This document shows, piece by piece, positions 1 through 64,000 of a stretch of DNA of 64,000 nucleotides (its first letter is position 1; every line of letters begins with the position of its first letter). The notes beneath the pieces were generated by a model. It was given only the letters and a program-made list of their open reading frames with translations. It was not told the origin of the DNA and made no database searches. Location of the stretch: the NCBI RefSeq assembly GCF_002831665.1, contig NZ_CP025118.1, positions 3,472,001 through 3,536,000 on the forward strand, in the 5' to 3' direction. Position numbers and translations under genes: made by a program. Source of the DNA: Lacinutrix sp. Bg11-31. GTDB taxonomy: Bacteria > Bacteroidota > Bacteroidia > Flavobacteriales > Flavobacteriaceae.

Positions 1-186
1 TATTAGTAGAACCGAAAGGATAATAAATATAAGCTGTTTGCCATAAAACTCTGTAAAACTAAAGTAGTCGATAATTTCACCTGAATGAGAAGCAGATAAA
101 ATATTTAACCAACCAAAACCTGCTAGCATAAAGAAAAGCATGATGGTAATCCAATCGAATTTGAAATGTCTATCAGTTTGTCTCAT
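1..186 (-). CDS. rodA: Rod shape-determining protein RodA (N-terminal part, cut by window edge)
   Basis: This is the first 62 codons of a minus-strand gene that runs off the left edge. The start ATG lies 5 bp after the stop codon of the PBP2 gene. The visible protein starts MRQTDRHFKFDWITI and continues with a hydrophobic segment (MLFFMLAGFGWLNILSA) and a second one near the edge, as expected for the first membrane helices of a SEDS glycosyltransferase. RodA polymerises peptidoglycan strands with PBP2 in the elongation machinery, and position five in an mreBCD-PBP2 operon is its usual place. The assignment rests on this gene order and the membrane pattern, because the catalytic region is outside the window. 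Confidence 0.85.
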   Translation of the reverse strand, partial: MRQTDRHFKFDWITIMLFFMLAGFGWLNILSASHSGEIIDYFSFTEFYGKQLIFIILSVLLI

Positions 187-191
187 TACCT

Positions 192-2114
192 TTATAACTT
201 AATTTTAGCTTCTTCAGGTAAATCAATAACTTCTTCCATTGGAATAACTTGATATTGCGATCCACGATTAATTTGAAATGGCTCTCCAGAATATGGTTTT
301 GCATATTCGTTTTCTAAACTATGTGTTAATAGCCATGTTTCTAAGTCTTTTCTACTAATCGTTTTGTTAACGTATTTCTCAATCATTAAACTAGCAATTT
401 TACCAGCGAATCTACTTCCAAAATACCCGTTTTCTACAAATACTGCTAAAGCTATTTTAGGATTGTCTTTTGGAGCGAAAGCAACAAAAATTGAGTGGTC
501 TGTTAATTGAGTTCTTACGCTATCGATTATTGCATAATTTTCAACAGTACCAGTTTTTCCGCAGATATCTAGACCTTTTACTTGCAGACTACTTGCTGTT
601 CCTTTTTTGTAAACTTGTAGCATGCCTTCTATAACAGGTTCAAAATGCTGTTTATCTATTGTTGTGTATTTTGGTTTGGTAAAATTTTCTGGTAGCGATT
701 CTCCTTCAATAGATTTTACAATATGAGGCGTGTAATAGTAACCTCTATTTGCAATAGCAGCAATCATATTTGCTAATTGTATTGGTGTAGTAGAAACTTC
801 TCCTTGACCAATGGCATTAGAAATAGTATAGGTAGAGTAAAACTCTCTTGGATAAGCGTATTTATAGTACTTTCTGTCTGGTATTCTTCCTTTTTGGCCA
901 ACAACCAAATCATTATTTAAATATTTACCAAGTCCAAAACTTTTTACATGTTTACTCCAATGGTCTATGCCTTCCGATGCGTTACCGTCTTTATCTAATA
1001 TTCTTCTATAAACAGTAGCAAAATAAGCGTTACAAGATTTTTGAATACCTAAAACCATATCTCTCGATCCACCTCCACAATGACAGCCCATAAAACGATT
1101 TCCGTATTTATAGCCGTGATGACATGCTATTTTTTCGCTTGTCGATATTACACCTTCTTGCAATGCCACAAGTGCATTCATTAGTTTAAAAGGAGAACCA
1201 GGATTGTATACACCTTGTAGACTTCTATTAAATAACGGCTTAGCTATTGTATCTCTAATTAGCTTATTAAAGTTCTTAGAGCGTTTTCTTCCTACTAAAT
1301 CATTAGGATTGTATGTTGGAGCAGCAATCATAGCTAAAATTTCGCCTGTACTAGGTTCTATCGCAATTATTCCACCTCGTTTGTTTTGCATTAACCATTC
1401 TCCATAGGCTTGAAGATCTGAATCTATGGTTATTTTTATGTCCTTTCCTTGTTCTGGAATGGTATCATATTCACCTTCTTTGTAAGGGCCAATATTTCTA
1501 TTAAATCTATCTTTTTGAATAAATTTTATGCCTTTTCTACCGCGAAGAATGGTGTCGTAAGATTTCTCAACACCTTGCTTTCCCATTAAATCACCCATTT
1601 TATAATAAGGGTCATTTGCTATGTCTCTATTATTTACTTCTCCAATATCTCCTAATACATTGGCTCCAATGGTTGTTTCGTATTGACGTAAAGAACGTTT
1701 CTGAATATGAAAACCAGTGAATTTCCTCATTTTTTCTTGAAGTACTGCATAATCTTCTTTAGATAAATGCGAAACAAAAGGCGAAGGTAATCGCCAAGAA
1801 TAATGTTTGGCTTTTTTTAATTGCTTATCAAAACGTTCCTTATCGATTTTTAACAATCGGCAAAACTCTAAAGTATCTAATGGTTCTACTTCTCTGGGTA
1901 TAACCATAACATCGTAAGAAGGTTGGTTTGCTACTAAAAGGGTTCCATTTCTATCGTAAACAAAGCCTCTTTTTGGGTAGTCGTAAACCTTTCTAATAGC
2001 ATTGTCATTTAGAATACTATCAGCATCCGAATTATAAATTTGTAAATAGAATAGTCTTGTAGTAAAAATTATACCAACAAGAATAACAGAAAGAAAGAGT
2101 AAAAATTGTCTCAT
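192..2114 (-). CDS. mrdA: Penicillin-binding protein 2 (peptidoglycan transpeptidase)
   Basis: This 640-residue class B penicillin-binding protein cross-links peptidoglycan during cell elongation. An N-terminal membrane anchor (about residues 4-24) is followed by the PBP dimerisation domain (about 40-215) and the transpeptidase domain (about 245-600). All three active-site motifs are present: S307-P-F-K310, S360-C-N362 and K520-T-G522. A cysteine/histidine-rich stretch (C331, C344, C346) sits between the first two motifs, as is common in Bacteroidota PBP2. The start ATG overlaps the end of mreD by 4 bp, which suggests translational coupling. It pairs with RodA, encoded next. Confidence 0.95.
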   Translation of the reverse strand: MRQFLLFLSVILVGIIFTTRLFYLQIYNSDADSILNDNAIRKVYDYPKRGFVYDRNGTLLVANQPSYDVMVIPREVEPLDTLEFCRLLKIDKERFDKQLKKAKHYSWRLPSPFVSHLSKEDYAVLQEKMRKFTGFHIQKRSLRQYETTIGANVLGDIGEVNNRDIANDPYYKMGDLMGKQGVEKSYDTILRGRKGIKFIQKDRFNRNIGPYKEGEYDTIPEQGKDIKITIDSDLQAYGEWLMQNKRGGIIAIEPSTGEILAMIAAPTYNPNDLVGRKRSKNFNKLIRDTIAKPLFNRSLQGVYNPGSPFKLMNALVALQEGVISTSEKIACHHGYKYGNRFMGCHCGGGSRDMVLGIQKSCNAYFATVYRRILDKDGNASEGIDHWSKHVKSFGLGKYLNNDLVVGQKGRIPDRKYYKYAYPREFYSTYTISNAIGQGEVSTTPIQLANMIAAIANRGYYYTPHIVKSIEGESLPENFTKPKYTTIDKQHFEPVIEGMLQVYKKGTASSLQVKGLDICGKTGTVENYAIIDSVRTQLTDHSIFVAFAPKDNPKIALAVFVENGYFGSRFAGKIASLMIEKYVNKTISRKDLETWLLTHSLENEYAKPYSGEPFQINRGSQYQVIPMEEVIDLPEEAKIKL

Positions 2115-2620
2115 TTTTTATTTGTGCCACTAAAAATTATTGATATTAAAAGGCATAATAGTATAGTGAATATACTTGAGAATAACGTGTTTTTTAGTAC
2201 TAAAATTATCTTAGAAAAGTTAAATATTTCAAGTGAGAATAAAATAAAATGATGAATAACCGTTAGTATGGATATATAAGTAACACGTTGTCCAAAATCG
2301 ACGTTATTAAATTTAACTGCTTGATGGTCGTAAACGGCACCGAAACTAAATTTTAAAGCAACAGGACGAATAAATGCAATAGTTACAGCTGCAGCTGCAT
2401 GAATACCTCCAGAGTCTAAAAACATATCTATAAATAAGCCTAAAAGAAAGCTTAATAGAATAAATAGCATCCTGTTATTTTTTATAGGAAACAGTAAAAT
2501 GAATAAAATATATGGATACGGATTTATATAACCCATAAAATTTACATGACTTAGTAATAACACTTGTAATAAGAGTAATACAACAAAACGGATGGTATGT
2601 ATAGATAAAAGATTAGTCAT
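2111..2620 (-). CDS. mreD: Rod shape-determining protein MreD
   Basis: This 169-residue, very hydrophobic protein has about five predicted membrane helices and few polar stretches, the usual build of MreD. MreD is an inner-membrane part of the elongasome that links MreC to PBP2 and RodA. Sequence motifs in this family are weak, so the call depends on hydrophobicity, length and position between mreC and the PBP2 gene. It overlaps mreC by 8 bp at its start and the PBP2 gene by 4 bp at its end, so the operon is tightly coupled. Confidence 0.88.
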   Translation of the reverse strand: MTNLLSIHTIRFVVLLLLQVLLLSHVNFMGYINPYPYILFILLFPIKNNRMLFILLSFLLGLFIDMFLDSGGIHAAAAVTIAFIRPVALKFSFGAVYDHQAVKFNNVDFGQRVTYISILTVIHHFILFSLEIFNFSKIILVLKNTLFSSIFTILLCLLISIIFSGTNKK

Positions 2621-3431
2621 TAGTGTCTAATAGGTTTTCTATATGTTTTGCATCTTTGTTTTCAATAATGTAAACGTGCTCAATATTTGTCATGTCATTA
2701 AAAAGAGCAACTTCAATTTCATAATAATTTTCTGCGGTATCTAATTTGAAATTAGATATAGTACCAATAGGAATACCTTTAGGGAAAATTGTAGAACGTC
2801 CAGAAGTAGTAATAGTGTCTCCAGTAGCTACAGGTGCAATTTTTGGTATTTCGCTAAGTTGTATCTGGTTTGGTGATTGTCCATTCCATTTTATAGATCC
2901 AAAATGATTGGTTTTTTTAAGTTTAGCACTTATACTACTTGTGGTATTTAATATAGAAAGTACCGTCGCGTATTTAGAATCCGTTTTTTCAATAATTCCA
3001 ATAATACCTTTGCTTGAAATAACACCAAAATCTTGTTTAATACTATCGTTTTCTCCTTTATTTAAAAGTAGAATATTGTTGGTTCCTGCATAGCTGTTTC
3101 TCATTACTTGAGCAGCCGTAAATTTGTAATGATTTGCAAAATTTAAACTATCTATAAAAGTAGAATCTGTACTGTTTTTAGTATTAAAAAGAATAGACTT
3201 TAATTGGTTGTTCTCTTCTTGAAGTAATTTGTTTTGTTCTCTTAACCCAAAATAGTCACTAATATTATTAGAAGTATTAAAAACACCACCACTTATAAAG
3301 TTAGCCGAATTTATAAACCTGCTTCTATGGTAGCTATGCGATTGTATCGTTAACATTACCGAAATAAATAGCAATAGCGCAAACAGAAGAAACGTTTTGT
3401 TTCTTAGTATAAAATTTACTATTTGTTGCAT
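2613..3431 (-). CDS. mreC: Rod shape-determining protein MreC
   Basis: This 272-residue protein has one N-terminal membrane helix (about residues 10-28), a coiled-coil segment (about 60-85, rich in E, N, Q and L) and a C-terminal beta-barrel region that includes GVISSKGIIGIIE and DTITTSGRSTIFPKGIPIG, typical of MreC. MreC is a periplasmic scaffold that activates PBP2 and organises the elongasome. It lies 15 bp downstream of mreB and overlaps mreD by 8 bp. Confidence 0.94.
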   Translation of the reverse strand: MQQIVNFILRNKTFLLFALLLFISVMLTIQSHSYHRSRFINSANFISGGVFNTSNNISDYFGLREQNKLLQEENNQLKSILFNTKNSTDSTFIDSLNFANHYKFTAAQVMRNSYAGTNNILLLNKGENDSIKQDFGVISSKGIIGIIEKTDSKYATVLSILNTTSSISAKLKKTNHFGSIKWNGQSPNQIQLSEIPKIAPVATGDTITTSGRSTIFPKGIPIGTISNFKLDTAENYYEIEVALFNDMTNIEHVYIIENKDAKHIENLLDTND

Positions 3432-3446
3432 CTATAAGGGCAGGTT

Positions 3447-4475
3447 TTATTTTATCAATACACTTTTGTATTTCGCAAGGTTTTTAAGGGTAATCCCAGT
3501 TCCACGAACAACAGCACGTAAAGGATCCTCAGCAATATAAACAGGTAAATCTGTTTTTTGAGATAAACGCTTGTCTAAACCACGAAGCATAGAACCACCA
3601 CCAGCTAAATAAATTCCAGTATTATAAATATCTGCAGCTAATTCTGGAGGTGTTTGCGATAATGTTTCCATTACAGCATCCTCGATTCTAAGAATAGATT
3701 TATCTAAAGCTTTCGCAATCTCTCTATAAGAAATTTGAACCTGCTTAGGTTTTCCAGTTAATAAATCACGTCCTTGAACGCTCATATCTTCTGGAGGTAA
3801 ATCTAAATCTTCGGTAGCAGCACCAATTTGAATTTTTATTTTTTCGGCAGTACGCTCACCAACATAAAGATTGTGTTGTGTGCGCATGTAATAAATAATA
3901 TCATTTGTAAAAACATCACCTGCAATTTTAACAGATTTGTCGCAAACAATACCACCTAAGGCGATTACAGCAATTTCGGTTGTTCCACCTCCAATATCTA
4001 CAATCATGTTTCCTTTAGGTTGCATAATATCCACTCCAATACCAATAGCAGCAGCCATTGGCTCGTGTATTAAGTAAACTTCTTTACCATTTACACGTTC
4101 GCATGATTCTTTTACGGCACGCATTTCTACTTCTGTAATTCCAGAAGGAATACAAACTACCATACGTAAAGAGGGTGTGAATAATTTCTTTTTAAGCGCA
4201 GGAATGTTTTTAATAAACATGCTTATCATTTGCTCAGAAGCATCAAAATCTGCAATTACACCATCTTTTAATGGTCTAATTGTTTTAATATTTTCGTGCG
4301 TTTTTCCTTGCATTAAATTGGCTTCTTGACCAACTGCTATTATTTTTCCCGAAATGCGATCTCTCGCCACAATGGAAGGTGCATCTACAACAACTTTGTC
4401 GTTGTGTATAATTAGTGTGTTTGCAGTTCCTAAATCTATTGCGATTTCTTCTGTTAGGAAGTCAAAAAATCCCAT
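3447..4475 (-). CDS. mreB: Actin-like cell shape protein MreB
   Basis: This 342-residue bacterial actin homologue is of normal family length. The phosphate-1 motif EEIAIDLGTANTLI (about residues 9-22), the IVDIGGGTTEIAVI phosphate-2 segment (about 158-171) and the adenosine motif GIYLAGGGSMLRG (about 287-299) are all readable. MreB filaments under the inner membrane direct lateral wall synthesis. It is the first gene of the operon mreB-mreC-mreD-PBP2-rodA. The 388-bp upstream region should contain the operon promoter, but I could not place a convincing -7 box there. Confidence 0.97.
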   Translation of the reverse strand: MGFFDFLTEEIAIDLGTANTLIIHNDKVVVDAPSIVARDRISGKIIAVGQEANLMQGKTHENIKTIRPLKDGVIADFDASEQMISMFIKNIPALKKKLFTPSLRMVVCIPSGITEVEMRAVKESCERVNGKEVYLIHEPMAAAIGIGVDIMQPKGNMIVDIGGGTTEIAVIALGGIVCDKSVKIAGDVFTNDIIYYMRTQHNLYVGERTAEKIKIQIGAATEDLDLPPEDMSVQGRDLLTGKPKQVQISYREIAKALDKSILRIEDAVMETLSQTPPELAADIYNTGIYLAGGGSMLRGLDKRLSQKTDLPVYIAEDPLRAVVRGTGITLKNLAKYKSVLIK

Positions 4476-4863
4476 GCGTTAAGTAGTAATTTATGAAGTT
4501 ATTATTGTAATGACGTAAAAGTAATAAAACTAACGAAAAAAACAGCCATTATTGTATATAGTTCTTATATAATTTTTTAGTGCTTAAGGTTTTAGAATTA
4601 GTACAAAACAATAGATACGTATTTGTAGTGATTTTGGATGTTATTTGTTGTGTATTATTATTATTATTATTATCGCTTTCGCGGAATTGTTAAGCAATGA
4701 GTTTAAGAGAAGGTTTTCAATTTTAAATTATAGAATAATTCAGTTTTCACTTATGAGAGCTTATTTTGAAGCATCCCGAAATAATAAAAAAAACCTGATA
4801 AGTCGTAAAACTTATCAGGTTTGGTGTGTTTATTATTAGATTCCTACTTACGTAGAAATTAGT
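4476..4863. other. Intergenic region between mreB and purH
   Basis: This 388-bp AT-rich stretch must hold the promoter of the mre operon near its left end and carries the purH terminator (4784-4822) at its right end. It also contains a run of TTA/TAT triplets (about 4653-4673) followed by CGCTTTCGCGGAA, a short GC-rich word whose relatives recur between genes in this window. I see no credible gene in it. Confidence 0.5.
4784..4822 (-). terminator. Rho-independent terminator of purH
   Basis: A perfect 12-bp stem (AAACCTGATAAG at 4791-4802 with CTTATCAGGTTT at 4811-4822, 8-nt loop) is followed on the minus strand by a run of eight T residues. It lies about 40 bp after the purH stop codon. Confidence 0.85.
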
Positions 4864-6396
4864 TTAATGCTTAAAATGACGTGTTCCTGTAAATACCATA
4901 GACACATCGTTACCATTACAATAATCAATACTTAATTGGTCTTTTATAGAACCACCTGGTTGTATAACAGCAGTAACTCCTGCGTTTTTAGCAATCTCGA
5001 CACAATCTGGAAATGGAAAAAAGGCGTCACTTGCCATAACACATCCTTCTAAATCAAATTTAAAAGATTGTGCTTTGTGTATTGCTTGGTTTAAGGCATC
5101 TACACGACTTGTTTGTCCTGTTCCACTAGCACATAATTGTCTCCCTTTTACTAAAACAATAGTGTTAGATTTTGTGTGCTTACAAATTTTAGAAGCAAAA
5201 ATTAAATCGTCTAACTCAGCAGTTGTTGGTGCTTTTGTTGTTGCGTTTTTAAGGTCTTCTAATGAATCTGTTATATTATTTCTATCTTGAACTAAAACAC
5301 CATTCAAGCATGTTCTTACTGTTGTTTGAGCAAAAGCAGCATCTTTCAATACTAAAAGCACTCTATTTTTCTTTCCTTTTAAAATTGCTTCTGCTTCTGT
5401 AGAGAAACTTGGAGCAATTACAACTTCGCAAAATAATTTGTGAATTTCTTCGGCAGTTGCTGCATCAATTTCAGTATTAGAAATTAAAACACCACCAAAA
5501 GCAGAAACAGGATCACCAGCTAAAGCATCTGTATAGGCTTGGTGTAATGTGTCGCGTTGTGCTAATCCACAAGCATTATTGTGTTTTAAAATAGCAAAAG
5601 TTGGCGCATCGTTTTTAAACTCATCCATTAAATTTACAGCTGCATCAACATCTAAAAGGTTGTTGTAGCTTAATTCTTTACCATGAAGTTTTGTGAACAT
5701 CTCATCAAAATCTCCGAAGAAAAAACCACGTTGATGTGGGTTTTCTCCATAACGTAAAACTTTACCGTTGGTTTCAGAAACTTTAAGTGCAGCAATTTTA
5801 TGGTCTGCATTAAAGTAATTAAAGATAGCAGAATCGTAGTGAGAAGATACATTAAATGCTTTTGCGGCAAATGCTCTTCTGTCCTCTTCAGTTAAATCTC
5901 CTTTTTTGTCAGTAATTAACTCTAAAAACTCAGCATAATCATCTACAGATGATACACAAATAACATCAGCATAATTTTTTGCTGCTGCTCGAATTAAAGA
6001 AATACCTCCAATATCAATTTTCTCAATAATGTCTTGGTTTGTTGCTCCAGAAGCTACCGTTTTCTCGAAAGGATATAAATCTACGATTACAACATCTATT
6101 TGCGGAATCTCGAATGCTTTCATTTCGGCAACATCACCTTCATGATTTTGGCGATTTAAAATACCACCAAATACTTTTGGGTGTAATGTTTTTACACGAC
6201 CACCTAAAATAGAAGGATACGAAGTAACGTCCTCAACAGGAACTACTTTTATACCTAAATCGTTTATAAATTTTTCTGTTCCACCAGTAGAATAAATGGT
6301 AACGCCTTGTTTATCTAGTTCTTTAACAATTGGTCCTAGGCCATCTTTGCTAAATACCGAAATTAATGCAGATTTAATTGTTTTGTTATTGCTCAT
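4864..6396 (-). CDS. purH: Bifunctional AICAR formyltransferase / IMP cyclohydrolase
   Basis: This 510-residue enzyme performs the last two steps of purine synthesis: formylation of AICAR using 10-formyl-THF, then ring closure to IMP. The N-terminal MGS-like cyclohydrolase domain (about residues 1-200) shows YSTGGTEKFI and GGRVKTLHPKVFGG. The C-terminal transformylase domain shows RYGENPHQ and the catalytic KHNNACG motif. The length matches the family. It is transcribed alone, with a -7 box about 24 bp upstream and a strong terminator behind it. Confidence 0.97.
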   Translation of the reverse strand: MSNNKTIKSALISVFSKDGLGPIVKELDKQGVTIYSTGGTEKFINDLGIKVVPVEDVTSYPSILGGRVKTLHPKVFGGILNRQNHEGDVAEMKAFEIPQIDVVIVDLYPFEKTVASGATNQDIIEKIDIGGISLIRAAAKNYADVICVSSVDDYAEFLELITDKKGDLTEEDRRAFAAKAFNVSSHYDSAIFNYFNADHKIAALKVSETNGKVLRYGENPHQRGFFFGDFDEMFTKLHGKELSYNNLLDVDAAVNLMDEFKNDAPTFAILKHNNACGLAQRDTLHQAYTDALAGDPVSAFGGVLISNTEIDAATAEEIHKLFCEVVIAPSFSTEAEAILKGKKNRVLLVLKDAAFAQTTVRTCLNGVLVQDRNNITDSLEDLKNATTKAPTTAELDDLIFASKICKHTKSNTIVLVKGRQLCASGTGQTSRVDALNQAIHKAQSFKFDLEGCVMASDAFFPFPDCVEIAKNAGVTAVIQPGGSIKDQLSIDYCNGNDVSMVFTGTRHFKH

Positions 6397-6419
6397 TAGT
6401 AGTTGTGTTAATAAGCGTG

Positions 6420-6427
6420 CAAATTTA
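6420..6427 (-). promoter_or_regulatory. Candidate -7 promoter box of purH
   Basis: On the minus strand this reads TAAATTTG, a full match to the Bacteroidota -7 consensus TAnnTTTG, leaving a leader of roughly 20 nt before the purH ATG. No good -33 TTG lies at the usual distance, so support is moderate. Confidence 0.5.
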
Positions 6428-6495
6428 CGAAAAAACGAAATGAGTTTTAACTAAAAAAGCAAAGCTTTTTAACTAAAACAACTAGTTATTAACAA

Positions 6496-6951
6496 CTATA
6501 GTATTTCTGCGACTTTAGCGCAAACAAATTCTAAAAATCTTTCATCTTCTTCTGTAAAAGGATCTGGCGTATTAGAATCTATATCTATTTGTCCCATATT
6601 TTTTCCATTTACAAAAATAGGAATCACTATTTCTGCCTTAACAGTAATACTACAAGCAATGTAATTATCTTGAGCAGCAACATCTGGCACTACAAAGTTT
6701 TCGTTACTAACTGCTACTTGTCCACAAATACCTTTTCCAAAAGGAATAATAGTGTGGTCTGTAGGTTCACCAACATAAGGACCTAGTTTTAATTCGTTTT
6801 TATCTCCATTTTTAAAATAGAAACCTACCCAATTGTAATAACTTACATTGGCTTCTAATAATTCGCAGACTTTCATTAAACGCTCATCTCTAGAAATTTT
6901 GGTATTAGAAAGAATTGCTTCAGTTTGTGGTTTTAAAGTTTCAAAAATCAT
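6496..6951 (-). CDS. GAF-domain free methionine-(R)-sulfoxide reductase
   Basis: This 151-residue protein is a single GAF domain of the fRMsr type, which reduces free methionine-R-sulfoxide to methionine in the cytoplasm. The key segments are present: NWVGFYF near residue 40, GKGICGQ with C76, and YIACS with C100. The 24-residue spacing of C76 and C100 equals that of the E. coli pair Cys94/Cys118. The third family cysteine (E. coli Cys84) is replaced by histidine (H66), so recycling may rest on two cysteines. It is probably its own unit, about 100 bp downstream of the purH start. Confidence 0.88.
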   Translation of the reverse strand: MIFETLKPQTEAILSNTKISRDERLMKVCELLEANVSYYNWVGFYFKNGDKNELKLGPYVGEPTDHTIIPFGKGICGQVAVSNENFVVPDVAAQDNYIACSITVKAEIVIPIFVNGKNMGQIDIDSNTPDPFTEEDERFLEFVCAKVAEIL

Positions 6952-7031
6952 AAGGATAAAAATTTTGGTAAAAGTATTTAAAAAGACGTAATTTCAACCT
7001 TTCAAAATTTAAAACTTTTCAGAATAAAAGA

Positions 7032-7583
7032 TTGAAAGCACTCTTTATAAAATATAAGTCTGTATTAAAATTTATCCTTACATTTTTGTTGGTATATATT
7101 GGCTTGTCTGTAATCTATAAATTGTATTTAAATGCTTCGGTTGGCTCTCAGTATTACCCAGATTATGTAACTAATCTAGTAGCTTACCAAAGCGAAGCAT
7201 TGTTAAACACTATTGGTTACAGTACTGAGGTTGTAAAACATCCGCACGAACCTTCTATGAAACTATTAGTAAGAGGTAAGTATATTGCCAGGATAATAGA
7301 AGGTTGCAATGCCATTAGCGTAATTGTATTATTTATATCTTTTGTAATTTCTTTCTCTGGTAAATTTAAATCAACTGTTTTGTTTTTGTTGTCTGGAAGC
7401 GTTCTTATATATGTTGTAAATCTTATTAGAATTGTAATACTATCTGTTGGTTTATACCATTATCCTTGGCGAAGTGAAATTTTACATACGGTTGTTTTTC
7501 CTGCAATTATTTACGGAATGGTGTTTTTATTATGGATGCTTTGGGTGAATAGATTCTCTAATATTGGTAAAAAAAATGGATAA
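7032..7583 (+). CDS. xrtF: Exosortase family protein XrtF
   Basis: This 183-residue membrane protein has about five helices and the catalytic residues of exosortases: the cysteine in EGCNAISV (about residue 92), the arginine in NLIRIVIL (about 136) and the histidine in EILHTVVFP (about 154). Exosortases are transpeptidase-like integral membrane proteins thought to cut and anchor proteins with a C-terminal PEP-CTERM-like signal. The start is a TTG; no ATG lies in frame nearby and the TTG has the A-rich upstream stretch usual here. It overlaps the next gene by 8 bp, the usual XrtF pair. No obvious target protein lies beside it. Confidence 0.88.
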   Translation: MKALFIKYKSVLKFILTFLLVYIGLSVIYKLYLNASVGSQYYPDYVTNLVAYQSEALLNTIGYSTEVVKHPHEPSMKLLVRGKYIARIIEGCNAISVIVLFISFVISFSGKFKSTVLFLLSGSVLIYVVNLIRIVILSVGLYHYPWRSEILHTVVFPAIIYGMVFLLWMLWVNRFSNIGKKNG

Positions 7584-8004
7584 ATATAAAAAATATATTT
7601 GGCTATTTTTTCTTTTTGGCTTGTTGGTTTTGCTACGTGCTTTCGAGAGCGAATTGTTTTACGATCCTTATTTGCAGTTTTTTCAAAGCGACTATTTATA
7701 TTTAGACTCTCCAAGACGCGAAGTCTTAAAAGTAACGTTGTTTACAACATTACGTTTTTTAATTAATACTATAATTTCACTAGTAATTTTATATGTTTTT
7801 TTTAAGGATGCGAGCATGATTAAGTTTTCGGTAATTGTTTATGCAATTTCTTATATTATTCTTTTAGGCTTGTTTTTATACTTTGTACTAAACCCAAAAC
7901 AAGAGGATTATTTTATGTTTTTTAATATTCGACGGTTTTTAATCCAGCCACTTATACTATTATTATTACTTCCAGCATTTTATTACCAGAGAAAAGGTGT
8001 GTAA
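7576..8004 (+). CDS. Exosortase F-associated membrane protein
   Basis: This 142-residue protein has four predicted membrane helices and short basic ends. It is recognised mainly by position: it follows xrtF with an 8-bp overlap (ATGGATAA), as the exosortase F system-associated family does in Flavobacteriia. The ATG at 7576 is preferred over an in-frame TTG 12 bp upstream. Its role is unknown; it may assist XrtF folding or substrate recognition in the inner membrane. Aromatic and charged positions such as LRAFESELFYDPYLQFF fit a conserved loop after the first helix. Confidence 0.8.
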   Translation: MDKYKKYIWLFFLFGLLVLLRAFESELFYDPYLQFFQSDYLYLDSPRREVLKVTLFTTLRFLINTIISLVILYVFFKDASMIKFSVIVYAISYIILLGLFLYFVLNPKQEDYFMFFNIRRFLIQPLILLLLLPAFYYQRKGV

Positions 8005-8051
8005 ATTTGTGTTAAAGCTAATATTAACGTGCTATCCAATTGATATTTTAT

Positions 8052-8059
8052 TAACTTTG
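8052..8059 (+). promoter_or_regulatory. Candidate -7 box of the metal-handling operon
   Basis: TAACTTTG matches TAnnTTTG fully and ends 4 bp before the GTG start of the next gene. If used, transcription would begin at or next to the start codon, giving a leaderless message. No clear -33 box was found. Confidence 0.4.
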
Positions 8060-8063
8060 TAAT

Positions 8064-8468
8064 GTGAAAATTAGTTTATTAAATAAAAGTATATCTTTTT
8101 TAATGGCATTTGTGGTGTTGTTTTCAACACTATCATTTACTATTGAGTCTCATTATTGTGGGACTAATTTAATAGACACAGCTGTTTTTTCTAAAGTAAA
8201 AAACTGCGGAATGGAATCTTCAGCAGCAACACCAATAAAGAAAAGGTGTTGTAAGGATGAGGTTGTGGTTGTACAAGGTCAAGACAAATTAAAACTAAAT
8301 AGTTTTGATGATCTTGATATTAATCAGCAAATACTTTTTACATCATACGTTTACAGTTACATTTCTTTATTTATAAGCTTACCAAAGCAAGTTGTTCCAC
8401 ATAAAGAATATGTTCCGCCAAATCTTATTTACGACATTCAAGTGCTCGATGAGACTTTCCTTATTTGA
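8064..8468 (+). CDS. HYC_CC_PP family protein (small exported, cysteine-rich)
   Basis: This 134-residue protein starts with a membrane or signal segment (about residues 8-28) and shows the three signatures that give the family its name: SHYCGTNL (about 29-36), KRCCKDE (about 60-66) and YVPPNL near the end. It is likely exported and could bind a soft metal through its HYC and CC motifs. The start is GTG; an overlapping ATG is out of frame. It heads a cluster with two HMA-domain genes and a TonB receptor, which suggests copper or another thiophilic metal. The function is inferred from context, since no biochemical role is established that I know of. Confidence 0.75.
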   Translation: MKISLLNKSISFLMAFVVLFSTLSFTIESHYCGTNLIDTAVFSKVKNCGMESSAATPIKKRCCKDEVVVVQGQDKLKLNSFDDLDINQQILFTSYVYSYISLFISLPKQVVPHKEYVPPNLIYDIQVLDETFLI

Positions 8469-8538
8469 TATTTTATTTCTTTTTGTTTTCGTTTTCACGG
8501 AAATACTAAATCATGAAATAATTTATTAAAAACACACA

Positions 8539-9264
8539 ATGAAACATACATATACAGTTACAGGCATGACCTGTAATGGTTGCAAAGCTTCAGTTGAAAA
8601 ACACTTGAATGCTTTGCCAAACATAATAAACACTTCAGTAAATCTTGAAAAAGGAGAAGCTACTATTGAAATGTCTCAACACGTTTCAACAGAAATCCTA
8701 AAGGAGGCTTTACCAGAAAAATTTTCGATTTCAGAAAAACAAATAGAAAACGTTTTTGCATCTTCTCAAGTTGAAGAACAAAAAAACGATCTACAGCAAT
8801 TAAAACCATTATTTATAATCTTTGGTTACATAACAGTTGCTTCAATACTAATGCATTATAAAACATGGGATTGGAGCAATTTTATGCTTGATTTTATGGG
8901 CTTGTTCTATATTGTATTTAGCTTCTTTAAAATACTCGATTTAAAAGGATTTCCAGAATCTTTTAAGATGTACGATCCCTTAGCGAAAGCGATTCCGTTT
9001 TACGGTAAAATTTATCCGTTTTTAGAATTAGCACTAGGGATCATGTTCTTAATGCGAATTGAAACTCCTATCGCTTTAATAGTAACCATACTTATTTTAG
9101 GAATTACTACTATTGGAGTAACCAAAACGCTTTTAGATAAAAAGGCAATACAATGTGCTTGTTTAGGGACAGCCTTAAAACTGCCTATGACCAAGGCTAC
9201 ATTTATTGAAAACACAATCATGATTATTATGGCAATCATTATGTTAATTAAAACCTACATATAA
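8539..9264 (+). CDS. HMA-domain and MauE-like membrane protein
   Basis: This 241-residue protein fuses an N-terminal heavy-metal-associated domain (residues 3-66, metal-binding GMTCNGC with C12 and C15) to a four-helix membrane region (about 90-241) resembling MauE/DoxX. A CxC pair (C206, C208, in QCACLGTALKLPMT) lies in a loop before the last helix, a typical feature of this group. The arrangement suggests transfer of a metal ion or of reducing equivalents across the inner membrane. Its stop overlaps the ATG of the TonB receptor gene by one base (TAATG), so the two are probably translationally coupled. Copper is the likeliest metal, but this is inference. Confidence 0.82.
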   Translation: MKHTYTVTGMTCNGCKASVEKHLNALPNIINTSVNLEKGEATIEMSQHVSTEILKEALPEKFSISEKQIENVFASSQVEEQKNDLQQLKPLFIIFGYITVASILMHYKTWDWSNFMLDFMGLFYIVFSFFKILDLKGFPESFKMYDPLAKAIPFYGKIYPFLELALGIMFLMRIETPIALIVTILILGITTIGVTKTLLDKKAIQCACLGTALKLPMTKATFIENTIMIIMAIIMLIKTYI

Positions 9265-11498
9265 TGAAAAACATAATATACATATTACTGCTATTACCAT
9301 TATTTGCAATAGCTCAAGAGGAATTAAAAGGTGCTATTTTAGAAGATAACACTAGTCATTCGCCATTACCTGGAGCCAATGTGTTTTGGCTTGGAACAAA
9401 GGTTGGAAATGTAACCAATTTTGATGGTGAGTTCTCAATACCTTATAAAAAAGAGTATACTAAATTAGTGGTGAGTTTTGTTGGTTATAAAACAGATACG
9501 CTCACTATTGTTAATGCTAAAGCAATTAAACATAGCTTAAAACCTACGAGAGAACTAGACGAAATAAATATTACATCTAGAAATAAAGCAACATCAAACT
9601 CTTATTTGTCGGCTCAAAATATTATTACTGTAAGTAGCGACGAGTTGTTAAAGGCTGCTTGTTGTAATTTGTCGGAAAGTTTTGAAACTAATCCATCCAT
9701 TGATGTCAACTTTGCGGATGCTGTAACAGGAACAAAGCAAATTAAAATGTTGGGTTTAACGAGTCCGTATATATTAATTGCCACAGAAAACATACCATCT
9801 ATTCGTGGTGCATCTCAAGCTTTTGGTCTTAGTTTTATTCCAGGAACTTGGGTGGAAAGTATTCAAATAACAAAAGGAGCAGGAAGCGTAGTTAATGGCT
9901 ATGAGAGTATTGCAGGACAAATAAATGCAGAGTTGGTAAAGCCAACAACAGATAATAAATTATTTATAAATGCTTATGGAGCTGTAAATGGAAGGTTAGA
10001 GTTAAATACACATTTTAATACTAAAGTAAGTGATAAATGGAATACAGGTTTGTATTTACATGGAAATTCAAGGACTCAGAAATTTGATAAAAACAATGAT
10101 TCTTTTTTAGATGCTCCTTTGGCAAATCAAGTTAATGTAATGAACCGTTGGCAATACACTAATCCTGAAAAAGGATTTGTAAGTTTTATTAATTTGAAGT
10201 ATTTAAACGACCAAAAACAGTCTGGGCAAATAGATTTTAATCCTGATACAGATAAGCTTACAACGAATAATTGGGGAAGTGAAATAGCTACAGAGCGTTA
10301 TGAGATTTCTGCTAAATTAGGATATGTAAATGCAGAATTGCCTTGGCAAAGTGTTGGCTTGCAAGCTGCTTATAGTGGGCATCAACAAGATTCTTATTTT
10401 GGTTTAAATATTTACGATATCGAGCATAATAGTTTATACGCAAATTTAATTTATAACACTATAATAAGCGATTCTAGACACAAAGTTAAAACAGGAGTAA
10501 GCTATACTTACGATCATTATAATGAGCTTGTAAATATTTCAGATTTTAAAAGGACAGAAAATTCTATAGGTGCTTTTGTAGAGTATAATTATTTTAATTT
10601 AGACAAACTTAATGTTACTGCAGGATTAAGAGTAGATAACCATAATTTATTAGGTACGTTTATTACACCTCGTTTACATATGCGTTATACAACTTGGGAA
10701 AAAGGAGTATTTAGAGCTTCTGTAGGAAGAGGAAAACGTAGTGCTAATATTTTTGCTGAAAATCAAAAAATATTTTCAACGGCTCGTGCTATTAATGTTT
10801 TGAATACTACAGGAAAAATTTACGGACTTGATCCAGAAATAGCTTGGAATTATGGTGTGTCTTTTTTGCAAGGATTTAGACTATTAGGAAGAAAGGCTGA
10901 AGTAACTGCGGATTTTTATAGAACCGATTTTAAAAACCAAGTGGTTGTAGATTACGAAAATGCACAAGAAGTAAATTTCTATAATTTAAAAGGAGATAGT
11001 TATGCGAATAGTTTACAAGTGGAATTTAGTTATTCTCCATTTAATCAATTCGATATGCGTTTTGCTTATAAAAACTACGATGTGAAAACACAATACGATT
11101 CGGGTAAGTTAGAAAAGGCTTTAACCCCTAAACATCGTTTTTTTGCTAATGCATCTTACGAAACATATATGGAAGAAGGTAAAACAGGCCAATGGAAGTT
11201 TGATGCTACCTATAATTGGTTAGGAGAACAGCGTTTTTCATCTACACAAAATAATCCTGTACAATACCAGTTGCCAAAATATTCACCAACCGTTGGAACT
11301 TTTAATGCGCAAATAACAAAAGTGTTTTCTCCAAAATTTGAAGTATATTTAGGAGGTGAAAATATATTTAATACCAAACAAAACAACCCAATAGTATCTG
11401 CAGATAATCCTTTTGGTTCAAGTTTTGATACTACATTTGTATATGGCCCAATTTTTGGGGCTAATTATTTTGCAGGATTGCGATATAAAATAAAATAA
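9264..11498 (+). CDS. TonB-dependent outer membrane receptor, probably metal-related
   Basis: This 744-residue receptor has a signal peptide (1-17), a carboxypeptidase-like regulatory domain (about 20-95), a plug domain (about 115-225) and a beta-barrel ending in FAGLRYKIK. The plug opens with KAACCNLSESFETNPSIDV; this double cysteine is characteristic of receptors found with HMA-domain proteins. Such receptors import a ligand using the proton gradient through TonB-ExbBD. Its position between two HMA-domain genes suggests copper or a copper chelate as ligand. It begins in the stop codon of the previous gene and is followed after 22 bp by a periplasmic HMA protein. Confidence 0.88.
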   Translation: MKNIIYILLLLPLFAIAQEELKGAILEDNTSHSPLPGANVFWLGTKVGNVTNFDGEFSIPYKKEYTKLVVSFVGYKTDTLTIVNAKAIKHSLKPTRELDEINITSRNKATSNSYLSAQNIITVSSDELLKAACCNLSESFETNPSIDVNFADAVTGTKQIKMLGLTSPYILIATENIPSIRGASQAFGLSFIPGTWVESIQITKGAGSVVNGYESIAGQINAELVKPTTDNKLFINAYGAVNGRLELNTHFNTKVSDKWNTGLYLHGNSRTQKFDKNNDSFLDAPLANQVNVMNRWQYTNPEKGFVSFINLKYLNDQKQSGQIDFNPDTDKLTTNNWGSEIATERYEISAKLGYVNAELPWQSVGLQAAYSGHQQDSYFGLNIYDIEHNSLYANLIYNTIISDSRHKVKTGVSYTYDHYNELVNISDFKRTENSIGAFVEYNYFNLDKLNVTAGLRVDNHNLLGTFITPRLHMRYTTWEKGVFRASVGRGKRSANIFAENQKIFSTARAINVLNTTGKIYGLDPEIAWNYGVSFLQGFRLLGRKAEVTADFYRTDFKNQVVVDYENAQEVNFYNLKGDSYANSLQVEFSYSPFNQFDMRFAYKNYDVKTQYDSGKLEKALTPKHRFFANASYETYMEEGKTGQWKFDATYNWLGEQRFSSTQNNPVQYQLPKYSPTVGTFNAQITKVFSPKFEVYLGGENIFNTKQNNPIVSADNPFGSSFDTTFVYGPIFGANYFAGLRYKIK

Positions 11499-11520
11499 AA
11501 CATTTTTAAATTATTATAAT

Positions 11521-11892
11521 ATGAAATCAATGAAACTAATAAAAAGTACTGTAATCGTTATAACGTTATTAATAGCATCTGTTACTTTTGCTCAAAATAA
11601 AAACGCAAGAACTTCTCTAGAAGTTGATGGTGTATGTTTAATGTGTAAAAAGAGAATTGAGAAAGCGAGTTTAAATACTAAAGGTGTAAAGTCTGCTATT
11701 TGGAATGTAGAAACACATGAGCTTAAATTAATTTTTGATGAGCGTAAGACAAACTTAGAAACTATTTCTGAAAGTATTGCAGGAGTAGGACATGACACAA
11801 AAATGTTAAAAGCAACAGAAGAAGCGTATAATACAGTACATCCATGTTGTAAATATCGAGATGAAGAGGTGATTGATGAGCATAAAGATTAA
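11521..11892 (+). CDS. Exported heavy-metal-associated (HMA) domain protein
   Basis: This 123-residue protein has a signal peptide (about residues 1-25) and an HMA domain with VDGVCLMCKKRIEKA (C39 and C42 form the CxxC site). A C-terminal tail carries HPCCKYRDEE (H107, C109, C110), a second possible metal site. It is likely a periplasmic metal chaperone that receives the ion from the TonB receptor encoded before it. A strong terminator follows 25 bp later, so this is the last gene of the operon starting at 8064. A second ATG three codons in is also possible as start. Confidence 0.83.
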   Translation: MKSMKLIKSTVIVITLLIASVTFAQNKNARTSLEVDGVCLMCKKRIEKASLNTKGVKSAIWNVETHELKLIFDERKTNLETISESIAGVGHDTKMLKATEEAYNTVHPCCKYRDEEVIDEHKD

Positions 11893-11917
11893 GTTAACAG
11901 ATTAAAAAATATTATCA

Positions 11918-11951
11918 AGAAAGCCCGAACTATACTTTGGGCTTTCTTTTA
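11918..11951 (+). terminator. Rho-independent terminator of the metal operon
   Basis: A perfect 9-bp stem AGAAAGCCC (11918-11926) pairs with GGGCTTTCT (11939-11947), followed by a T-rich tract. It ends the operon 8064-11892. Confidence 0.85.
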
Positions 11952-12160
11952 TTTTGGATGTCTGGTCTTGAAATAAGTTGGTGTAAAATTAACGTCTAAT
12001 GAAAAAGAAAGTAAAACGATTTAATACTGACGACTTGAGTTCTAAAATTTGCTAATTAATTATACGTTGCTTTTTAGCAGTTGTAATCTGCATTTTAGAA
12101 GTTTTATAAGTAAGAATCCAAGTGAAATTGTAATTTTGATTATAATTTTTCCACATTTTG

Positions 12161-15088
12161 ATGAGATTTTTAATTTTAAAATTGTTTTTGTTAGCTTCAT
12201 TTTTAATGCAAGCACAAGAACCCGTGTCTGTTAATCTCACAGAAAAAGATGGCTTGCCAGATAAGGAATTCTATAATATTATTGAAGACAGTAAAGGTTT
12301 TATTTGGTTGTGTGCAGATAAAGGTTTGTTTAGATACGATGGTAAAAATTTTAAAAACTACAGTAATAAAGAAAAAAGAGGGCTTTCGGTATTTAATGTT
12401 TTAGAAGACGAACAAGGTAAGATTTGGTGCAATAATATTTTTGGTCAGTTTTTTTATGTTGAAGAAGATAAATTACATACGTTTATAGATTTAAGCACCC
12501 AGTTAAAAGGAGAACTTGCTTTTTTTTTAGTAAATAAAGACTATCTAATAGTGTTTTCTCAAAACACAATTTATTATATAAATAGAATCACCAAATTAAT
12601 TGAAAAAACACACTATTCAAATGTAAACTACAGCTCACCTATCGAAATAGGAAATGAAACTTATATAGCCACACTAGATTCTATTGCTTTAATTAATGAA
12701 AAAAATAAGCTTAAAAAATTATTCCCTATTGGTTTTTCGGCAAGAGATAAAAACAATGCAAGTATAATTGGAGGTAGAACACATCTATTTAAATTAGATT
12801 CACTTTTGTTTTTAAGGCAAGTTCGAAATAGAAAAAACACATTTTTTAAAATTGATGTATCCAAAAAAAGAGTAAAAAAATTAGAAGCTTTAAAAGCAAT
12901 TGAAAAAGATATAATTTATCATGTTTTTGAAAATAACAATAAAATTTGGCTTTCTACAAACAATGGTGTTTGGATTTATAGTTGGGTTAACAACCAGTAT
13001 AAAGAAGAGCGACAATTTTTAAAAGGAAAAAATGTTACTAAAACTATTAAAGACAAAGATGGTAACTATTGGTTTATTACTTTAAATAGCGGAATTTATA
13101 TTGTGCCAAATATTTATATTGAAAAATATGCCATTTCAGAGGCTTATAAAAATATAAGTAGCTTAGATAAAATAAACGAACACACACTTTTTTTTGGTTC
13201 TAACAACGGTAATATAGGTTTATACAATGTAATAACCAATACAGAAACCACAATTGCAATACCAAATAAATCTAGAGTTTCTGCCATAAGGTACAACCCT
13301 AATAAAGAGGTTAGTTATATTGGAAAAGACTTAAACGGTTACATATTAGACCATAAGTCACTTCAGCTAAAAAAAATAGCCAGCTCGTCCTCTGTTAAAA
13401 ATTTTTTAATTTTAGATAATAATGATGTACATGTTATAGATTATAAAAGCATCTATTTATTAAAAAATGGAGATAATAAAGAGGTGAAAAGGTTATCCAT
13501 TAATAAGCGACCTTACACCTCTTTTTATAGTAAAAAAACAAAAGCGACATATATCGCTTATGTAGACGGTTTGGTTAAATATAATATTTGGGACAAGCCA
13601 GAAGCTATAGTGTGTAAAAATAAACCTATTTATGGGTTGTCTATTTCTGAAACTAAAGACGGTGTTTTGTGGGTAGGAACTTTTAAAGATGGTGTTTACG
13701 GAATAAAAGAAGATAAAGTAGCGTATCATTTTACAACTAAAAATGGTTTGGTTTCTAATAGAATTGAAAAAATAAAAGCAGACAATAATAATTTATGGAT
13801 AGCAACAGATTCTGGTATTCAGGAGTTAAATACAAATACAAAAACTTTTAAAACACTAACAAAAAGTGATGGTATTGTTTCTTACGATGTTTCTGGAATA
13901 GAAATTTTGAAAGACAAGGTTGTTTTTTCATCTAGCGAGGGACTTTTTTCTGTAGACAAACAAAAAGCATTTAAAAAACAAAAAGCAGTAGAAGTATATT
14001 TTACAAACGTAGAAATTAATGAAAAAGAAGTAAAATTAGCTTCTAGTTATAAATTAAGTTACAACCAAAATGCTATTAAATTTAGTTTTAATGTAAATGG
14101 ATTGCTGTTTAATAAAAAAGGTAAATATAAATACAGGTTACTAGGTTTTAATAAAGATTGGGTCACCACAACCATTGGAGAAATTAGTGTGAAATACAAT
14201 AGTTTGCCAGCTGGAAATTACACATTTCAAGTGCAACCTGTTTTAGACGAAACGAAAATTAATAGCAAAACAATAGCGCTTAGCTTTTCAATTAAAAAAC
14301 CCTTTTGGAAAACGTGGTGGTTTATTTTAGGTTTCTCTATTTTAGTTTTAGTTTCTATTATTTTATACTACCGAAGAAAAATAAAAAAGGAAGAAAAGCA
14401 ACGTTTAGTAGAAGTGAAACAATTATCGTTAGATAAGCAACTTATTGCCTTGAAACTAGAGAATTTACGCTCGCAAATGAATCCGCATTTTATATTTAAT
14501 GCGCTTAATTCTATTCAAGAATATATTGTTTTAAATCAGAAAAAATTAGCAAGCGAATATTTAGGGAAATTTGCAGATTTAATTAGAACTTACCTTAACC
14601 ACAGTACAAAAGGACATATTACTTTACAAGAAGAAATAAATTGCCTTGAAATGTATTTAGAGCTCGAAAAACTTCGTTTTGAAGATAAGTTACATTATAC
14701 CATTTCAATTTCTGGAAATTTAAAAGCAGAAGATATTAGTATGCCAACAATGTTAATTCAGCCTTATGTTGAGAATGCATTAAAACACGGTTTATTACAT
14801 AGAAAAGATAATAGAAAACTAAAGATAAGTTTCTTTATTTGTGAAATATCAAAAACAATCAAATGTGTTATAGTCGATAATGGTGTTGGTAGAGATAAAG
14901 CCGAAGAGTATAAGGCGAGAAGCCATAAAAAACACCAGTCTTTTGCTACCAAAGCAACCGAAAATAGATTAGATTTATTAAACTATGGTAAAGAAAAGCA
15001 AGTAGGTATAACAATTACAGATTTGTTTGAAGCTGAAGAACCAACAGGAACTCAAGTAGATATTATAATACCATATACAACACATTAA
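12161..15088 (+). CDS. Hybrid-less sensor histidine kinase with propeller sensor (LytS/YpdA type)
   Basis: This 975-residue kinase has a signal peptide (to about residue 19) and a large periplasmic region of two-component-regulator propeller repeats (for example GFIWLCADKGLFRYDGKNF, GVLWVGTFKDGVYGI, NNLWIATDSGIQELN). A Y_Y_Y domain (about 610-705), one membrane helix (about 712-735), a His_kinase domain with the phospho-acceptor in QMNPHFIFNALNSIQEYI (H776) and an ATPase domain with YVENALKHGL follow. It senses an unknown periplasmic signal and phosphorylates the LytTR regulator encoded 3 bp downstream. ATG 12161 is chosen over an adjacent TTG. Unlike SusR-type hybrids it has no receiver or AraC domain. 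Confidence 0.93.
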   Translation: MRFLILKLFLLASFLMQAQEPVSVNLTEKDGLPDKEFYNIIEDSKGFIWLCADKGLFRYDGKNFKNYSNKEKRGLSVFNVLEDEQGKIWCNNIFGQFFYVEEDKLHTFIDLSTQLKGELAFFLVNKDYLIVFSQNTIYYINRITKLIEKTHYSNVNYSSPIEIGNETYIATLDSIALINEKNKLKKLFPIGFSARDKNNASIIGGRTHLFKLDSLLFLRQVRNRKNTFFKIDVSKKRVKKLEALKAIEKDIIYHVFENNNKIWLSTNNGVWIYSWVNNQYKEERQFLKGKNVTKTIKDKDGNYWFITLNSGIYIVPNIYIEKYAISEAYKNISSLDKINEHTLFFGSNNGNIGLYNVITNTETTIAIPNKSRVSAIRYNPNKEVSYIGKDLNGYILDHKSLQLKKIASSSSVKNFLILDNNDVHVIDYKSIYLLKNGDNKEVKRLSINKRPYTSFYSKKTKATYIAYVDGLVKYNIWDKPEAIVCKNKPIYGLSISETKDGVLWVGTFKDGVYGIKEDKVAYHFTTKNGLVSNRIEKIKADNNNLWIATDSGIQELNTNTKTFKTLTKSDGIVSYDVSGIEILKDKVVFSSSEGLFSVDKQKAFKKQKAVEVYFTNVEINEKEVKLASSYKLSYNQNAIKFSFNVNGLLFNKKGKYKYRLLGFNKDWVTTTIGEISVKYNSLPAGNYTFQVQPVLDETKINSKTIALSFSIKKPFWKTWWFILGFSILVLVSIILYYRRKIKKEEKQRLVEVKQLSLDKQLIALKLENLRSQMNPHFIFNALNSIQEYIVLNQKKLASEYLGKFADLIRTYLNHSTKGHITLQEEINCLEMYLELEKLRFEDKLHYTISISGNLKAEDISMPTMLIQPYVENALKHGLLHRKDNRKLKISFFICEISKTIKCVIVDNGVGRDKAEEYKARSHKKHQSFATKATENRLDLLNYGKEKQVGITITDLFEAEEPTGTQVDIIIPYTTH

Positions 15089-15091
15089 ATT

Positions 15092-15844
15092 ATGAAAGTA
15101 GTAATTATAGACGACGAACCAAAAGCAAGAAAATTACTAGAGGTATTAGTTAAAGAAAACTGCCCAAAAATAACAACCATTTTTACCGCTGAAGATTTAT
15201 TAAGTGGTGTTGAATTAATTAAAAACGAGCAGCCACAAATAGTTTTTTTAGATATTGAAATGCCAGAGCATTCTGGTTTAGAAATTTTCGATTTTATAGA
15301 AGCAAGCCAAAGAAATTTTGAGATTGTATTTACTACAGCGTACAGCGAATATGCTCTACAAGCGTTTCAGCTTTCTGCAATAGATTATTTGTTGAAACCT
15401 ATTCGTGCCGAAAAAATTATAGAATCTGTAGATAAAGCGATAGCTAATATTGGTAAATCACAAATTAATGTAAAATTAGAAGAGTTACGTAAAAGTTTAA
15501 CAGCAGTAAACTTTAATAAAATAGGTTTACCAGTAGCAAATGGTATTAAGTTTGTAAATTTTGAAGACATAGTTTTACTAAAAGCAGATGGTATGTACAC
15601 AACGGTTGTGCTTCAAAATAAATCTGAAATTGTTATTAGTAAGCCACTAAAACATTTTGTAGAATTATTGGAGAAAATCTCTACCTTTTACAAGCCGCAT
15701 CGCTCTTATTTAATAAATCTAAAATACATTCAAGAGTACTCTAAAAAAGATGGAGGCTATATTGTTATGGATAATAATGAGAGTGTTTCCATATCAAAAG
15801 ACAAGAAGGAAGAGTTCTTAACTATTGTACAAAGTATTGGGTAA
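15092..15844 (+). CDS. LytTR-family response regulator
   Basis: This 250-residue regulator has a receiver domain (residues 1-120; acidic pocket D7-D8, phospho-acceptor D54 in FLDIEMPEHSG, conserved lysine in YLLKPI) and a C-terminal LytTR DNA-binding domain (about 145-248, with FYKPHRSYLINLKYIQEY). LytTR domains usually bind two direct repeats about two helical turns apart. It begins 3 bp after the kinase gene. Repeats with exactly this geometry sit in front of the genes at 15945, 20081 and 22509, starting 5 bp after this gene's stop, so these are its likely targets. Confidence 0.95.
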   Translation: MKVVIIDDEPKARKLLEVLVKENCPKITTIFTAEDLLSGVELIKNEQPQIVFLDIEMPEHSGLEIFDFIEASQRNFEIVFTTAYSEYALQAFQLSAIDYLLKPIRAEKIIESVDKAIANIGKSQINVKLEELRKSLTAVNFNKIGLPVANGIKFVNFEDIVLLKADGMYTTVVLQNKSEIVISKPLKHFVELLEKISTFYKPHRSYLINLKYIQEYSKKDGGYIVMDNNESVSISKDKKEEFLTIVQSIG

Positions 15845-15848
15845 CTTT

Positions 15849-15881
15849 CTTTTAGAAACTCAAAATACACTTTCAGAAATT
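15849..15881 (+). promoter_or_regulatory. Putative LytTR operator, site A (before the 1325-aa secreted protein)
   Basis: Two direct repeats, CTTTTAGAAACT (15849-15860) and CTTTCAGAAATT (15870-15881), are 21 bp apart from start to start and agree at 10 of 12 positions. The right repeat ends 28 bp before a perfect -7 box. The same layout recurs at sites B and C. Confidence 0.7.
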
Positions 15882-15909
15882 GTCATAAATTTTAAGCTAG
15901 CCTAGCTAG

Positions 15910-15917
15910 TAGATTTG
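15910..15917 (+). promoter_or_regulatory. -7 promoter box of the gene at 15945
   Basis: TAGATTTG matches TAnnTTTG fully, 27 bp before the ATG. No consensus -33 TTG lies at the normal spacing, as expected for an activator-dependent promoter. Confidence 0.6.
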
Positions 15918-15944
15918 TTTTCATAAAACTAAAAAACTCATATT

Positions 15945-18900
15945 ATGAAAAACAAGTTACTCTTAATACTACTTTTAATAAGTAGTTTCTCCTTTGCTCA
16001 ACTTCCTACAGATGAGATTAGCAGGTATTTATTTACTTCAGGATCTCTTATTAACGAAATAAATCCTGGCGTAGAAGATCTAGTGAGAGCAGGAACTGCT
16101 GGTGTCTCAAGTGTTGATAGACTTTTAACAGCTGGCGATTCGCAACTATTAAATGGCGATTACCTAACCAGAGGTAATTATAATTCTACAAATTCTTCTT
16201 TAAGTTTTTGGGTAAAAACTACTACAAACGATGCTGTTAAACGAACCGTTTTCGATAAAAGTGTAAGAACTGGCTCAGGATTTGGGACATTTGAAACAGG
16301 TTTTTTCATTCATTTACAAGATGGGAAAATAGGAATAGACGGTTCGTATGTACAAAGTAATGCACCTGGAGGAGCAAACACTCAAAACTCCTTTTCTTAT
16401 ACAAATACTACAAATATAGACGATGGCAACTGGCATCATATTGTAATTACAAACAGAAGAACATATCCAGAAGTTGGTAATTATGCAAATGCACATTATC
16501 TTTTAACATACTATTTCAATATATATATTGATGGAGTGGCAGAATCTTTTCAGAAAAACAATCAAAACTCATTTTCAATAGATAATCCGCTTAATGTAAA
16601 TCAAAATTTAACTGTCGCAAATAAAGCTACTTTACCACAGTTGTTGAGTACAGATGTTTATTTAGATGAAATTGATGATATTTATGTATATGAAAGAGTT
16701 TTAACAACACCAGAAGTAGTTTCTATTCGTGATAATGGTGGGTTTTGTGTTCCGCCAGATGCTTCAGACTTTTCTGTAACCAACATTAACTCTGGTCAAG
16801 CTACAATTATACTTCCTGCAGCAAGTAATAGTACTTATGAAGCTGCAATAGTAGAATCTGGAATGCCATTTAATACAGCCGTTTTTACATCTAATTTATA
16901 TGGTGTAAATGGAATAATACCTGGTTTATTAGCTAATAAAACATATGATCTTTATTTAAGAAAAGATTGTCAAGCTCCAGGAGTTTGGTCTAATTGGTCT
17001 AATGCAATTACATTTAGTACACCAACTTCAATAATCTATGTAGATTCTGGTGCTTCAGGAATAAACGATGGTAGTAGCTGGACTAATGCATACACAACAG
17101 TAAACGCAGCATTTGCAGCAGCAACACAAATGAGTGAAATTTGGGTAAAAGGAGGCGTTTATAATCCAGATGTTTTTGATACCTCTATAAGTTTTACGCT
17201 TACCGTTAATAATGTAGGTGTATATGGTGGTTTTGCTGGAACAGAAACCAGTTTGTCTAATCGTGTTTTAGGAACAAATCCAACTATTCTTTCGGGCGAT
17301 TTGTTTGCAAATGACAATAGTACTTTAAGTTATAATAACACATCAAGATCAGATAACAGTATAAATGTATTAAAAGTAGATGCAGACAATGTAATAATTG
17401 ATGGTTTTACTGTTAGTGGTGGCGAAGGAGTTAATGGAGCAGGAATTATAAAAAATGTAGAAGCAGATGGTTTTGTTTTAAGAAATATGATTATCGAAAA
17501 TAATGTGGCAGTAAATTCTGCAGCAGGATTTCAATGCCAATTAAATAGAACTGGTGATGTAAAAATTGAAAACTCAATTTTTAGAAATAATTTAAGTACA
17601 TATTATGCAGGAGCATATTTTTACTTCGGAAAATCTAGTAGTACATCAGGTACTGTTTATATTAATAATACGCTTTTTGAAGGTAATAAAATTGAAGACG
17701 AACCTAATAGGCCAGGAGCATCAGGTCCAGCTTTAGGTTATTATGGTACTAATGGAGGTGTTCTAAATATGCGTATAAACAATTGTACATTTGTAAACAA
17801 TACCGATTCTGGAACATTGGCAACTGCAGATAGAGGAGTTGTTGTTGGAGGTAGGTATAATGGTGGTCTTCCTCCTGATTTAGATATCTCAAATTCTATT
17901 TTTTGGAACAATACAAGAAATGCAAGTATTCTTGATGAATATGGTACATCTACCTTTTATGGTGCTGGTTATACAAACGTAGACAATACTATTGGGCAAG
18001 GGAACCTAAATACAATAACAGCAGACCCTCTTTTTACTAATAGCGCATTAAGTGATTATACATTACAAGGTAACTCACCAGCAGCTGATGCTGGAGACAA
18101 TACTAAAGTAGAAAATGATATTGTTACAGATTTAGCAGGAAACAGAAGAATTATTGGTACTACAGTAGATATGGGAGCTTACGAGCTTACTCGTAATTGT
18201 AACGAGTTGTTTAATTATAAATTTACGAGCGTTTCAGGCTCACCAGGAACAGCAATATTAACTTGGTTGCATCCTTTTAATCCATCTGGACCTTTCGATT
18301 TAATTTATGTAACATCTGGGCAGCCAATGGGAAATGGAACTACTGTTAGTAGCCTTACAACGCAGTCTCACACCATAACTGGTTTAAATGATGGTTTTTA
18401 TGATGTTTACATTCGTGCATATTGTAATGGAACACCAGCAGCATACGTAATGCAAACTATAGGATTTAACACACCTTGGTTTGTAGATTTAAATGCTACA
18501 GGAACAAGTATAGGGAAAAACTGGGTAAATGCTTTTACAACTATTCAAGAAGCACTTGCAGTTGCACAGTCTGGAGATAAAATATGGGTTGCACAAGGTA
18601 TCTATAAACCTACAGCTGGAAGTCGCTCAAACACCTTCAACTTTAATATAGATAATTTAGAGGTTTATGGAGGTTTTGATGGAACCGAAACAGATATTTC
18701 ACAACGTAATCATCTTATTAATGAAACTATTTTAAGTGGTGATATTAATGATAACGATACGGCTTTAGGTTTCTCTGAAGCTAACAGAGCCGAAAATAAC
18801 TACCACGTAATAACCATAAATGGGAATGATATTTTAGTAAATGGAATAGCAGTTTCTGGAGGTCAGGCAAATGCAACTAGTGGTAATGATGGGGCTGGAG

Positions 18901-19922
18901 CAGGAATTTTTATAGCTTCAACTGCTGTAAATTTAGTAGTAGATAAATGTGTTTTTAGAAATAATGTAGCTATTGGTGGAGCATCAATATACACTAGACC
19001 AAATACAACAACTATGCTGACTGTAAATTCTAGCCAGTTTTACAATAATATGGGTAATTATGGAGTAGGTGTTTATGTTATTAATGATGGTGCAATTACA
19101 CATGATGTAGAAATTTCAAATTCATTATTTTATAATAACGAATCTAGAAACCGTAATGGTGCAGATGGTTTTACAGGAAGTGCTATTTGGTTGCGAGCAA
19201 ATACAGCTAGTAGTACATTAACATCAAATATATCAAATTGTACATTTACAGGGAATTCAGATATTGGTACTAGAGCAAGTACCCAACGAGGAGCTGTAAG
19301 TCTTTCAAGAAATTCTGGAGCAACGCATACTTCTGCAGTATCTAATAGTGTTTTCTTTAATAATACAGGAGCTGGAGGCGTAACAACACCAGCTTTAACT
19401 AAAGGACATTCTACATTTATTACAAGTGTTTTGGTTAGTAACTCTATAGATCCAGATAATTTTTCAACATTACCTCCATCTTTTAAAGTTAATGTTAGTA
19501 CTGCAGATCCATTATTTTTAAATGCTGCAACTAATGATTACACATTAAGTTCAAGTTCGCCAGCAATAGATGCAGGAGATAATACTTATGTAATAGGATC
19601 AACAGATTTAAGTGGAGCTGCAAGAATTTTTAATACAAATGTAGATATGGGAGCTTATGAGTATGTAACTACTTTAGGTGTAGGCGATTTTGAATTTTAT
19701 AAAAAAGAAATAAAACTATACCCAAACCCAACAACTTCAGTTTTAAATATTAAAATGAAGAGCAACTTAAAACAAGCAACAATCTATTCTGTTTTAGGAA
19801 CGGAGGTTTTAAAAATCACATCTAAAACCATAAATACTTCTAATTTACAATCTGGAATGTATTTAATCAAAATAGAAAATGAAACAGGAAGTGTAACCAC
19901 CAAACGTTTTATTAAACAGTAG
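15945..19922 (+). CDS. Large T9SS-secreted protein with LamG, Fn3-like and two beta-helix domains
   Basis: This 1325-residue extracellular protein has a signal peptide (1-18), a LamG/concanavalin-like domain (about 45-265, with LSFWVKTT and GNWHHIVITN), a fibronectin-like domain (about 275-360) and a right-handed beta-helix of the choice-of-anchor Q type (about 365-745; DGSSWTNAYTTVNAAF, YGGFAGTETSLS). A second Fn3-like domain (about 750-840), a second beta-helix unit (about 845-1240; GKNWVNAFTTIQEAL, YGGFDGTETDIS) and a type A sorting domain (about 1255-1325, LYPNPTTSVLNIK to the final RFIKQ) follow. The Fn3/beta-helix pair is an internal duplication. It could bind or degrade polysaccharide or act in adhesion; no catalytic residues can be assigned. 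It is probably controlled by the upstream kinase/LytTR pair. Confidence 0.9.
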   Translation: MKNKLLLILLLISSFSFAQLPTDEISRYLFTSGSLINEINPGVEDLVRAGTAGVSSVDRLLTAGDSQLLNGDYLTRGNYNSTNSSLSFWVKTTTNDAVKRTVFDKSVRTGSGFGTFETGFFIHLQDGKIGIDGSYVQSNAPGGANTQNSFSYTNTTNIDDGNWHHIVITNRRTYPEVGNYANAHYLLTYYFNIYIDGVAESFQKNNQNSFSIDNPLNVNQNLTVANKATLPQLLSTDVYLDEIDDIYVYERVLTTPEVVSIRDNGGFCVPPDASDFSVTNINSGQATIILPAASNSTYEAAIVESGMPFNTAVFTSNLYGVNGIIPGLLANKTYDLYLRKDCQAPGVWSNWSNAITFSTPTSIIYVDSGASGINDGSSWTNAYTTVNAAFAAATQMSEIWVKGGVYNPDVFDTSISFTLTVNNVGVYGGFAGTETSLSNRVLGTNPTILSGDLFANDNSTLSYNNTSRSDNSINVLKVDADNVIIDGFTVSGGEGVNGAGIIKNVEADGFVLRNMIIENNVAVNSAAGFQCQLNRTGDVKIENSIFRNNLSTYYAGAYFYFGKSSSTSGTVYINNTLFEGNKIEDEPNRPGASGPALGYYGTNGGVLNMRINNCTFVNNTDSGTLATADRGVVVGGRYNGGLPPDLDISNSIFWNNTRNASILDEYGTSTFYGAGYTNVDNTIGQGNLNTITADPLFTNSALSDYTLQGNSPAADAGDNTKVENDIVTDLAGNRRIIGTTVDMGAYELTRNCNELFNYKFTSVSGSPGTAILTWLHPFNPSGPFDLIYVTSGQPMGNGTTVSSLTTQSHTITGLNDGFYDVYIRAYCNGTPAAYVMQTIGFNTPWFVDLNATGTSIGKNWVNAFTTIQEALAVAQSGDKIWVAQGIYKPTAGSRSNTFNFNIDNLEVYGGFDGTETDISQRNHLINETILSGDINDNDTALGFSEANRAENNYHVITINGNDILVNGIAVSGGQANATSGNDGAGAGIFIASTAVNLVVDKCVFRNNVAIGGASIYTRPNTTTMLTVNSSQFYNNMGNYGVGVYVINDGAITHDVEISNSLFYNNESRNRNGADGFTGSAIWLRANTASSTLTSNISNCTFTGNSDIGTRASTQRGAVSLSRNSGATHTSAVSNSVFFNNTGAGGVTTPALTKGHSTFITSVLVSNSIDPDNFSTLPPSFKVNVSTADPLFLNAATNDYTLSSSSPAIDAGDNTYVIGSTDLSGAARIFNTNVDMGAYEYVTTLGVGDFEFYKKEIKLYPNPTTSVLNIKMKSNLKQATIYSVLGTEVLKITSKTINTSNLQSGMYLIKIENETGSVTTKRFIKQ

Positions 19923-19947
19923 TTTTTTAGTTAGTAATTATTGTTTT

Positions 19948-19984
19948 AAATCTCGTAAGCGTAAAGCTTGCGAGGTTTTTTGTT
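19948..19984 (+). terminator. Rho-independent terminator after the 1325-aa protein gene
   Basis: Stem AAATCTCGTAAGC (19948-19960) pairs with GCTTGCGAGGTTT (19966-19978) with two G-T pairs and a GTAAA loop, followed by a T-rich tract. Site B of the putative LytTR operator starts at once afterwards. Confidence 0.82.
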
Positions 19985-20017
19985 TTTTCGGAAACCGAAA
20001 GAACGCTTTCAGAAATT
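19985..20017 (+). promoter_or_regulatory. Putative LytTR operator, site B (before the 490-aa secreted protein)
   Basis: Direct repeats TTTTCGGAAACC (19985-19996) and CTTTCAGAAATT (20006-20017) are 21 bp apart. The right copy is identical to that of site A. A -7-like GATATTTG (20046-20053) starts exactly 28 bp after the right repeat, the same distance as at site A. Confidence 0.68.
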
Positions 20018-20080
20018 ACCATAATTTCTCACACGTTTCTTGTTAGATATTTGTCAAAATATTATAAAATACCACTTATT

Positions 20081-21553
20081 ATGAAAAACAAATTACTTTT
20101 ATTATTCACACTAATATCAACATTAAGCTATGCTCAAACTTATACTTATGATTGGAGTTCAGTCTCATTTAATGGAAGCATTTCTGTAAGTCAAAATGTT
20201 GCAGGAGTACAAGCTGAGTGTACCAATTCTTCAAATACTGTAGAAGTGCTTAATGGAGGAGGATACGCAGGATCTAATGGGAATATTATAACTTCTACAG
20301 GAAACGTTAACTCTATGACAGTTACATTTAGTGATCCAATAAACGTTCAATCCATATTTGCTTTTGATGGAAATGGTGTTGCAGGTAACTGGACATTCTG
20401 GCCAGCAGGAGGAACAAACTCTAATGTTACGCAAAGTATAGCTGCATCAGTAGGAAGTACCATAAATGTAGGTTGGACAAATGTTACCAGCTTTACAATT
20501 ACAAAGAGTAATGGTGTAGCGAGATTTTCAATAGATGATATTGTATTTTCTATTCCTGTATGTAGTGATGTAAATATACCAGACGCAAATTTTAAAACCT
20601 ATTTAATAGGTAATAGTAACATTAATACCAATGGAGATAACGAAATACAATGTACAGAAGCTTCTAGCTTTAATGGAGACATGTTTCTTAATGCTTTAAA
20701 TATCTCTGATTTAACAGGTATTGAACAGTTTCCGCTACTAAACACATTACGTTGTAAGAATAATAATTTAACAACTATAGATGTATCATCAAATACAAAT
20801 TTAACGCTTTTAGATTGTTCTAATAACTTGCTAACGACGCTAGATGTAACAAGTAATGTAGATTTAGCTGTTTTAAGATGTCATTATAATTCTTTATCAA
20901 CTATAAATACATCTTTTAATTCAGACTTGACCGAGTTAAGCTGTGTGTCTAATAATCTTACAGGTTTAGATTTAACTAATAATTTAGATTTGTATAGTCT
21001 AAATTTTGCTCAAAACGCGTTGACAACTCTAGATGTCTCTTTTAATACATCTTTAAATATTTTGGCTTGTATGGATAATTCGATTACCAATTTAGATGTT
21101 TCATTAAATACTGGGTTAGGTTTTTTAAATTGTGAAAACAATGAGTTGTCTGCTTTAAACGTCGCAAACGGTAATAATTCTGATATTTTTGGAGGCGTTA
21201 ATGCTTTAGGTAATTCTAACCTAAATTGTATACAAATAGATACGGGTTTTACACCAACAGCAAATTGGCAAAAAGATGCAGCTGCAACTTATAGTGATAA
21301 CTGTCCTACTCTTAGTGTTGCTAATTTCGAGTTAGCTCATGTCGCATTATATCCAAATCCAACAACGTCAGTTTTAAATATTAAAACTAAGGGCAACTTA
21401 AAACAAGCAACTATTTATTCTGTTTTAGGAGTTAAGATTTTAGAAACAGCATCAAAAAATATAACCACATTAAATTTAAAAAGCGGTATGTATTTAATTT
21501 CAATTGAAGATGAAAACGGAAGTATTTCAACAAAACGATTCATTAAAAATTAA
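20081..21553 (+). CDS. T9SS-secreted leucine-rich-repeat protein
   Basis: This 490-residue protein has a signal peptide (1-19), an N-terminal beta-rich domain of unknown type (about 20-165) and about eight short leucine-rich repeats of roughly 21 residues (about 180-400; pattern LTxLDVSxNTxLxxLxCxxN, many repeats with a cysteine). A type A sorting domain (about 420-490, LYPNPTTSVLNIK) closes the protein. It is expected on the cell surface or outside the cell via T9SS, perhaps in binding or adhesion. ATG 20081 is chosen because it opens a clean signal peptide; an in-frame TTG 30 bp upstream does not. The next gene, 47 bp on, encodes a shorter relative. Confidence 0.88.
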   Translation: MKNKLLLLFTLISTLSYAQTYTYDWSSVSFNGSISVSQNVAGVQAECTNSSNTVEVLNGGGYAGSNGNIITSTGNVNSMTVTFSDPINVQSIFAFDGNGVAGNWTFWPAGGTNSNVTQSIAASVGSTINVGWTNVTSFTITKSNGVARFSIDDIVFSIPVCSDVNIPDANFKTYLIGNSNINTNGDNEIQCTEASSFNGDMFLNALNISDLTGIEQFPLLNTLRCKNNNLTTIDVSSNTNLTLLDCSNNLLTTLDVTSNVDLAVLRCHYNSLSTINTSFNSDLTELSCVSNNLTGLDLTNNLDLYSLNFAQNALTTLDVSFNTSLNILACMDNSITNLDVSLNTGLGFLNCENNELSALNVANGNNSDIFGGVNALGNSNLNCIQIDTGFTPTANWQKDAAATYSDNCPTLSVANFELAHVALYPNPTTSVLNIKTKGNLKQATIYSVLGVKILETASKNITTLNLKSGMYLISIEDENGSISTKRFIKN

Positions 21554-21600
21554 AAGAATACCAAACTAATTTTAAAAATATTAACTCAAAAAAAACAATT

Positions 21601-22401
21601 ATGAAAACAAGATTACTATTCATTTATACTTTCTTCAATATGCTAATAGGTATAAATGCTCAGAATGTAAACATACCAGATGTAAATTTTAAGGCAGCTT
21701 TAGTTGCTAATAATAATATAAATATAAATAATGATGCAGAAATACAAGTAAGTGAGGCAAGTGCATATACAGGAACTATTTCTGTTTCAAATTTAAATAT
21801 TCAAGATTTAACAGGAATTGAAGCTTTTACAGAGATTATATCTTTACAGGCTTTTGGCAATTCATCACTTACAAGTATTAATGTTAGTCAAAACACAAAA
21901 CTTACACAATTGCTTATAGAGCAAACTGGTGTTTCTGGAATTTTAGATCTAAGTATGCTTGCATTTCTTGTAGATTTTAAAGGACACACTACAGCTATTA
22001 CAGCTATAAATATGGAAAATGGAAATAATAGTAATGTTACTCGTTTTAATGTTGTAAATAGTACTGTTACTTGTGTGCAAATAGATGCAGGTTTTACGCC
22101 TAATTCTAATTGGGATGTTCCTGCTTCTGCAAGTTATAATGCAAGTTGTCCAGCATTGCTAAGCGTAGAGGAATTTAAGTTAGATTTAGTGTCTTTATAT
22201 CCAAACCCAACAATTTCTGTTTTAAATATTAAAATAAATAGGGAATTAAAAAAAGCAACTATTTATACTGTTTTAGGGATGAAAGTTTTAGAGACAACAT
22301 CAAAAAAAATAACAATATCAAACTTAAAAACAGGTATGTATTTAATTGAAATTCAAGATGAAATAGGAAATATCTCAACCAAACGTTTTATTAAACAGTA
22401 G
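21601..22401 (+). CDS. Short T9SS-secreted LRR-like protein, paralogue of the upstream gene
   Basis: This 266-residue protein has a signal peptide (1-20), an LRR-like region (about 22-170) and a type A sorting domain (about 190-266). It resembles the preceding protein: both open the LRR part with VNIPDxNFK, share LTGIE and a CxQIDxGFTPxxNW block, and have very similar sorting domains. The repeats are fewer and less regular, so it looks like a reduced tandem duplicate. It probably shares the transcript of the gene at 20081, because the 47-bp gap shows no promoter or terminator. Confidence 0.85.
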   Translation: MKTRLLFIYTFFNMLIGINAQNVNIPDVNFKAALVANNNININNDAEIQVSEASAYTGTISVSNLNIQDLTGIEAFTEIISLQAFGNSSLTSINVSQNTKLTQLLIEQTGVSGILDLSMLAFLVDFKGHTTAITAINMENGNNSNVTRFNVVNSTVTCVQIDAGFTPNSNWDVPASASYNASCPALLSVEEFKLDLVSLYPNPTISVLNIKINRELKKATIYTVLGMKVLETTSKKITISNLKTGMYLIEIQDEIGNISTKRFIKQ

Positions 22402-22410
22402 GTTTTGTGT

Positions 22411-22443
22411 GTTTTAGAAACTGAAAATCCGGTTTCAGAAAGT
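22411..22443 (+). promoter_or_regulatory. Putative LytTR operator, site C (before the 109-aa protein)
   Basis: Direct repeats GTTTTAGAAACT (22411-22422) and GTTTCAGAAAGT (22432-22443) are again 21 bp apart and agree at 10 of 12 positions. The octamer AATCTTTA (22472-22479), a weak version of TAnnTTTG, starts exactly 28 bp after the right repeat. Confidence 0.65.
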
Positions 22444-22508
22444 AAAAGGTTTATTATTCAGTTTAATAGAGAATCTTTACAGTAATTAATAAATAATATC
22501 AAAATTAT

Positions 22509-22838
22509 ATGAAAATAATACTCGTAACATTAAGTCTATTTAGTGCATTGTTTTTTTCTGAAACTAAAAATATTTCCGAAGAAAACCAACCAAAAGTAGA
22601 AGCAATAAGCAAAGCAACAATAGGTAGCAGTTTTAAACTTATTAATGATACTAAAGAGAAAGTAAGTATCTACACAGGAACCGGTTTTGTATCGCTTAAC
22701 AAAGGGTCAAGTACTAGTATTGGTTGTAATACTGGAAAAGAAGTACGTTGGGCAAGCAAAGGAAAAAAAGGAGATGTAATTTTTAAAATTGAATCTAAAC
22801 ATTGCGGTAAAACCATTAAGCTTTCCAAAGTAATGTAA
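22509..22838 (+). CDS. Small exported protein of unknown function
   Basis: This 109-residue protein has a hydrophobic N-terminus that looks like a signal peptide (about 1-18), a short acidic linker and a basic, lysine- and serine-rich domain (about 40-109) with two cysteines (in SIGCNTGKEV and KHCGKTIKL) that could form a disulfide. I do not recognise a family. It carries no T9SS sorting domain, so it may stay in the periplasm. It has its own copy of the putative LytTR operator, which ties it to the kinase/regulator pair upstream, and is followed by a terminator. Confidence 0.7.
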   Translation: MKIILVTLSLFSALFFSETKNISEENQPKVEAISKATIGSSFKLINDTKEKVSIYTGTGFVSLNKGSSTSIGCNTGKEVRWASKGKKGDVIFKIESKHCGKTIKLSKVM

Positions 22839-22872
22839 TAAAAGCACAAAAGAAGCTATTAATCAATTCTGA

Positions 22873-22908
22873 AAAAAGGGAAGTCTAATTTAGGCCTTCC
22901 TTTTTTTA
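22873..22908 (+). terminator. Rho-independent terminator after the 109-aa protein gene
   Basis: AAAAAGGGAAG pairs with CTTCCTTTTTTT around a 12-nt loop, giving a hairpin ending in a T run. It closes the cluster that starts with the histidine kinase. Confidence 0.72.
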
Positions 22909-23031
22909 TTAACTATAGTAATAATTTGGTCTCTATATAATGGCCTTCTTTATCGCTTCCGCGGAAGGATTTACCGTATAATCAACCTTCTGGTTAATGT
23001 GAGTATTAAGAATCTAACTTCTGTAGTTTTA

Positions 23032-23400
23032 TTAAAAAGCATTAATTAGTAATAGTAACCAGCCAATTACTAAAAGTAATCCTCCAAGAGGAGTAATAGG
23101 TCCTAGAAAGCGAAGTTTTTTTCCTTTAGCATCAGATAAAATTAATCCGTAAATGCTAAAAGAGAATAGTATAATACCTAGTGTAAAGCACCAGTATATT
23201 GTAGAGGTTACATTTTTAGAATTAAAACCTAAAACTAATAAAACAATAGCATGATACATTTGGTATTTTACGCCAACATCAAAACTATGTAACTGCTCGT
23301 TAGATAAAATCTTTTTTAGAGCATGAGCGCCAAAGGCTCCAAATATTACAGATAACATTCCAAAAAAGGTACCTGTAGCAATTATAATTTCTTGTGTCAT
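23032..23400 (-). CDS. DUF423 family small membrane protein
   Basis: This 122-residue protein has four predicted membrane helices and the family signatures GMLSVIFGAFGAHALKKIL near the N-terminus and GPITPLGGLLLVIGWL near the C-terminus. The role of DUF423 (YgdD-like) proteins is unknown; they sit in the inner membrane. ATG 23400 is chosen because it starts directly before the first helix and avoids overlap with the upstream methyltransferase gene, which ends 13 bp before. It is the last gene of the map operon. Confidence 0.88.
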   Translation of the reverse strand: MTQEIIIATGTFFGMLSVIFGAFGAHALKKILSNEQLHSFDVGVKYQMYHAIVLLVLGFNSKNVTSTIYWCFTLGIILFSFSIYGLILSDAKGKKLRFLGPITPLGGLLLVIGWLLLLINAF

Positions 23401-23413
23401 TACTATTAGAATT

Positions 23414-24178
23414 TTATTTGTAAACAATAGGAATAATTTCTCCTTGGGCTAAGCAGTATTTGCTAATTTCTTCTTTAGTAAGTCTTGCAGTGTAATCTTC
23501 TTCATTTACCATAAAACCAATCTCTCTGAGTTTATTAAAGTAATCATGACCATAAACACGCACATGATCGTATTGACCAAATATTTTAGCACGTTCTTTT
23601 TTATCTGTTATAGTATCATCTTCAAAGGTAGTAGTTCTAGATAAATCTTGAGGAATCTGAAAAATCCCATAACCACCAGGTTTCATAACGCGAAACAGCT
23701 CTCGCATAGCCTCAGTATCGTCTGGAATATGTTCTAAAACATGATTACACAAAATAATATCGTAACTATTATCTTCAAACGGAAGGTTACAAATATCTGC
23801 TTTTACATCTGCAATAGGAGATAGTAAATCGGTTGTAGTATAATCAAGATTATCTAATGCTTTAAAACGTTTTAAGAAACACTGTTCTGGAGCAAAATGA
23901 AGTACGCTTTTTTTAGCAGAAAAGAAATCGGTTTCGTTTTGTAGATACAACCATAATAATCGGTGTCTTTCTAAAGATAAAGTAGAAGGAGATAATACGT
24001 TATTACGTTGTTCGCCATAACCATAAGGTAGAAAAGATTTGAAGCTTTTACCGTCTATTGGATCTGTAAATGTATTGCCTTTTAAAAAGAAAGCTAAAAT
24101 TGGTCGTGCAACATAGCTTAACCTAATTAGTAACGGTCTTGGTATGGTGTTGAGTATTAATTTGAAGAGTTTTTTCAA
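23414..24178 (-). CDS. Class I SAM-dependent methyltransferase
   Basis: This 254-residue protein has a type 11 methyltransferase domain: VLHFAPEQCFLKRF (motif I position), an acidic residue in YTTTDL, ADICNLPFEDNSYDIILCNHVLEHIPD and LFRVMKPGGYGIFQIP. The N-terminal 80 residues contain a hydrophobic stretch (PILAFFLKGNTF). The substrate cannot be read from the sequence; related genes are often annotated as involved in envelope polysaccharide or small-molecule methylation. It follows the GldL-like gene by 5 bp in the map operon. Confidence 0.88.
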   Translation of the reverse strand: MKKLFKLILNTIPRPLLIRLSYVARPILAFFLKGNTFTDPIDGKSFKSFLPYGYGEQRNNVLSPSTLSLERHRLLWLYLQNETDFFSAKKSVLHFAPEQCFLKRFKALDNLDYTTTDLLSPIADVKADICNLPFEDNSYDIILCNHVLEHIPDDTEAMRELFRVMKPGGYGIFQIPQDLSRTTTFEDDTITDKKERAKIFGQYDHVRVYGHDYFNKLREIGFMVNEEDYTARLTKEEISKYCLAQGEIIPIVYK

Positions 24179-24183
24179 AGTTG

Positions 24184-24381
24184 TTACAAATTTAAAAAAT
24201 CTTTAAACTTATCTGTAGTTAGTATTTTGTAGATTAATAGAATACCAAAAATTACTTTTATTAAAGTTCCAATTGTTAAAATTTCACTAGCATATGGCCA
24301 ATGTTGGATTTTAAATAAAGTTCCTATTATGTTAAAAATAAAACCGAAAATGATGAAAGCTAAAAGGTGTTTTATTTTCAT
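24184..24381 (-). CDS. Small two-helix membrane protein resembling the GldL N-terminus
   Basis: This 65-residue protein consists of two membrane helices joined by FKIQHWPYASE. The motif LFKIxHWPxA before the second helix is the signature of the membrane part of GldL, the motor-scaffold protein of gliding motility and T9SS. The long cytoplasmic tail of GldL is absent, so it is not GldL itself. It starts 2 bp after map. The function is unknown. Confidence 0.75.
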   Translation of the reverse strand: MKIKHLLAFIIFGFIFNIIGTLFKIQHWPYASEILTIGTLIKVIFGILLIYKILTTDKFKDFLNL

Positions 24382-24383
24382 AA

Positions 24384-25202
24384 TTAAAGCACTAAAGCTT
24401 TCTGTCTAAACTCATCTTCCTCATTACTCACAATACCTAAAGCTTCATAAACATAAGCAAAAGTAGATAGTATCTCAGGTTTACCATCTATAATCGCTAC
24501 ATCATGTTCAAAATGAGCACTAGGTTTATTATCTTGAGTAGTAATAGTCCAACCATCTCTATGTTGTTTAATGCGTTGTGTTCCAAGATTAATCATAGGT
24601 TCTATGGCAACAACCATACCTTCAATAAACTTTTTACCACGACCACGTTTTCCGTAGTTTGGCATTTCTGGATCTTCGTGCATTACGCGTCCTAATCCAT
24701 GTCCAACTAATTCTCTTACCACACCGTAGCCATGATCTTCGCAATATTTTTGTATTGCATAACCAACATCGCCAACACGATTACCAACTTTTAGTTCTTT
24801 AATACCAAGGTATAAAGACTCTTTGGTAACTTGTAATAATTTTTCGGTTTCTGGATCTATTTCGCCTACAGCAAAAGTGTAAGCATGATCACCATAAAAA
24901 CCATTTTTTATAGATCCACAATCTATAGAAATAATATCACCTTCTACTAAAGGTGTATTGTTAGGTATACCATGTACTACTTGAGAATTAGGACTCATGC
25001 AAAGTGTGTTTGGAAAGTCGTACAATCCTAAAAAGCCAGGTACTGCACCTTGGTCTCTAATACATTCTTCTGCAATTTTATCTAATTCTAATGTTGTTAC
25101 ACCTGGTTTAACAGCTTTGGCAACTTCACCTAGAGTTTTAGAAACTACAAGTGCAGCTTCACGCATTAGTTCTATTTCTTCTCTTGTTTTTACTATAATC
25201 AT
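24384..25202 (-). CDS. map: Type I methionyl aminopeptidase
   Basis: This 272-residue enzyme removes the N-terminal methionine from new proteins. The metal ligands of the pita-bread fold are visible: D in ISIDCGSIKNGFYGDHAYTF (two aspartates), H in RELVGHGLGRVMHEDP, E in AIEPMINLG and E in SAHFEHDVAI. The length is normal for type Ia. It is the first gene of an operon with a GldL-like protein, a methyltransferase and a DUF423 protein. A -7 box lies about 18 bp upstream. Confidence 0.97.
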   Translation of the reverse strand: MIIVKTREEIELMREAALVVSKTLGEVAKAVKPGVTTLELDKIAEECIRDQGAVPGFLGLYDFPNTLCMSPNSQVVHGIPNNTPLVEGDIISIDCGSIKNGFYGDHAYTFAVGEIDPETEKLLQVTKESLYLGIKELKVGNRVGDVGYAIQKYCEDHGYGVVRELVGHGLGRVMHEDPEMPNYGKRGRGKKFIEGMVVAIEPMINLGTQRIKQHRDGWTITTQDNKPSAHFEHDVAIIDGKPEILSTFAYVYEALGIVSNEEDEFRQKALVL

Positions 25203-25220
25203 AATTCAAAATTAATGGTG

Positions 25221-25228
25221 CAAAGATA
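25221..25228 (-). promoter_or_regulatory. -7 promoter box of map
   Basis: On the minus strand it reads TATCTTTG, a full match to TAnnTTTG, 18 bp before the map ATG, in the divergent region with the CoA-transferase gene. Confidence 0.55.
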
Positions 25229-25297
25229 CTTAAAATAAAATGCTTTTTTTGTTTTCAAAAGATGACTTTTGGCAGTTTTTAAGAGTATTAACCATAG

Positions 25298-25305
25298 TAT
25301 TTTTG
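25298..25305 (+). promoter_or_regulatory. -7 promoter box of the acetyl-CoA hydrolase/transferase gene
   Basis: TATTTTTG matches TAnnTTTG, 19 bp before the ATG at 25325. The nearest upstream TTTG (25268-25271) is 26 bp away, a little further than usual. Confidence 0.5.
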
Positions 25306-25324
25306 TACTCTAAAAATTAATATT

Positions 25325-26596
25325 ATGTATTCTCCAATAGCAGCAGAAGAAGCTGTAAAAGTAATAAAATCTAACAGTCGTATTTATATTCAAGCTGCAG
25401 CCGCAGCTCCACAATCTTTAATACAAGCTGTGTCTGCCAGACACGAGGAATTAAAAGGTGTAGAGATTTGCCATTTACATACAGAAGGTGCTGCCCCTTA
25501 TGCTAACCCTGAATTTAGAGATAGTTTTCATGTTAATTCTTTTTTTATTGGAAAAAATGTGAGACATACTTTAAAGGCTGGAAATGGATCTTATACTCCT
25601 GTTTTTTTAAGTGAATTGCCTTCGTTGTTTAAACGCAGTATCATTGATTTAGATGTCGCTTTTATTCATGTTTCTGTTCCAGATCGTCATGGTTATTGCT
25701 CTTTAGGTGTTTCTGTAGAAGCAACTTTAGCAGCTATTGATAACGCAACAACTGTTATTGCACAGATTAATAAATATATGCCAAGAACTCATGGAGCTGG
25801 AATTATTCATGTTTCAGAGATTGATATTTTTGTAGAGAATCATCAACCACTTCCAGGTCATGCTGTTGTTGCTCCAAATGCTATTGAAGAGAAAATAGGT
25901 GCTTATGTTGCTAATTTAATTGAAGACAGAAGTACACTTCAAATGGGAATTGGAAGTATTCCAAATGCTGTATTGACAAGATTAACTAATCATAAAGATT
26001 TAGGATTGCATACCGAAATGTTTTCGGATGGCGTAATAGACTTAATTCTTAATAATGTTATAACAGGAAATTATAAAGCAATAAATCGTGGTCGCGCATT
26101 GTCAACTTTTTTAATAGGTTCTCAACGTTTGTACGATTATGTAGATGATAATCCTTTTGTAGAAATGCGTGCTTCAAATTATACAAATGATGTATCTATT
26201 ATTAAGCAAAATCCCAAAATGGTAGCTATAAACTCTGCAATAGAAGTAGATGTAACAGGACAGGTTTGTGCAGATTCTATAGGCGCAAATATGTATTCTG
26301 GTGTTGGAGGTCAAATGGATTTTATAAGAGGAGCTTCTTTAAGCGAAGGAGGTAAAGCTATTATTGCTTTGCCATCTATTACAAGTAAAGGTATTAGTAG
26401 AATTGTTCCAGCTTTAAAGCCAGGAGCAGGAGTTGTTACTACACGTTCTCATGTACATTATGTCGTAACAGAATATGGTGTTGCAAACCTTTACGGTAAA
26501 ACAATAAAACAGCGCGTAAAAGCATTAGTTAATATTGCACATCCAGATCATAGAGAGACAATAGAGAGGTCTTATTTTGAAATGATAGGTGGTTAA
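25325..26596 (+). CDS. Acetyl-CoA hydrolase/transferase family protein
   Basis: This 423-residue protein belongs to the Cat1/4-hydroxybutyrate CoA-transferase group of family I CoA-transferases. The catalytic glutamate lies in GLHTEMFSDGVIDL (about residue 240), and the C-terminal domain shows VGGQMDFIRGA and YVVTEYGVANLYGKT. Such enzymes move CoA between acyl groups such as acetate, succinate or butyrate in the cytoplasm. The exact substrate is not readable. It stands alone and meets the HAD phosphatase gene tail to tail with a 4-bp overlap. Confidence 0.9.
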   Translation: MYSPIAAEEAVKVIKSNSRIYIQAAAAAPQSLIQAVSARHEELKGVEICHLHTEGAAPYANPEFRDSFHVNSFFIGKNVRHTLKAGNGSYTPVFLSELPSLFKRSIIDLDVAFIHVSVPDRHGYCSLGVSVEATLAAIDNATTVIAQINKYMPRTHGAGIIHVSEIDIFVENHQPLPGHAVVAPNAIEEKIGAYVANLIEDRSTLQMGIGSIPNAVLTRLTNHKDLGLHTEMFSDGVIDLILNNVITGNYKAINRGRALSTFLIGSQRLYDYVDDNPFVEMRASNYTNDVSIIKQNPKMVAINSAIEVDVTGQVCADSIGANMYSGVGGQMDFIRGASLSEGGKAIIALPSITSKGISRIVPALKPGAGVVTTRSHVHYVVTEYGVANLYGKTIKQRVKALVNIAHPDHRETIERSYFEMIGG

Positions 26597-26994
26597 AATT
26601 TAAACCATCTTTTTTTCTTTTTTTGTTTGGGTTGAGGTATTTCGTTTGTAAGCATTTGGTATATTTCTCCCCAACCAAGAATACCTCCAATATTTCTATC
26701 GTCTATAAATAAATCGGCATGAATTTTTCTGCTTGCGTTGTCCAGGTTTTCCTCTTCTGGAAAGCTTCGATTTATAGCGTAAAAATCTATACCATTAGTT
26801 TTGCAATATTCTACAGCTTCATCTAATTTCTTTCCGTGACGATAGGTCCATAAAATCAAACGATGTCCATCTGCTTGTAAACGTTTTAAGGTGTCGAATG
26901 CAAATAAACGCTCGTCTCCAATTCCTGGATAGCCATCTTCCACAATAGTTCCATCGAAATCTACAGCAATAATAAGTCTTTTAGAAATGTTCAT
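26593..26994 (-). CDS. HAD-superfamily small phosphatase (BT0820-like)
   Basis: This 133-residue protein is a minimal HAD hydrolase. Motif I is AVDFDGTIVEDGYP (D12 and D14 are nucleophile and acid/base), motif II is ILWTYR and motif IV is DLFIDDRNIGG. There is no large cap domain, and the size and motifs fit the BT0820 family of Bacteroidota, whose substrate is uncertain. A basic tail (KQKKKKRWFKF) ends the protein. It is convergent with the CoA-transferase gene. Confidence 0.85.
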   Translation of the reverse strand: MNISKRLIIAVDFDGTIVEDGYPGIGDERLFAFDTLKRLQADGHRLILWTYRHGKKLDEAVEYCKTNGIDFYAINRSFPEEENLDNASRKIHADLFIDDRNIGGILGWGEIYQMLTNEIPQPKQKKKKRWFKF

Positions 26995-27065
26995 TTAAGA
27001 TATAATTGATTGTAAAAATACGATTTAATAATAAGTTGTAGAACAGAGTTGAAATGCAATTGAAA

Positions 27066-27386
27066 TTAATCAGCAAGCGTTACATTGATAACTTTGTTTT
27101 TGTTTTTTTGAAAATTTACATCTAAATAAAAAGGAGCCATATATCCAAATTCAATTAGATAATGAAAGTTAATGTTGCTACTGTCTTTAGGCTTACCAAT
27201 AAGTTCTAATACTTCAGCTTTACTTTTGCCAATTAATATTTTGCTCTCAACTAAATCTGAAGCCATAAGTCCTTTTTCTCTTGGGCTAGCATTTTTCCAT
27301 CTTGTAGCTTCAAACTTTTTAGGATTATAATCTTTACAGTTAGTGAAACCAATAAGTACGAAAAATACAATTATTAGTTTTTTCAT
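27066..27386 (-). CDS. Small lipoprotein with SmpA/OmlA-like fold
   Basis: This 106-residue protein has a lipoprotein signal ending in GFTNC (cysteine at about residue 17). The mature part contains LIGKSKAEVLELIGKP, the start of the SmpA/OmlA (BamE-like) domain in which a helix-turn precedes a three-stranded sheet. It is likely anchored in a membrane facing the periplasm. It sits 1 bp after the gpmI stop codon, so it is probably co-transcribed with gpmI, although a functional link is not obvious. Confidence 0.75.
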   Translation of the reverse strand: MKKLIIVFFVLIGFTNCKDYNPKKFEATRWKNASPREKGLMASDLVESKILIGKSKAEVLELIGKPKDSSNINFHYLIEFGYMAPFYLDVNFQKNKNKVINVTLAD

Positions 27387-27387
27387 T

Positions 27388-28905
27388 TTAAACTAAACTT
27401 TCCTGTGTCATTACTTTAGGTTTTTCTAGACCCATAAGTTTTAGAATAGTAGGAGCTAAGTCGCCTAAAACACCATCTTTAATTTCTTTTAATTCGTTGT
27501 CAATTAATATAATTGGAACAGGATTAGTTGTGTGTGCTGTGTTTGGTGATCCATCTGGATTCATCATCGTTTCACAGTTTCCATGATCTGCGATAAGTAA
27601 AACTGTGTAATTATTTTCTAAGGCAGTTGTTACTACTTTTTCTACACAAGTATCTACAGCTTCACATGCTTTAATAGCAGCAGGCATTGAGCCTGTGTGC
27701 CCAACCATATCACCATTTGCAAAGTTTAAACACACAAAATCGACTTCGCCTTTTTGTAATTCTGGTACTAAGGCATCGGTTAATTCAAAAGCACTCATTT
27801 CTGGTTTTAAGTCGTAAGTTGCTACTTTTGGTGAGTTTTTTAATATGCGAGATTCGCCTTTAAAAGGTGCTTCTCTTCCACCAGAAAAGAAAAAAGTAAC
27901 GTGAGGATATTTTTCAGTTTCAGCAATTCTAATTTGTGTTTTGTTATTTTTTTCTAAGACTTCACCTAAAGTTTCTGTGATATTGTCTTTATCGAAAATA
28001 ATATGAATGCCACTAAATGCATCACCATAATTCGTCATTGTAACATAATACAAATTCAATTTATGCATGTTCTGTTCGTGATGATCGTTTTGATACAATG
28101 CATCTGTTAACTCACGACCTCTATCTGTTCTAAAATTGAAGAAAAGAACAACATCGTCTTCTTTTATTGTAGCTAATGGAAGTCCTTTAGTGTTCGATTT
28201 TATAATTGGTTTTATAAATTCGTCTGTAATATCTGCATCATAATGTTTTTGAATACTTTCGGTTAAGTTATTAGATAACTCACCTGTACCATTAACTAAA
28301 GCATCATAAGAAAGTTTAACACGTTCCCAACGATTATCGCGATCCATTGCATAATAGCGACCAGTTATAGATGCTATTTCTGTATTCTTATTCTGAGTGT
28401 AATTTTCTAAGTCTTCAACAAATCCTTTTCCAGATTTTGGATCCACATCACGACCATCTGTAAAGGCGTGAATGTAAGTGTTTTTTACACCTGCACTTTC
28501 TGATGCATCTATTAATGCTTTGATGTGGTTAATATGAGAGTGCACACCACCATTACTAACTAAACCTAATAAATGAATATTTTTGCCTTCCGCTTTAGCG
28601 TAATTAAAAGCATCTACTAATACTTTTTCTTGAGCTAAAGTATTGTTTTCTATTGCTAAATTAATTTTCGCTAAATCTTGATAAACAATACGTCCTGCAC
28701 CCAAATTCATGTGTCCAACTTCGCTGTTTCCCATTTGACCTTCTGGTAAACCAACATGTAAACCGTCTGTTCTTAACTGTGCATGTCCATATTTTGTATA
28801 TAAACTATCGATAAAAGATGTGTTGGCATTATCTATGGCAGAGACTTTTGGGTCTGGGCTTTTTCCCCAACCATCAAGTATCATAAGGATGACTTTTTTG
28901 TTCAT
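27388..28905 (-). CDS. gpmI: 2,3-bisphosphoglycerate-independent phosphoglycerate mutase
   Basis: This 505-residue enzyme interconverts 3- and 2-phosphoglycerate in glycolysis. The alkaline-phosphatase-fold motifs are present: MILDGWG at the start, the nucleophile serine in QMGNSEVGHMNLGAGR, HAFTDGRD, FFNFRTDRGRELT, ANGDMVGHTG and IADHGNCE. ATG 28905 (MNKKVILMILDGWGKS) is preferred over an in-frame codon 45 bp upstream, which would add residues not seen in the family. A -7 box is located about 20 bp upstream. Confidence 0.96.
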   Translation of the reverse strand: MNKKVILMILDGWGKSPDPKVSAIDNANTSFIDSLYTKYGHAQLRTDGLHVGLPEGQMGNSEVGHMNLGAGRIVYQDLAKINLAIENNTLAQEKVLVDAFNYAKAEGKNIHLLGLVSNGGVHSHINHIKALIDASESAGVKNTYIHAFTDGRDVDPKSGKGFVEDLENYTQNKNTEIASITGRYYAMDRDNRWERVKLSYDALVNGTGELSNNLTESIQKHYDADITDEFIKPIIKSNTKGLPLATIKEDDVVLFFNFRTDRGRELTDALYQNDHHEQNMHKLNLYYVTMTNYGDAFSGIHIIFDKDNITETLGEVLEKNNKTQIRIAETEKYPHVTFFFSGGREAPFKGESRILKNSPKVATYDLKPEMSAFELTDALVPELQKGEVDFVCLNFANGDMVGHTGSMPAAIKACEAVDTCVEKVVTTALENNYTVLLIADHGNCETMMNPDGSPNTAHTTNPVPIILIDNELKEIKDGVLGDLAPTILKLMGLEKPKVMTQESLV

Positions 28906-28924
28906 TTTCTTAAAGTTTGAGTAA

Positions 28925-28932
28925 CAAATATA
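28925..28932 (-). promoter_or_regulatory. -7 promoter box of gpmI
   Basis: On the minus strand it reads TATATTTG, matching TAnnTTTG, about 20 bp before the gpmI start and directly after the terminator of the M48 protease gene. Confidence 0.55.
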
Positions 28933-28962
28933 ATAACAAAAGTCCCGCAAACGCAGGACTTT
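28932..28962 (-). terminator. Rho-independent terminator of the M48 peptidase gene
   Basis: AAAGTCC (28939-28945) pairs with GGACTTT (28956-28962) with a short inner GC stem, and the minus strand continues with a T-rich tract. It lies 24 bp after the stop codon of the peptidase gene. Confidence 0.7.
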
Positions 28963-28985
28963 GTACTATAATTAACGAAAACGAT

Positions 28986-29753
28986 TTAGTTACGTCTATA
29001 CTTTTCTATAGCTGCTCTAATGTGTTCTATTCTATTGTCTGGATCTGGATGAGAGCTTGAAAACTCTGGTTGGCGGTTAGGTCCTGCTGCATCTTTTAGA
29101 ATTTGCATAACACCAATCATTTCTTCTGGATCGTAACCAGCACGCATCATAAAACGTACGCCAAGTTCATCACTTTCTAGTTCGTCTCCACGTCCATTTT
29201 TAAGTAATGTTCCGTTTCCTATTTGGTTAACAATTCCTCCCATATCTGCACCAACAGAACCAGCTGTGCTTAGGCCTTGCCACATTTTACTGCTTGCAAT
29301 TCTTTCGGCAGAATGCTTTCCTAATACATGGCCAATTTCATGGCCTAAAACACCAGCGAGCTGATCTTCATTTTTTAATTTGGAGAATAGAGCATAGGTT
29401 ATACATATTTGGCCACCAGGTAAAGCAAAGGCATTAATTGTGTTTGCGTCTGCTAATAAGTGAAACTCGTATTTATAAGGTGTGTCTTTAGCTATACTAT
29501 TATTAACTAGTTTATTGCCAACATTATCTACTAAGGCTTGGTATTGCTCGTTTGGGTATAGTCCACCATGTTGTTGAGCCATTTGGTTTATACTTGCTAG
29601 ACCCATTTGTATCTCTTCGTCTGTAGTCATAGAAATCGCTTGTACTTTTCCAGTATAAGGATTTGTCTCTCTGCTCATATAATGTTTGATTAAAAAAAAT
29701 GCAGCAATTGCCACACCTATTAATAATCGTCCTTTAAGTCCTCCTCTTTTCAT
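28986..29753 (-). CDS. M48 family zinc metallopeptidase (membrane-anchored)
   Basis: This 255-residue protein has one N-terminal membrane segment (about residues 9-24) followed by a periplasmic M48 domain. The zinc site is GVLGHEIGHVLGKHSAERI (HExxH), with the third ligand in GDELESDELGVRFM. SSHPDPDNRIEHI near the C-terminus is also typical. The family is related to BepA/LoiP-type proteases of envelope quality control. The upstream M15 peptidase gene ends 29 bp before. Confidence 0.92.
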   Translation of the reverse strand: MKRGGLKGRLLIGVAIAAFFLIKHYMSRETNPYTGKVQAISMTTDEEIQMGLASINQMAQQHGGLYPNEQYQALVDNVGNKLVNNSIAKDTPYKYEFHLLADANTINAFALPGGQICITYALFSKLKNEDQLAGVLGHEIGHVLGKHSAERIASSKMWQGLSTAGSVGADMGGIVNQIGNGTLLKNGRGDELESDELGVRFMMRAGYDPEEMIGVMQILKDAAGPNRQPEFSSSHPDPDNRIEHIRAAIEKYRRN

Positions 29754-29782
29754 TGTTGAATTATGTTAATTAGTTTATAAAG

Positions 29783-30511
29783 TTACAAAAATTCAGGATT
29801 AATATCTAAAATATTTTCTACTGAGTATTTGGTAATGAAGACTTTAGTTAAATTTTTACTTCCTAAGAGCTTATCTGTTTTTAGAATTTTTGCAATATCT
29901 AATTGTTTATAAGCTTTTAGATATTGAGACGATAATGGTTTATAGCTGTAATGCCAAGGTTCATATTTAAAACCTTTTCTGTTAGGTAAATCGGTATAAA
30001 CTAAATAGAAACCATAATCTTTAGCATGAATATCCATCCATTCTTTAAGCTTACAAAAAGCACCATTATTATGAAAATTGCTTTCTAACAATAAACCTCT
30101 TGGTTGCTTGACGTTGGTTTGGTAAATATCGATATCTGTAGCCCAATGGTGTCTTGATGTTCCAGGAATAGTAGAGTATTCTATTATTTTGTCGATGTTT
30201 ATTGTTGGTGAAAGTCCTTTAGTTTGATTGCTTTTAAATTTGCGTTCCCAAATACGTTTTTGGTGGGCGAAATTTCTATAGCTTGAAACGACTCCAATTT
30301 TAATATTGCTTTTTAAAGCTTCGGCTTGCATTTTTTTGAAAGCTATATAAGCTTCTTCTCGTAATTTGTAGCCTTCTCCAAATAATTGGGGATTACCTTT
30401 TCCTATTAATTCTTCAGCAGAAATAGTGTTTTGTGCAAAAGTAAGTTGCGGAAGAATTGATAAAGCTATAACAATTAATGTTGTGAGTTTTATTAAAAAG
30501 TATTTATTCAT
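29783..30511 (-). CDS. M15 family D-alanyl-D-alanine carboxypeptidase (VanY-like)
   Basis: This 242-residue protein has a signal peptide (about 1-26) and a VanY-type peptidase domain. Zinc-binding and catalytic residues are readable in SRHHWATDIDIY (H and D) and in EPWHYSYKP (E and H). It probably trims D-alanine from peptidoglycan stem peptides in the periplasm. Its ATG overlaps the stop of the GNAT gene by 4 bp (ATGA), so both are likely co-transcribed. Confidence 0.9.
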   Translation of the reverse strand: MNKYFLIKLTTLIVIALSILPQLTFAQNTISAEELIGKGNPQLFGEGYKLREEAYIAFKKMQAEALKSNIKIGVVSSYRNFAHQKRIWERKFKSNQTKGLSPTINIDKIIEYSTIPGTSRHHWATDIDIYQTNVKQPRGLLLESNFHNNGAFCKLKEWMDIHAKDYGFYLVYTDLPNRKGFKYEPWHYSYKPLSSQYLKAYKQLDIAKILKTDKLLGSKNLTKVFITKYSVENILDINPEFL

Positions 30512-30978
30512 AATTTTTTGTGCATTACGTAATGGTCGCCTACGTTTGGTATATCAAAAATATTACCAATTGTTTCGAACCCATTATTTTTATAAAAATT
30601 GACAGCATTAATACGAGCATTAAACCACAAGCGGCCTATATTTTTTTCTTTTAGAAAAACGACGCCATGATTTAATAGTTGTTTTCCAAAATTAAGGCCT
30701 TGGTAGTTGTCTAAAACACCCATTGCACGCAATCTATATTGTTTGGCATCATTAAAATAATGCGATTGGTCGATTACAAAAGTACAAACTCCAACTAGTT
30801 TATTTTGATAGAATAAGCCGAAATGAAAAGTGCTTTCTAAATCATCTTGAGGAATTGGACAAGCTTCAATTGGCTTTCCTTTTCGTAATACGGCATGTCT
30901 TACAGGAATAGTATCTAAGCCTTTTATTTGTTTAATCTTAATTTCAGAATTATTTATTGCTTCAAACTTAAGAGACAT
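30508..30978 (-). CDS. GNAT family N-acetyltransferase
   Basis: This 156-residue protein shows a GNAT fold: KLVGVCTFV (strand 4), the acetyl-CoA-binding region YRLRAMGVLDNYQGLNFGKQLLNHGVVFLKEKN, and VNFYKNNGFETIG near the end. The substrate is unknown. The initial ATG lies 45 bp from the start of an oppositely oriented GNAT fragment (31024-31383), so the two genes are divergent. Confidence 0.87.
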   Translation of the reverse strand: MSLKFEAINNSEIKIKQIKGLDTIPVRHAVLRKGKPIEACPIPQDDLESTFHFGLFYQNKLVGVCTFVIDQSHYFNDAKQYRLRAMGVLDNYQGLNFGKQLLNHGVVFLKEKNIGRLWFNARINAVNFYKNNGFETIGNIFDIPNVGDHYVMHKKL

Positions 30979-31023
30979 GTAGATTGTTGTTTTATGTTTT
31001 CAAATTTACTAAAAATTGTAAGT

Positions 31024-31383
31024 ATGGCTTTCAGCTTTAAAATTATTGATAAAAAAGATATAAATACTATCATTCCGTTAATTCAAAAATTAACAAAAAA
31101 CGCAAATCCAGAAGCATTATTAAGAGAAGGTTTTGCTGTAATGGTTGAAGAAAATTATGAATGCGCTGGTGTTTTTGATAATGAAAAACTAATTGGTATT
31201 TGTGGCATGTGGTTTCAAACAAGACATTATGCAGGGAAATCTATGGAAGTAGATCATGTTTATATTGAGGATGCATACCAAGGTAAAGGTTTGGGTAAAA
31301 CATTTTTTAAATGGTTGTACGATTATGCGAAGTCTAAGGGTTGTGCCATATCAAATCTCCTTGAAGACCAACAATACTTATAG
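31024..31383 (+). pseudogene. GNAT acetyltransferase, apparently truncated at the C-terminus
   Basis: This 119-residue reading frame starts MAFSFKIIDKKD and keeps the GNAT core up to the acetyl-CoA loop (VDHVYIEDAYQGKGLGKTFFKWLYDYAKSKGC). After that a normal homologue would continue with a strand and the NxxAxxFYxxxGF segment. Instead the frame runs into ISNLLEDQQYL and stops. The missing third carries part of the acetyl-CoA site, so the gene is probably non-functional or was cut by a rearrangement. The 220 bp up to tRNA-Gly contain only short frames that do not restore the domain. Confidence 0.6.
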
Positions 31384-31603
31384 TAATGAAGTGACGGTTT
31401 CGTTGGTGTAAGTTGTAGTGCTATTGACGTTATTGGAGAATATTGTTAGTGTGTTGAAAAAATATTTTTGGTCTCTAATGTATATTATTACTCCATTTAA
31501 AGGTGTAATTGATAAAAGGCAAATATAATCGATGAAATACACAATAATAATTAAAAATAATGATGTTTAATCTAGATAAATTACTATTTTTGCCATCGGA
31601 AAT
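31384..31603. other. Intergenic region before tRNA-Gly with possible coding remnants
   Basis: This 220-bp stretch lies between the truncated GNAT gene and tRNA-Gly. One frame reads through part of it as a short peptide without recognisable domain and is soon broken by stop codons. Its right end carries the tRNA promoter. No gene is supported. Confidence 0.4.
31585..31592 (+). promoter_or_regulatory. -7 promoter box of tRNA-Gly
   Basis: TATTTTTG matches TAnnTTTG and ends 11 bp before the mature tRNA 5' end, the same spacing as for the tRNA-Tyr gene. Confidence 0.6.
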
Positions 31604-31676
31604 GCGAGAGTAGCTCAGTTGGTAGAGCGTCAGCCTTCCAAGCTGAATGTCGCCAGTTCGAACCTGGTCTCTCGCT
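31604..31676 (+). tRNA. tRNA-Gly (anticodon TCC)
   Basis: The 73-nt cloverleaf has acceptor GCGAGAG pairing with CTCTCGC, a D arm with AGCTCAGTTGGTAGAGC, anticodon stem TCAGC/GCTGA with loop CTTCCAA (anticodon TCC, reads GGA/GGG), and T loop GTTCGAACC. CCA is not encoded. Confidence 0.97.
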
Positions 31677-31677
31677 C

Positions 31678-31709
31678 AAAAGCCTTATCTAATCGATGAG
31701 GCTTTTTTT
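31678..31709 (+). terminator. Rho-independent terminator of tRNA-Gly
   Basis: AAAAGCCTTATC pairs with GATGAGGCTTTT (12 bp, one G-T pair), followed by a T run directly behind the tRNA. Confidence 0.88.
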
Positions 31710-31745
31710 ATGCATAATTTTTAGAAGAAGTGTAATATTTTGTGA

Positions 31746-31793
31746 CTCCTCTCTTTATTAGTTATAGAGAGGAGGTTTCGGTTTTAACCGAAA
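31746..31793. repeat. Two adjacent perfect hairpins downstream of tRNA-Gly
   Basis: CTCCTCTCT (31746-31754) pairs with AGAGAGGAG (31766-31774), and TTTCGGTT (31776-31783) pairs with AACCGAAA (31786-31793). Neither has a T run. The rest of 31710-31893 contains nothing else I can name. Confidence 0.5.
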
Positions 31794-31893
31794 TAGGAAA
31801 GTTTGAGGTAAAGCGCGAAGCCGTTTTAAAACTTAATATGAGAATTTCTGTTTTTGTTGGTGCCTTTTGCTAATAAAGAATCTATCGTATTTT

Positions 31894-32601
31894 TTATTTC
31901 AATAAATTTAAAGAAGTGTTTGTTTCAACTTCATAAGCGTCTTTTTCGTATTCGAAAACTCTAGCTTTTAAAGGGCCTTTCAAAATAACATCATTTCCTT
32001 TTACTTCAAGATAGCTTCCTTCTCGTAAACCAATTACAGGTTGCGTGTTGAATTTATGGAATTCTTTAATACGTGTCTCCCGTGTTTCTCCCATATGTTT
32101 GCTCCCAATTACTGGGTCTAGGTAATGCGGATTGATATTAAAAGGAACAAAACCTAAAGTTTTAAAACTTGGAGGATAGACAATTGGCATATCATTGGTT
32201 GTATTCATTGTTAGTCCACAAATATTACTGCCAGCACTTGTGCCTAAGTACGGTGTGCCATTATTAATAACTTCTTTTAAAGCGTTTAAACATTTGTTTT
32301 TATAGAGCTGACTAACCAAAACAAATGTATTTCCACCACCAACATAAATACCTTTCGCCTGTTTTATGGCTTCAGTTGGGTTTTTAAATTCGTGAATGCC
32401 TTTTACTTTTTTGCCTATACTTTCGAAAGGTTTTAAAATTTTCTGGGTGTACTCTTCATGAGAAATTCCGCCAGGTCTAGCATAAGGTATAAAAAGAATT
32501 TCGTCTAAATCTTTAAAATGAATTTTTAACTCCTCTAAAAGATAGTCTAATGGTTCTCCTCCAAAAACGGTAGATGTGCTAGCAATAATTATACTTCTCA
32601 T
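31894..32601 (-). CDS. pepE: Dipeptidase E (peptidase S51)
   Basis: This 235-residue cytoplasmic peptidase cleaves Asp-X dipeptides. The nucleophile serine lies in YLGTSAGSNICGLTM (about residue 124), GIYVGGGNTFVLVSQL forms the oxyanion region, and NINPHYLDP carries the histidine. Length and motifs fit the S51 family. The start ATG opens with MRSIIIASTSTVFGG. It stands as a single gene. Confidence 0.92.
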   Translation of the reverse strand: MRSIIIASTSTVFGGEPLDYLLEELKIHFKDLDEILFIPYARPGGISHEEYTQKILKPFESIGKKVKGIHEFKNPTEAIKQAKGIYVGGGNTFVLVSQLYKNKCLNALKEVINNGTPYLGTSAGSNICGLTMNTTNDMPIVYPPSFKTLGFVPFNINPHYLDPVIGSKHMGETRETRIKEFHKFNTQPVIGLREGSYLEVKGNDVILKGPLKARVFEYEKDAYEVETNTSLNLLK

Positions 32602-32742
32602 TATGGTTTATTTATTGTAAATTTATAGTATAACAATTTAACTATAAAATCTAAAGAGTCCTCTTTTTAACAAAAGTTTAAAACTCTTTTAAATTTTAAT
32701 TAAGAAATGAAAACCGTTATTTACATATCTAAACCTAACCAC

Positions 32743-33549
32743 ATGAAACAATTACTACTCGTATTATTTTTGTCTTTAGCAACCTTTTCTGTGTTTGCTC
32801 AAGATAGCACACGAATTGAAGTTAAAGGTAAAATAATTGTAGATGTCGAAGATCTAGAAAATATTACCATTTACAATACGTCTTCAAATAAAGGAACAGT
32901 TACAGATTCCATTGGAAATTTTAATTTAAAGGTTGCTTTAAACGATGAGATTCGTATTTCTTCAGTTCAATTAATTCCTTTTACAACTAAAATTACTGAA
33001 GCAGTTATTGATACTAAAGTTTTAAAAATATATTTAAAAGAGTATATAAACACACTAGACGAAGTTATTTTGTTGCCATACGATTTATCAGGAGACCTTA
33101 CTACTGATGCTTTAGATGCGAAAATCTCTGATCCTATAGTTTTTAATTTTGAAAGCTTCGAGAATTTTGAAATGCCAGAAGATTACCACTCTAAAGTAGA
33201 AAATATGGCAGTAGGTTCGCAAAATGATAGGATAAGATATCAATTAAATGGTATAGCAATAATAGGTGGCCTAGCTAAATTAATTTTTAAGAATAAGAAG
33301 AAAAGTAAAGATTATAAAGACCCAAGATTAGAAACACCAATTTCTAATATTTCTGAAACGTTTAAACCATCATATTTTACAGAGAATTATAATATTCCGG
33401 AAGAAAAAGTACAATCATTTATAGCGTTTTTAGAAAGATCTCAATATGATACTTCTTTATTAGAACCTAAAAATGAATTAAAATTAATAGAATATTTACA
33501 CTCAAAAAGTAAAACATTCTTAGCAATTAAAAATGAAGGTAAAGAGTAG
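32743..33549 (+). CDS. Exported protein with carboxypeptidase-like regulatory domain (paralogue 1)
   Basis: This 268-residue protein has a signal peptide (1-20 from ATG 32743, MKQLLLVLFLSLATF) and an N-terminal carboxypeptidase-like/CarboxypepD_reg domain (about 25-100; VKGKIIVDVEDLENITIYN, GTVTDSIGNF, EIRISSVQLIPF). The rest is a charged region of unknown function that includes LPYDLSGDLTTDAL. Relatives occur singly or in pairs in Flavobacteriia. It overlaps the next, similar gene by 17 bp. An in-frame ATG 36 bp upstream is less likely because it would precede the signal peptide with a polar stretch. Confidence 0.8.
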   Translation: MKQLLLVLFLSLATFSVFAQDSTRIEVKGKIIVDVEDLENITIYNTSSNKGTVTDSIGNFNLKVALNDEIRISSVQLIPFTTKITEAVIDTKVLKIYLKEYINTLDEVILLPYDLSGDLTTDALDAKISDPIVFNFESFENFEMPEDYHSKVENMAVGSQNDRIRYQLNGIAIIGGLAKLIFKNKKKSKDYKDPRLETPISNISETFKPSYFTENYNIPEEKVQSFIAFLERSQYDTSLLEPKNELKLIEYLHSKSKTFLAIKNEGKE

Positions 33550-34324
33550 TATATTTTTTCTAACATTTTTAATTACATGTTTTAGCTTTTCTCAAAGCAT
33601 AAGTTTGGTAGGTATAGTTAATGGAGAAGAAAGTGTAGAAAATATTCATGTTATTAATCGTACTCAAAAAAAGTACGCAACTACAAACGATAAAGGTGAA
33701 TTTAATATTGAAGCAATAAAGAATGATACCATTGTTCTTACATCAATACAATACAAATCCTTAACACATATTGTTACTGCAGATAATATTAAAAATAAAA
33801 CACTTAATATTAACCTTGAGACTCAAGTAAACGAATTACCCGAAGCAGTAATTGGTTTCACCTTAACAGGAGATTTAAGTAAAGATGTTCTAAATTCTGA
33901 TGCCAAAAGAACAATAGATTTTTACGATGTTGGAATCCCTGGCTATAAAGGGAAAAGAAAAACTAAAAGTGAACGATTATTGGCTGAAGCTGGTGAGTTT
34001 GAGCCATCAATGTTACTTGGTATTCTTGGAGGCTCAGTTCCATTAAACCCAATTTTAAATGCAATCTCAGGAAGGACTAAAGAACTTAAAAAACGAGTTA
34101 AATTAGAAGCAAATACAAAGATGATGAATGCTTTAAAAAATAGATTGTCTGAAGCTTTTTTTAAAGAAAATGAATTAAAAGAAGACTTTAAGTCAGATTT
34201 TTTTTATTTCTGTGCAGAAGATGAAACTTTTAAAACGAGATGTGCTTCTAGCGATTTAGAAGCTTTAAAATTTATGAAAGAAAAATATCTTATTTATAAA
34301 GAAAATCTAGCTTTAAAAGAATAA
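33533..34324 (+). CDS. Exported protein with carboxypeptidase-like regulatory domain (paralogue 2)
   Basis: This 263-residue protein parallels the previous one: signal peptide (about 1-20), a carboxypeptidase-like domain (ISLVGIVNGEESVENIHVIN, ATTNDKGEFNIEA, DTIVLTSIQYKS) and the same LTGDLSKDVLNSDAK block that occurs as LSGDLTTDALDAK in paralogue 1. The C-terminal half is helical and charged. The 17-bp overlap in a different frame implies coupled translation. The function is unknown; the family is exported and perhaps attached to the outer membrane. Confidence 0.8.
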   Translation: MKVKSSIFFLTFLITCFSFSQSISLVGIVNGEESVENIHVINRTQKKYATTNDKGEFNIEAIKNDTIVLTSIQYKSLTHIVTADNIKNKTLNINLETQVNELPEAVIGFTLTGDLSKDVLNSDAKRTIDFYDVGIPGYKGKRKTKSERLLAEAGEFEPSMLLGILGGSVPLNPILNAISGRTKELKKRVKLEANTKMMNALKNRLSEAFFKENELKEDFKSDFFYFCAEDETFKTRCASSDLEALKFMKEKYLIYKENLALKE

Positions 34325-34333
34325 CTCGAAACT

Positions 34334-34366
34334 TGGAATGCTTTTTGACTTCTTTCAGTAAGTTTG
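34334..34366 (+). promoter_or_regulatory. Promoter of the DUF6702-M1 peptidase unit
   Basis: TTTG (34334-34337) and TAAGTTTG (34359-34366) are separated by 21 bp, a good fit to the Bacteroidota -33/-7 promoter. The ATG follows 18 bp after the -7 box. Confidence 0.65.
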
Positions 34367-34384
34367 TAATCGAAATATAATAGT

Positions 34385-34885
34385 ATGAAATTTTTTAAAC
34401 CATTATTAGTTTTAGCAGTAATAGCCTCGTTAGCCTTTACTAGTGTACATAAATATTATGTAAGTATTACCAAAATTGAATATGTAAAAGAGAAGCAATC
34501 GGTACAGATTATTACGCGTATTTTTATTGATGATTTCGAAAGACTCCTTAAAGAACGCTACAACAATAAAATAGTTTTAGACGCAAGTAAAGACGAAACA
34601 CAAATCGATAGCTATATAAAAAAGTACTTGCTTTCTAGACTAAAGATAAATATTAACGAAAAAGAATCTGTTATAAAATTCATTGGTAAAGAGTATGATG
34701 ACGATGTGGTACAGTGCTATTTAGAGATTGAAGATGTAACAAATGTAAAATCTTTCAGTATAGAAAATAGCGTGCTTTACGATATGTTTAGTGAACAAAA
34801 AAATATAGTGCGAACACATATAAATGGAAAGCATAAATCCTTTATATTAATTCCTGAAAACGATAAAGGAATGTTAAACTTCTAA
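34385..34885 (+). CDS. DUF6702 family exported protein
   Basis: This 166-residue protein has a signal peptide (about 1-21) and begins its mature part with HKYYVSITKIEYVKEKQSVQIITRIFIDDFERLL, the signature of DUF6702. The family is restricted mainly to Bacteroidota, has unknown function and very often lies directly in front of an M1 metallopeptidase gene, as here (65 bp gap). A link to periplasmic protein turnover is a guess based on that pairing. Confidence 0.85.
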   Translation: MKFFKPLLVLAVIASLAFTSVHKYYVSITKIEYVKEKQSVQIITRIFIDDFERLLKERYNNKIVLDASKDETQIDSYIKKYLLSRLKININEKESVIKFIGKEYDDDVVQCYLEIEDVTNVKSFSIENSVLYDMFSEQKNIVRTHINGKHKSFILIPENDKGMLNF

Positions 34886-34950
34886 AAAAAAGAATGTTTA
34901 AATCTTAAAATTTGTTAAATTCAGCCTCTATTCTGAAAACAACAAATAAA

Positions 34951-37251
34951 ATGAACAATTTAAAATACTTGGTGCTATCTGCACTTTTTGTTACTGTTGG
35001 TGTATTTGCACAGCAAGATCAAGAAAAAAAAGAGCCTCAACAAGGGCATGTAAATCAAAATAAATTCAAGCAACTTTACGACGAGTTTTCTACTCCAAAC
35101 ATGTATCGTGCTGCTTCTGGTGCTCCTGGAGTTGCATATTATCAGCAGCAAGCTGACTATGTTATGGACTTAGAACTTGATGATGTTAACGCTAAATTAT
35201 CTGGTTTCGAAACGATTACTTATACAAATAATTCTCCAGATGTATTAAAATACCTTTGGGTGCAGTTAGATCAAAATATGCGTGCTAGAGATTCTCAAAC
35301 ACCTTTAATCGAGGGAAGTGGAGTTAATCCTGCAGCTCAAATTTCTTCTTATGCAAATGATTATATGGGAGAAGGTTTCGATGGTGGTTTTAATATTCAA
35401 GAAGTAAAAGGTGTAAATGGAAAGCCACTACAACACATGATTAATCGTACAATGATGCGTGTTGATATGCCAAAACCACTAGCTTCAGGAGAACAATTTT
35501 CATTCTCTATTAAATGGTGGTATAATATTAACGATCATGTTAATGGCAGAGGGCGTTCTGGTTACGAATATTTTAAAGAAGACGATAATAGAGCTTATGT
35601 AATGGCGCAATTCTATCCTAGAATGGCTGTTTATAATGATGTAGAAGGATGGCAAAATTCTCAGTTTTGGGGACGCGATGAATTCGCATTACCATTTGGA
35701 AACTTTGAAGTAAATATTACAGTTCCTGCAGATCATATTTTAGATGGGACAGGAAAGTTAACAAATAGAAAAGAAGTGTTCTCTAAAGATATGATGAAAC
35801 GCTACGAAAAAGCGAAGAAATCTTACAACGAGCCAGTTATTGTTGTTACTCAAGACGAAGTAATTGAAAAAATAAAAACAAAGTCTACAAAAACGAATAC
35901 TTGGAAATTATACGCAGGGAATGTACGAGATTTCGGTTTTGCGACATCTAGACGTTACATTTGGGATATGATGGCTGTAAAAATTGGAAACAAAGATGTT
36001 ATGGCTGTTTCTATGTACGGAAAAGAAGGAAACCCATTATGGGAAGATTGGTCTACTAAAGCAGTTGCAAGTACATTAAAATCATACTCTCGTATGACTT
36101 TCGATTATCCTTATCATAAAGCTATTTCTGTGCATGCAAAACAACAAGGTATGGAGTATCCAATGATTTGCTGGAATTATGGTCGTCCTGATGCAGAAGG
36201 AAACTATAGCGATAGAACAAAATTCGGGATGATGTCTGTAATTATCCACGAAGTAGGACATAACTTTTTTCCAATGATTGTAAATAGTGATGAGCGTCAA
36301 TGGACTTGGATGGACGAAGGTTTAAATACATTTGTACAATACGTTGCAGAGCAAGATTTCGGTAAATGGTATCCAGGAGCCTTGTCAGAAGGGCAATCTG
36401 CTTATCCATCACGTCGTGGTCCTGCTAAAAATATCACGCGTTATATGGGAGGAGATCAAGATTTTATTGCTCCAATTATGACAAAGGGATTAAATACATA
36501 CCAATTTGGAAACAATGCTTACGGTAAGCCAGGAACAGCATTAAATATTCTTCGTGAAACTGTAATGGGACCAGACTTGTTCGATTACGCATTTAGAGAA
36601 TATGCGCAACGTTGGATGTTTAAACACCCAACTCCAGAGGATTTTTTCCGTACTATGGAAGACGCTTCGGCATTCGATTTAGATTGGTATTGGAGAGGAT
36701 GGTTCTATACAACAGACTATGTTGATATAGGAATTAAAGATGTTAAAAAATACTACGTTACTACTAAGGCTAATAAAGCTGGTGGAGATTTAGCGAAGCG
36801 TTATGGAATGGACGAAAAAGATTTAGTGTATTTTGTAGAAGACGGAAGTGACGAATACACAGCTGGAATGAAAAGCGAAAGCATTTCTGATAAGTCTACG
36901 ACGTTAAAAGAGTACTTAATGGATAACTTTACTGCTACAGAACGCGCAAAAATGGAAGAGCCTAAGTTTTTCTATAGTGTGACCTTTAACAAGCCTGGAG
37001 GGTTAGTAATGCCAATTATAGTAGAATATACTTATGCAGATGGAACAAGTAAAACAGAAACATATCCTGCACAAATTTGGAGACTTAATGATAACGAAGT
37101 AAGTAAAGCAATTTCTTCAGCGAAAGAAATTGTTGGAATTACAGTGGATCCAAAATTAGAAACTGCAGATGTTGATACTTCTAATAATACTTGGCCAAGA
37201 GAGGTTAAGCAAGGAGATTTTGATAAATTTAAGAATAAAGTAAAAAACTAA
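34951..37251 (+). CDS. M1 family zinc metallopeptidase
   Basis: This 766-residue exported peptidase has a signal peptide (about 1-20, MNNLKYLVLSALFV) and an M1 fold. The zinc site is VIIHEVGHNFFPMIVNSDERQWTW followed by MDEGLNTFVQY: HExxH with the third ligand glutamate 18 residues on. The N-terminal half is the beta-sandwich of aminopeptidase N. ATG 34951 is chosen over an in-frame TTG 39 bp earlier, as only the ATG opens a signal peptide. It is likely a periplasmic or outer-membrane-associated aminopeptidase. A strong terminator follows. Confidence 0.93.
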   Translation: MNNLKYLVLSALFVTVGVFAQQDQEKKEPQQGHVNQNKFKQLYDEFSTPNMYRAASGAPGVAYYQQQADYVMDLELDDVNAKLSGFETITYTNNSPDVLKYLWVQLDQNMRARDSQTPLIEGSGVNPAAQISSYANDYMGEGFDGGFNIQEVKGVNGKPLQHMINRTMMRVDMPKPLASGEQFSFSIKWWYNINDHVNGRGRSGYEYFKEDDNRAYVMAQFYPRMAVYNDVEGWQNSQFWGRDEFALPFGNFEVNITVPADHILDGTGKLTNRKEVFSKDMMKRYEKAKKSYNEPVIVVTQDEVIEKIKTKSTKTNTWKLYAGNVRDFGFATSRRYIWDMMAVKIGNKDVMAVSMYGKEGNPLWEDWSTKAVASTLKSYSRMTFDYPYHKAISVHAKQQGMEYPMICWNYGRPDAEGNYSDRTKFGMMSVIIHEVGHNFFPMIVNSDERQWTWMDEGLNTFVQYVAEQDFGKWYPGALSEGQSAYPSRRGPAKNITRYMGGDQDFIAPIMTKGLNTYQFGNNAYGKPGTALNILRETVMGPDLFDYAFREYAQRWMFKHPTPEDFFRTMEDASAFDLDWYWRGWFYTTDYVDIGIKDVKKYYVTTKANKAGGDLAKRYGMDEKDLVYFVEDGSDEYTAGMKSESISDKSTTLKEYLMDNFTATERAKMEEPKFFYSVTFNKPGGLVMPIIVEYTYADGTSKTETYPAQIWRLNDNEVSKAISSAKEIVGITVDPKLETADVDTSNNTWPREVKQGDFDKFKNKVKN

Positions 37252-37275
37252 ATATTAGTTTTTTTTGAGAAAAGG

Positions 37276-37304
37276 AAGCCTGTTCGTAATGAACAGGCTT
37301 TTTT
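37276..37304 (+). terminator. Rho-independent terminator of the M1 peptidase gene
   Basis: Perfect 10-bp stem AAGCCTGTTC / GAACAGGCTT with a GTAAT loop and a T run. Confidence 0.92.
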
Positions 37305-37407
37305 ATTGTTAATAATCTAAAATTCTATGCGAATTAAAACATTTTTTTCTTCTCGTTGATTTTCTTACTTTAGCGAACGTTAAAAACTAATCAAATTAAA
37401 AACTAAT

Positions 37408-39825
37408 ATGGATAAAATGATGATTTACTTGCCAATAGTATTGGCAATATTAGGCCTAATCTACATGGCGATTAAGCAAAAGTGGGTAATGAAACAAGAT
37501 GCAGGAGATGGTAAAATGAAAGAAATTTCAGATCACATCTACGAAGGAGCTTTGGCTTTCTTAAATGCTGAATATAGATTACTAGCTATTTTTGTAGTAA
37601 TTGTAAGTGTATTATTAGCAATCGTTTCTTTTATAGTGCCTACAACTCACTGGTTAATAGTAGTCGCATTTATTTGTGGTGCTGTATTTTCTGCTTTTGC
37701 AGGAAATTTAGGTATGAAAATAGCAACCAAAACTAATGTAAGAACAACACAAGCAGCAAAGACTAGCTTGCCAAACGCGCTTAAAGTCTCTTTTGGAGGC
37801 GGAACTGTTATGGGACTTGGAGTTGCAGGATTAGCGGTTTTAGGTTTAACAATTTTCTTTATATTTTTCTTCCACTATTTTATGGGAGGTGTTTGGACAA
37901 ATACAATGGACATGACTATCGTTCTTGAAACCTTAGCTGGTTTCTCCTTAGGAGCAGAGTCAATTGCATTATTTGCGCGTGTTGGTGGAGGAATCTATAC
38001 AAAGGCTGCAGATGTTGGAGCAGATTTAGTAGGTAAAGTAGAAGCAGGTATTCCGGAAGACGATCCAAGAAATCCAGCAACAATTGCGGATAATGTTGGA
38101 GATAATGTAGGTGATGTTGCAGGAATGGGAGCCGATTTATTTGGATCTTATGTAGCAACAGTATTAGCTGCAATGGTTCTTGGTAATTATATTATAAAAG
38201 ATATGGGTGGAAATATTGGTGATGCCTTTGGCGGAATTGGACCAATTTTATTACCAATGTCTATTGCTGGTGTAGGAATTATTATTTCTATTATTGGTAC
38301 AATGCTAGTAAAAATAACTAGTAATGATGCTAAAGAATCTCAGGTAATGGGAGCTTTAAATAAAGGAAACTGGACATCAATTGTTTTAGTTGCTGTTGCA
38401 TGTTTTGGTTTATGTAAATGGATGTTGCCAGAAACGATGCAAATGAACTTCTTTGGTGAAGGTTTAATTGAAATCTCATCAATGCGAGTATTCTATGCAA
38501 CACTTGTTGGTTTAGTAGTTGGAGCAGTTATCTCTGGAATTACAGAATATTATACAGGATTAGGTAAAAAACCAATCTTAAAAATTGTACAACAATCTTC
38601 TACAGGAGCAGGAACAAACATTATCGCAGGTCTTGCTACCGGAATGATTTCTACATTCCCATCGGTATTATTATTTGCTGGAGCTATTTGGGCTTCTTAT
38701 GCTTTTGCCGGATTTTACGGCGTTGCTTTAGCAGCTTCTGCAATGATGGCTACAACAGCTATGCAATTAGCAATTGATGCTTTTGGGCCAATTGCAGACA
38801 ATGCAGGTGGAATTGCCGAAATGAGCGAACAAGAACCAATTGTAAGAGAACGTACAGATATTTTAGATGCGGTTGGTAATACAACAGCAGCAACAGGAAA
38901 AGGATTTGCAATTGCTTCGGCAGCGTTAACATCTTTGGCCTTATTTGCAGCTTATGTAACTTTTACAGGAATCGACGGAATTAACATTTTTAAAGCACCA
39001 GTTTTAGCAATGTTATTTGTTGGTGGAATGGTACCAGTTGTGTTTTCTGCTTTAGCAATGAATGCAGTAGGAAAAGCTGCCATGGAAATGGTAGAGGAAG
39101 TAAGAAGACAATTTAGAGAGATTCCAGGAATTATGGAAGGTACTGGAAAACCAGAATACGATAAGTGTGTGGCAATTTCAACTAAAGCCTCTTTAAAAGA
39201 AATGATGTTACCAGGTTTATTAACTATCGGTTTTCCATTAGTAATCGCATTTGTTCCAATGATTTTTGGAATGGATAATTTAGCTATTGCCGAAATGTTA
39301 GGTGGTTATATGGCAGGTGTTACTGTATCTGGTGTGCTTTGGGCAATCTTCCAGAATAATGCTGGTGGAGCATGGGATAATGCAAAAAAATCTTTTGAAG
39401 CAGGTGTTATGATTAATGGAAAAATGACCCATAAAGGTTCTGCTGCACATGAGGCTGCAATTACAGGAGATACAGTTGGAGATCCATTTAAAGATACGTC
39501 TGGACCATCAATGAACATCTTAATTAAATTAACATGTTTAATTGGTTTAGTAATTGCGCCTATTTTAGGAGGGCATGCTGAAGAAGGTATGGCTAATGTT
39601 CAAGAAGTAACTATTGAAAGCGAAATGGTTGTTACAAATAATACTACTGAAGCAACAATTACTTATGCAATGAATGTTAATGGAGAGGAAATCACTAAAG
39701 AAGAGTCTTTTAAAGGAACTAAAGCAGAAGTTGAAGCACAATTACTAGCTTTTGAAGCTGCTAATAAATTAGCTACAGGTGAAGATGTAAAAGTGATTAA
39801 AAAAATGAACATAAATAAAGGCTAA
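37408..39825 (+). CDS. hppA: Membrane-bound ion-pumping pyrophosphatase (K+-dependent type)
   Basis: This 805-residue protein uses pyrophosphate hydrolysis to pump Na+ and/or H+ across the inner membrane. About 16 membrane helices are visible. The active-site loop reads DVGADLVGKVEAGIPEDDP then NPATIADNVGDNVGDVAGMG. At the position that separates subfamilies the sequence is GNTTAATGKG: alanine where K+-independent enzymes have lysine, which marks the K+-dependent class that includes Na+ pumps. About 80 residues follow the last helix (rich in E, T and K), longer than most family members. It is monocistronic with a terminator. Confidence 0.95.
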   Translation: MDKMMIYLPIVLAILGLIYMAIKQKWVMKQDAGDGKMKEISDHIYEGALAFLNAEYRLLAIFVVIVSVLLAIVSFIVPTTHWLIVVAFICGAVFSAFAGNLGMKIATKTNVRTTQAAKTSLPNALKVSFGGGTVMGLGVAGLAVLGLTIFFIFFFHYFMGGVWTNTMDMTIVLETLAGFSLGAESIALFARVGGGIYTKAADVGADLVGKVEAGIPEDDPRNPATIADNVGDNVGDVAGMGADLFGSYVATVLAAMVLGNYIIKDMGGNIGDAFGGIGPILLPMSIAGVGIIISIIGTMLVKITSNDAKESQVMGALNKGNWTSIVLVAVACFGLCKWMLPETMQMNFFGEGLIEISSMRVFYATLVGLVVGAVISGITEYYTGLGKKPILKIVQQSSTGAGTNIIAGLATGMISTFPSVLLFAGAIWASYAFAGFYGVALAASAMMATTAMQLAIDAFGPIADNAGGIAEMSEQEPIVRERTDILDAVGNTTAATGKGFAIASAALTSLALFAAYVTFTGIDGINIFKAPVLAMLFVGGMVPVVFSALAMNAVGKAAMEMVEEVRRQFREIPGIMEGTGKPEYDKCVAISTKASLKEMMLPGLLTIGFPLVIAFVPMIFGMDNLAIAEMLGGYMAGVTVSGVLWAIFQNNAGGAWDNAKKSFEAGVMINGKMTHKGSAAHEAAITGDTVGDPFKDTSGPSMNILIKLTCLIGLVIAPILGGHAEEGMANVQEVTIESEMVVTNNTTEATITYAMNVNGEEITKEESFKGTKAEVEAQLLAFEAANKLATGEDVKVIKKMNINKG

Positions 39826-39846
39826 TCTTTATTTAATATATTATTT

Positions 39847-39878
39847 AAACCTGCTAATTTGATTAGCAGGTTTTTTTG
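39847..39878 (+). terminator. Rho-independent terminator of hppA
   Basis: Perfect 12-bp stem AAACCTGCTAAT / ATTAGCAGGTTT with a TTG loop and a run of seven T. Confidence 0.93.
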
Positions 39879-39894
39879 TGTTTAATTTGAAGTT

Positions 39895-40899
39895 ATGAGC
39901 TGGTTTAAGAAAGATCCATTACAAATTATAGCATTCCAAAGTTATGGAACAGACACGCATTTCTATTTACGAGGAAGGGCTTTGCAAGACGAATCTATAG
40001 ATTTAGAGCAAGGTGGTTTTTTTAGATTGTTAATTAATAGTTGGAAACGCATTGAAACCGATGAAGCTAAGCATGTTGGGATTAATATAAAATTACCAAA
40101 CGGAAGTATTTTAGAAACAGAAAGTGATGCCAAAGGTTATTTTAAAGTAAAAGCTAATTTGCAGGATTTAAAAACTATGGCAAATACTCAAGGTTGGCTA
40201 GCCTGTGAAGTCGCTTGTAGTAACCTTAATATAAAACGAGACATTCAACAAAACAATCGGTTTTCTGCTGAAATTTTAATACCATCAACTAAAGCCGAGT
40301 TCGGTGTTGCTAGCGATATTGACGATACTATTCTACATACAGGTGTTGTGTCAACCTTAAAATGGAGACTGTTATATAACACGCTTTTTAAATCGGCAAA
40401 AATGCGTTTGCCTCTTAAAGGAGCTGCTGAGTTTTACCACTTGTTACATCGTGGAAAATCTGGCGAGAATGCAAACCCAATATTTTATGTAAGCCATAGT
40501 CCGTGGAATTTGTATCGCTACTTAGAATTGTTTTTAAAGCAAAACAATTTTCCTAAAGGTCCAATTTTATTGAGAAGCTTTAGTAATATGCTAATGAAAA
40601 AGACACCAAATGAAAAACCACAGAAGCAAAAAGAAATTTTAGATTTACTAATAACGTATCCAGATTTACCTTTTATTTTAATAGGTGATAGTGGTGAGCA
40701 TGATGTGGATATTTATTTAGAAATAACAGAACAATTTCCAGATAGAATTAAAGCTATTTATTTGCGTAGTGTAAAACATAAAAAGAAAATAATACGCGTA
40801 AAAGGTTTGCTTGAAAAATATAAAACAACACCAGCTTTGTTAGTAGATAGTAGCGAGCAAGCTATTGCTCATGCTCGTGAGAACGATTTTATTGCTTAA
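39895..40899 (+). CDS. App1-like phosphatidate phosphatase (DUF2183 family)
   Basis: This 334-residue protein has a beta-rich N-terminal part (about 1-140) and a HAD-like catalytic domain containing ASDIDDTILHTGV (the DxDxT nucleophile motif, about residues 141-145), YVSHSPWNLY and FILIGDSGEHDVDIY. This pattern identifies the App1/DUF2183 family, whose yeast member dephosphorylates phosphatidic acid. It has no signal peptide. It starts 17 bp after the hppA terminator and is probably transcribed separately. Confidence 0.88.
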   Translation: MSWFKKDPLQIIAFQSYGTDTHFYLRGRALQDESIDLEQGGFFRLLINSWKRIETDEAKHVGINIKLPNGSILETESDAKGYFKVKANLQDLKTMANTQGWLACEVACSNLNIKRDIQQNNRFSAEILIPSTKAEFGVASDIDDTILHTGVVSTLKWRLLYNTLFKSAKMRLPLKGAAEFYHLLHRGKSGENANPIFYVSHSPWNLYRYLELFLKQNNFPKGPILLRSFSNMLMKKTPNEKPQKQKEILDLLITYPDLPFILIGDSGEHDVDIYLEITEQFPDRIKAIYLRSVKHKKKIIRVKGLLEKYKTTPALLVDSSEQAIAHARENDFIA

Positions 40900-41019
40900 G
40901 TTAAATGTTATAATTGTGTGTGTATTGCTTCTTTTAGCTAAAGGAAGGTGGTTTTTTGTTTAACAAAAAAGTGGGTGGTTTTACAAAAAAAGCAAAGCTC
41001 TTTTAATATATTCGAGTAA

Positions 41020-41126
41020 GGCGTTAGCGATAGAAACGGCATCCTTTTTATTTGTCTCTTCGAGCGCAGTCGAGAAGTTGTCAAATAAAAAGATATAGTG
41101 GATAGCGCGACCCTTGTGGTAACGCC
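41020..41126. repeat. Composite dispersed repeat, copy 1 (nested inverted repeats)
   Basis: The element is bounded by GGCGTTA (41020-41026) and TAACGCC (41120-41126). Inside, CTTTTTATTTG (41044-41054) pairs with CAAATAAAAAG (41082-41092), and that loop holds a smaller hairpin around CTTCGAGCGCAGTCGAGAAG. A related, shorter copy lies at 59730-59803; both end in a GCGACC/CCGACC...GGTAACGCC segment. Non-coding units of this look are scattered between genes in Flavobacteriaceae. Confidence 0.6.
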
Positions 41127-41144
41127 CAAAATAGTGTTATTGAA

Positions 41145-41759
41145 TTAAAACAGACCGTTAATTTCGGCATCAATTTTATTAAGAATTAATCCTAAGTCTT
41201 CTGGATTGTCTACAAAATCAAGGTCATCGACATCGATAATTAGTAATTTACCTTTGTCGTAACCAGTAATCCAAGCTTCGTAACGTTCGTTTAATCTGCT
41301 TAAGTAATCAATACTTATCGAGTTTTCATAGTCACGACCACGTTTATGTATTTGTCCTACTAAATTTGGAATAGAGCTACGTAAATAGATTAATAAATCT
41401 GGACCTTGCACAAAACTTTCCATAAGTTCGAAAAGTGATGAGTAATTTTCAAAATCGCGATTTGTCATTAATCCCATGGCATGAAGGTTTGGTGCAAAAA
41501 TGTGCGCATCTTCATAAATGGTACGATCTTGAATGATATCTTTTCCGCTTTCGCGAATTTGACCAACTTGACGAAAGCGACTGTTTAAAAAGTACACTTG
41601 TAAATTAAAACTCCAGCGCTCCATCTGGTTGTAAAAATCATCTAAATATGGGTTGTCTACAACGTCTTCTAATTGCGCTTCCCATTTATAATGTTTAGCT
41701 AATAGTTTTGTGAGCGTAGTTTTTCCGGCTCCAATGTTTCCTGCAATGGCAACGTGCAT
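41145..41759 (-). CDS. Deoxynucleoside kinase
   Basis: This 204-residue kinase phosphorylates deoxynucleosides for salvage. Motifs: P-loop AIAGNIGAGKTTL (residues 4-16), the substrate region NPYLDDFYNQMERWSFNLQ, the catalytic DRTIYEDAHIFA (D-R-x-I-Y-E-D) and the LID arginines in HKRGRDYENSI. This is the Bacteroidota dNK/dGK-dAK type; specificity cannot be read. The upstream gene of the exported 259-residue protein ends 1 bp before the start, so they form an operon. Confidence 0.92.
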   Translation of the reverse strand: MHVAIAGNIGAGKTTLTKLLAKHYKWEAQLEDVVDNPYLDDFYNQMERWSFNLQVYFLNSRFRQVGQIRESGKDIIQDRTIYEDAHIFAPNLHAMGLMTNRDFENYSSLFELMESFVQGPDLLIYLRSSIPNLVGQIHKRGRDYENSISIDYLSRLNERYEAWITGYDKGKLLIIDVDDLDFVDNPEDLGLILNKIDAEINGLF

Positions 41760-41760
41760 A

Positions 41761-42540
41761 TTATTTTAATTTAAGTTGGTAGTGATAAAGCACTTTATCG
41801 GTGTAAATATACACGATTTCATTGGTTACAAAAAACTGACTTATTAACAAATTTGTAATGCTAAGAGGTTTAGTTCTTTCTGTATTTTTTGAGATGTAAA
41901 ATAGTGTATTGTCTTTTTTTAATATGATATTTTCATTACTCTCTTTAATGTTAGTATAACCATTGTTAGGTTTTTTAGAGACTATGCTTCCAAAATAATT
42001 GTATTTGTAAATAAATTTTTTGGTTAAGAGCCAGCAGGAATTATAATTGCTGGTTATGTCTAATACGCTGCCTTCTACTGGTAATGTTTTTGTGCGTATG
42101 GCTTTTGTTTTGTAATCGTACAATTCTAGTTGCATTAAATCTTGATTAAATACCCAAATAGTACTGTCGCTTCCTGTGGAAATATGTGATACGTTTTTGT
42201 ATGGTTTGGTTTGGTTAAAATCAATCTTGTAGATTTCGGCTAAGCGATTATCTAAAATTGTAACCGTATTAAAAGCTTTGTAAAAAACATTGATTTTAAG
42301 AGGATTAAAGCTATTTGCAGATGTTATTGAGCCTAATTGTACATTGCTATACTTAAGTAGTTTGTTCTCTTGTTTTTTTATAAGTGTATTGTTTAAGGTG
42401 AAGAATGTTGTGCCGAAGTTATCTATACCAATAATAGAATCGGCTTTAAATTCAGTTTTACTTGTAAGCTCTACTTTAATGTTTTCTTGAGCAAAAGCTG
42501 AAAACGTAAATAATAAAAAAAGGTATTTAAGTTGTTTCAT
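41761..42540 (-). CDS. Exported protein of unknown function (possible beta-propeller)
   Basis: This 259-residue protein has a signal peptide (1-17, MKQLKYLFLLFTFSAFAQ). The mature part consists of short beta-strand-like blocks of about 40 residues (for example DSIIGIDNFGTTFFTLNN, GSDSTIWVFNQDLMQLELYDY, SCWLLTKKFIYKYNYFGSIV) that resemble propeller blades, ending without a sorting domain. I do not recognise a named family. It precedes the deoxynucleoside kinase gene by 1 bp, a conserved-looking pairing without obvious metabolic logic. Confidence 0.72.
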   Translation of the reverse strand: MKQLKYLFLLFTFSAFAQENIKVELTSKTEFKADSIIGIDNFGTTFFTLNNTLIKKQENKLLKYSNVQLGSITSANSFNPLKINVFYKAFNTVTILDNRLAEIYKIDFNQTKPYKNVSHISTGSDSTIWVFNQDLMQLELYDYKTKAIRTKTLPVEGSVLDITSNYNSCWLLTKKFIYKYNYFGSIVSKKPNNGYTNIKESNENIILKKDNTLFYISKNTERTKPLSITNLLISQFFVTNEIVYIYTDKVLYHYQLKLK

Positions 42541-42724
42541 TGAGGAGTGGAAAGTACAAAAATTGAACCACTTATGTTGTGGAAATTTTATTTGTATTAG
42601 TTGATGCTATTTGATGTTTTATTTTTTAAGAAATATTTAACATAATCAAGTTAAACATTTTTCGTTTTTAATCGTCTTACAGTAGTTAACTGTAATTTTA
42701 CAAAACAAATCAAGAAATAATATT

Positions 42725-43687
42725 ATGAAATTAAAAGCACTATTAATCTGTATCACTTTATGCGTAGCATCTTTAACATTTGCGCAAGACGATTTTCAAG
42801 GTGTAGCAACTTACATGTCTAAAACAACAATGGATATGGATGGTTTTGGAGGAAAAGATATGACTCCAGAACGTAAAAAAGCTATAAGTGAGAGAATGAA
42901 AAGCATGTTAGAAAAAACATATGTTTTAATATTTAACAAATCAGAATCTACTTATAAAGAAGATGAGAAACTAGACGCTCCAGGTTCTGGAGGTGGTTTT
43001 AGAGGAATGATGGGTAGTTTTACTGCTGGCCTACAATACAAAAATATTAAAGATGGGCAATTAATTCAAGATCAAGAATTTTTTGGAAAGCAGTTTCTTA
43101 TTAAAGATGATTTAGAAAAATTAGAGTGGAAAATGACAGGTGAAACCAAGCAAATTGGTAAATACATGGCAATGAAAGCTGTCGCAACAAAAAAAGTTGA
43201 TGCAATGGATTTCTCTAAAATGAGAAGAAGAGGAAGGGATGATGATAAGAAGAAAGACGAAGCTAAAGCTAAAGGAGATAGAACTGTTAGTACTTTTGGA
43301 GAAGGAGAAGCTAAAGAGGGAGGTAAGGAAAACGATTCTTCTGCACTAGCATCGACCGAAGAAAAGTCAACAGATATTATGGATGAAATAGATATTCCAG
43401 AAACAGAAGAAGTTGTTGCTTGGTATACAATGCAAATACCAGTAAACAATGGTCCTGGAGATTTTTGGGGATTACCAGGTTTAATTTTAGAAATCAATTC
43501 TGGGAGAACTACTATTTTGTGTTCTAAAATTGTTATGAATCCAGCTGAAAAGCAAGAGATTAAAATGCCAACAAAAGGGAAGGAAGTAACTAAAGCTGAA
43601 TACAACGACATCGTTAAAAAGAAAATGGAAGAAATGAGAGAGATGTATGGAGGAAGAAATCGTGGAGGACATGGTGGAAGACATTAA
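42725..43687 (+). CDS. GLPGLI family exported protein
   Basis: This 320-residue protein has a signal peptide (about 1-20) and the naming motif in DFWGLPGLILEINSGRTT (about residues 246-263), followed by a basic, glycine-rich tail (GGRNRGGHGGRH). A low-complexity charged insertion (about 168-230, rich in K, D, E and R) is larger than in typical members. GLPGLI proteins are Bacteroidota-specific, of unknown function, and usually precede a TonB-receptor-like gene, as here. The pair probably acts in outer-membrane transport or surface assembly. Confidence 0.88.
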   Translation: MKLKALLICITLCVASLTFAQDDFQGVATYMSKTTMDMDGFGGKDMTPERKKAISERMKSMLEKTYVLIFNKSESTYKEDEKLDAPGSGGGFRGMMGSFTAGLQYKNIKDGQLIQDQEFFGKQFLIKDDLEKLEWKMTGETKQIGKYMAMKAVATKKVDAMDFSKMRRRGRDDDKKKDEAKAKGDRTVSTFGEGEAKEGGKENDSSALASTEEKSTDIMDEIDIPETEEVVAWYTMQIPVNNGPGDFWGLPGLILEINSGRTTILCSKIVMNPAEKQEIKMPTKGKEVTKAEYNDIVKKKMEEMREMYGGRNRGGHGGRH

Positions 43688-43803
43688 TATTTTTTCACTA
43701 AAAACCAACCCAATTTATAAAACTACGATATAACTAATTTTAGTTGCTAAGATCTTTATTAGTAACAAATAAATGTAGTCGTTTAAAAACTATACAAAAA
43801 CAC

Positions 43804-46515
43804 ATGAAACATATTTTTACACTGCTACTTTTAATTGTAGCTAGTACAACTTTTGCCCAAGTTAAATTTGAAGGCGTAGTAAAAGACACAGAAGGAGAGC
43901 TTTTAGAGTTTGCTAATGTAATAGCAATAAATTCAGAATCTAAAGTGTTAGAATCTTATGCTGTAACAAATGATGCAGGACGTTATAAACTTAATCTAGG
44001 TAAAAATACGACTTACAAAATACAAGTTAGCTACATTGGTTTTACCACATTTGAGCAAGAAATCACAACAAAAGAGGAAGCTATAACTGAAGATTTTAGT
44101 TTGGTTATGGATAATAGCCTTGAAGAAGTAGAATTGGTATACGAAATGCCAGTTACTATTAAAGGAGATACTATTATTTATAATGCAGATTCTTTTAAAA
44201 ATGGAACAGAGCGTAAGCTTGAAGACGTATTAAAAAAGTTGCCTGGAGTAGAAATTAATGCCGATGGGCAAATAGAAGTAGAGGGTAAGGTTGTAAATAA
44301 ATTAATGGTTGAAGGTAAAGATTTCTTCGATGGAGACTCTAAACTAGCAACTAAAAATATTCCTGCAGATGCTATTGATAAAGTACAAGTTTTAAAGAAT
44401 TTTTCTAATGTTGGGCAATTAAGTGGTGTACAAAATAATCAAGATAATGTAGCTATTAATATTAAGCTTAAAGAGGGTAAAAAGAACTTTTGGTTTGGTG
44501 ATATAACTGCTGGAAGTGGGAATTCTGAAGATGAAGGATTATACTTAGCGCAACCTAAGTTGTTTTATTATAGTCCAAATAAAAGCATCAACTTTATTGG
44601 AGATTTAAATAATATTGGAGAGTTAGCGTTCTCACGTAGAGATTTTCGTAATTTCAGTGGTGGTTTTAATCCTCCAAGTCAGCAAAGTGGAACTAATATC
44701 GATATTGGAGATGGAGGATTAAACTTCTCTAATCTTCAAAATGACAAGGCTAAAGATATAAACACAAAATTTGGAGCAGTCAATTTTAACGTGTCACCAA
44801 ATAAGGCTTTAGATATTGGAGGTTTTGCAATATTTACTAGTAGTAGAATAGAGCTTCAAGAAAATCAAAATGTAGAATATACAGATGAAGCATTAAATAT
44901 TCCAGATGAAACCACAGCTAGTAATACAAGACAAAGTAGTGATGCTGGTTTATTAAAATTTAAAGCGAAATATAAGCCAAATGGTAATAATCAATTAGAT
45001 TATGATGTGTTGGCTAAAGTAACAAAAGAAGAACAACGCCAGAGTTCCTTTTCTTCGGTTATTGGAGATATTGGTCAAGTTGAAAACTCTAAGCCTTTTA
45101 GTTTAAATCAAAGTTTAAAATATTACTACACTTTAGATGAAAACAATATTTTTGCTTTTGAAGGCTTGCATGAAATTTCAGACGAAGATCCTTTCTATAA
45201 TGCTATTTTAGAAGACAAAACAAATTATGGTAATACTGCAGCAGCACTAGGTTTAGACGAAGCGCAATCTAACTATAATGTAGGGCAAGATAAAAGAGTG
45301 AAATCTAATCAATTAGATGCAAAACTGGACTATTGGAATGTGCTAACGCCTAAAAGCAATATCAATTTAACTTTAGGAACCATTTTAAGTAAGCAAAATT
45401 TTAATACTGATATCTTTCAGTTTTTAGATAATGGTTCTCAGTTTAATACAACTGCAACAATTAATGATGGTTTAGATACTAATGATACAGAGTATAATTT
45501 TAGCGATGTTTATTTAGGTGCTCACTATCGTTTTAAAACTGGAATATTCACTTTTACACCAGGTGTTTCTGCACATGCTTACAGTTCTAATAATGCACAA
45601 TATGGTACCGAAGTTAAAGATAACTTCTTTAGATTGTTGCCAGATTTTAACGTGGTGATCCAGCTTAAAAAAAGCGAGAATATTCAGTTTAACTATCGCA
45701 TGCAAACCACATTTACGGATGTTACTAATTTAGCACGTGGCTTGGTATTAAATAATTACAACTCGTTATATTCTGGAAATCCAGAGTTAGAAAGTGCAAC
45801 GGCACATAATATAAGCTTAAATTACTTTAGCTTTAATATGTTTAATTATACTAATGTATTCGGAAGAGTTTCGTATACTAAAAATATTGACGGAATTAGA
45901 AACGCATCCTCTTTTCAGCCAGGAAGTGTAGTTAATGTTGGGTCGTCTATAAATTCAGATTTTGCAGACGAAAGTGTGACTGCATTTGGGAGGTTTCAAC
46001 GTTCGTTTGGAAAATTAAAAGCTTCTGTTAGAGGTAACTTTAATTATTCTAAATACAATCAATTAATTAACGATAACGTATCTACTAACGAGAGCTATTC
46101 TCAAACATATAGTGCGGGTTTAAGCTCTAATTTTCGAGACGCTCCAAATTTTGATTTTAGTTACGGTTACACAATTAATGATAACGACCAAGGAGCAACA
46201 CGATCTAAGTTCTTTACACACTCTCCATCTGTAAGCTTCGATGCCTTAATGCTTAAAAGTTTTACTTTTAAAACAGATTATACGTATAACGATTTTAGAA
46301 ATGAAGAAACCTCTCTTAATACTTACGAATTCTGGAATGCTTCTTTAGCATATAGAAAAGATGAAGATAGTAAATTTGAATATGAAGTTAAAGCAACAAA
46401 CTTGCTAGATACAAAATCTCAAAACAATACAAATGCAGGCGCTTTTTCTGTAAGTGCAACAGAATACTTTATACAGCCAAGGTTTTTAACTTTTAGAATT
46501 ATTTACAGTTTGTAA
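43804..46515 (+). CDS. TonB-receptor-like outer membrane beta-barrel protein
   Basis: This 903-residue protein has a signal peptide (1-18 from ATG 43804), a carboxypeptidase-like domain (about 20-105; VKFEGVVKDTEGELLEFANV, SYIGFTTFEQEI), a plug-like domain (about 110-225; NGTERKLEDVLKKLPGVEI, GKDFFDGDSKLATKNIP) and an outer-membrane barrel to the C-terminus (RFLTFRIIYSL). It belongs to the group found beside GLPGLI genes. An upstream in-frame start would put about 20 polar residues before the signal peptide, so ATG 43804 is used. The substrate is unknown. A terminator follows 20 bp later. Confidence 0.88.
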   Translation: MKHIFTLLLLIVASTTFAQVKFEGVVKDTEGELLEFANVIAINSESKVLESYAVTNDAGRYKLNLGKNTTYKIQVSYIGFTTFEQEITTKEEAITEDFSLVMDNSLEEVELVYEMPVTIKGDTIIYNADSFKNGTERKLEDVLKKLPGVEINADGQIEVEGKVVNKLMVEGKDFFDGDSKLATKNIPADAIDKVQVLKNFSNVGQLSGVQNNQDNVAINIKLKEGKKNFWFGDITAGSGNSEDEGLYLAQPKLFYYSPNKSINFIGDLNNIGELAFSRRDFRNFSGGFNPPSQQSGTNIDIGDGGLNFSNLQNDKAKDINTKFGAVNFNVSPNKALDIGGFAIFTSSRIELQENQNVEYTDEALNIPDETTASNTRQSSDAGLLKFKAKYKPNGNNQLDYDVLAKVTKEEQRQSSFSSVIGDIGQVENSKPFSLNQSLKYYYTLDENNIFAFEGLHEISDEDPFYNAILEDKTNYGNTAAALGLDEAQSNYNVGQDKRVKSNQLDAKLDYWNVLTPKSNINLTLGTILSKQNFNTDIFQFLDNGSQFNTTATINDGLDTNDTEYNFSDVYLGAHYRFKTGIFTFTPGVSAHAYSSNNAQYGTEVKDNFFRLLPDFNVVIQLKKSENIQFNYRMQTTFTDVTNLARGLVLNNYNSLYSGNPELESATAHNISLNYFSFNMFNYTNVFGRVSYTKNIDGIRNASSFQPGSVVNVGSSINSDFADESVTAFGRFQRSFGKLKASVRGNFNYSKYNQLINDNVSTNESYSQTYSAGLSSNFRDAPNFDFSYGYTINDNDQGATRSKFFTHSPSVSFDALMLKSFTFKTDYTYNDFRNEETSLNTYEFWNASLAYRKDEDSKFEYEVKATNLLDTKSQNNTNAGAFSVSATEYFIQPRFLTFRIIYSL

Positions 46516-46534
46516 GTCTTTAATCTGTTAAAAT

Positions 46535-46565
46535 AAAGCGAGTTAGTTTTTAACTCGCTTTTTTT
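46535..46565 (+). terminator. Rho-independent terminator of the GLPGLI/TonB-like operon
   Basis: Perfect 11-bp stem AAAGCGAGTTA / TAACTCGCTTT with a GTTTT loop and T run. Confidence 0.92.
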
Positions 46566-46576
46566 AATAGAAAAAG

Positions 46577-46607
46577 TTTGTAAGCTTGTAAAACTATAAT
46601 ATATTTG
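46577..46607 (+). promoter_or_regulatory. Promoter of tRNA-Tyr
   Basis: TTTG (46577-46580) and TATATTTG (46600-46607), separated by 19 bp, form a textbook Bacteroidota promoter. The mature tRNA starts 11 bp after the -7 box. Confidence 0.78.
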
Positions 46608-46618
46608 CCATCGGTTTT

Positions 46619-46700
<82 letters not shown>

Positions 46701-46710
46701 CACAAATTAG

Positions 46711-46740
46711 AAAAGTCTGTACATAAGTGCAGACTTTTTT
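46711..46740 (+). terminator. Rho-independent terminator of tRNA-Tyr
   Basis: AAAAGTCTGTAC pairs with GTGCAGACTTTT around ATAA, followed by a T run. The remainder of 46741-46861 holds only the metK terminator. Confidence 0.88.
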
Positions 46741-46812
46741 TGTTATATAAAATAAGTAAAATTAATTTTTTCGAAGTGTTACTCGTTTAATCAAATTAGC
46801 TTTAAGAGCAAA

Positions 46813-46842
46813 AAAAAGCCTTCTCGTTTAAGAAGGCTTTTT
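46813..46842 (-). terminator. Rho-independent terminator of metK
   Basis: AAAAAGCCTTCT (46813-46824) pairs perfectly with AGAAGGCTTTTT (46831-46842). The minus strand continues with more T residues, 20 bp after the metK stop codon. Confidence 0.88.
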
Positions 46843-46861
46843 CGTATTATGTAGCTGAAGT

Positions 46862-48118
46862 TTAAATACCAAATTCAGCTTTTACTTTATCAATATAATC
46901 TAACTTTTCCCAAGTAAATAATTCAACATCTAAAGTAATGTCTTTGCCATTAGGCTGAGAAAATGTTTTAGTAACCGTTTCGTTTTTTCTTCCCATATGC
47001 CCATAAGCAGCAGTTTCGCTATATATAGGATTACGTAATTTTAAACGAGATTCAATTGCAGCTGGTCTCATGTCAAATACTTTCGAAATTTTATTTGCTA
47101 TTTCACCATCTGTCATATTAAATGGGCAAGTACCATAAGTGTCTACAAATATTCCCATAGGTTCAACAACACCAATAGCGTAAGAAACTTGTACTAAAAT
47201 TTCTTCAGCAACACCTGCAGCAACTAAGTTTTTTGCAATATGTCTTGTTGCATAAGCAGCACTTCTATCTACTTTACTTGGGTCTTTTCCAGAAAAAGCA
47301 CCTCCACCGTGAGCACCTTTTCCACCATAAGTATCTACAATAATTTTACGTCCAGTTAATCCTGTGTCTCCATGTGGTCCACCAATTACAAACTTTCCTG
47401 TAGGGTTAATGTGATATTTAATATCATCATTAAATAACGCTTGGATAGCTTCTGGTAGTTTTGCTACTACTCTTGGTATTAATATCTCAACAATATCTTT
47501 TCTAATTTTAGCTAGCATAACATCGTCATTACTATCAAAATCATCATGTTGTGTAGAAACTACTATAGCTTCTATACGTTGCGGTGTGTTATCATCGCTG
47601 TATTCTATAGTTACTTGACTTTTAGAATCTGGTCTTATGTAAGTAATGTCTTTATTCTCACGACGTAACTCAGCCAATTCAATTAATATTTTGTGAGATA
47701 AATCTAAAGCCAAAGGCATGTAGTTTTCTGTCTCGCTAGTTGCATAACCAAACATCATTCCTTGGTCTCCTGCACCTTGCTCTTCTTTTGTTGCACGATC
47801 AACGCCACGATTAATATCGTCACTCTGTTCGTGAATAGCACTAAAAACGCCACAAGAATTACCATCGAACATATATTCGCTCTTAGTATAACCAATTTTG
47901 TTTATAGTATCTCTTGCAATCTTTTGCACATCTAAATAAGTATTAGATTTTACTTCTCCTGCAAGTACTACTTGTCCTGTAGTAACAAGCGTTTCGCAAG
48001 CTACCTTAGATTCGCTATCGAATGCTAAAAAATTGTCTATTAATGCATCACTAATTTGATCTGCAACTTTATCTGGATGTCCTTCAGATACACTTTCTGA
48101 TGTAAATAAATACGCCAT
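46862..48118 (-). CDS. metK: S-adenosylmethionine synthetase
   Basis: This 418-residue enzyme makes SAM from methionine and ATP. Signatures: [21 protein letters not shown] at the N-terminus, the ATP-binding [12 protein letters not shown] and the P-loop-like [19 protein letters not shown]. The length is usual for Bacteroidota, whose MetK is slightly longer than that of E. coli. It is monocistronic. The 5' leader contains a SAM-II-like riboswitch (48175-48226), which would give feedback control by the product. Confidence 0.98.
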
Positions 48119-48144
48119 AACTTTTTTTAAATTTTATATATACA

Positions 48145-48219
48145 GGATTTGACGAAAGCGTCGAAGGAAGTTTACACTGCCTTTAGCATTTTTTATAGAG
48201 GTTGCAATCAGTCAAATCC
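48145..48219 (-). promoter_or_regulatory. Inverted repeat linking the SAM-II aptamer to the metK leader
   Basis: GGATTTGAC (48145-48153) and GTCAAATCC (48211-48219) are perfectly complementary. In the metK leader RNA the 5' copy is inside the SAM-II aptamer loop and the 3' copy lies about 27 nt before the start codon, so pairing of the two would exclude the aptamer fold. It is a candidate expression platform. Confidence 0.45.
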
Positions 48220-48226
48220 GTCCTCG
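48175..48226 (-). ncRNA. SAM-II-like riboswitch in the metK leader
   Basis: Read on the minus strand, P1 is GAGG (48225-48222) with CCTC (48201-48198). The loop GGATTTGACTGATTGCAA resembles the SAM-II core GATTTAACCGTATTGCAA, and the tail ATGCTAAAGG resembles GTAGCTAAAAAGG. The pseudoknot pair is ACTG in the loop with CAGT in the tail, at the positions where known SAM-II RNAs use a different complementary pair. The size (52 nt) is normal. A -7 box just upstream supports transcription from there. Confidence 0.8.
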
Positions 48227-48239
48227 TAATTAATTTCGA

Positions 48240-48247
48240 CAAAAGTA
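48240..48247 (-). promoter_or_regulatory. -7 promoter box of metK
   Basis: On the minus strand it reads TACTTTTG, a full match to TAnnTTTG, about 14 bp before the SAM-II aptamer. The stretch 48248-48490 beyond it is AT-rich and shows nothing else. Confidence 0.6.
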
Positions 48248-48492
48248 TAAAAAATTATATGGATAGAAATTCCTTTTTACAATTTTATGAAAACTTTATC
48301 TTTAAGGATTAAATCTTTAGCCTAGAAAACGGAATAATTATAAGACAATATTTATTTTAAAATAATATTAGTTTTATAAAATAGTAATAGACTGTTTTTG
48401 GTGAAATATTTTTTGTTTAAAATTAACTTTAAAGATTTATTTTCTGTTTTATTGTTTTAAAATTAATTATTCAGAAAAATATTCTTTTTAAC

Positions 48493-48524
48493 TTGTTTAA
48501 TTAGATTTTTTTTCACAATATTTG
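48493..48524 (+). promoter_or_regulatory. Promoter of the metY operon
   Basis: TTG (48493-48495) and AATATTTG (48517-48524; one mismatch to TAnnTTTG) are 21 bp apart. Transcription would begin about 25 bp before the S-box aptamer. Confidence 0.55.
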
Positions 48525-48554
48525 TACTCACAAAGTTCAAACACTTACTGAAAT

Positions 48555-48671
48555 GTTATCAAGAAAGGTGGAGAGATAGACTCGCTGAAGCCTTAGCAAC
48601 CCTTAGACTTACTAAGAAGGTGCTAAATTCTACTTAATTTTCGATTCATTTATCGAAGTTGGATAGATAAC
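48555..48671 (+). ncRNA. SAM-I (S-box) riboswitch of the metY operon
   Basis: The aptamer is closed by P1 GTTATC/GATAAC (48555-48560 and 48666-48671). It contains the S-box core: AAGAAAGGTGGAGAGA, then CTGAAGCCTTAGCAACC, a P3 hairpin (CTTAGACTTACTAAG), AAGGTGCTAAATTC, and a P4 hairpin TTCGAT/ATCGAA. These conserved blocks are in the right order and spacing. Binding of SAM should switch off the methionine genes downstream. Confidence 0.92.
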
Positions 48672-48677
48672 TAAAAT

Positions 48678-48711
48678 CTAATTACTCATCTGTAATTAGT
48701 ATTTCTTTTTA
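48678..48711 (+). terminator. Candidate expression-platform hairpin after the S-box
   Basis: CTAATTAC (48678-48685) pairs with GTAATTAG (48692-48699), followed by a T-rich tract. It is AU-rich and thus weak, and a second short hairpin (GCCTCA/TGAGGC, 48731-48745) lies further on. Either could act in the SAM response. Confidence 0.45.
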
Positions 48712-48792
48712 ACATTTTTCTAATATGTATGCCTCATAATGAGGCTTATTTGACTTTTGAATTAATTTATTTAACTCGAAAAACTTAGAAAA

Positions 48793-50085
48793 ATGAGTAC
48801 ACAAAAATTTGCAACACAAGCATTACACGCAGGACACGACACAAGTAAAACAGGAGGAACTAGAGCGGTTCCTATTTATCAAACATCATCTTATGTTTTT
48901 GATGATTCAGATGACGCAGCAGGACGATTTAATCTCTCTGTTCCAGGCTTTATTTACACACGTTTAAACAACCCAACAAACGATATTTTAGAACAGCGTA
49001 TCGCAGCACTAGAAGGCGGTATTGCGGCAGTTGCAACTGCGTCAGGTACAGCAGCAATTTCTACAACATTATTAACCTTGTTAAAAGCAGGCGACCATAT
49101 TGTGGCATCCAGTAGTTTGTATGGCGGAACGTATAATTTATTAAGTGTAACGCTACCAAGACATGGTATTACTACAACATTTGTAGATCCTTCAGATTCA
49201 GAAAATTTTGGCAAAGCAGCACAAGAAAATACAAGAGCTATTTTTGTAGAGTCTTTAGGGAATCCAAAATTAGATGTTTTAGACTTAGAGGCTATTTCTA
49301 AAGAAGCAAAAGCTGTAAAAGTGCCATTAATTGTAGATAATACAGTGGCAACACCATATTTATTAAACCCAATTGCGCATGGAGCAAACATTGTAATTCA
49401 TTCTTTAACCAAATATATTAATGGTAATGGAACATCGCTTGGTGGTATAATTATAGATGCTGGAACATTTGATTGGACTAATGGGAAATTCCCGGAGTTT
49501 ACAGAACCATCTGCTGGTTACCATGGTTTAGTTTATAGCGAAGCTATTGGTGCGGCTGCATTTATTGTTAAAGTTAGAATAGAAGGTTTAAGAGATTACG
49601 GTGGAGCATTAAGTCCGTTTAACGCTTTTCAAATTATTCAAGGATTGGAAACATTGGAATTAAGAATTTTAAAGCACTCTCAAAATGCTTTAGAGCTAGC
49701 TAAATGGTTACAAGAACAACCAGAAGTAACTTGGGTAAATTATCCAGGATTACAGACTAGTAAATATAATAGTTTAGCTAAAAAGTACTTGCCAAAAGGA
49801 CAAAGTGGTGTGGTTACTTTTGGAGTTGATGGCGGTTTTGAATCGGCTAAAAAAATAGCAGATACCACAAAATTATTCTCGCTATTAGCCAATATTGGTG
49901 ATACAAAATCTTTGATTATTCATCCTGCAAGTACAACGCATCAACAATTAAGTGATGAAGCGCAAAAACTAACAGGAGTGACTAAAGACTTGATTAGACT
50001 GTCTGTAGGAATTGAAAATATAGAAGATTTAAAAGCCGATTTAAAAGAAGCTTTTATAGTCGTTAAAAAAACAGTTTTAGCTTAA
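48793..50085 (+). CDS. metY: O-acetylhomoserine sulfhydrylase
   Basis: This 430-residue PLP enzyme joins sulfide and O-acetylhomoserine to homocysteine. It shows the trans-sulfuration family pattern: TSSYVFDDSDDAAGRFNL, YTRLNNPTNDILEQRIAALEGG, and the PLP lysine in IHSLTKYINGNGTSLGG. The length (430) and the NGNGTS loop separate it from cystathionine gamma-synthases of about 390 residues. It is the first gene behind the S-box riboswitch. OsmC and the MetX-AK-HSD fusion follow at 30 and -1 bp spacing. Confidence 0.95.
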   Translation: MSTQKFATQALHAGHDTSKTGGTRAVPIYQTSSYVFDDSDDAAGRFNLSVPGFIYTRLNNPTNDILEQRIAALEGGIAAVATASGTAAISTTLLTLLKAGDHIVASSSLYGGTYNLLSVTLPRHGITTTFVDPSDSENFGKAAQENTRAIFVESLGNPKLDVLDLEAISKEAKAVKVPLIVDNTVATPYLLNPIAHGANIVIHSLTKYINGNGTSLGGIIIDAGTFDWTNGKFPEFTEPSAGYHGLVYSEAIGAAAFIVKVRIEGLRDYGGALSPFNAFQIIQGLETLELRILKHSQNALELAKWLQEQPEVTWVNYPGLQTSKYNSLAKKYLPKGQSGVVTFGVDGGFESAKKIADTTKLFSLLANIGDTKSLIIHPASTTHQQLSDEAQKLTGVTKDLIRLSVGIENIEDLKADLKEAFIVVKKTVLA

Positions 50086-50115
50086 GACGTTATCTTAATT
50101 CAAATTCAAAAAAAG

Positions 50116-50568
50116 ATGAGTGATTTAAAATTTTCAGTAGCAGGAGTAAGCACATCTGCGACACAATTTGTAGGTAAAGCAAGGCAGTTTAAATTAGTAA
50201 TAGATGAGCCTGAAGCTTTAAATGGTACAGACGAAGGCGCTAACCCAGTGGAATATATTCTTGCAGGATTTGCGGGCTGTGTTAACGTTGTTGGTCATTT
50301 AGTAGCAAAAGAGCTTGGATTTAAAATAGATAAATTAAATATAGAAGTATCAGGAGACATTAACCCAGATAAGTTTCTAGGGATATCAAATAATGAGCGA
50401 GCAGGTTTTAAAAATATCGAATTAAAATTAGCGCCAGAAACTACTGCAAGTATAGAAACATTAGTTAAATGGTTAGAGATTGTTGAAGCGCGTTGTCCAG
50501 TTAGAGATAATTTATCTAATAATACATCAGTAAAAATCTCAGTACAAAAAGAATACAATCTTAATTAA
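50116..50568 (+). CDS. OsmC family protein
   Basis: This 150-residue protein belongs to the OsmC/Ohr superfamily, peroxide-reducing proteins with two catalytic cysteines. The first is in LAGFAGCVNVVGHLVAKELGF (about residue 55) and the second in VEARCPVRDNLSN (about 126). Its stop overlaps the ATG of the next gene by one base. Its place in the methionine operon suggests protection against, or handling of, reactive sulfur or oxidised sulfur compounds; this is inference. Confidence 0.88.
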   Translation: MSDLKFSVAGVSTSATQFVGKARQFKLVIDEPEALNGTDEGANPVEYILAGFAGCVNVVGHLVAKELGFKIDKLNIEVSGDINPDKFLGISNNERAGFKNIELKLAPETTASIETLVKWLEIVEARCPVRDNLSNNTSVKISVQKEYNLN

Positions 50569-53500
50569 TGAAAGATTTACAATACATAGATAGTATCGAT
50601 TATGTTACTCAAAGCGATAAGGCAACGACCATAAAGTTGTCTTATCAGCTTTTTGGTAAAGCATTACATACCGCTCCAATTGTATTGATAAATCATGCAT
50701 TAACAGGTAATAGCAATGTTACAGGTACAGATGGTTGGTGGTCAGATTTGGTTGGAGATGGAAAAGTTATTGACACTAAAGAGTATACTGTTTTAGCATT
50801 TAATATTCCTGGAAATGGTTATGATGGTTTTTTAATTGAAAACTATAAAGACTTTATAGCAAGAGATATCGCGAAGCTGTTTCTTATTGGATTAGAAAAA
50901 CTAACCATCAACTCGGTTTATGCTGTAATTGGAGGTTCTCTTGGTGGTGGTATTGCTTGGGAAATGGCCGTTTTAAAACCCAATTTGGCAACACATTTTA
51001 TTCCTGTGGCTACCGATTGGAAAGCTACCGATTGGTTAATGGCTAATTGTCAAATTCAAGAACAGTTTTTGGTTAATTCTAAAAATCCAGTACACGATGC
51101 TCGCATGCATGCTATGTTGTGTTATCGTACTCCAGAGTCTTTTAAATCAAGGTTTCAACGTTCTAAAAACGAAACATTAGATTTATTTAATGTCGAAAGT
51201 TGGTTGCTTCATCATGGTAATAAGTTACAGGAACGTTTTCAGTTATCGGCTTATAAATTAATGAATCAATTACTACGTAGTATCGATGTGACTAAAGGAA
51301 GAGAATCAAATAATAAGGTGTTAGATGGTATTCAATCTAAAATTACAATTGTTGCAGTAGATTCTGATTTATTTTTTACTGCTGAAGAAAACCGAGAAAC
51401 GCAAAAACAATTAGCATTAACACATCCAAATGTGACTTATAATGAGATTAATTCCATTCATGGTCACGATGCATTCTTAATAGAGTTCGAGCAACTCGAA
51501 AATATAATTAAAGGCATTTTTAAGCCCGAGTTAAAAGAAAAGAAAATGAAGATATTAAAATTTGGAGGCAAATCTCTAGCCAATGGCGAAGGTTTAAATC
51601 GTGTTATTTCTATTATAGAAAATAAAGTTAAAGCCGAAGAAAATATAGCTGTTGTTGTTTCTGCAAGAGGTAAAGCAACAGACCAATTGGAGGCTATTCT
51701 TGAGAAAGCAGTAAAAGGCCAATCTTATGCTGTAGAGTTAGAGGTCTTTAAAAAGGATCAAAAAGGAACAGTTTTAGTAGATTTTGAAACCGAATTTTCC
51801 AGATTAGATAGTCTGTTTGCAGGTGTACAATTATTAGGTGATTATAGCCAGAAAATTAAAGATGAAGTTTTAGCACAAGGCGAATTAATTTCAGCTAAAT
51901 TTATTACTGCATTATTACTAAAAAAAAATATTAATGCAAAAGTAGCAGACGCTAGAACATTAATAAAAACAGATGACACCTTTGGTAATGCAAAACCAAT
52001 TGATGCATTGTCTAAAAAAAATGTAGTTACTTATTTTAAACAAAATAATAGCACTACAGTTAATATTGTTACTGGTTTTATAGCGTCTAATAGAGACGGT
52101 AAAACCACAACGTTAGGTCGTAATGGAAGTAATTACACGGCAGCATTGTTAGCTAATTATTTAGATGCTGAAGAGTTACAGAATTACACACATGTTAATG
52201 GTATTTATACGGCGAATCCGGATTTAGTAGAAGATGCTAGAAAAATAGAGCGATTATCTTTTACGGAAGCTAATGAGTTGGCTAATTTCGGAACGACCAT
52301 TTTACATGCAAAAACTATTATTCCTTTAATAGAGAAAAATATTCCGCTTCGTATTCTAAATACATTCAATCCGGAAGATAAAGGCACAATAATTACAGCA
52401 CAAAATAAAGATAAAGGCATACGTTCATTATCAGTGTTAGATAATGTGGCATTAGTAAATATCGAAGGACGTGGCTTATTGGGCAAGGTTGGAGTTGATG
52501 CTAGAATTTTTACAGCTTTAAGTAAAGAGAATATAAGCGTTAGTATTATTTCTCAAGGCTCTTCAGAGCGTGGTATTGGTTTGGTTATTGATGCAGAAAA
52601 GGCAAGTAGAGCAGTTATTGTTTTAGAACAAGAGTTTGAAAACGATTTTTACTCGCAAGACATTAATAAAATTAGTGTTGTAGACGATGTTTCTGTCATT
52701 TCAATTATTGGTCAAGAGTTAAGCACGTTTCATAAACCGTTTAATGCGTTAATAAAAAATCAAATTATCCCTATCCTTTTTAATAATACCATTACTGGCG
52801 AAAATGTGAGTATTGTAGTTAGAAAAAAGGAACTTCATAAAGCCTTGAATGTTATTCATGGAGAGATCTTCGGAATTTCTAAAAAGATAAATCTAGCCAT
52901 TTTTGGTCATGGTTTAGTCGGTAGCGCATTGATTAATCAAATTATTGCTTCAGCTGAAGATATTGAAAAAAGAAAAGGCATTAAGCTTAATATTTTTGCG
53001 ATAGCCAATTCTAAAAAAGTGCTTTTCAGTAAAAATGGCATCGATAAAAATTGGAAAAACACACTAGAAACTAATGGTGAACACTATCGGATTAAAGATG
53101 TTTTTCAATTTGCAAAAAATAATCATTTAGAGAATTTAATAGCTATAGATAACACGTCAAGTTTAGATTTTGTATCCAATTATATTAAGTTGGTGGAGCA
53201 AGGTTTCGATTTAGTGTCTTCTAATAAAATAGCAAATACTATCGATCTAGAGTTTTATAACCAATTGCGTAATACTTTAGAAAAACACCAAAAAAGTTAT
53301 CTGTATGAAACTAATGTTGGTGCAGGTTTACCATTAATTGATACTATTAAATTATTACATCTTTCTGGCGAAAATATTGTACGTATTCGCGGCGTGTTTT
53401 CTGGATCGCTAAGTTATTTGTTTAATACATTTTCTTCGGAAGACACCTCGTTTGCAACAGTATTACAACAAGCTTTAGATAAAGGCTTTACGGAACCAAA

Positions 53501-53963
53501 CCCAAGAGAGGATTTAAGTGGAAACGATGTTGCAAGAAAACTATTAATCTTGGCGAGAGAATTAGATTTACATAATGAGCTTAGCGATGTTACTATCGAA
53601 AACCTAATTCCAGAACCACTTAGAGAAATTGAAACGGCTAATTTTTTAGAATCTTTAGATGAGATGAATGCTGTTTTTCAGACGAAAAAAGAAGCACAAA
53701 AAGAAGGTCATGTATTAAGATATATTGGTGATTTACACGGTGATTTATCACAAGAAAACGGTGCTCAATTAGATGTGAAACTAGAGTCTGTACCTAGTCA
53801 ATCACCTTTAGGAGCGTTACAAGGTGCCGATTCTATTTTTGAAATTTATACAGAAAGTTATGGCGAAAAACCCATTGTTATTCAAGGCGCAGGAGCAGGA
53901 GCATCAGTAACTGCAAGAGGTGTTTTTGGAGATATACTAAGACTAACAGAAAAGAATAATTAA
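50568..53963 (+). CDS. thrA: Trifunctional fusion: homoserine acetyltransferase-like / aspartokinase / homoserine dehydrogenase
   Basis: This 1131-residue protein has three parts. Residues 1-325 form a MetX-like alpha/beta hydrolase with nucleophile S124 (GGSLGGG), D267 and H300 (GHDAFL). Residues 327-765 form aspartokinase, starting [14 protein letters not shown] and including the [13 protein letters not shown] and ACT-domain segments ([20 protein letters not shown]). Residues about 772-1131 form homoserine dehydrogenase ([39 protein letters not shown]). It covers aspartate phosphorylation, reduction to homoserine and its acetylation for methionine. An internal ATG at 51546 starts the kinase part, but the frame is open throughout. 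The kinase motif has lysine (K335) where threonine is usual (KFGGTS). Confidence 0.92.
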   Translation: [1131 protein letters not shown]

Positions 53964-53972
53964 ATAATAATT

Positions 53973-54022
53973 GTCAGTTCGAGTGATTTTATGACTTTGA
54001 AATAAAATTGTATCGAGAACAA
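53973..54022. repeat. 50-bp dispersed repeat, copy 1
   Basis: It begins GTCAGTTCGAGTGATTTTAT and ends TATCGAGAACAA; a second copy lies at 55609-55658. The motifs TTCGAG and CGAGAA form an imperfect inverted repeat. Both copies sit between genes of the methionine cluster. Confidence 0.65.
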
Positions 54023-54040
54023 TCAAGAATAATAACAGTA

Positions 54041-55210
54041 ATGGATTCTAATAATTTCGAAACCCAAGCCATAAGAACACAAATAGAACGTTCACAATAT
54101 TTAGAACATTCTAGTCCGTTGTATTTAACATCAAGTTATGTCTTTGAAGATGCCGAAGATATGCGTGCCTCTTTTGCAGACGAGAAAGACCGTAATATTT
54201 ACAGTCGCTATTCAAATCCTAACACGTCAGAGTTTATAGATAAAATCTGTAAAATGGAAGGTGCGGAAAGTGGTTATTCTTTTGCTTCGGGTATGTCTGC
54301 TATATTTTCAACATTAGCCGCTTTATTAAATGCTGGAGATCACATTATTTCATGTAATAGTGTGTTTGGTTCTACGCAAACCATGTTTAAAAATATTTTA
54401 CCAAAGTGGAATATTTCAACAAGTTATTTTAAAATCGATGCTATTGATAAAATAGAAAGTCTAATTCTGCCAAGTACAAAAGTAATTTATGCAGAAAGTC
54501 CAACAAATCCTGCGGTAGATATTTTGGATTTAGAAGCTTTAGGGAATCTTGCTAAAAAGCATAATCTTATTTTAATTATAGATAATTGTTTTGCAACACC
54601 ATATTTACAGCAACCGATACAATTTGGAGCAGATTTGGTAATCCATTCGGCAACAAAATTAATAGATGGGCAAGGTCGTGTACTTGGAGGTGTTACTGTT
54701 GGTCGTGCCGATTTAATTAAAAAAGTCTACTTGTTTTCAAGAAACACAGGTCCAGCATTATCACCTTTTAATGCTTGGGTATTGTCTAAAAGTTTAGAGA
54801 CTCTAGCGGTAAGATTGGATAGACATTGTGAAAACGCTTTAAAAGTAGCGACCTTTTTAGAGGGTCATGATAAAGTAAATGTCGTTAAATATCCTTTTTT
54901 AAAATCGCATCCACAACATGAGTTGGCTAAAAAACAAATGAAAGCAGGTGGTAATATTGTTGCTTTTGAAGTTAAAGGAGGCATTGAAGCAGGACGACAG
55001 TTTTTAAATAATATAAAATTATTGTCCTTGTCTGCAAATTTAGGAGATACTAAAAGTATTGTCACGCATCCAGCATCAACAACGCATGCAAAGTTAACTG
55101 AAGAGGAAAGACTACTAACAGGTATTACTGGTGGTTTAGTGCGTGTTTCGGTAGGATTGGAGCATTCAGAAGATATTATAAAAGATTTAAATCAAGCGTT
55201 AGCGCTATAA
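54041..55210 (+). CDS. Trans-sulfuration family PLP enzyme (O-succinyl/acetylhomoserine sulfhydrylase or cystathionine gamma-synthase)
   Basis: This 389-residue enzyme shows SSPLYLTSSYVFEDAEDMR, YSRYSNPNTSEFIDKICKMEGAE and the PLP lysine in IHSATKLIDGQGRVLGG. Its length and the DGQGRVLGG segment resemble O-succinylhomoserine sulfhydrylase (MetZ) more than MetY, but cystathionine gamma-synthase or lyase cannot be excluded. ATG 54041 (MDSNNFETQAIRTQ) is chosen over an in-frame TTG that lies inside the preceding repeat. With MetY upstream, two sulfhydrylase-type enzymes exist in one cluster. Confidence 0.88.
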   Translation: MDSNNFETQAIRTQIERSQYLEHSSPLYLTSSYVFEDAEDMRASFADEKDRNIYSRYSNPNTSEFIDKICKMEGAESGYSFASGMSAIFSTLAALLNAGDHIISCNSVFGSTQTMFKNILPKWNISTSYFKIDAIDKIESLILPSTKVIYAESPTNPAVDILDLEALGNLAKKHNLILIIDNCFATPYLQQPIQFGADLVIHSATKLIDGQGRVLGGVTVGRADLIKKVYLFSRNTGPALSPFNAWVLSKSLETLAVRLDRHCENALKVATFLEGHDKVNVVKYPFLKSHPQHELAKKQMKAGGNIVAFEVKGGIEAGRQFLNNIKLLSLSANLGDTKSIVTHPASTTHAKLTEEERLLTGITGGLVRVSVGLEHSEDIIKDLNQALAL

Positions 55211-55227
55211 AATATAAAACACAGATT

Positions 55228-55518
55228 ATGAGTAATAATTCAGAATTTAAAAACATTCAAGAGTATCTAGATAAAGGTGCTGTAATATTAGATGTAAGAA
55301 CAGAAGGCGAGTATAATGAAGGTCATGTAGAGAATTCACTACATATTGTTTTAGATGAGTTGGAATATGAAATAGACCAATTAAAAGCACTTGAAAAACC
55401 AATAATAACATGTTGTAGAAGTGGTGCTAGAAGCGAAAGAGCAAAAGAAATTTTAGAAGCAAACGGTATTGATGTTATTAACGGAGGACCTTGGGAGAGT
55501 GTAGAGTCTTATCTCTAA
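55228..55518 (+). CDS. Single-domain rhodanese-like protein
   Basis: This 96-residue protein is one rhodanese domain: GAVILDVRTEGEYNEGHVENSLHIVLDEL, active-site loop ITCCRSGARSERA with the catalytic cysteine (CRSGAR) and GGPWESV near the end. It probably carries sulfane sulfur between cytoplasmic enzymes. It follows the PLP enzyme gene by 17 bp, so it belongs to the methionine operon. Confidence 0.9.
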   Translation: MSNNSEFKNIQEYLDKGAVILDVRTEGEYNEGHVENSLHIVLDELEYEIDQLKALEKPIITCCRSGARSERAKEILEANGIDVINGGPWESVESYL

Positions 55519-55542
55519 AATAATAAAAGGTTTACATCGATT

Positions 55543-55570
55543 TGTCATTCCTGTGCAGGCAGGAATCCAT
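55543..55570. repeat. Short dispersed hairpin repeat
   Basis: ATTCCTG (55547-55553) pairs with CAGGAAT (55560-55566), within a TGTCATTCCTG...CAGGAATCCAT unit. Sequences of this form are common non-coding repeats in many bacterial genomes. Confidence 0.55.
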
Positions 55571-55608
55571 TATAAAATTGAAGTAAAAGACAAGAGTAAG
55601 TAATTAAC

Positions 55609-55658
55609 GTCATTTCGAGTGATTTTATGACGAAGGAATAAAATAGTATCGAGAACAA
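55609..55658. repeat. 50-bp dispersed repeat, copy 2
   Basis: It begins GTCATTTCGAGTGATTTTAT and ends TATCGAGAACAA, matching copy 1 at 53973-54022 in almost all positions apart from a few bases in the middle. A 9-bp hairpin (ACACTTAAG/CTTAGGTGT, 55665-55687) lies between it and the metH start. Confidence 0.65.
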
Positions 55659-55708
55659 ATAATAACACTTAAGGTTTTCTTAGGTGTAGTTGAAATATAG
55701 TATTAAGG

Positions 55709-56701
55709 ATGGCAAATATTAAAGAAGAATTACAAAAACGAATTTTAGTATTAGATGGTGCTATGGGTACCATGTTGCAAGCTTATAAATTTTCTGAAGA
55801 GGATTTTAGAGGCGAACGTTTTAAAGATTATGCATCGCCATTACAAGGAAATAACGATTTGTTATCTATCACGCAGCCAGAAGCTATAAAAACCATTCAT
55901 GGTAAATATTTTGAAGCTGGTGCAGATATTATAGAAACCAATACATTTTCGGGGACCACTATTGCTATGGCAGATTACCAAATGGAAGATTTGGTGTACG
56001 AGCTAAATTACCAATCGGCTAAAATAGCTAAAGAAGTGGCCGATGAGTTTACTGCAAAAGAACCGCATAAACCACGCTTTGTGGCAGGTTCAATTGGACC
56101 TACTAATCGTACGGCTAGCATGTCTCCAGATGTAAACGACCCTGGTTATAGAGCGGTTACTTTTAACGATTTACGTGTTGCTTATAAACAACAAGTAGAA
56201 GCGTTAATAGATGGTGGTGCAGATTTACTTTTAGTAGAAACCGTTTTCGATACCTTAAATGCTAAAGCGGCTTTATTTGCCATCGAAGAGGTTAAAGATG
56301 AAAGGAGTATTGATATTCCTATTATGTTAAGTGGTACGATTACAGATGCTTCAGGGCGTACGTTATCAGGACAAACAGCTGAGGCTTTTTTAATTTCGGT
56401 ATCACATATTCCATTGTTATCTGTTGGTTTTAATTGTGCTTTAGGCGCTAATTTATTACAACCGCATCTAGAAGCGATTGCTAGTAAAACCGATTTTGCT
56501 ATTTCTGCACATCCAAATGCAGGATTACCAAATGCTTTTGGTGAGTATGATGAGACTCCCGAAGAAATGGGAGAACAAATAGAAGAATATTTAAAAAAGG
56601 ATTTAATAAATATTATTGGAGGTTGTTGTGGTACAAGTCCTGATCACATTATAGTGATTGCAGCTATAGCTGAAAAATATAAACCAAGACAACATTCTTA
56701 A
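55709..56701 (+). CDS. metH: Methionine synthase, homocysteine-binding half (split MetH, part 1)
   Basis: This 330-residue protein equals the first domain of cobalamin-dependent MetH. It has [13 protein letters not shown] at the start and the zinc-binding cysteines in VGFNCALGA (about residue 247) and [12 protein letters not shown] (about 312-313). It activates homocysteine for methylation. In E. coli this domain is joined to the rest of MetH; here it is a separate gene ending 2 bp before an ABM-domain gene, with the other half behind it. Both halves are presumably needed together. Confidence 0.93.
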
Positions 56702-56703
56702 TC

Positions 56704-56985
56704 ATGATTTTAGAAGTCGCTATTTTAAATATTAAAGAAGGATTATCTCAAGAGTTTGAACAAACATTTGAGGTTGCTCAAGATATTATTTCTTCAATGA
56801 AAGGTTATATCTCGCATCAATTAAAAAAGTGTGTTGAAGAAGACGATAAGTACATATTATTAGTGAACTGGAAAACAATTGAAGATCATGAAATCGGATT
56901 TAGGCAGTCGGAAGAATATAAACAATGGAAAACATTATTACATCACTTTTATGAGCCTTTTCCAACAGTAGAACATTATAAATAA
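56704..56985 (+). CDS. ABM-domain (antibiotic biosynthesis monooxygenase-like) small protein
   Basis: This 93-residue protein is a single dimeric-barrel ABM domain: [76 protein letters not shown]. It keeps the usual W and H residues and has no signal peptide. Such proteins can be heme or quinol-type oxygenases or simple binding proteins. It lies between the two metH halves and overlaps the second by one base (TAATG). Its function in methionine synthesis is unknown. Confidence 0.82.
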
Positions 56986-59657
56986 TGAAAGTTAAACAAA
57001 CGAAATATATGAAATTGTCTGGTTTAGAACCTTTGGTTTTAAACGAAAACAGCAATTTTATAAATGTAGGAGAGCGTACAAATGTAGCAGGTTCTCGTAA
57101 GTTTTTACGTTTAATTAAAAACGAAGAATTTGACGAGGCTTTAGATGTTGCAAGACATCAGGTTGATGGAGGTGCGCAAATTATCGACATTAATATGGAC
57201 GATGGTTTAATTGATGGTGTAAAATCCATGGTTCGTTTTTTAAATTTAATTGCTGCTGAGCCAGATATTTGTCGTGTGCCAATTATGATAGACAGTTCTA
57301 AATGGGAAATCATTGAGGCTGGATTACAAGTGGTGCAAGGTAAATGTGTTGTTAATTCGATTTCGTTAAAAGAAGGTGAAGAAAAATTTATTTGGGAAGC
57401 CAAACAAATTAAGCGTTATGGCGCAGCTGTTATTGTCATGGCTTTTGATGAAGTTGGGCAGGCAGATAATTACGACAGAAGAATAGAAATAGCACAACGG
57501 TCTTACGATGTGTTAGTAAATAAAGTGGGTTTTCCATCGGAAGACATTATTTTCGATCTAAATATATTTCCTGTAGCAACGGGAATGGATGAGCACCGCA
57601 GAAATGCAATCGATTTTATCGAAGCAACACGTTGGGTAAGACAAAACTTAACCAATGCAAGTGTTAGTGGTGGTGTAAGTAATGTCTCTTTTTCTTTTAG
57701 AGGAAATGATGGTGTGCGAGAAGCTATGCACTCTGTATTTTTATACTATGCTATTCAAGCAGGTATGAACATGGGAATTGTAAATCCAGCCTTGTTAGAG
57801 ATTTACGATGACATTCCAAAAGATTTATTAGAGCGTGTAGAAGATGTTATTTTAGATAGACGTGAAGATGCTACGGAACGTTTACTTGATTTTGCAGATT
57901 CAGTTAAAGGATCTAAAAAAGAGAAAGCAGCCGATTTATCTTGGAGAGAAAATCCTTTACAAGATAGAATTACGCATGCATTGGTTAAAGGTATTGATGC
58001 TTTTATTATTGAAGATGTAGAAATAGCGAGACAACAAGCCGATAAACCTATTGAAGTTATTGAAGGTAACTTAATGGCTGGTATGAACGTGGTTGGAGAT
58101 TTATTTGGAGCAGGAAAAATGTTCTTGCCACAAGTGGTAAAATCTGCTCGTGTCATGAAAAAAGCAGTATCCTATCTAAATCCATTTATTGAAGCCGAAA
58201 AAGGCGAAAAACAAAAAGCTTTAGGTAAAGTTTTAATGGCAACTGTAAAAGGAGATGTGCACGATATTGGTAAAAATATTGTGAGTGTTGTTTTGGGTTG
58301 TAATAATTATGAGATTGTGGACCTAGGCGTCATGGTATCTCCAGAGAAAATTATAGCAGCTGCTATAGAAGAAAATGTAGATGTTATTGGATTAAGCGGT
58401 TTAATAACGCCATCCTTAGACGAAATGGTGTATTTGGCTAAAGAAATGGAACGTCAAAATTTTGTTGTTCCGTTATTAATTGGTGGTGCAACAACGTCTA
58501 AAGCACATACTGCTGTAAAGATTGATACACAATATAAAAATGCAGTTGTACACGTTAATGACGCCTCCAGAGCAGTAACTGTGGTTAGTGATTTATTAAA
58601 TCCGAAAACTAGTAATCTGTACGTTGCTAAACTTAAGAAAGATTATGACGAATTTAGAACCAAGTTTTTAAAACGAGGTAAAGAGAAGTCATACATCAGT
58701 ATTCAAAAAGCAAGGGAAGAGAAGTTTAAAATTGACTGGGAAACTAGCAATATTATAAAACCCAAAGAATTAGGTGTGCAAACCTTAACACAGGTTAGTT
58801 TAAAAGAAATTTTACCATTTATAGATTGGAGTCCGTTTTTTAGAAGCTGGGATTTACATGGTAAATATCCAAATATTTTAACCGATGAAGTAGTTGGTGA
58901 ACAAGCCTCTATTTTATTTGAAGATGCGCAGATTATTTTAAAAGAAATTATAAACAAGCAATTACTAAAACCGAAAGCCATTTTTGGTTTGTTTGAAGCG
59001 AATACTATAAACGACGATGATATCTCTATTCAGAAAAAAGGAGAAGAAATTGCTGTGTTTAGAACGTTACGTCAGCAATTAAAAAAGCGAGCAGGAAAAC
59101 CAAGTTTTGCATTGTCAGATTTTATTGCGCCTAAAGAAACTGGAATAACCGATTATATGGGTGCTTTTTGTACTGCTATTTTTGGTGCAGATGAGTTGGC
59201 AAAAAAATATAAAGACAAAGAAGACGATTATAGTGCCATTATGGTACAAGCTATTGCTGATAGATTTGCTGAAGGCTTAGCCGAATATTTACACAAACAA
59301 ATAAGAATAAAACATTGGGCTTATGGCGCAAATGAAGACTTAACAAACGAAGATTTAATTAAAGAAAGTTATAAAGGTATTCGTCCAGCACCTGGATATC
59401 CAGCATGTCCAGACCATTTAGAAAAAGAAACCATTTGGGACTTATTAAAAGTTGAAGAACAAATAGGTGTAACACTTACCGAAAGTTTAGCCATGTGGCC
59501 TGGAGCTGCGGTTTCTGGATATTATTTTGCAAATGAAGAAGCAAAATATTTTGGTTTAGGTAAGATTACAGACGATCAGGTTAAAGATTTTGCACTAAGA
59601 AAAAGCATCACATTAGAGAAAGCAAGAAAATGGTTGCATCCTAATTTAACAGATTAA
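56985..59657 (+). CDS. metH: Methionine synthase, folate-, B12- and activation domains (split MetH, part 2)
   Basis: This 890-residue protein carries the remaining MetH domains. The pterin-binding domain (about 1-300) shows [16 protein letters not shown] and [13 protein letters not shown]. The cobalamin domain (about 330-560) has the B12 base-off motif in [11 protein letters not shown]. The activation domain (about 600-890) has [14 protein letters not shown] and [14 protein letters not shown] for SAM binding. It transfers the methyl group from methyl-THF to homocysteine through methylcobalamin. The start overlaps the stop of the ABM gene (TAATG). Confidence 0.95.
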
Positions 59658-59729
59658 ATTCCTAGCGAAGACAAGAATCTCTTTAGGTGAGTACTTCCGT
59701 TTTATAAAGCTGAAAAATGGCTGATTAGT

Positions 59730-59803
59730 GCGTTAGGGATTAAAGCATTTGTTGAAGCTCCTCGCAGAGAGCGACTGCTGAAAGCCCGACCTTTAGGTAA
59801 CGC
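59730..59803. repeat. Composite dispersed repeat, copy 2
   Basis: It is bounded by GCGTTA (59730-59735) and TAACGC (59798-59803) and contains GAAGCTCCTCGCAGAGAGCG and CCCGACC. It resembles the 3' end of the unit at 41020-41126 but lacks that copy's long inner hairpin. It fills most of the gap between metH and metF. Confidence 0.55.
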
Positions 59804-59857
59804 CAAAATAGAAATAAATAATAATTTAATGAGATATCTGCTTTTGCAGAACGTATT

Positions 59858-60814
59858 ATGAAAGTAACAGATCACATAAAAAAGGCAAACGGAAATACAC
59901 AGTTTTCTTTTGAAATTTTACCGCCTTTAAAAGGACAAAACATACAGTCGATTTTCGATAATATAGATCCGTTAATGGAATTTAAACCGCCTTTTATAGA
60001 TGTAACTTATCATCGAGAGGAATATGTTTACAAAGATTTAGGCGACGGATTATTGAAAAAGCAAGTAGTTAAAAAACGTCCAGGTACTGTTGGTATTTGT
60101 GCTGCGCTTCAAAATAAATATAATGTAGATGCTATACCTCATATTTTGTGCGGTGGTTTTAGTAAGGAGAATACCGAAAATTTTTTAATCGATTTAGATT
60201 TTTTGGATATCGATAATGTTGTGGCTTTAAGAGGAGATGCTGTAAAAACTGAAACTTATTTTACACCAGAAAAAGAAGGGCATCATTATGCGAGTGAATT
60301 GGTGTCTCAAATTTCGGAACTTAATAATGCGGTGTATTTAGATGACGAGCTGCAAAACTGTTCGGCAACTAATTTTTGCATTGGTGTTGGTGCTTATCCC
60401 GAAAAACATATGGAAGCGCCAAGTCTTGAAAGCGATATTCATTTTCTAAAAAAGAAAATTAATAATGGCGCAGAGTATATTGTAACGCAAATGTTTTTTG
60501 ATAATAATAAGTATTTTCAGTTTGTAGATAAATGCCGAAAAGAAGGAATTACAGTGCCAATAATTCCAGGTTTAAAACCAATATCGACTAGAAAACAACT
60601 TAATATAATTCCGCATCGTTTTAATGTAGATTTGCCTGAAGCGTTAATTAAGGAGGTTATAAAATGTAAAGATAATAAGCAAGTTCGCCAAGTTGGTATC
60701 GAGTGGTGTGTGCAACAATCTAAAGAATTAGAGAAAGCAGGAATTCCATTTTTGCATTATTATTCTATGGGAAAAAGCGATAATATAAAAGCTATAGCTC
60801 AAGCTGTTTTTTAA
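59858..60814 (+). CDS. metF: 5,10-methylenetetrahydrofolate reductase
   Basis: This 318-residue FAD enzyme makes the 5-methyl-THF used by MetH. It shows FSFEILPPLKGQNIQSIF (catalytic glutamate), VDVTYH-type IDVTYHREEY, DIDNVVALRGDA and GAEYIVTQMFFDNNKYFQFV. The length is normal. The cluster position after metH matches its role. The 200-bp gap upstream contains a dispersed repeat, so it may have its own promoter. Confidence 0.96.
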   Translation: MKVTDHIKKANGNTQFSFEILPPLKGQNIQSIFDNIDPLMEFKPPFIDVTYHREEYVYKDLGDGLLKKQVVKKRPGTVGICAALQNKYNVDAIPHILCGGFSKENTENFLIDLDFLDIDNVVALRGDAVKTETYFTPEKEGHHYASELVSQISELNNAVYLDDELQNCSATNFCIGVGAYPEKHMEAPSLESDIHFLKKKINNGAEYIVTQMFFDNNKYFQFVDKCRKEGITVPIIPGLKPISTRKQLNIIPHRFNVDLPEALIKEVIKCKDNKQVRQVGIEWCVQQSKELEKAGIPFLHYYSMGKSDNIKAIAQAVF

Positions 60815-60828
60815 TAATAAAAAAGAAT

Positions 60829-60836
60829 TACATTTG
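60829..60836 (+). promoter_or_regulatory. Candidate -7 box of the Rrf2 regulator gene
   Basis: TACATTTG matches TAnnTTTG and ends 4 bp before the GTG start, so the message could be leaderless. The same distance to a GTG start is seen at 8052-8064. A -33 box is not evident. Confidence 0.4.
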
Positions 60837-60840
60837 TTTC

Positions 60841-61251
60841 GTGTTATCTAAAAAAACAAAATACGGAATTAAGGCATTAGTGCATTTGGCAAAACAGGAA
60901 GAACGTAGTCCTGTGCAAATTGGTACAATATCTTTAGCTGAAAATATATCTCAAAAATTTTTAGAATCCATTTTGCTTTCATTAAAAAAGACTGGAATTT
61001 TAGGTTCTAAAAAGGGAAAAGGTGGAGGTTATTATTTACTTAAAGATCCTAAAGATATTCCTATGACAACTGTTATGAGAGTACTAGAAGGTCCAATAGC
61101 GATGGTGCCTTGCGTAAGTTTGAACTTTTACGAAAAGTGTGATGACTGCCCAGATGAAAACACATGTGCTGTAAATAAAATTATGCTAGAAGTACGTGAT
61201 AGTACTTTAGAGATTTTTAGAAATACTACGCTTTTCGATTTGTGTAATTAG
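60841..61251 (+). CDS. Rrf2 family transcriptional regulator (IscR/CymR-like)
   Basis: This 136-residue regulator begins (GTG) with MLSKKTKYGIKALVHLAKQEE and has a winged helix-turn-helix (ISLAENISQKFLESILLSLKKTGILGSKKGKGGGYYL). A C-terminal cysteine cluster, C93? to C-x(8)-C-x(2)-C-x(6)-C in VPCVSLNFYEKCDDCPDENTC, may bind an iron-sulfur cluster or sense cysteine status. It sits between metF and the sulfate-assimilation genes and so is the likely local regulator of cysH-cysD-cysN. A partial inverted repeat just downstream of their promoter could be its binding site. Confidence 0.9.
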   Translation: MLSKKTKYGIKALVHLAKQEERSPVQIGTISLAENISQKFLESILLSLKKTGILGSKKGKGGGYYLLKDPKDIPMTTVMRVLEGPIAMVPCVSLNFYEKCDDCPDENTCAVNKIMLEVRDSTLEIFRNTTLFDLCN

Positions 61252-61292
61252 CATATTCGCAAAAATAACCACTCATTTTTATAATATTATTC

Positions 61293-61323
61293 TTGATTTT
61301 TATTCAATAATAATATAAGTTTG
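61293..61323 (+). promoter_or_regulatory. Promoter of the DUF2061-cysH-cysD-cysN operon
   Basis: TTG (61293-61295) and TAAGTTTG (61316-61323) are 20 bp apart and match the Bacteroidota consensus. The ATG of the first gene follows 46 bp later. Confidence 0.7.
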
Positions 61324-61332
61324 CACTTTACT

Positions 61333-61352
61333 CTACTAAATCTATAGGGTAG
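61333..61352 (+). promoter_or_regulatory. Possible Rrf2 operator in the cys operon leader
   Basis: CTAC (61333-61336) and GTAG (61349-61352) form an inverted repeat with a 12-bp spacer, placed about 10 bp after the -7 box, where a bound repressor would block transcription. The arms are short, so support is weak. Confidence 0.35.
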
Positions 61353-61369
61353 TTGTTTTTAATAATAAA

Positions 61370-61627
61370 ATGAATATGGGAAATGTAATACATTCGGAGG
61401 TAAGCATAGAAACAGAAGAGCAAGCACCCTCAGAGAATATTAAAAGAAGTTTAGTAAAAACGATTAGCTGGAGAGCGGTAGGTACAATAACAACTGTTGC
61501 AATATCTTACATAATAACAGGAACAATGGCTTTGGCTTTTTCAATAGGAGGAATAGAGTTGGTATCAAAAATGGTATTATACTTCTTTCATGAACGTGCT
61601 TGGGAAAAAATTAAATGGGGAAAATAA
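61370..61627 (+). CDS. DUF2061 family small membrane protein
   Basis: This 85-residue protein has a polar N-terminus and a DUF2061 domain with two helices: SLVKTISWRAVGTITTVAISYIITG and then FSIGGIELVSKMVLYFFHERAWEKIKWGK. The family is widespread, of unknown function, and in Bacteroidota is often encoded in front of sulfate-assimilation genes. Its stop overlaps the preferred cysH start by one base (TAATG), so the two are translationally coupled. Confidence 0.88.
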   Translation: MNMGNVIHSEVSIETEEQAPSENIKRSLVKTISWRAVGTITTVAISYIITGTMALAFSIGGIELVSKMVLYFFHERAWEKIKWGK

Positions 61628-62241
61628 TGAGCTTAGATTTAGATAAAATAAACAAAGAATTAGAAGATAAAACACCTCAAGAAGTTGTGGAATGGGCTAT
61701 TAGTATCGCTAAATCTCCTGTGGTAACTACTAATTTTAGACCATACGAAGCTGCAATTTTAAAAATAACAAGTGCTGTTAAAAAGGACTTAAAAGTTATT
61801 TGGTGCGATACAGGTTATAATACGCCAAACACATATAAGCATGCAGATGAGGTAATAAAAGCATTAGATCTTAATGTAAAATTATATGTGCCAAAACAAA
61901 CAACAGCGCATCGCGATGTGGTTTTAGGTATACCAAGTATTGAAGATCCAAAACATGCCGAATTTACAGAACAAGTAAAATTGGAACCTTTTAAACGCGC
62001 CATGACAGAGCATAAGCCAGACGTTTGGTTTACTAATTTACGTAAAGGTCAGACAGCTTTTAGAGACAGTATAAGTATAGTGTCTCAAGGTAAAAATGGC
62101 GTAATAAAAGTGAGTCCGTTTTATAATTGGACAGACGAAGAACTAGACGCTTTTTTAGTAGAAAACAACTTGCCTAATGAGCTTAAGTACTTCGATCCAA
62201 CTAAACAATTAGAAAATAGAGAGTGTGGATTACATGCTTAA
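61627..62241 (+). CDS. cysH: Phosphoadenylyl-sulfate (PAPS) reductase-type CysH
   Basis: This 204-residue enzyme reduces activated sulfate to sulfite. It shows VIWCDTGYNTPNTY, WFTNLRKGQTAFRDS and the C-terminal catalytic RECGLHA. The paired cysteines that bind the 4Fe-4S cluster in APS reductases (CC...CxxC) are absent, which points to a PAPS rather than an APS substrate. ATG 61627 is preferred because it overlaps the previous stop as TAATG; an in-frame ATG 12 bp upstream is possible. It overlaps cysD. Confidence 0.9.
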   Translation: MSLDLDKINKELEDKTPQEVVEWAISIAKSPVVTTNFRPYEAAILKITSAVKKDLKVIWCDTGYNTPNTYKHADEVIKALDLNVKLYVPKQTTAHRDVVLGIPSIEDPKHAEFTEQVKLEPFKRAMTEHKPDVWFTNLRKGQTAFRDSISIVSQGKNGVIKVSPFYNWTDEELDAFLVENNLPNELKYFDPTKQLENRECGLHA

Positions 62242-63154
62242 AAAGATAGAAATGAAAGATACATCAAACATAAATCCGTTAGAAAACGAAGCCATATATA
62301 TAATGCGAGAAGTCGCTGCTCAATTCGAAAAGCCAGTGCTTTTGTTTTCGGGCGGAAAAGACTCCATTACTTTAGTGCGCTTGGCACAAAAAGCATTCTA
62401 TCCTGCTAAGATTCCGTTTCCATTAATGCATATCGATACAGGTCATAATTTTCCTGAAACCATAGAATTTAGAGACCGTTTAGTAAAAGAGTTAGGTTTA
62501 GAACTTATTGTTAGAAACGTTCAAGATTCTATAGACGATGGTAAGGTTAAAGAAGAATCTGGAAGATATGCGAGTAGAAATCAACTACAAACTACAACGC
62601 TTTTAGATGCTATCGAGGAGTTTAAATTCGATGCATGTATTGGTGGCGCAAGACGTGACGAAGAAAAAGCAAGAGCTAAAGAACGTATCTTTTCTGTAAG
62701 AGATGATTTCGGACAATGGGACGAAAGAAACCAACGACCAGAATTATTCGATATGTTAAATGGTAATATAGAATTAGGACAAAATGTACGTGTGTTTCCA
62801 ATTTCTAACTGGACAGAATTAGACGTTTGGTCTTTTATTCAAAAAGAAGAAATAGAGATTCCATCTATTTATTTTGCACACACAAGAGCTACTTTTTTAA
62901 GAGATGGTTTAATTTGGTCTGCAGACGATGCCGTTGTTTATAGAGATGAAGAGGAAGAAGTTGTAGAAAGAATTGTACGTTTTAGAACCGTTGGAGACAT
63001 GAGTTGTACAGCAGCAGTATTATCTGAAGCTTCAGATATTGTTAGTGTTGTTCAAGAAATTAGAGACTCTTCAATATCAGAAAGAGGCGCTAGAATTGAC
63101 GATAAACGCTCGGAAGCAGCAATGGAGAAACGTAAGCAGCAAGGATATTTTTAA
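62234..63154 (+). CDS. cysD: Sulfate adenylyltransferase subunit 2
   Basis: This 306-residue subunit of ATP sulfurylase makes adenylylsulfate from sulfate and ATP. It has the PP-loop LLFSGGKDSITLVRLAQKAF, MHIDTGHNFPETIEFRD, GGARRDEEKARAKERIFS and RTVGDMSCTAAV near the C-terminus. ATG 62234 overlaps the cysH stop by 8 bp; an in-frame ATG at 62252 (MKDTSNINPLENEAI) is also plausible. CysN, the GTPase partner, follows after 98 bp. Confidence 0.95.
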   Translation: MLKKIEMKDTSNINPLENEAIYIMREVAAQFEKPVLLFSGGKDSITLVRLAQKAFYPAKIPFPLMHIDTGHNFPETIEFRDRLVKELGLELIVRNVQDSIDDGKVKEESGRYASRNQLQTTTLLDAIEEFKFDACIGGARRDEEKARAKERIFSVRDDFGQWDERNQRPELFDMLNGNIELGQNVRVFPISNWTELDVWSFIQKEEIEIPSIYFAHTRATFLRDGLIWSADDAVVYRDEEEEVVERIVRFRTVGDMSCTAAVLSEASDIVSVVQEIRDSSISERGARIDDKRSEAAMEKRKQQGYF

Positions 63155-63164
63155 TCCGTTTTTT

Positions 63165-63184
63165 ATTTCCGCGTAGACGGAAAT
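63165..63184. repeat. Short hairpin between cysD and cysN
   Basis: ATTTCCG (63165-63171) pairs with CGGAAAT (63178-63184). No T run follows, so it is more likely an RNA-stability element or small repeat than a terminator. Confidence 0.4.
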
Positions 63185-63252
63185 GTAATGAAGCAATTTT
63201 AAATTAAGAATTAAAAAAGGAACTCCTTTCTTTTAGGAAGGTTAAGATAAAA

Positions 63253-64000
63253 ATGGAAGTTTTAAAAATAGCAACAGCAGGAAGTGTAGATGACGGAAAG
63301 AGTACTTTAATTGGAAGATTACTTTACGATACAAAGTCATTAACATCAGATAAATTAGAAGCCATAGAAAACAAGAGTAAGCAATTAGGTTACGATTATC
63401 TTGATTTTTCTTTAGCAACAGATGGCTTAGTTGCAGAACGTGAGCAAGGAATTACAATAGATGTAGCACATATTTACTTTTCTACAGCAAATAAAAGTTA
63501 CATTATTGCAGATACTCCTGGGCATGTAGAATATACTCGAAACATGGTTACTGGAGCATCAACATCTCAAGTAGCAATTGTATTAATCGATGCGAGAAAA
63601 GGTGTGATAGAGCAAACTAATCGTCACTTTTTTATCAATAATTTACTGCGTATTAAAACAGTAATTGTTGCAATTAATAAGATGGATTTGGTTGATTTTT
63701 CTGAAGAAAGATATAACGAAATTAAAGCCGATTTTGAAGCTTTAATGAGTAAGCGAGATTACCAAGATCAGAAAATAACATTTATCCCAGTAAGTGCTTT
63801 AAAAGGAGATAATGTTGTTAATAAATCTGAAAAAACACCATGGTATAATGGTGAAACATTATTAGAAAATTTAGAAGGTCTCGATAACCAAGATATCTTT
63901 AATGCAGGAACACCAAGGTTTCCAGTGCAATATGTTATTCGTCCAAAAACAGACGAGTTTCACGATTTTAGAGGTTACGCAGGTAAAGTTTATGGCGGTG
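63253..64000 (+). CDS. cysN: Sulfate adenylyltransferase subunit 1 (N-terminal part, cut by window edge)
   Basis: About 249 codons are visible, starting [20 protein letters not shown]. The GTPase motifs are clear: P-loop GSVDDGKST, the switch region [23 protein letters not shown] and NKMD. A domain-2 segment ([23 protein letters not shown]) begins before the edge. CysN couples GTP hydrolysis to sulfate activation by CysD. Whether an APS-kinase (CysC) domain is fused to its end cannot be seen here. Confidence 0.95.

What the first reader, a model, noticed from the sequence alone, without database searches (positions are those of the whole stretch)
15849..22479. Three-promoter LytTR regulon signature with fixed geometry
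Three intergenic regions after the LytTR regulator gene each carry two direct 12-bp repeats (consensus about YTTTYAGAAANT) exactly 21 bp apart: 15849/15870, 19985/20006 and 22411/22432. In all three the right repeat ends exactly 28 bp before the -7 octamer (TAGATTTG, GATATTTG, AATCTTTA). LytTR regulators are known to bind two direct repeats about two helical turns apart upstream of the promoter. A propeller sensor kinase, LytTR regulator, two large T9SS proteins, a reduced paralogue and a small exported protein would thus form one self-contained signalling and secretion unit.
Basis: partly seen in the sequence, partly recalled or inferred. Interest (0 to 1): 0.85.

Follow-up and report, generated by a model that had tools for sequence, protein, structure and literature searches.

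The report
LytTR switch driving secreted-protein cassettes
A bacterial sensor-regulator pair appears to have its own DNA address tag, copied in front of neighbouring genes for exported proteins and in front of the sensor gene itself, and the same tag is kept next to the same regulator in many related bacteria, so this gene circuit can now be tested directly.

Summary
Direct repeats 21 bp apart lie at 15849/15870, 19985/20006 and 22411/22432, each 28 bp before the -7 octamer. A profile trained on sites from relatives only ranks four window sites first. A whole-genome profile search gives these four sites and no comparable fifth.

The operator follows the regulator gene convincingly in 22 of 23 orthologue loci. 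No operator is significant in 47 loci of more distant regulator relatives. Among 239 family genomes, operators occur in 15 of 17 with the orthologue and 6 of 222 without. TTTG stands 30-31 bases after the operator in 55 of 70 sites, with no obvious -33 box. Of 40 products scanned, 22 carry T9SS type A tails. Regulator and operator stay constant; sensor (propeller or TPR) and cargo vary. A small exported protein occurs in 4 of 239 genomes, always in this operator array.

Best reading: the LytTR regulator activates these promoters. Binding mode known; binding here inferred.

The parts
11917..11948 (+). terminator-like hairpin separating the unit from upstream genes
   Evidence: pattern scan, (8 found, 3.9 expected in shuffles)
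   Evidence: matrix trained without the window 28.6 bits; profile E 4.7e-7 genome-wide; an operator at the equivalent place in 17 further orthologue loci
12131..12138 (+). -7 element TAATTTTG of the kinase promoter
   Evidence: sequence; TTTG at +30
12161..15088 (+). sensor kinase: Reg_prop propeller, Y_Y_Y, His_kinase (ORF caller starts at TTG 12158)
15092..15844 (+). LytTR response regulator (receiver + LytTR)
15849..15881 (+). operator 1 (repeats 15849-15860 and 15870-15881)
15910..15917 (+). -7 element TAGATTTG
15945..19922 (+). 1325-aa exported protein, choice-of-anchor Q repeats, T9SS type A tail
19948..19978 (+). terminator-like hairpin between cassette 1 and cassette 2
19985..20017 (+). 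operator 2 (repeats 19985-19996 and 20006-20017)
20046..20053 (+). -7 element GATATTTG
20081..21553 (+). 490-aa LRR protein with signal-peptide-like start and T9SS type A tail (ATG 20081; the ORF caller's TTG 20051 overlaps the promoter)
21601..22401 (+). 266-aa reduced LRR paralogue, T9SS tail, no operator of its own; probably co-transcribed with the 490-aa gene
22411..22443 (+). operator 3 (repeats 22411-22422 and 22432-22443)
22472..22479 (+). -7 element AATCTTTA (weak)
22509..22838 (+). 109-aa small exported protein, unnamed family tied to this regulon

Best explanation
The repeats are the operator of the adjacent LytTR response regulator. The kinase (propeller or, in relatives, TPR sensor) is inferred to phosphorylate the regulator. 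Regulator protomers then bind the two TTYAG-type half-sites, about two helical turns apart on one DNA face. Bound there, the regulator recruits RNA polymerase to promoters that have a -7 element but no recognisable -33 box. Each operator drives its own unit: the kinase-regulator pair (feedback, probably positive), the T9SS-tailed exported proteins, and a small exported protein. Regulator and operator are the conserved core; sensor and exported cargo are interchangeable. Shown here: sites, geometry, conservation, co-occurrence, target types. Inferred: binding, activation and its sign, phosphorylation, signal.
For: Four genome-wide sites at E <= 4.7e-7, the next at 0.012 and partial. Leave-one-locus-out scores of 20.5-42.4 bits within about 100 bp downstream of the regulator in 22 of 23 loci. 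No significant operator in 47 loci of more distant relatives (best E 0.013). 15 of 17 orthologue genomes against 6 of 222 others carry operators, Fisher p 3e-17; 12 of those 15 have an operator within 200 bp of the regulator's end. TTTG at +30/31 in 55 of 70 operator sites, and A three bases before it in 55 of 55, though the matrix did not include that region. Operator-to-ATG distance 58-66 bp in 40 of the 56 sites (of 70) for which a frame was found. Operator upstream of the kinase gene in 18 of 22 assessable loci. Published LytTR regulatory systems have direct repeats 11-13 bp apart just upstream of promoters, with autoregulation, including Bacteroides cases with TATCTTTG (PMC6193735, passages).
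Against: No binding or expression data. G068 (67% identical regulator) and G057 (57%) have no significant operator even in a lenient search (best E 0.021 and 0.070). Six genomes without the orthologue have one weak site each. The L131 operator is weak: 10.1 bits, not the best in its locus, profile E 0.26. Reversed-sequence controls in distant loci reach 22.9 bits, so the 20-22-bit sites of L075, L079, L080 and L081 rest partly on their position. The site set was seeded with window sites and loci are related, so counts are not independent; R1 E-values are rough, and searches used pre-filters (150 of 12202 candidates scored). The -7 of site 3 is poor.
Confidence: 0.87

Rival explanations
1. The elements are bound by a different regulator, for example a dimeric helix-turn-helix protein reading the near-palindrome TTTCNGAAA, with two dimers per promoter.
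For: In this window each half is close to a palindrome, and one site matches the pattern on both strands without mismatch.
Against: Across the 52 sites the halves become TTTAGAAGTT-like: C at the palindromic fourth base in only 19% of left halves (69% of right), and G instead of A at the last palindromic base in 58% (39%). The direct repeat is what is conserved. Sites track the LytTR orthologue across genomes and sit beside it.
Confidence: 0.07
2. The elements are bound by this regulator, but to repress rather than activate.
For: The sign of control cannot be read from sequence; the regulator could bend DNA or block.
Against: The operator lies upstream of the -7 element with the pair centre about 56-59 bp before the inferred start, and no -33 consensus is visible in 55 aligned promoters. 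This resembles AgrA activation (promoter-proximal repeats near -60; PMC4227749, passage).
Confidence: 0.08
3. The repeats are by-products of recent gene duplication: promoters copied along with cassettes, with no regulatory meaning.
For: Cassettes in the window share ends: 67% identity over an 82-column tail alignment and a similar signal peptide, bodies unrelated.
Against: The operator columns are far more conserved than the stretch between operator and -7 across genera. Operators also follow the regulator in Marinoscillum (L081, E 1.6e-8) and Aureispira (L080, E 4.7e-6), outside the Flavobacteriaceae (taxonomy recalled), and stand before the unrelated kinase genes.
Confidence: 0.03

Closest known systems
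LytTR regulators with direct-repeat operators (AgrA of Staphylococcus; HdrR/BrsR LytTR regulatory systems of Streptococcus mutans)
   Same: LytTR domain; two direct repeats upstream of the promoter; in the LytTR regulatory systems mostly 12-bp gaps and autoregulation (PMC4227749 and PMC6193735, passages).
   Different: Different half-site (TTYAGMARYT); Bacteroidota -7 promoter without obvious -33 box; kinase-regulator pair, not a membrane inhibitor (against HdrR/BrsR); targets often T9SS-tailed proteins.
Bacteroides LRS-like operons (B. thetaiotaomicron, B. ovatus)
   Same: Bacteroidota; direct repeats with 11-bp gap upstream of TATCTTTG (PMC6193735, table passage).
   Different: Repeat TCCGGTATTCA/ACCGGAAATCA is unrelated; regulator has transmembrane segments and is paired with a membrane protein; repeats 34 bp (11+4+19) before the octamer, against 28 bp here.
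PorX/PorY/SigP control of the type IX secretion system (recalled)
   Same: Two-component control linked to T9SS.
   Different: Recalled to control the secretion machinery through a sigma factor; here a LytTR regulator marks individual cargo genes. Not tested here.
Hybrid two-component systems of polysaccharide utilisation loci (recalled)
   Same: Reg_prop/Y_Y_Y sensor.
   Different: Here kinase and regulator are separate proteins and the output domain is LytTR; no SusC/SusD family among the 25 of 31 target families shown.

Membership tests
LytTR-type two-component system | Response regulator with receiver and LytTR domain | tested here: met
   Pfam PF00072 E 4.1e-22 and PF04397 E 1.7e-16
LytTR-type two-component system | Adjacent His_kinase-family sensor | tested here: met
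   PF06580 E 1.7e-23; in 22 of 22 kinases scanned from the orthologue loci, window included, truncated L070 left out
LytTR-type two-component system | Two direct repeats 11-13 bp apart upstream of the promoter | tested here: met
   Three window sites have 9-bp halves with a 12-bp gap without mismatch, the fourth the same period. Four best sums 24.8-32.1 bits at lag 21, at most 19.7 at any other lag from 14 to 32
LytTR-type two-component system | Regulator binds the repeats | not testable with these tools
   needs gel shift or footprint
LytTR regulatory system (LRS, Streptococcus type) | Regulator paired with an inhibitory membrane protein in one operon | tested here: not met
   The partner is a histidine kinase
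T9SS cargo regulon | Targets carry T9SS C-terminal sorting domains | tested here: met
   3 of 4 non-kinase, non-regulator products in the window; in the scanned set 22 of 40 type A and 7 of 40 type C, so not every target
T9SS cargo regulon | Host has T9SS | tested here: met
   SprA at 2746.8 bits in the same genome; other components not checked

The most novel reading that the evidence does not exclude
The regulon is a closed extracellular signalling loop. The small exported protein (22509-22838), which in the 239 genomes searched occurs only in genomes with this regulator and only in its operator array, would be the signal or a feedback modulator read by the sensor kinase. It would make this a protein-based counterpart of agr/com circuits in Bacteroidota that switches a variable surface coat on or off. 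Against it: most loci lack the protein (present in 6 of 23), and in G076 it accompanies TPR kinases, not a propeller, so it cannot be tied to one sensor type.
Probability: 0.1. Interest if true: 0.82.

Novelty: new variant of a known kind. Interest (0 to 1): 0.62.

Why it matters
Bacteroidota genomes can carry many LytTR genes (12 in this one), and their targets are, as far as I recall, rarely known. Here an operator, its regulator, the promoter geometry and the targets can be read together, and hold across genera. That makes the regulon predictable in new genomes and gives a way into how T9SS-exported surface proteins are switched. If the small protein is the signal, it would be an unusual communication system.

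Tried and rejected
Loose pattern counts. The 2-mismatch genome count is no higher than the reversed control. Exact matches of the simple pattern occur in 177 of 397 family genomes; the control columns are of the same order by eye, not totalled. Only the full operator profile separates signal from noise.

Distant relatives. In 58 loci of more distant relatives (L084-L142 without L131; four of them, L134, L136, L137 and L139, matched only over the receiver part), 4 had a matrix hit of 14 bits or more, none within 1 kb of the regulator.

Direct repeats near eight of the other eleven LytTR genes of this genome: no clear 21-bp signal (L004 has hits at lags 15-25 and looks low-complexity, L002 has two positions at lag 21 and two at lag 24).

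Shared domain of the small protein and the C-terminus of the 340-aa companion family. Profile comparison does not support it (one search aligns only the signal-peptide end, C-terminal parts, P 0.022). The predicted strand order and two cysteine positions look alike, but the 340-aa model is poor (pLDDT 51). Left open.

Fold of the small protein: seven-strand model, blocks from residue 41 on near pLDDT 90, no PDB match below E 0.001 (best 0.021, thaumatin-like). Other libraries not searched.

Palindrome reading and gene-duplication reading: see rivals.

Papers: nine searches answered and one format error. No listed title or abstract start describes this regulon; the library holds open-licence papers only. 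Passages were read in four papers; the other listed papers were not opened.
Full report
CHECK OF THE OBSERVATION. In the 3.665-Mb genome the exact pattern TTTYNGAAA-N12-TTTYNGAAA occurs on the + strand only at these three places. Loose matching is uninformative: with two mismatches the count is no higher than a reversed-pattern control.

A STRONGER TEST. 80 loci were fetched by similarity to the regulator, the best 80 of 146 found. In the 22 with a regulator 54% or more identical, plus the window (23 loci), a 34-bp weight matrix was made from 52 sites in 21 loci. Leave-one-locus-out scoring finds an operator within about 100 bp downstream of the regulator gene with 20.5 to 42.4 bits in 22 of 23 loci (reversed-sequence control maxima 0.8 to 12.8). 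In L131 the hit is weak (10.1, and not the best in its locus). Trained on the 48 sites from relatives only, the matrix ranks four window sites first: 15849 (37.2), 22411 (33.9), 12071 (28.6), 19985 (27.2); the fifth is 11.9, and the best score in 200 simulated windows is 27.0. The four best half-site sums are 24.8-32.1 bits at lag 21 and at most 19.7 at any other lag from 14 to 32. Caveats: the site set was first seeded with 13 sites that included three from the window; four loci come from one genus (Winogradskyella); and in distant loci the reversed control reaches 22.9 bits, so the 20-22-bit sites of L075, L079, L080 and L081 rest partly on their position.

A FOURTH SITE. The site at 12071-12104 lies upstream of the kinase gene, with TAATTTTG at 12131-12138. 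An operator of 15 bits or more at the equivalent place is present in 18 of 22 assessable loci, window included (absent in L079, L080, L081 and L131; L070 is cut off). In ten of the 18 it lies 48-58 bp before the ATG. In the other eight (L063, L064, L066, L069, L071, L073, L076, L077) the automatic ORF start lies 0.1-1.0 kb downstream, so there the assignment rests on position. In L081, and weakly in L080, a site lies instead between kinase and regulator.

GENOME-WIDE. A sequence-only profile of 70 positions (49 sites) gives four strong places in the whole genome: 3.9e-11, 5.1e-10, 6.9e-8 and 4.7e-7; the next is 0.012 and partial (150 of 12202 first-look candidates were scored). In 70 held sources the same profile gives 68 matches at E 2e-4 or better, all in orthologue loci, all on the + strand. 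The 47 loci of more distant relatives included give nothing better than 0.013. The profile includes window sites, so this shows specificity; the matrix trained on relatives is the more independent evidence.

CO-OCCURRENCE. In 239 family genomes, nearly one per genus, 17 carry a regulator at least 55% identical (the cut-off follows the locus comparison and was set after seeing it) and 21 carry an operator at E <= 1e-4 (strict filters). The overlap is 15; Fisher p = 3e-17. In 12 of the 15 an operator lies within 200 bp of the regulator's end. In G168 and G085 it lies where the kinase promoter would be (G168 also further along the array); in G079 the regulator is cut by a contig end. Against: G068 and G057 have the regulator but no significant operator, also in a lenient search. 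Six genomes without the orthologue have one weak site each. Of four looked at, two lie inside open frames and two have no gene starting within 130 bp; the sequences of G112 and G147 were not looked at. No LytTR gene lies within 20 kb of any of the six sites on the same contig. The same-genus genome G091 has only a 49% relative and no operator, so the system is patchy.

PROMOTER GEOMETRY. Of 70 operator sites of 15 bits or more, 55 have TTTG exactly 30 (11) or 31 (44) bases after the 34-bp element; no other offset has more than 4. A precedes by three bases in 55 of 55, giving TAnnTTTG-like -7 elements, although the matrix did not cover that region. No -33 consensus is visible. For 56 of the 70 sites an ATG-started frame was found nearby; the distance is 58-66 bp in 40 of the 56. 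The pair centre lies about 56-59 bp before the inferred start. AgrA's promoter-proximal repeats are reported near -60 (PMC4227749, passage).

WHAT IS CONTROLLED. In the window: a 1325-aa choice-of-anchor-Q protein, a 490-aa LRR protein, a 266-aa reduced LRR paralogue without its own operator, and a 109-aa exported protein. The first three carry T9SS type A tails; the genome encodes SprA. The 1325- and 490-aa proteins share tail (55 of 82 aligned positions) and signal peptide but not bodies. I scanned 40 products: 38 of the 44 operator-preceded genes that are neither kinase nor regulator (left out: three L078 rows and one frame each of L066, L075 and L082), plus two genes without an operator of their own (window 21601, L131 13115). 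Of these, 22 of 40 match the type A tail and 7 of 40 the type C tail; repeats include LRR, laminin-G, cadherin, fn3 and InlB-type. So over half, not all, are recognisable T9SS cargo.

SENSOR AND CARGO VARY, SWITCH IS KEPT. Of 22 kinases, 22 have His_kinase, 15 have Reg_prop and 15 have Y_Y_Y. Six have TPRs instead: L069, L072, L074, L075, L079 and L081. L081 is Marinoscillum, with a regulator 59% identical. G076 has two TPR kinases in a row, each with its own operator, beside one regulator. In G195 and G076 four operators stand on other contigs: three before genes for an exported protein, an outer-membrane-like protein and a T9SS-tailed protein (my reading of the sequences), one (G195 C4) with no gene found.

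THE SMALL PROTEIN. It is found in 6 of 23 loci, the others 55-74% identical to the window's. The database search gave 555 proteins at E <= 0.01, 120 of them listed, none of those with a Pfam domain; their contexts were not examined. In 239 genomes it occurs in 4 (E <= 1e-8), all four in the operator array, up to about 12 kb from the regulator. An operator stands directly before it in the window, L071, G076 and G168; in L064, L066, L076, L131 and G195 none was found directly before it. Its model is a small beta domain with no significant PDB match. Its role is unknown; a signal or feedback role is the bold reading, and its presence beside TPR kinases in G076 speaks against a tie to the propeller.

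COMPARISON WITH WHAT IS KNOWN. Direct-repeat operators of LytTR regulators with 11-13-bp gaps and autoregulation are published (PMC6193735, passages), including Bacteroides cases upstream of TATCTTTG with a different repeat. So the mode of action is known; the operator sequence, the regulon and the link to T9SS-tailed targets are what I did not find described. Nine searches of the held library gave no title or abstract start that describes it; subscription papers are mostly not held. Statements about PorX and hybrid systems are recalled.

VERDICT. Binding and activation are inferred.

Noticed in passing
L067:13608-14627 and relatives in L063, L065, L068, L072, L069: An unnamed 340-350-aa exported family under the same operator; its C-terminal strand order and two cysteines resemble the 109-aa protein, but profile comparison does not support it.
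   Followed up: partly
L078:16039-17070: The same 340-aa family appears as two frames of 112 and 226 aa, so the gene looks broken there.
   Followed up: no
L071:16303 and 16475: Two operators 172 bp apart upstream of the small-protein gene; only one is at the usual distance from the ATG.
   Followed up: no
G063 (L168), G085 and G076 (L167): Operators facing opposite ways, 91-181 bp apart by match starts, at kinase promoters (position inferred for G085), suggesting control of a divergent gene too.
   Followed up: no
G013: One relative carries 18 forward and 15 reverse exact pattern matches; the ten listed are almost the same 30-mer, so a dispersed repeat that looks unrelated to this regulon.
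   Followed up: no
L068:12642 and L078:12642: A strong operator with no gene starting at the usual distance; the next listed start is 2.8 kb on. Possibly a broken or mis-called cargo gene.
   Followed up: no
window 23032-24178: The two genes downstream of the unit have counterparts beside the small-protein gene in G168 (L153), so the locus seems to sit at the same chromosomal place there.
   Followed up: partly
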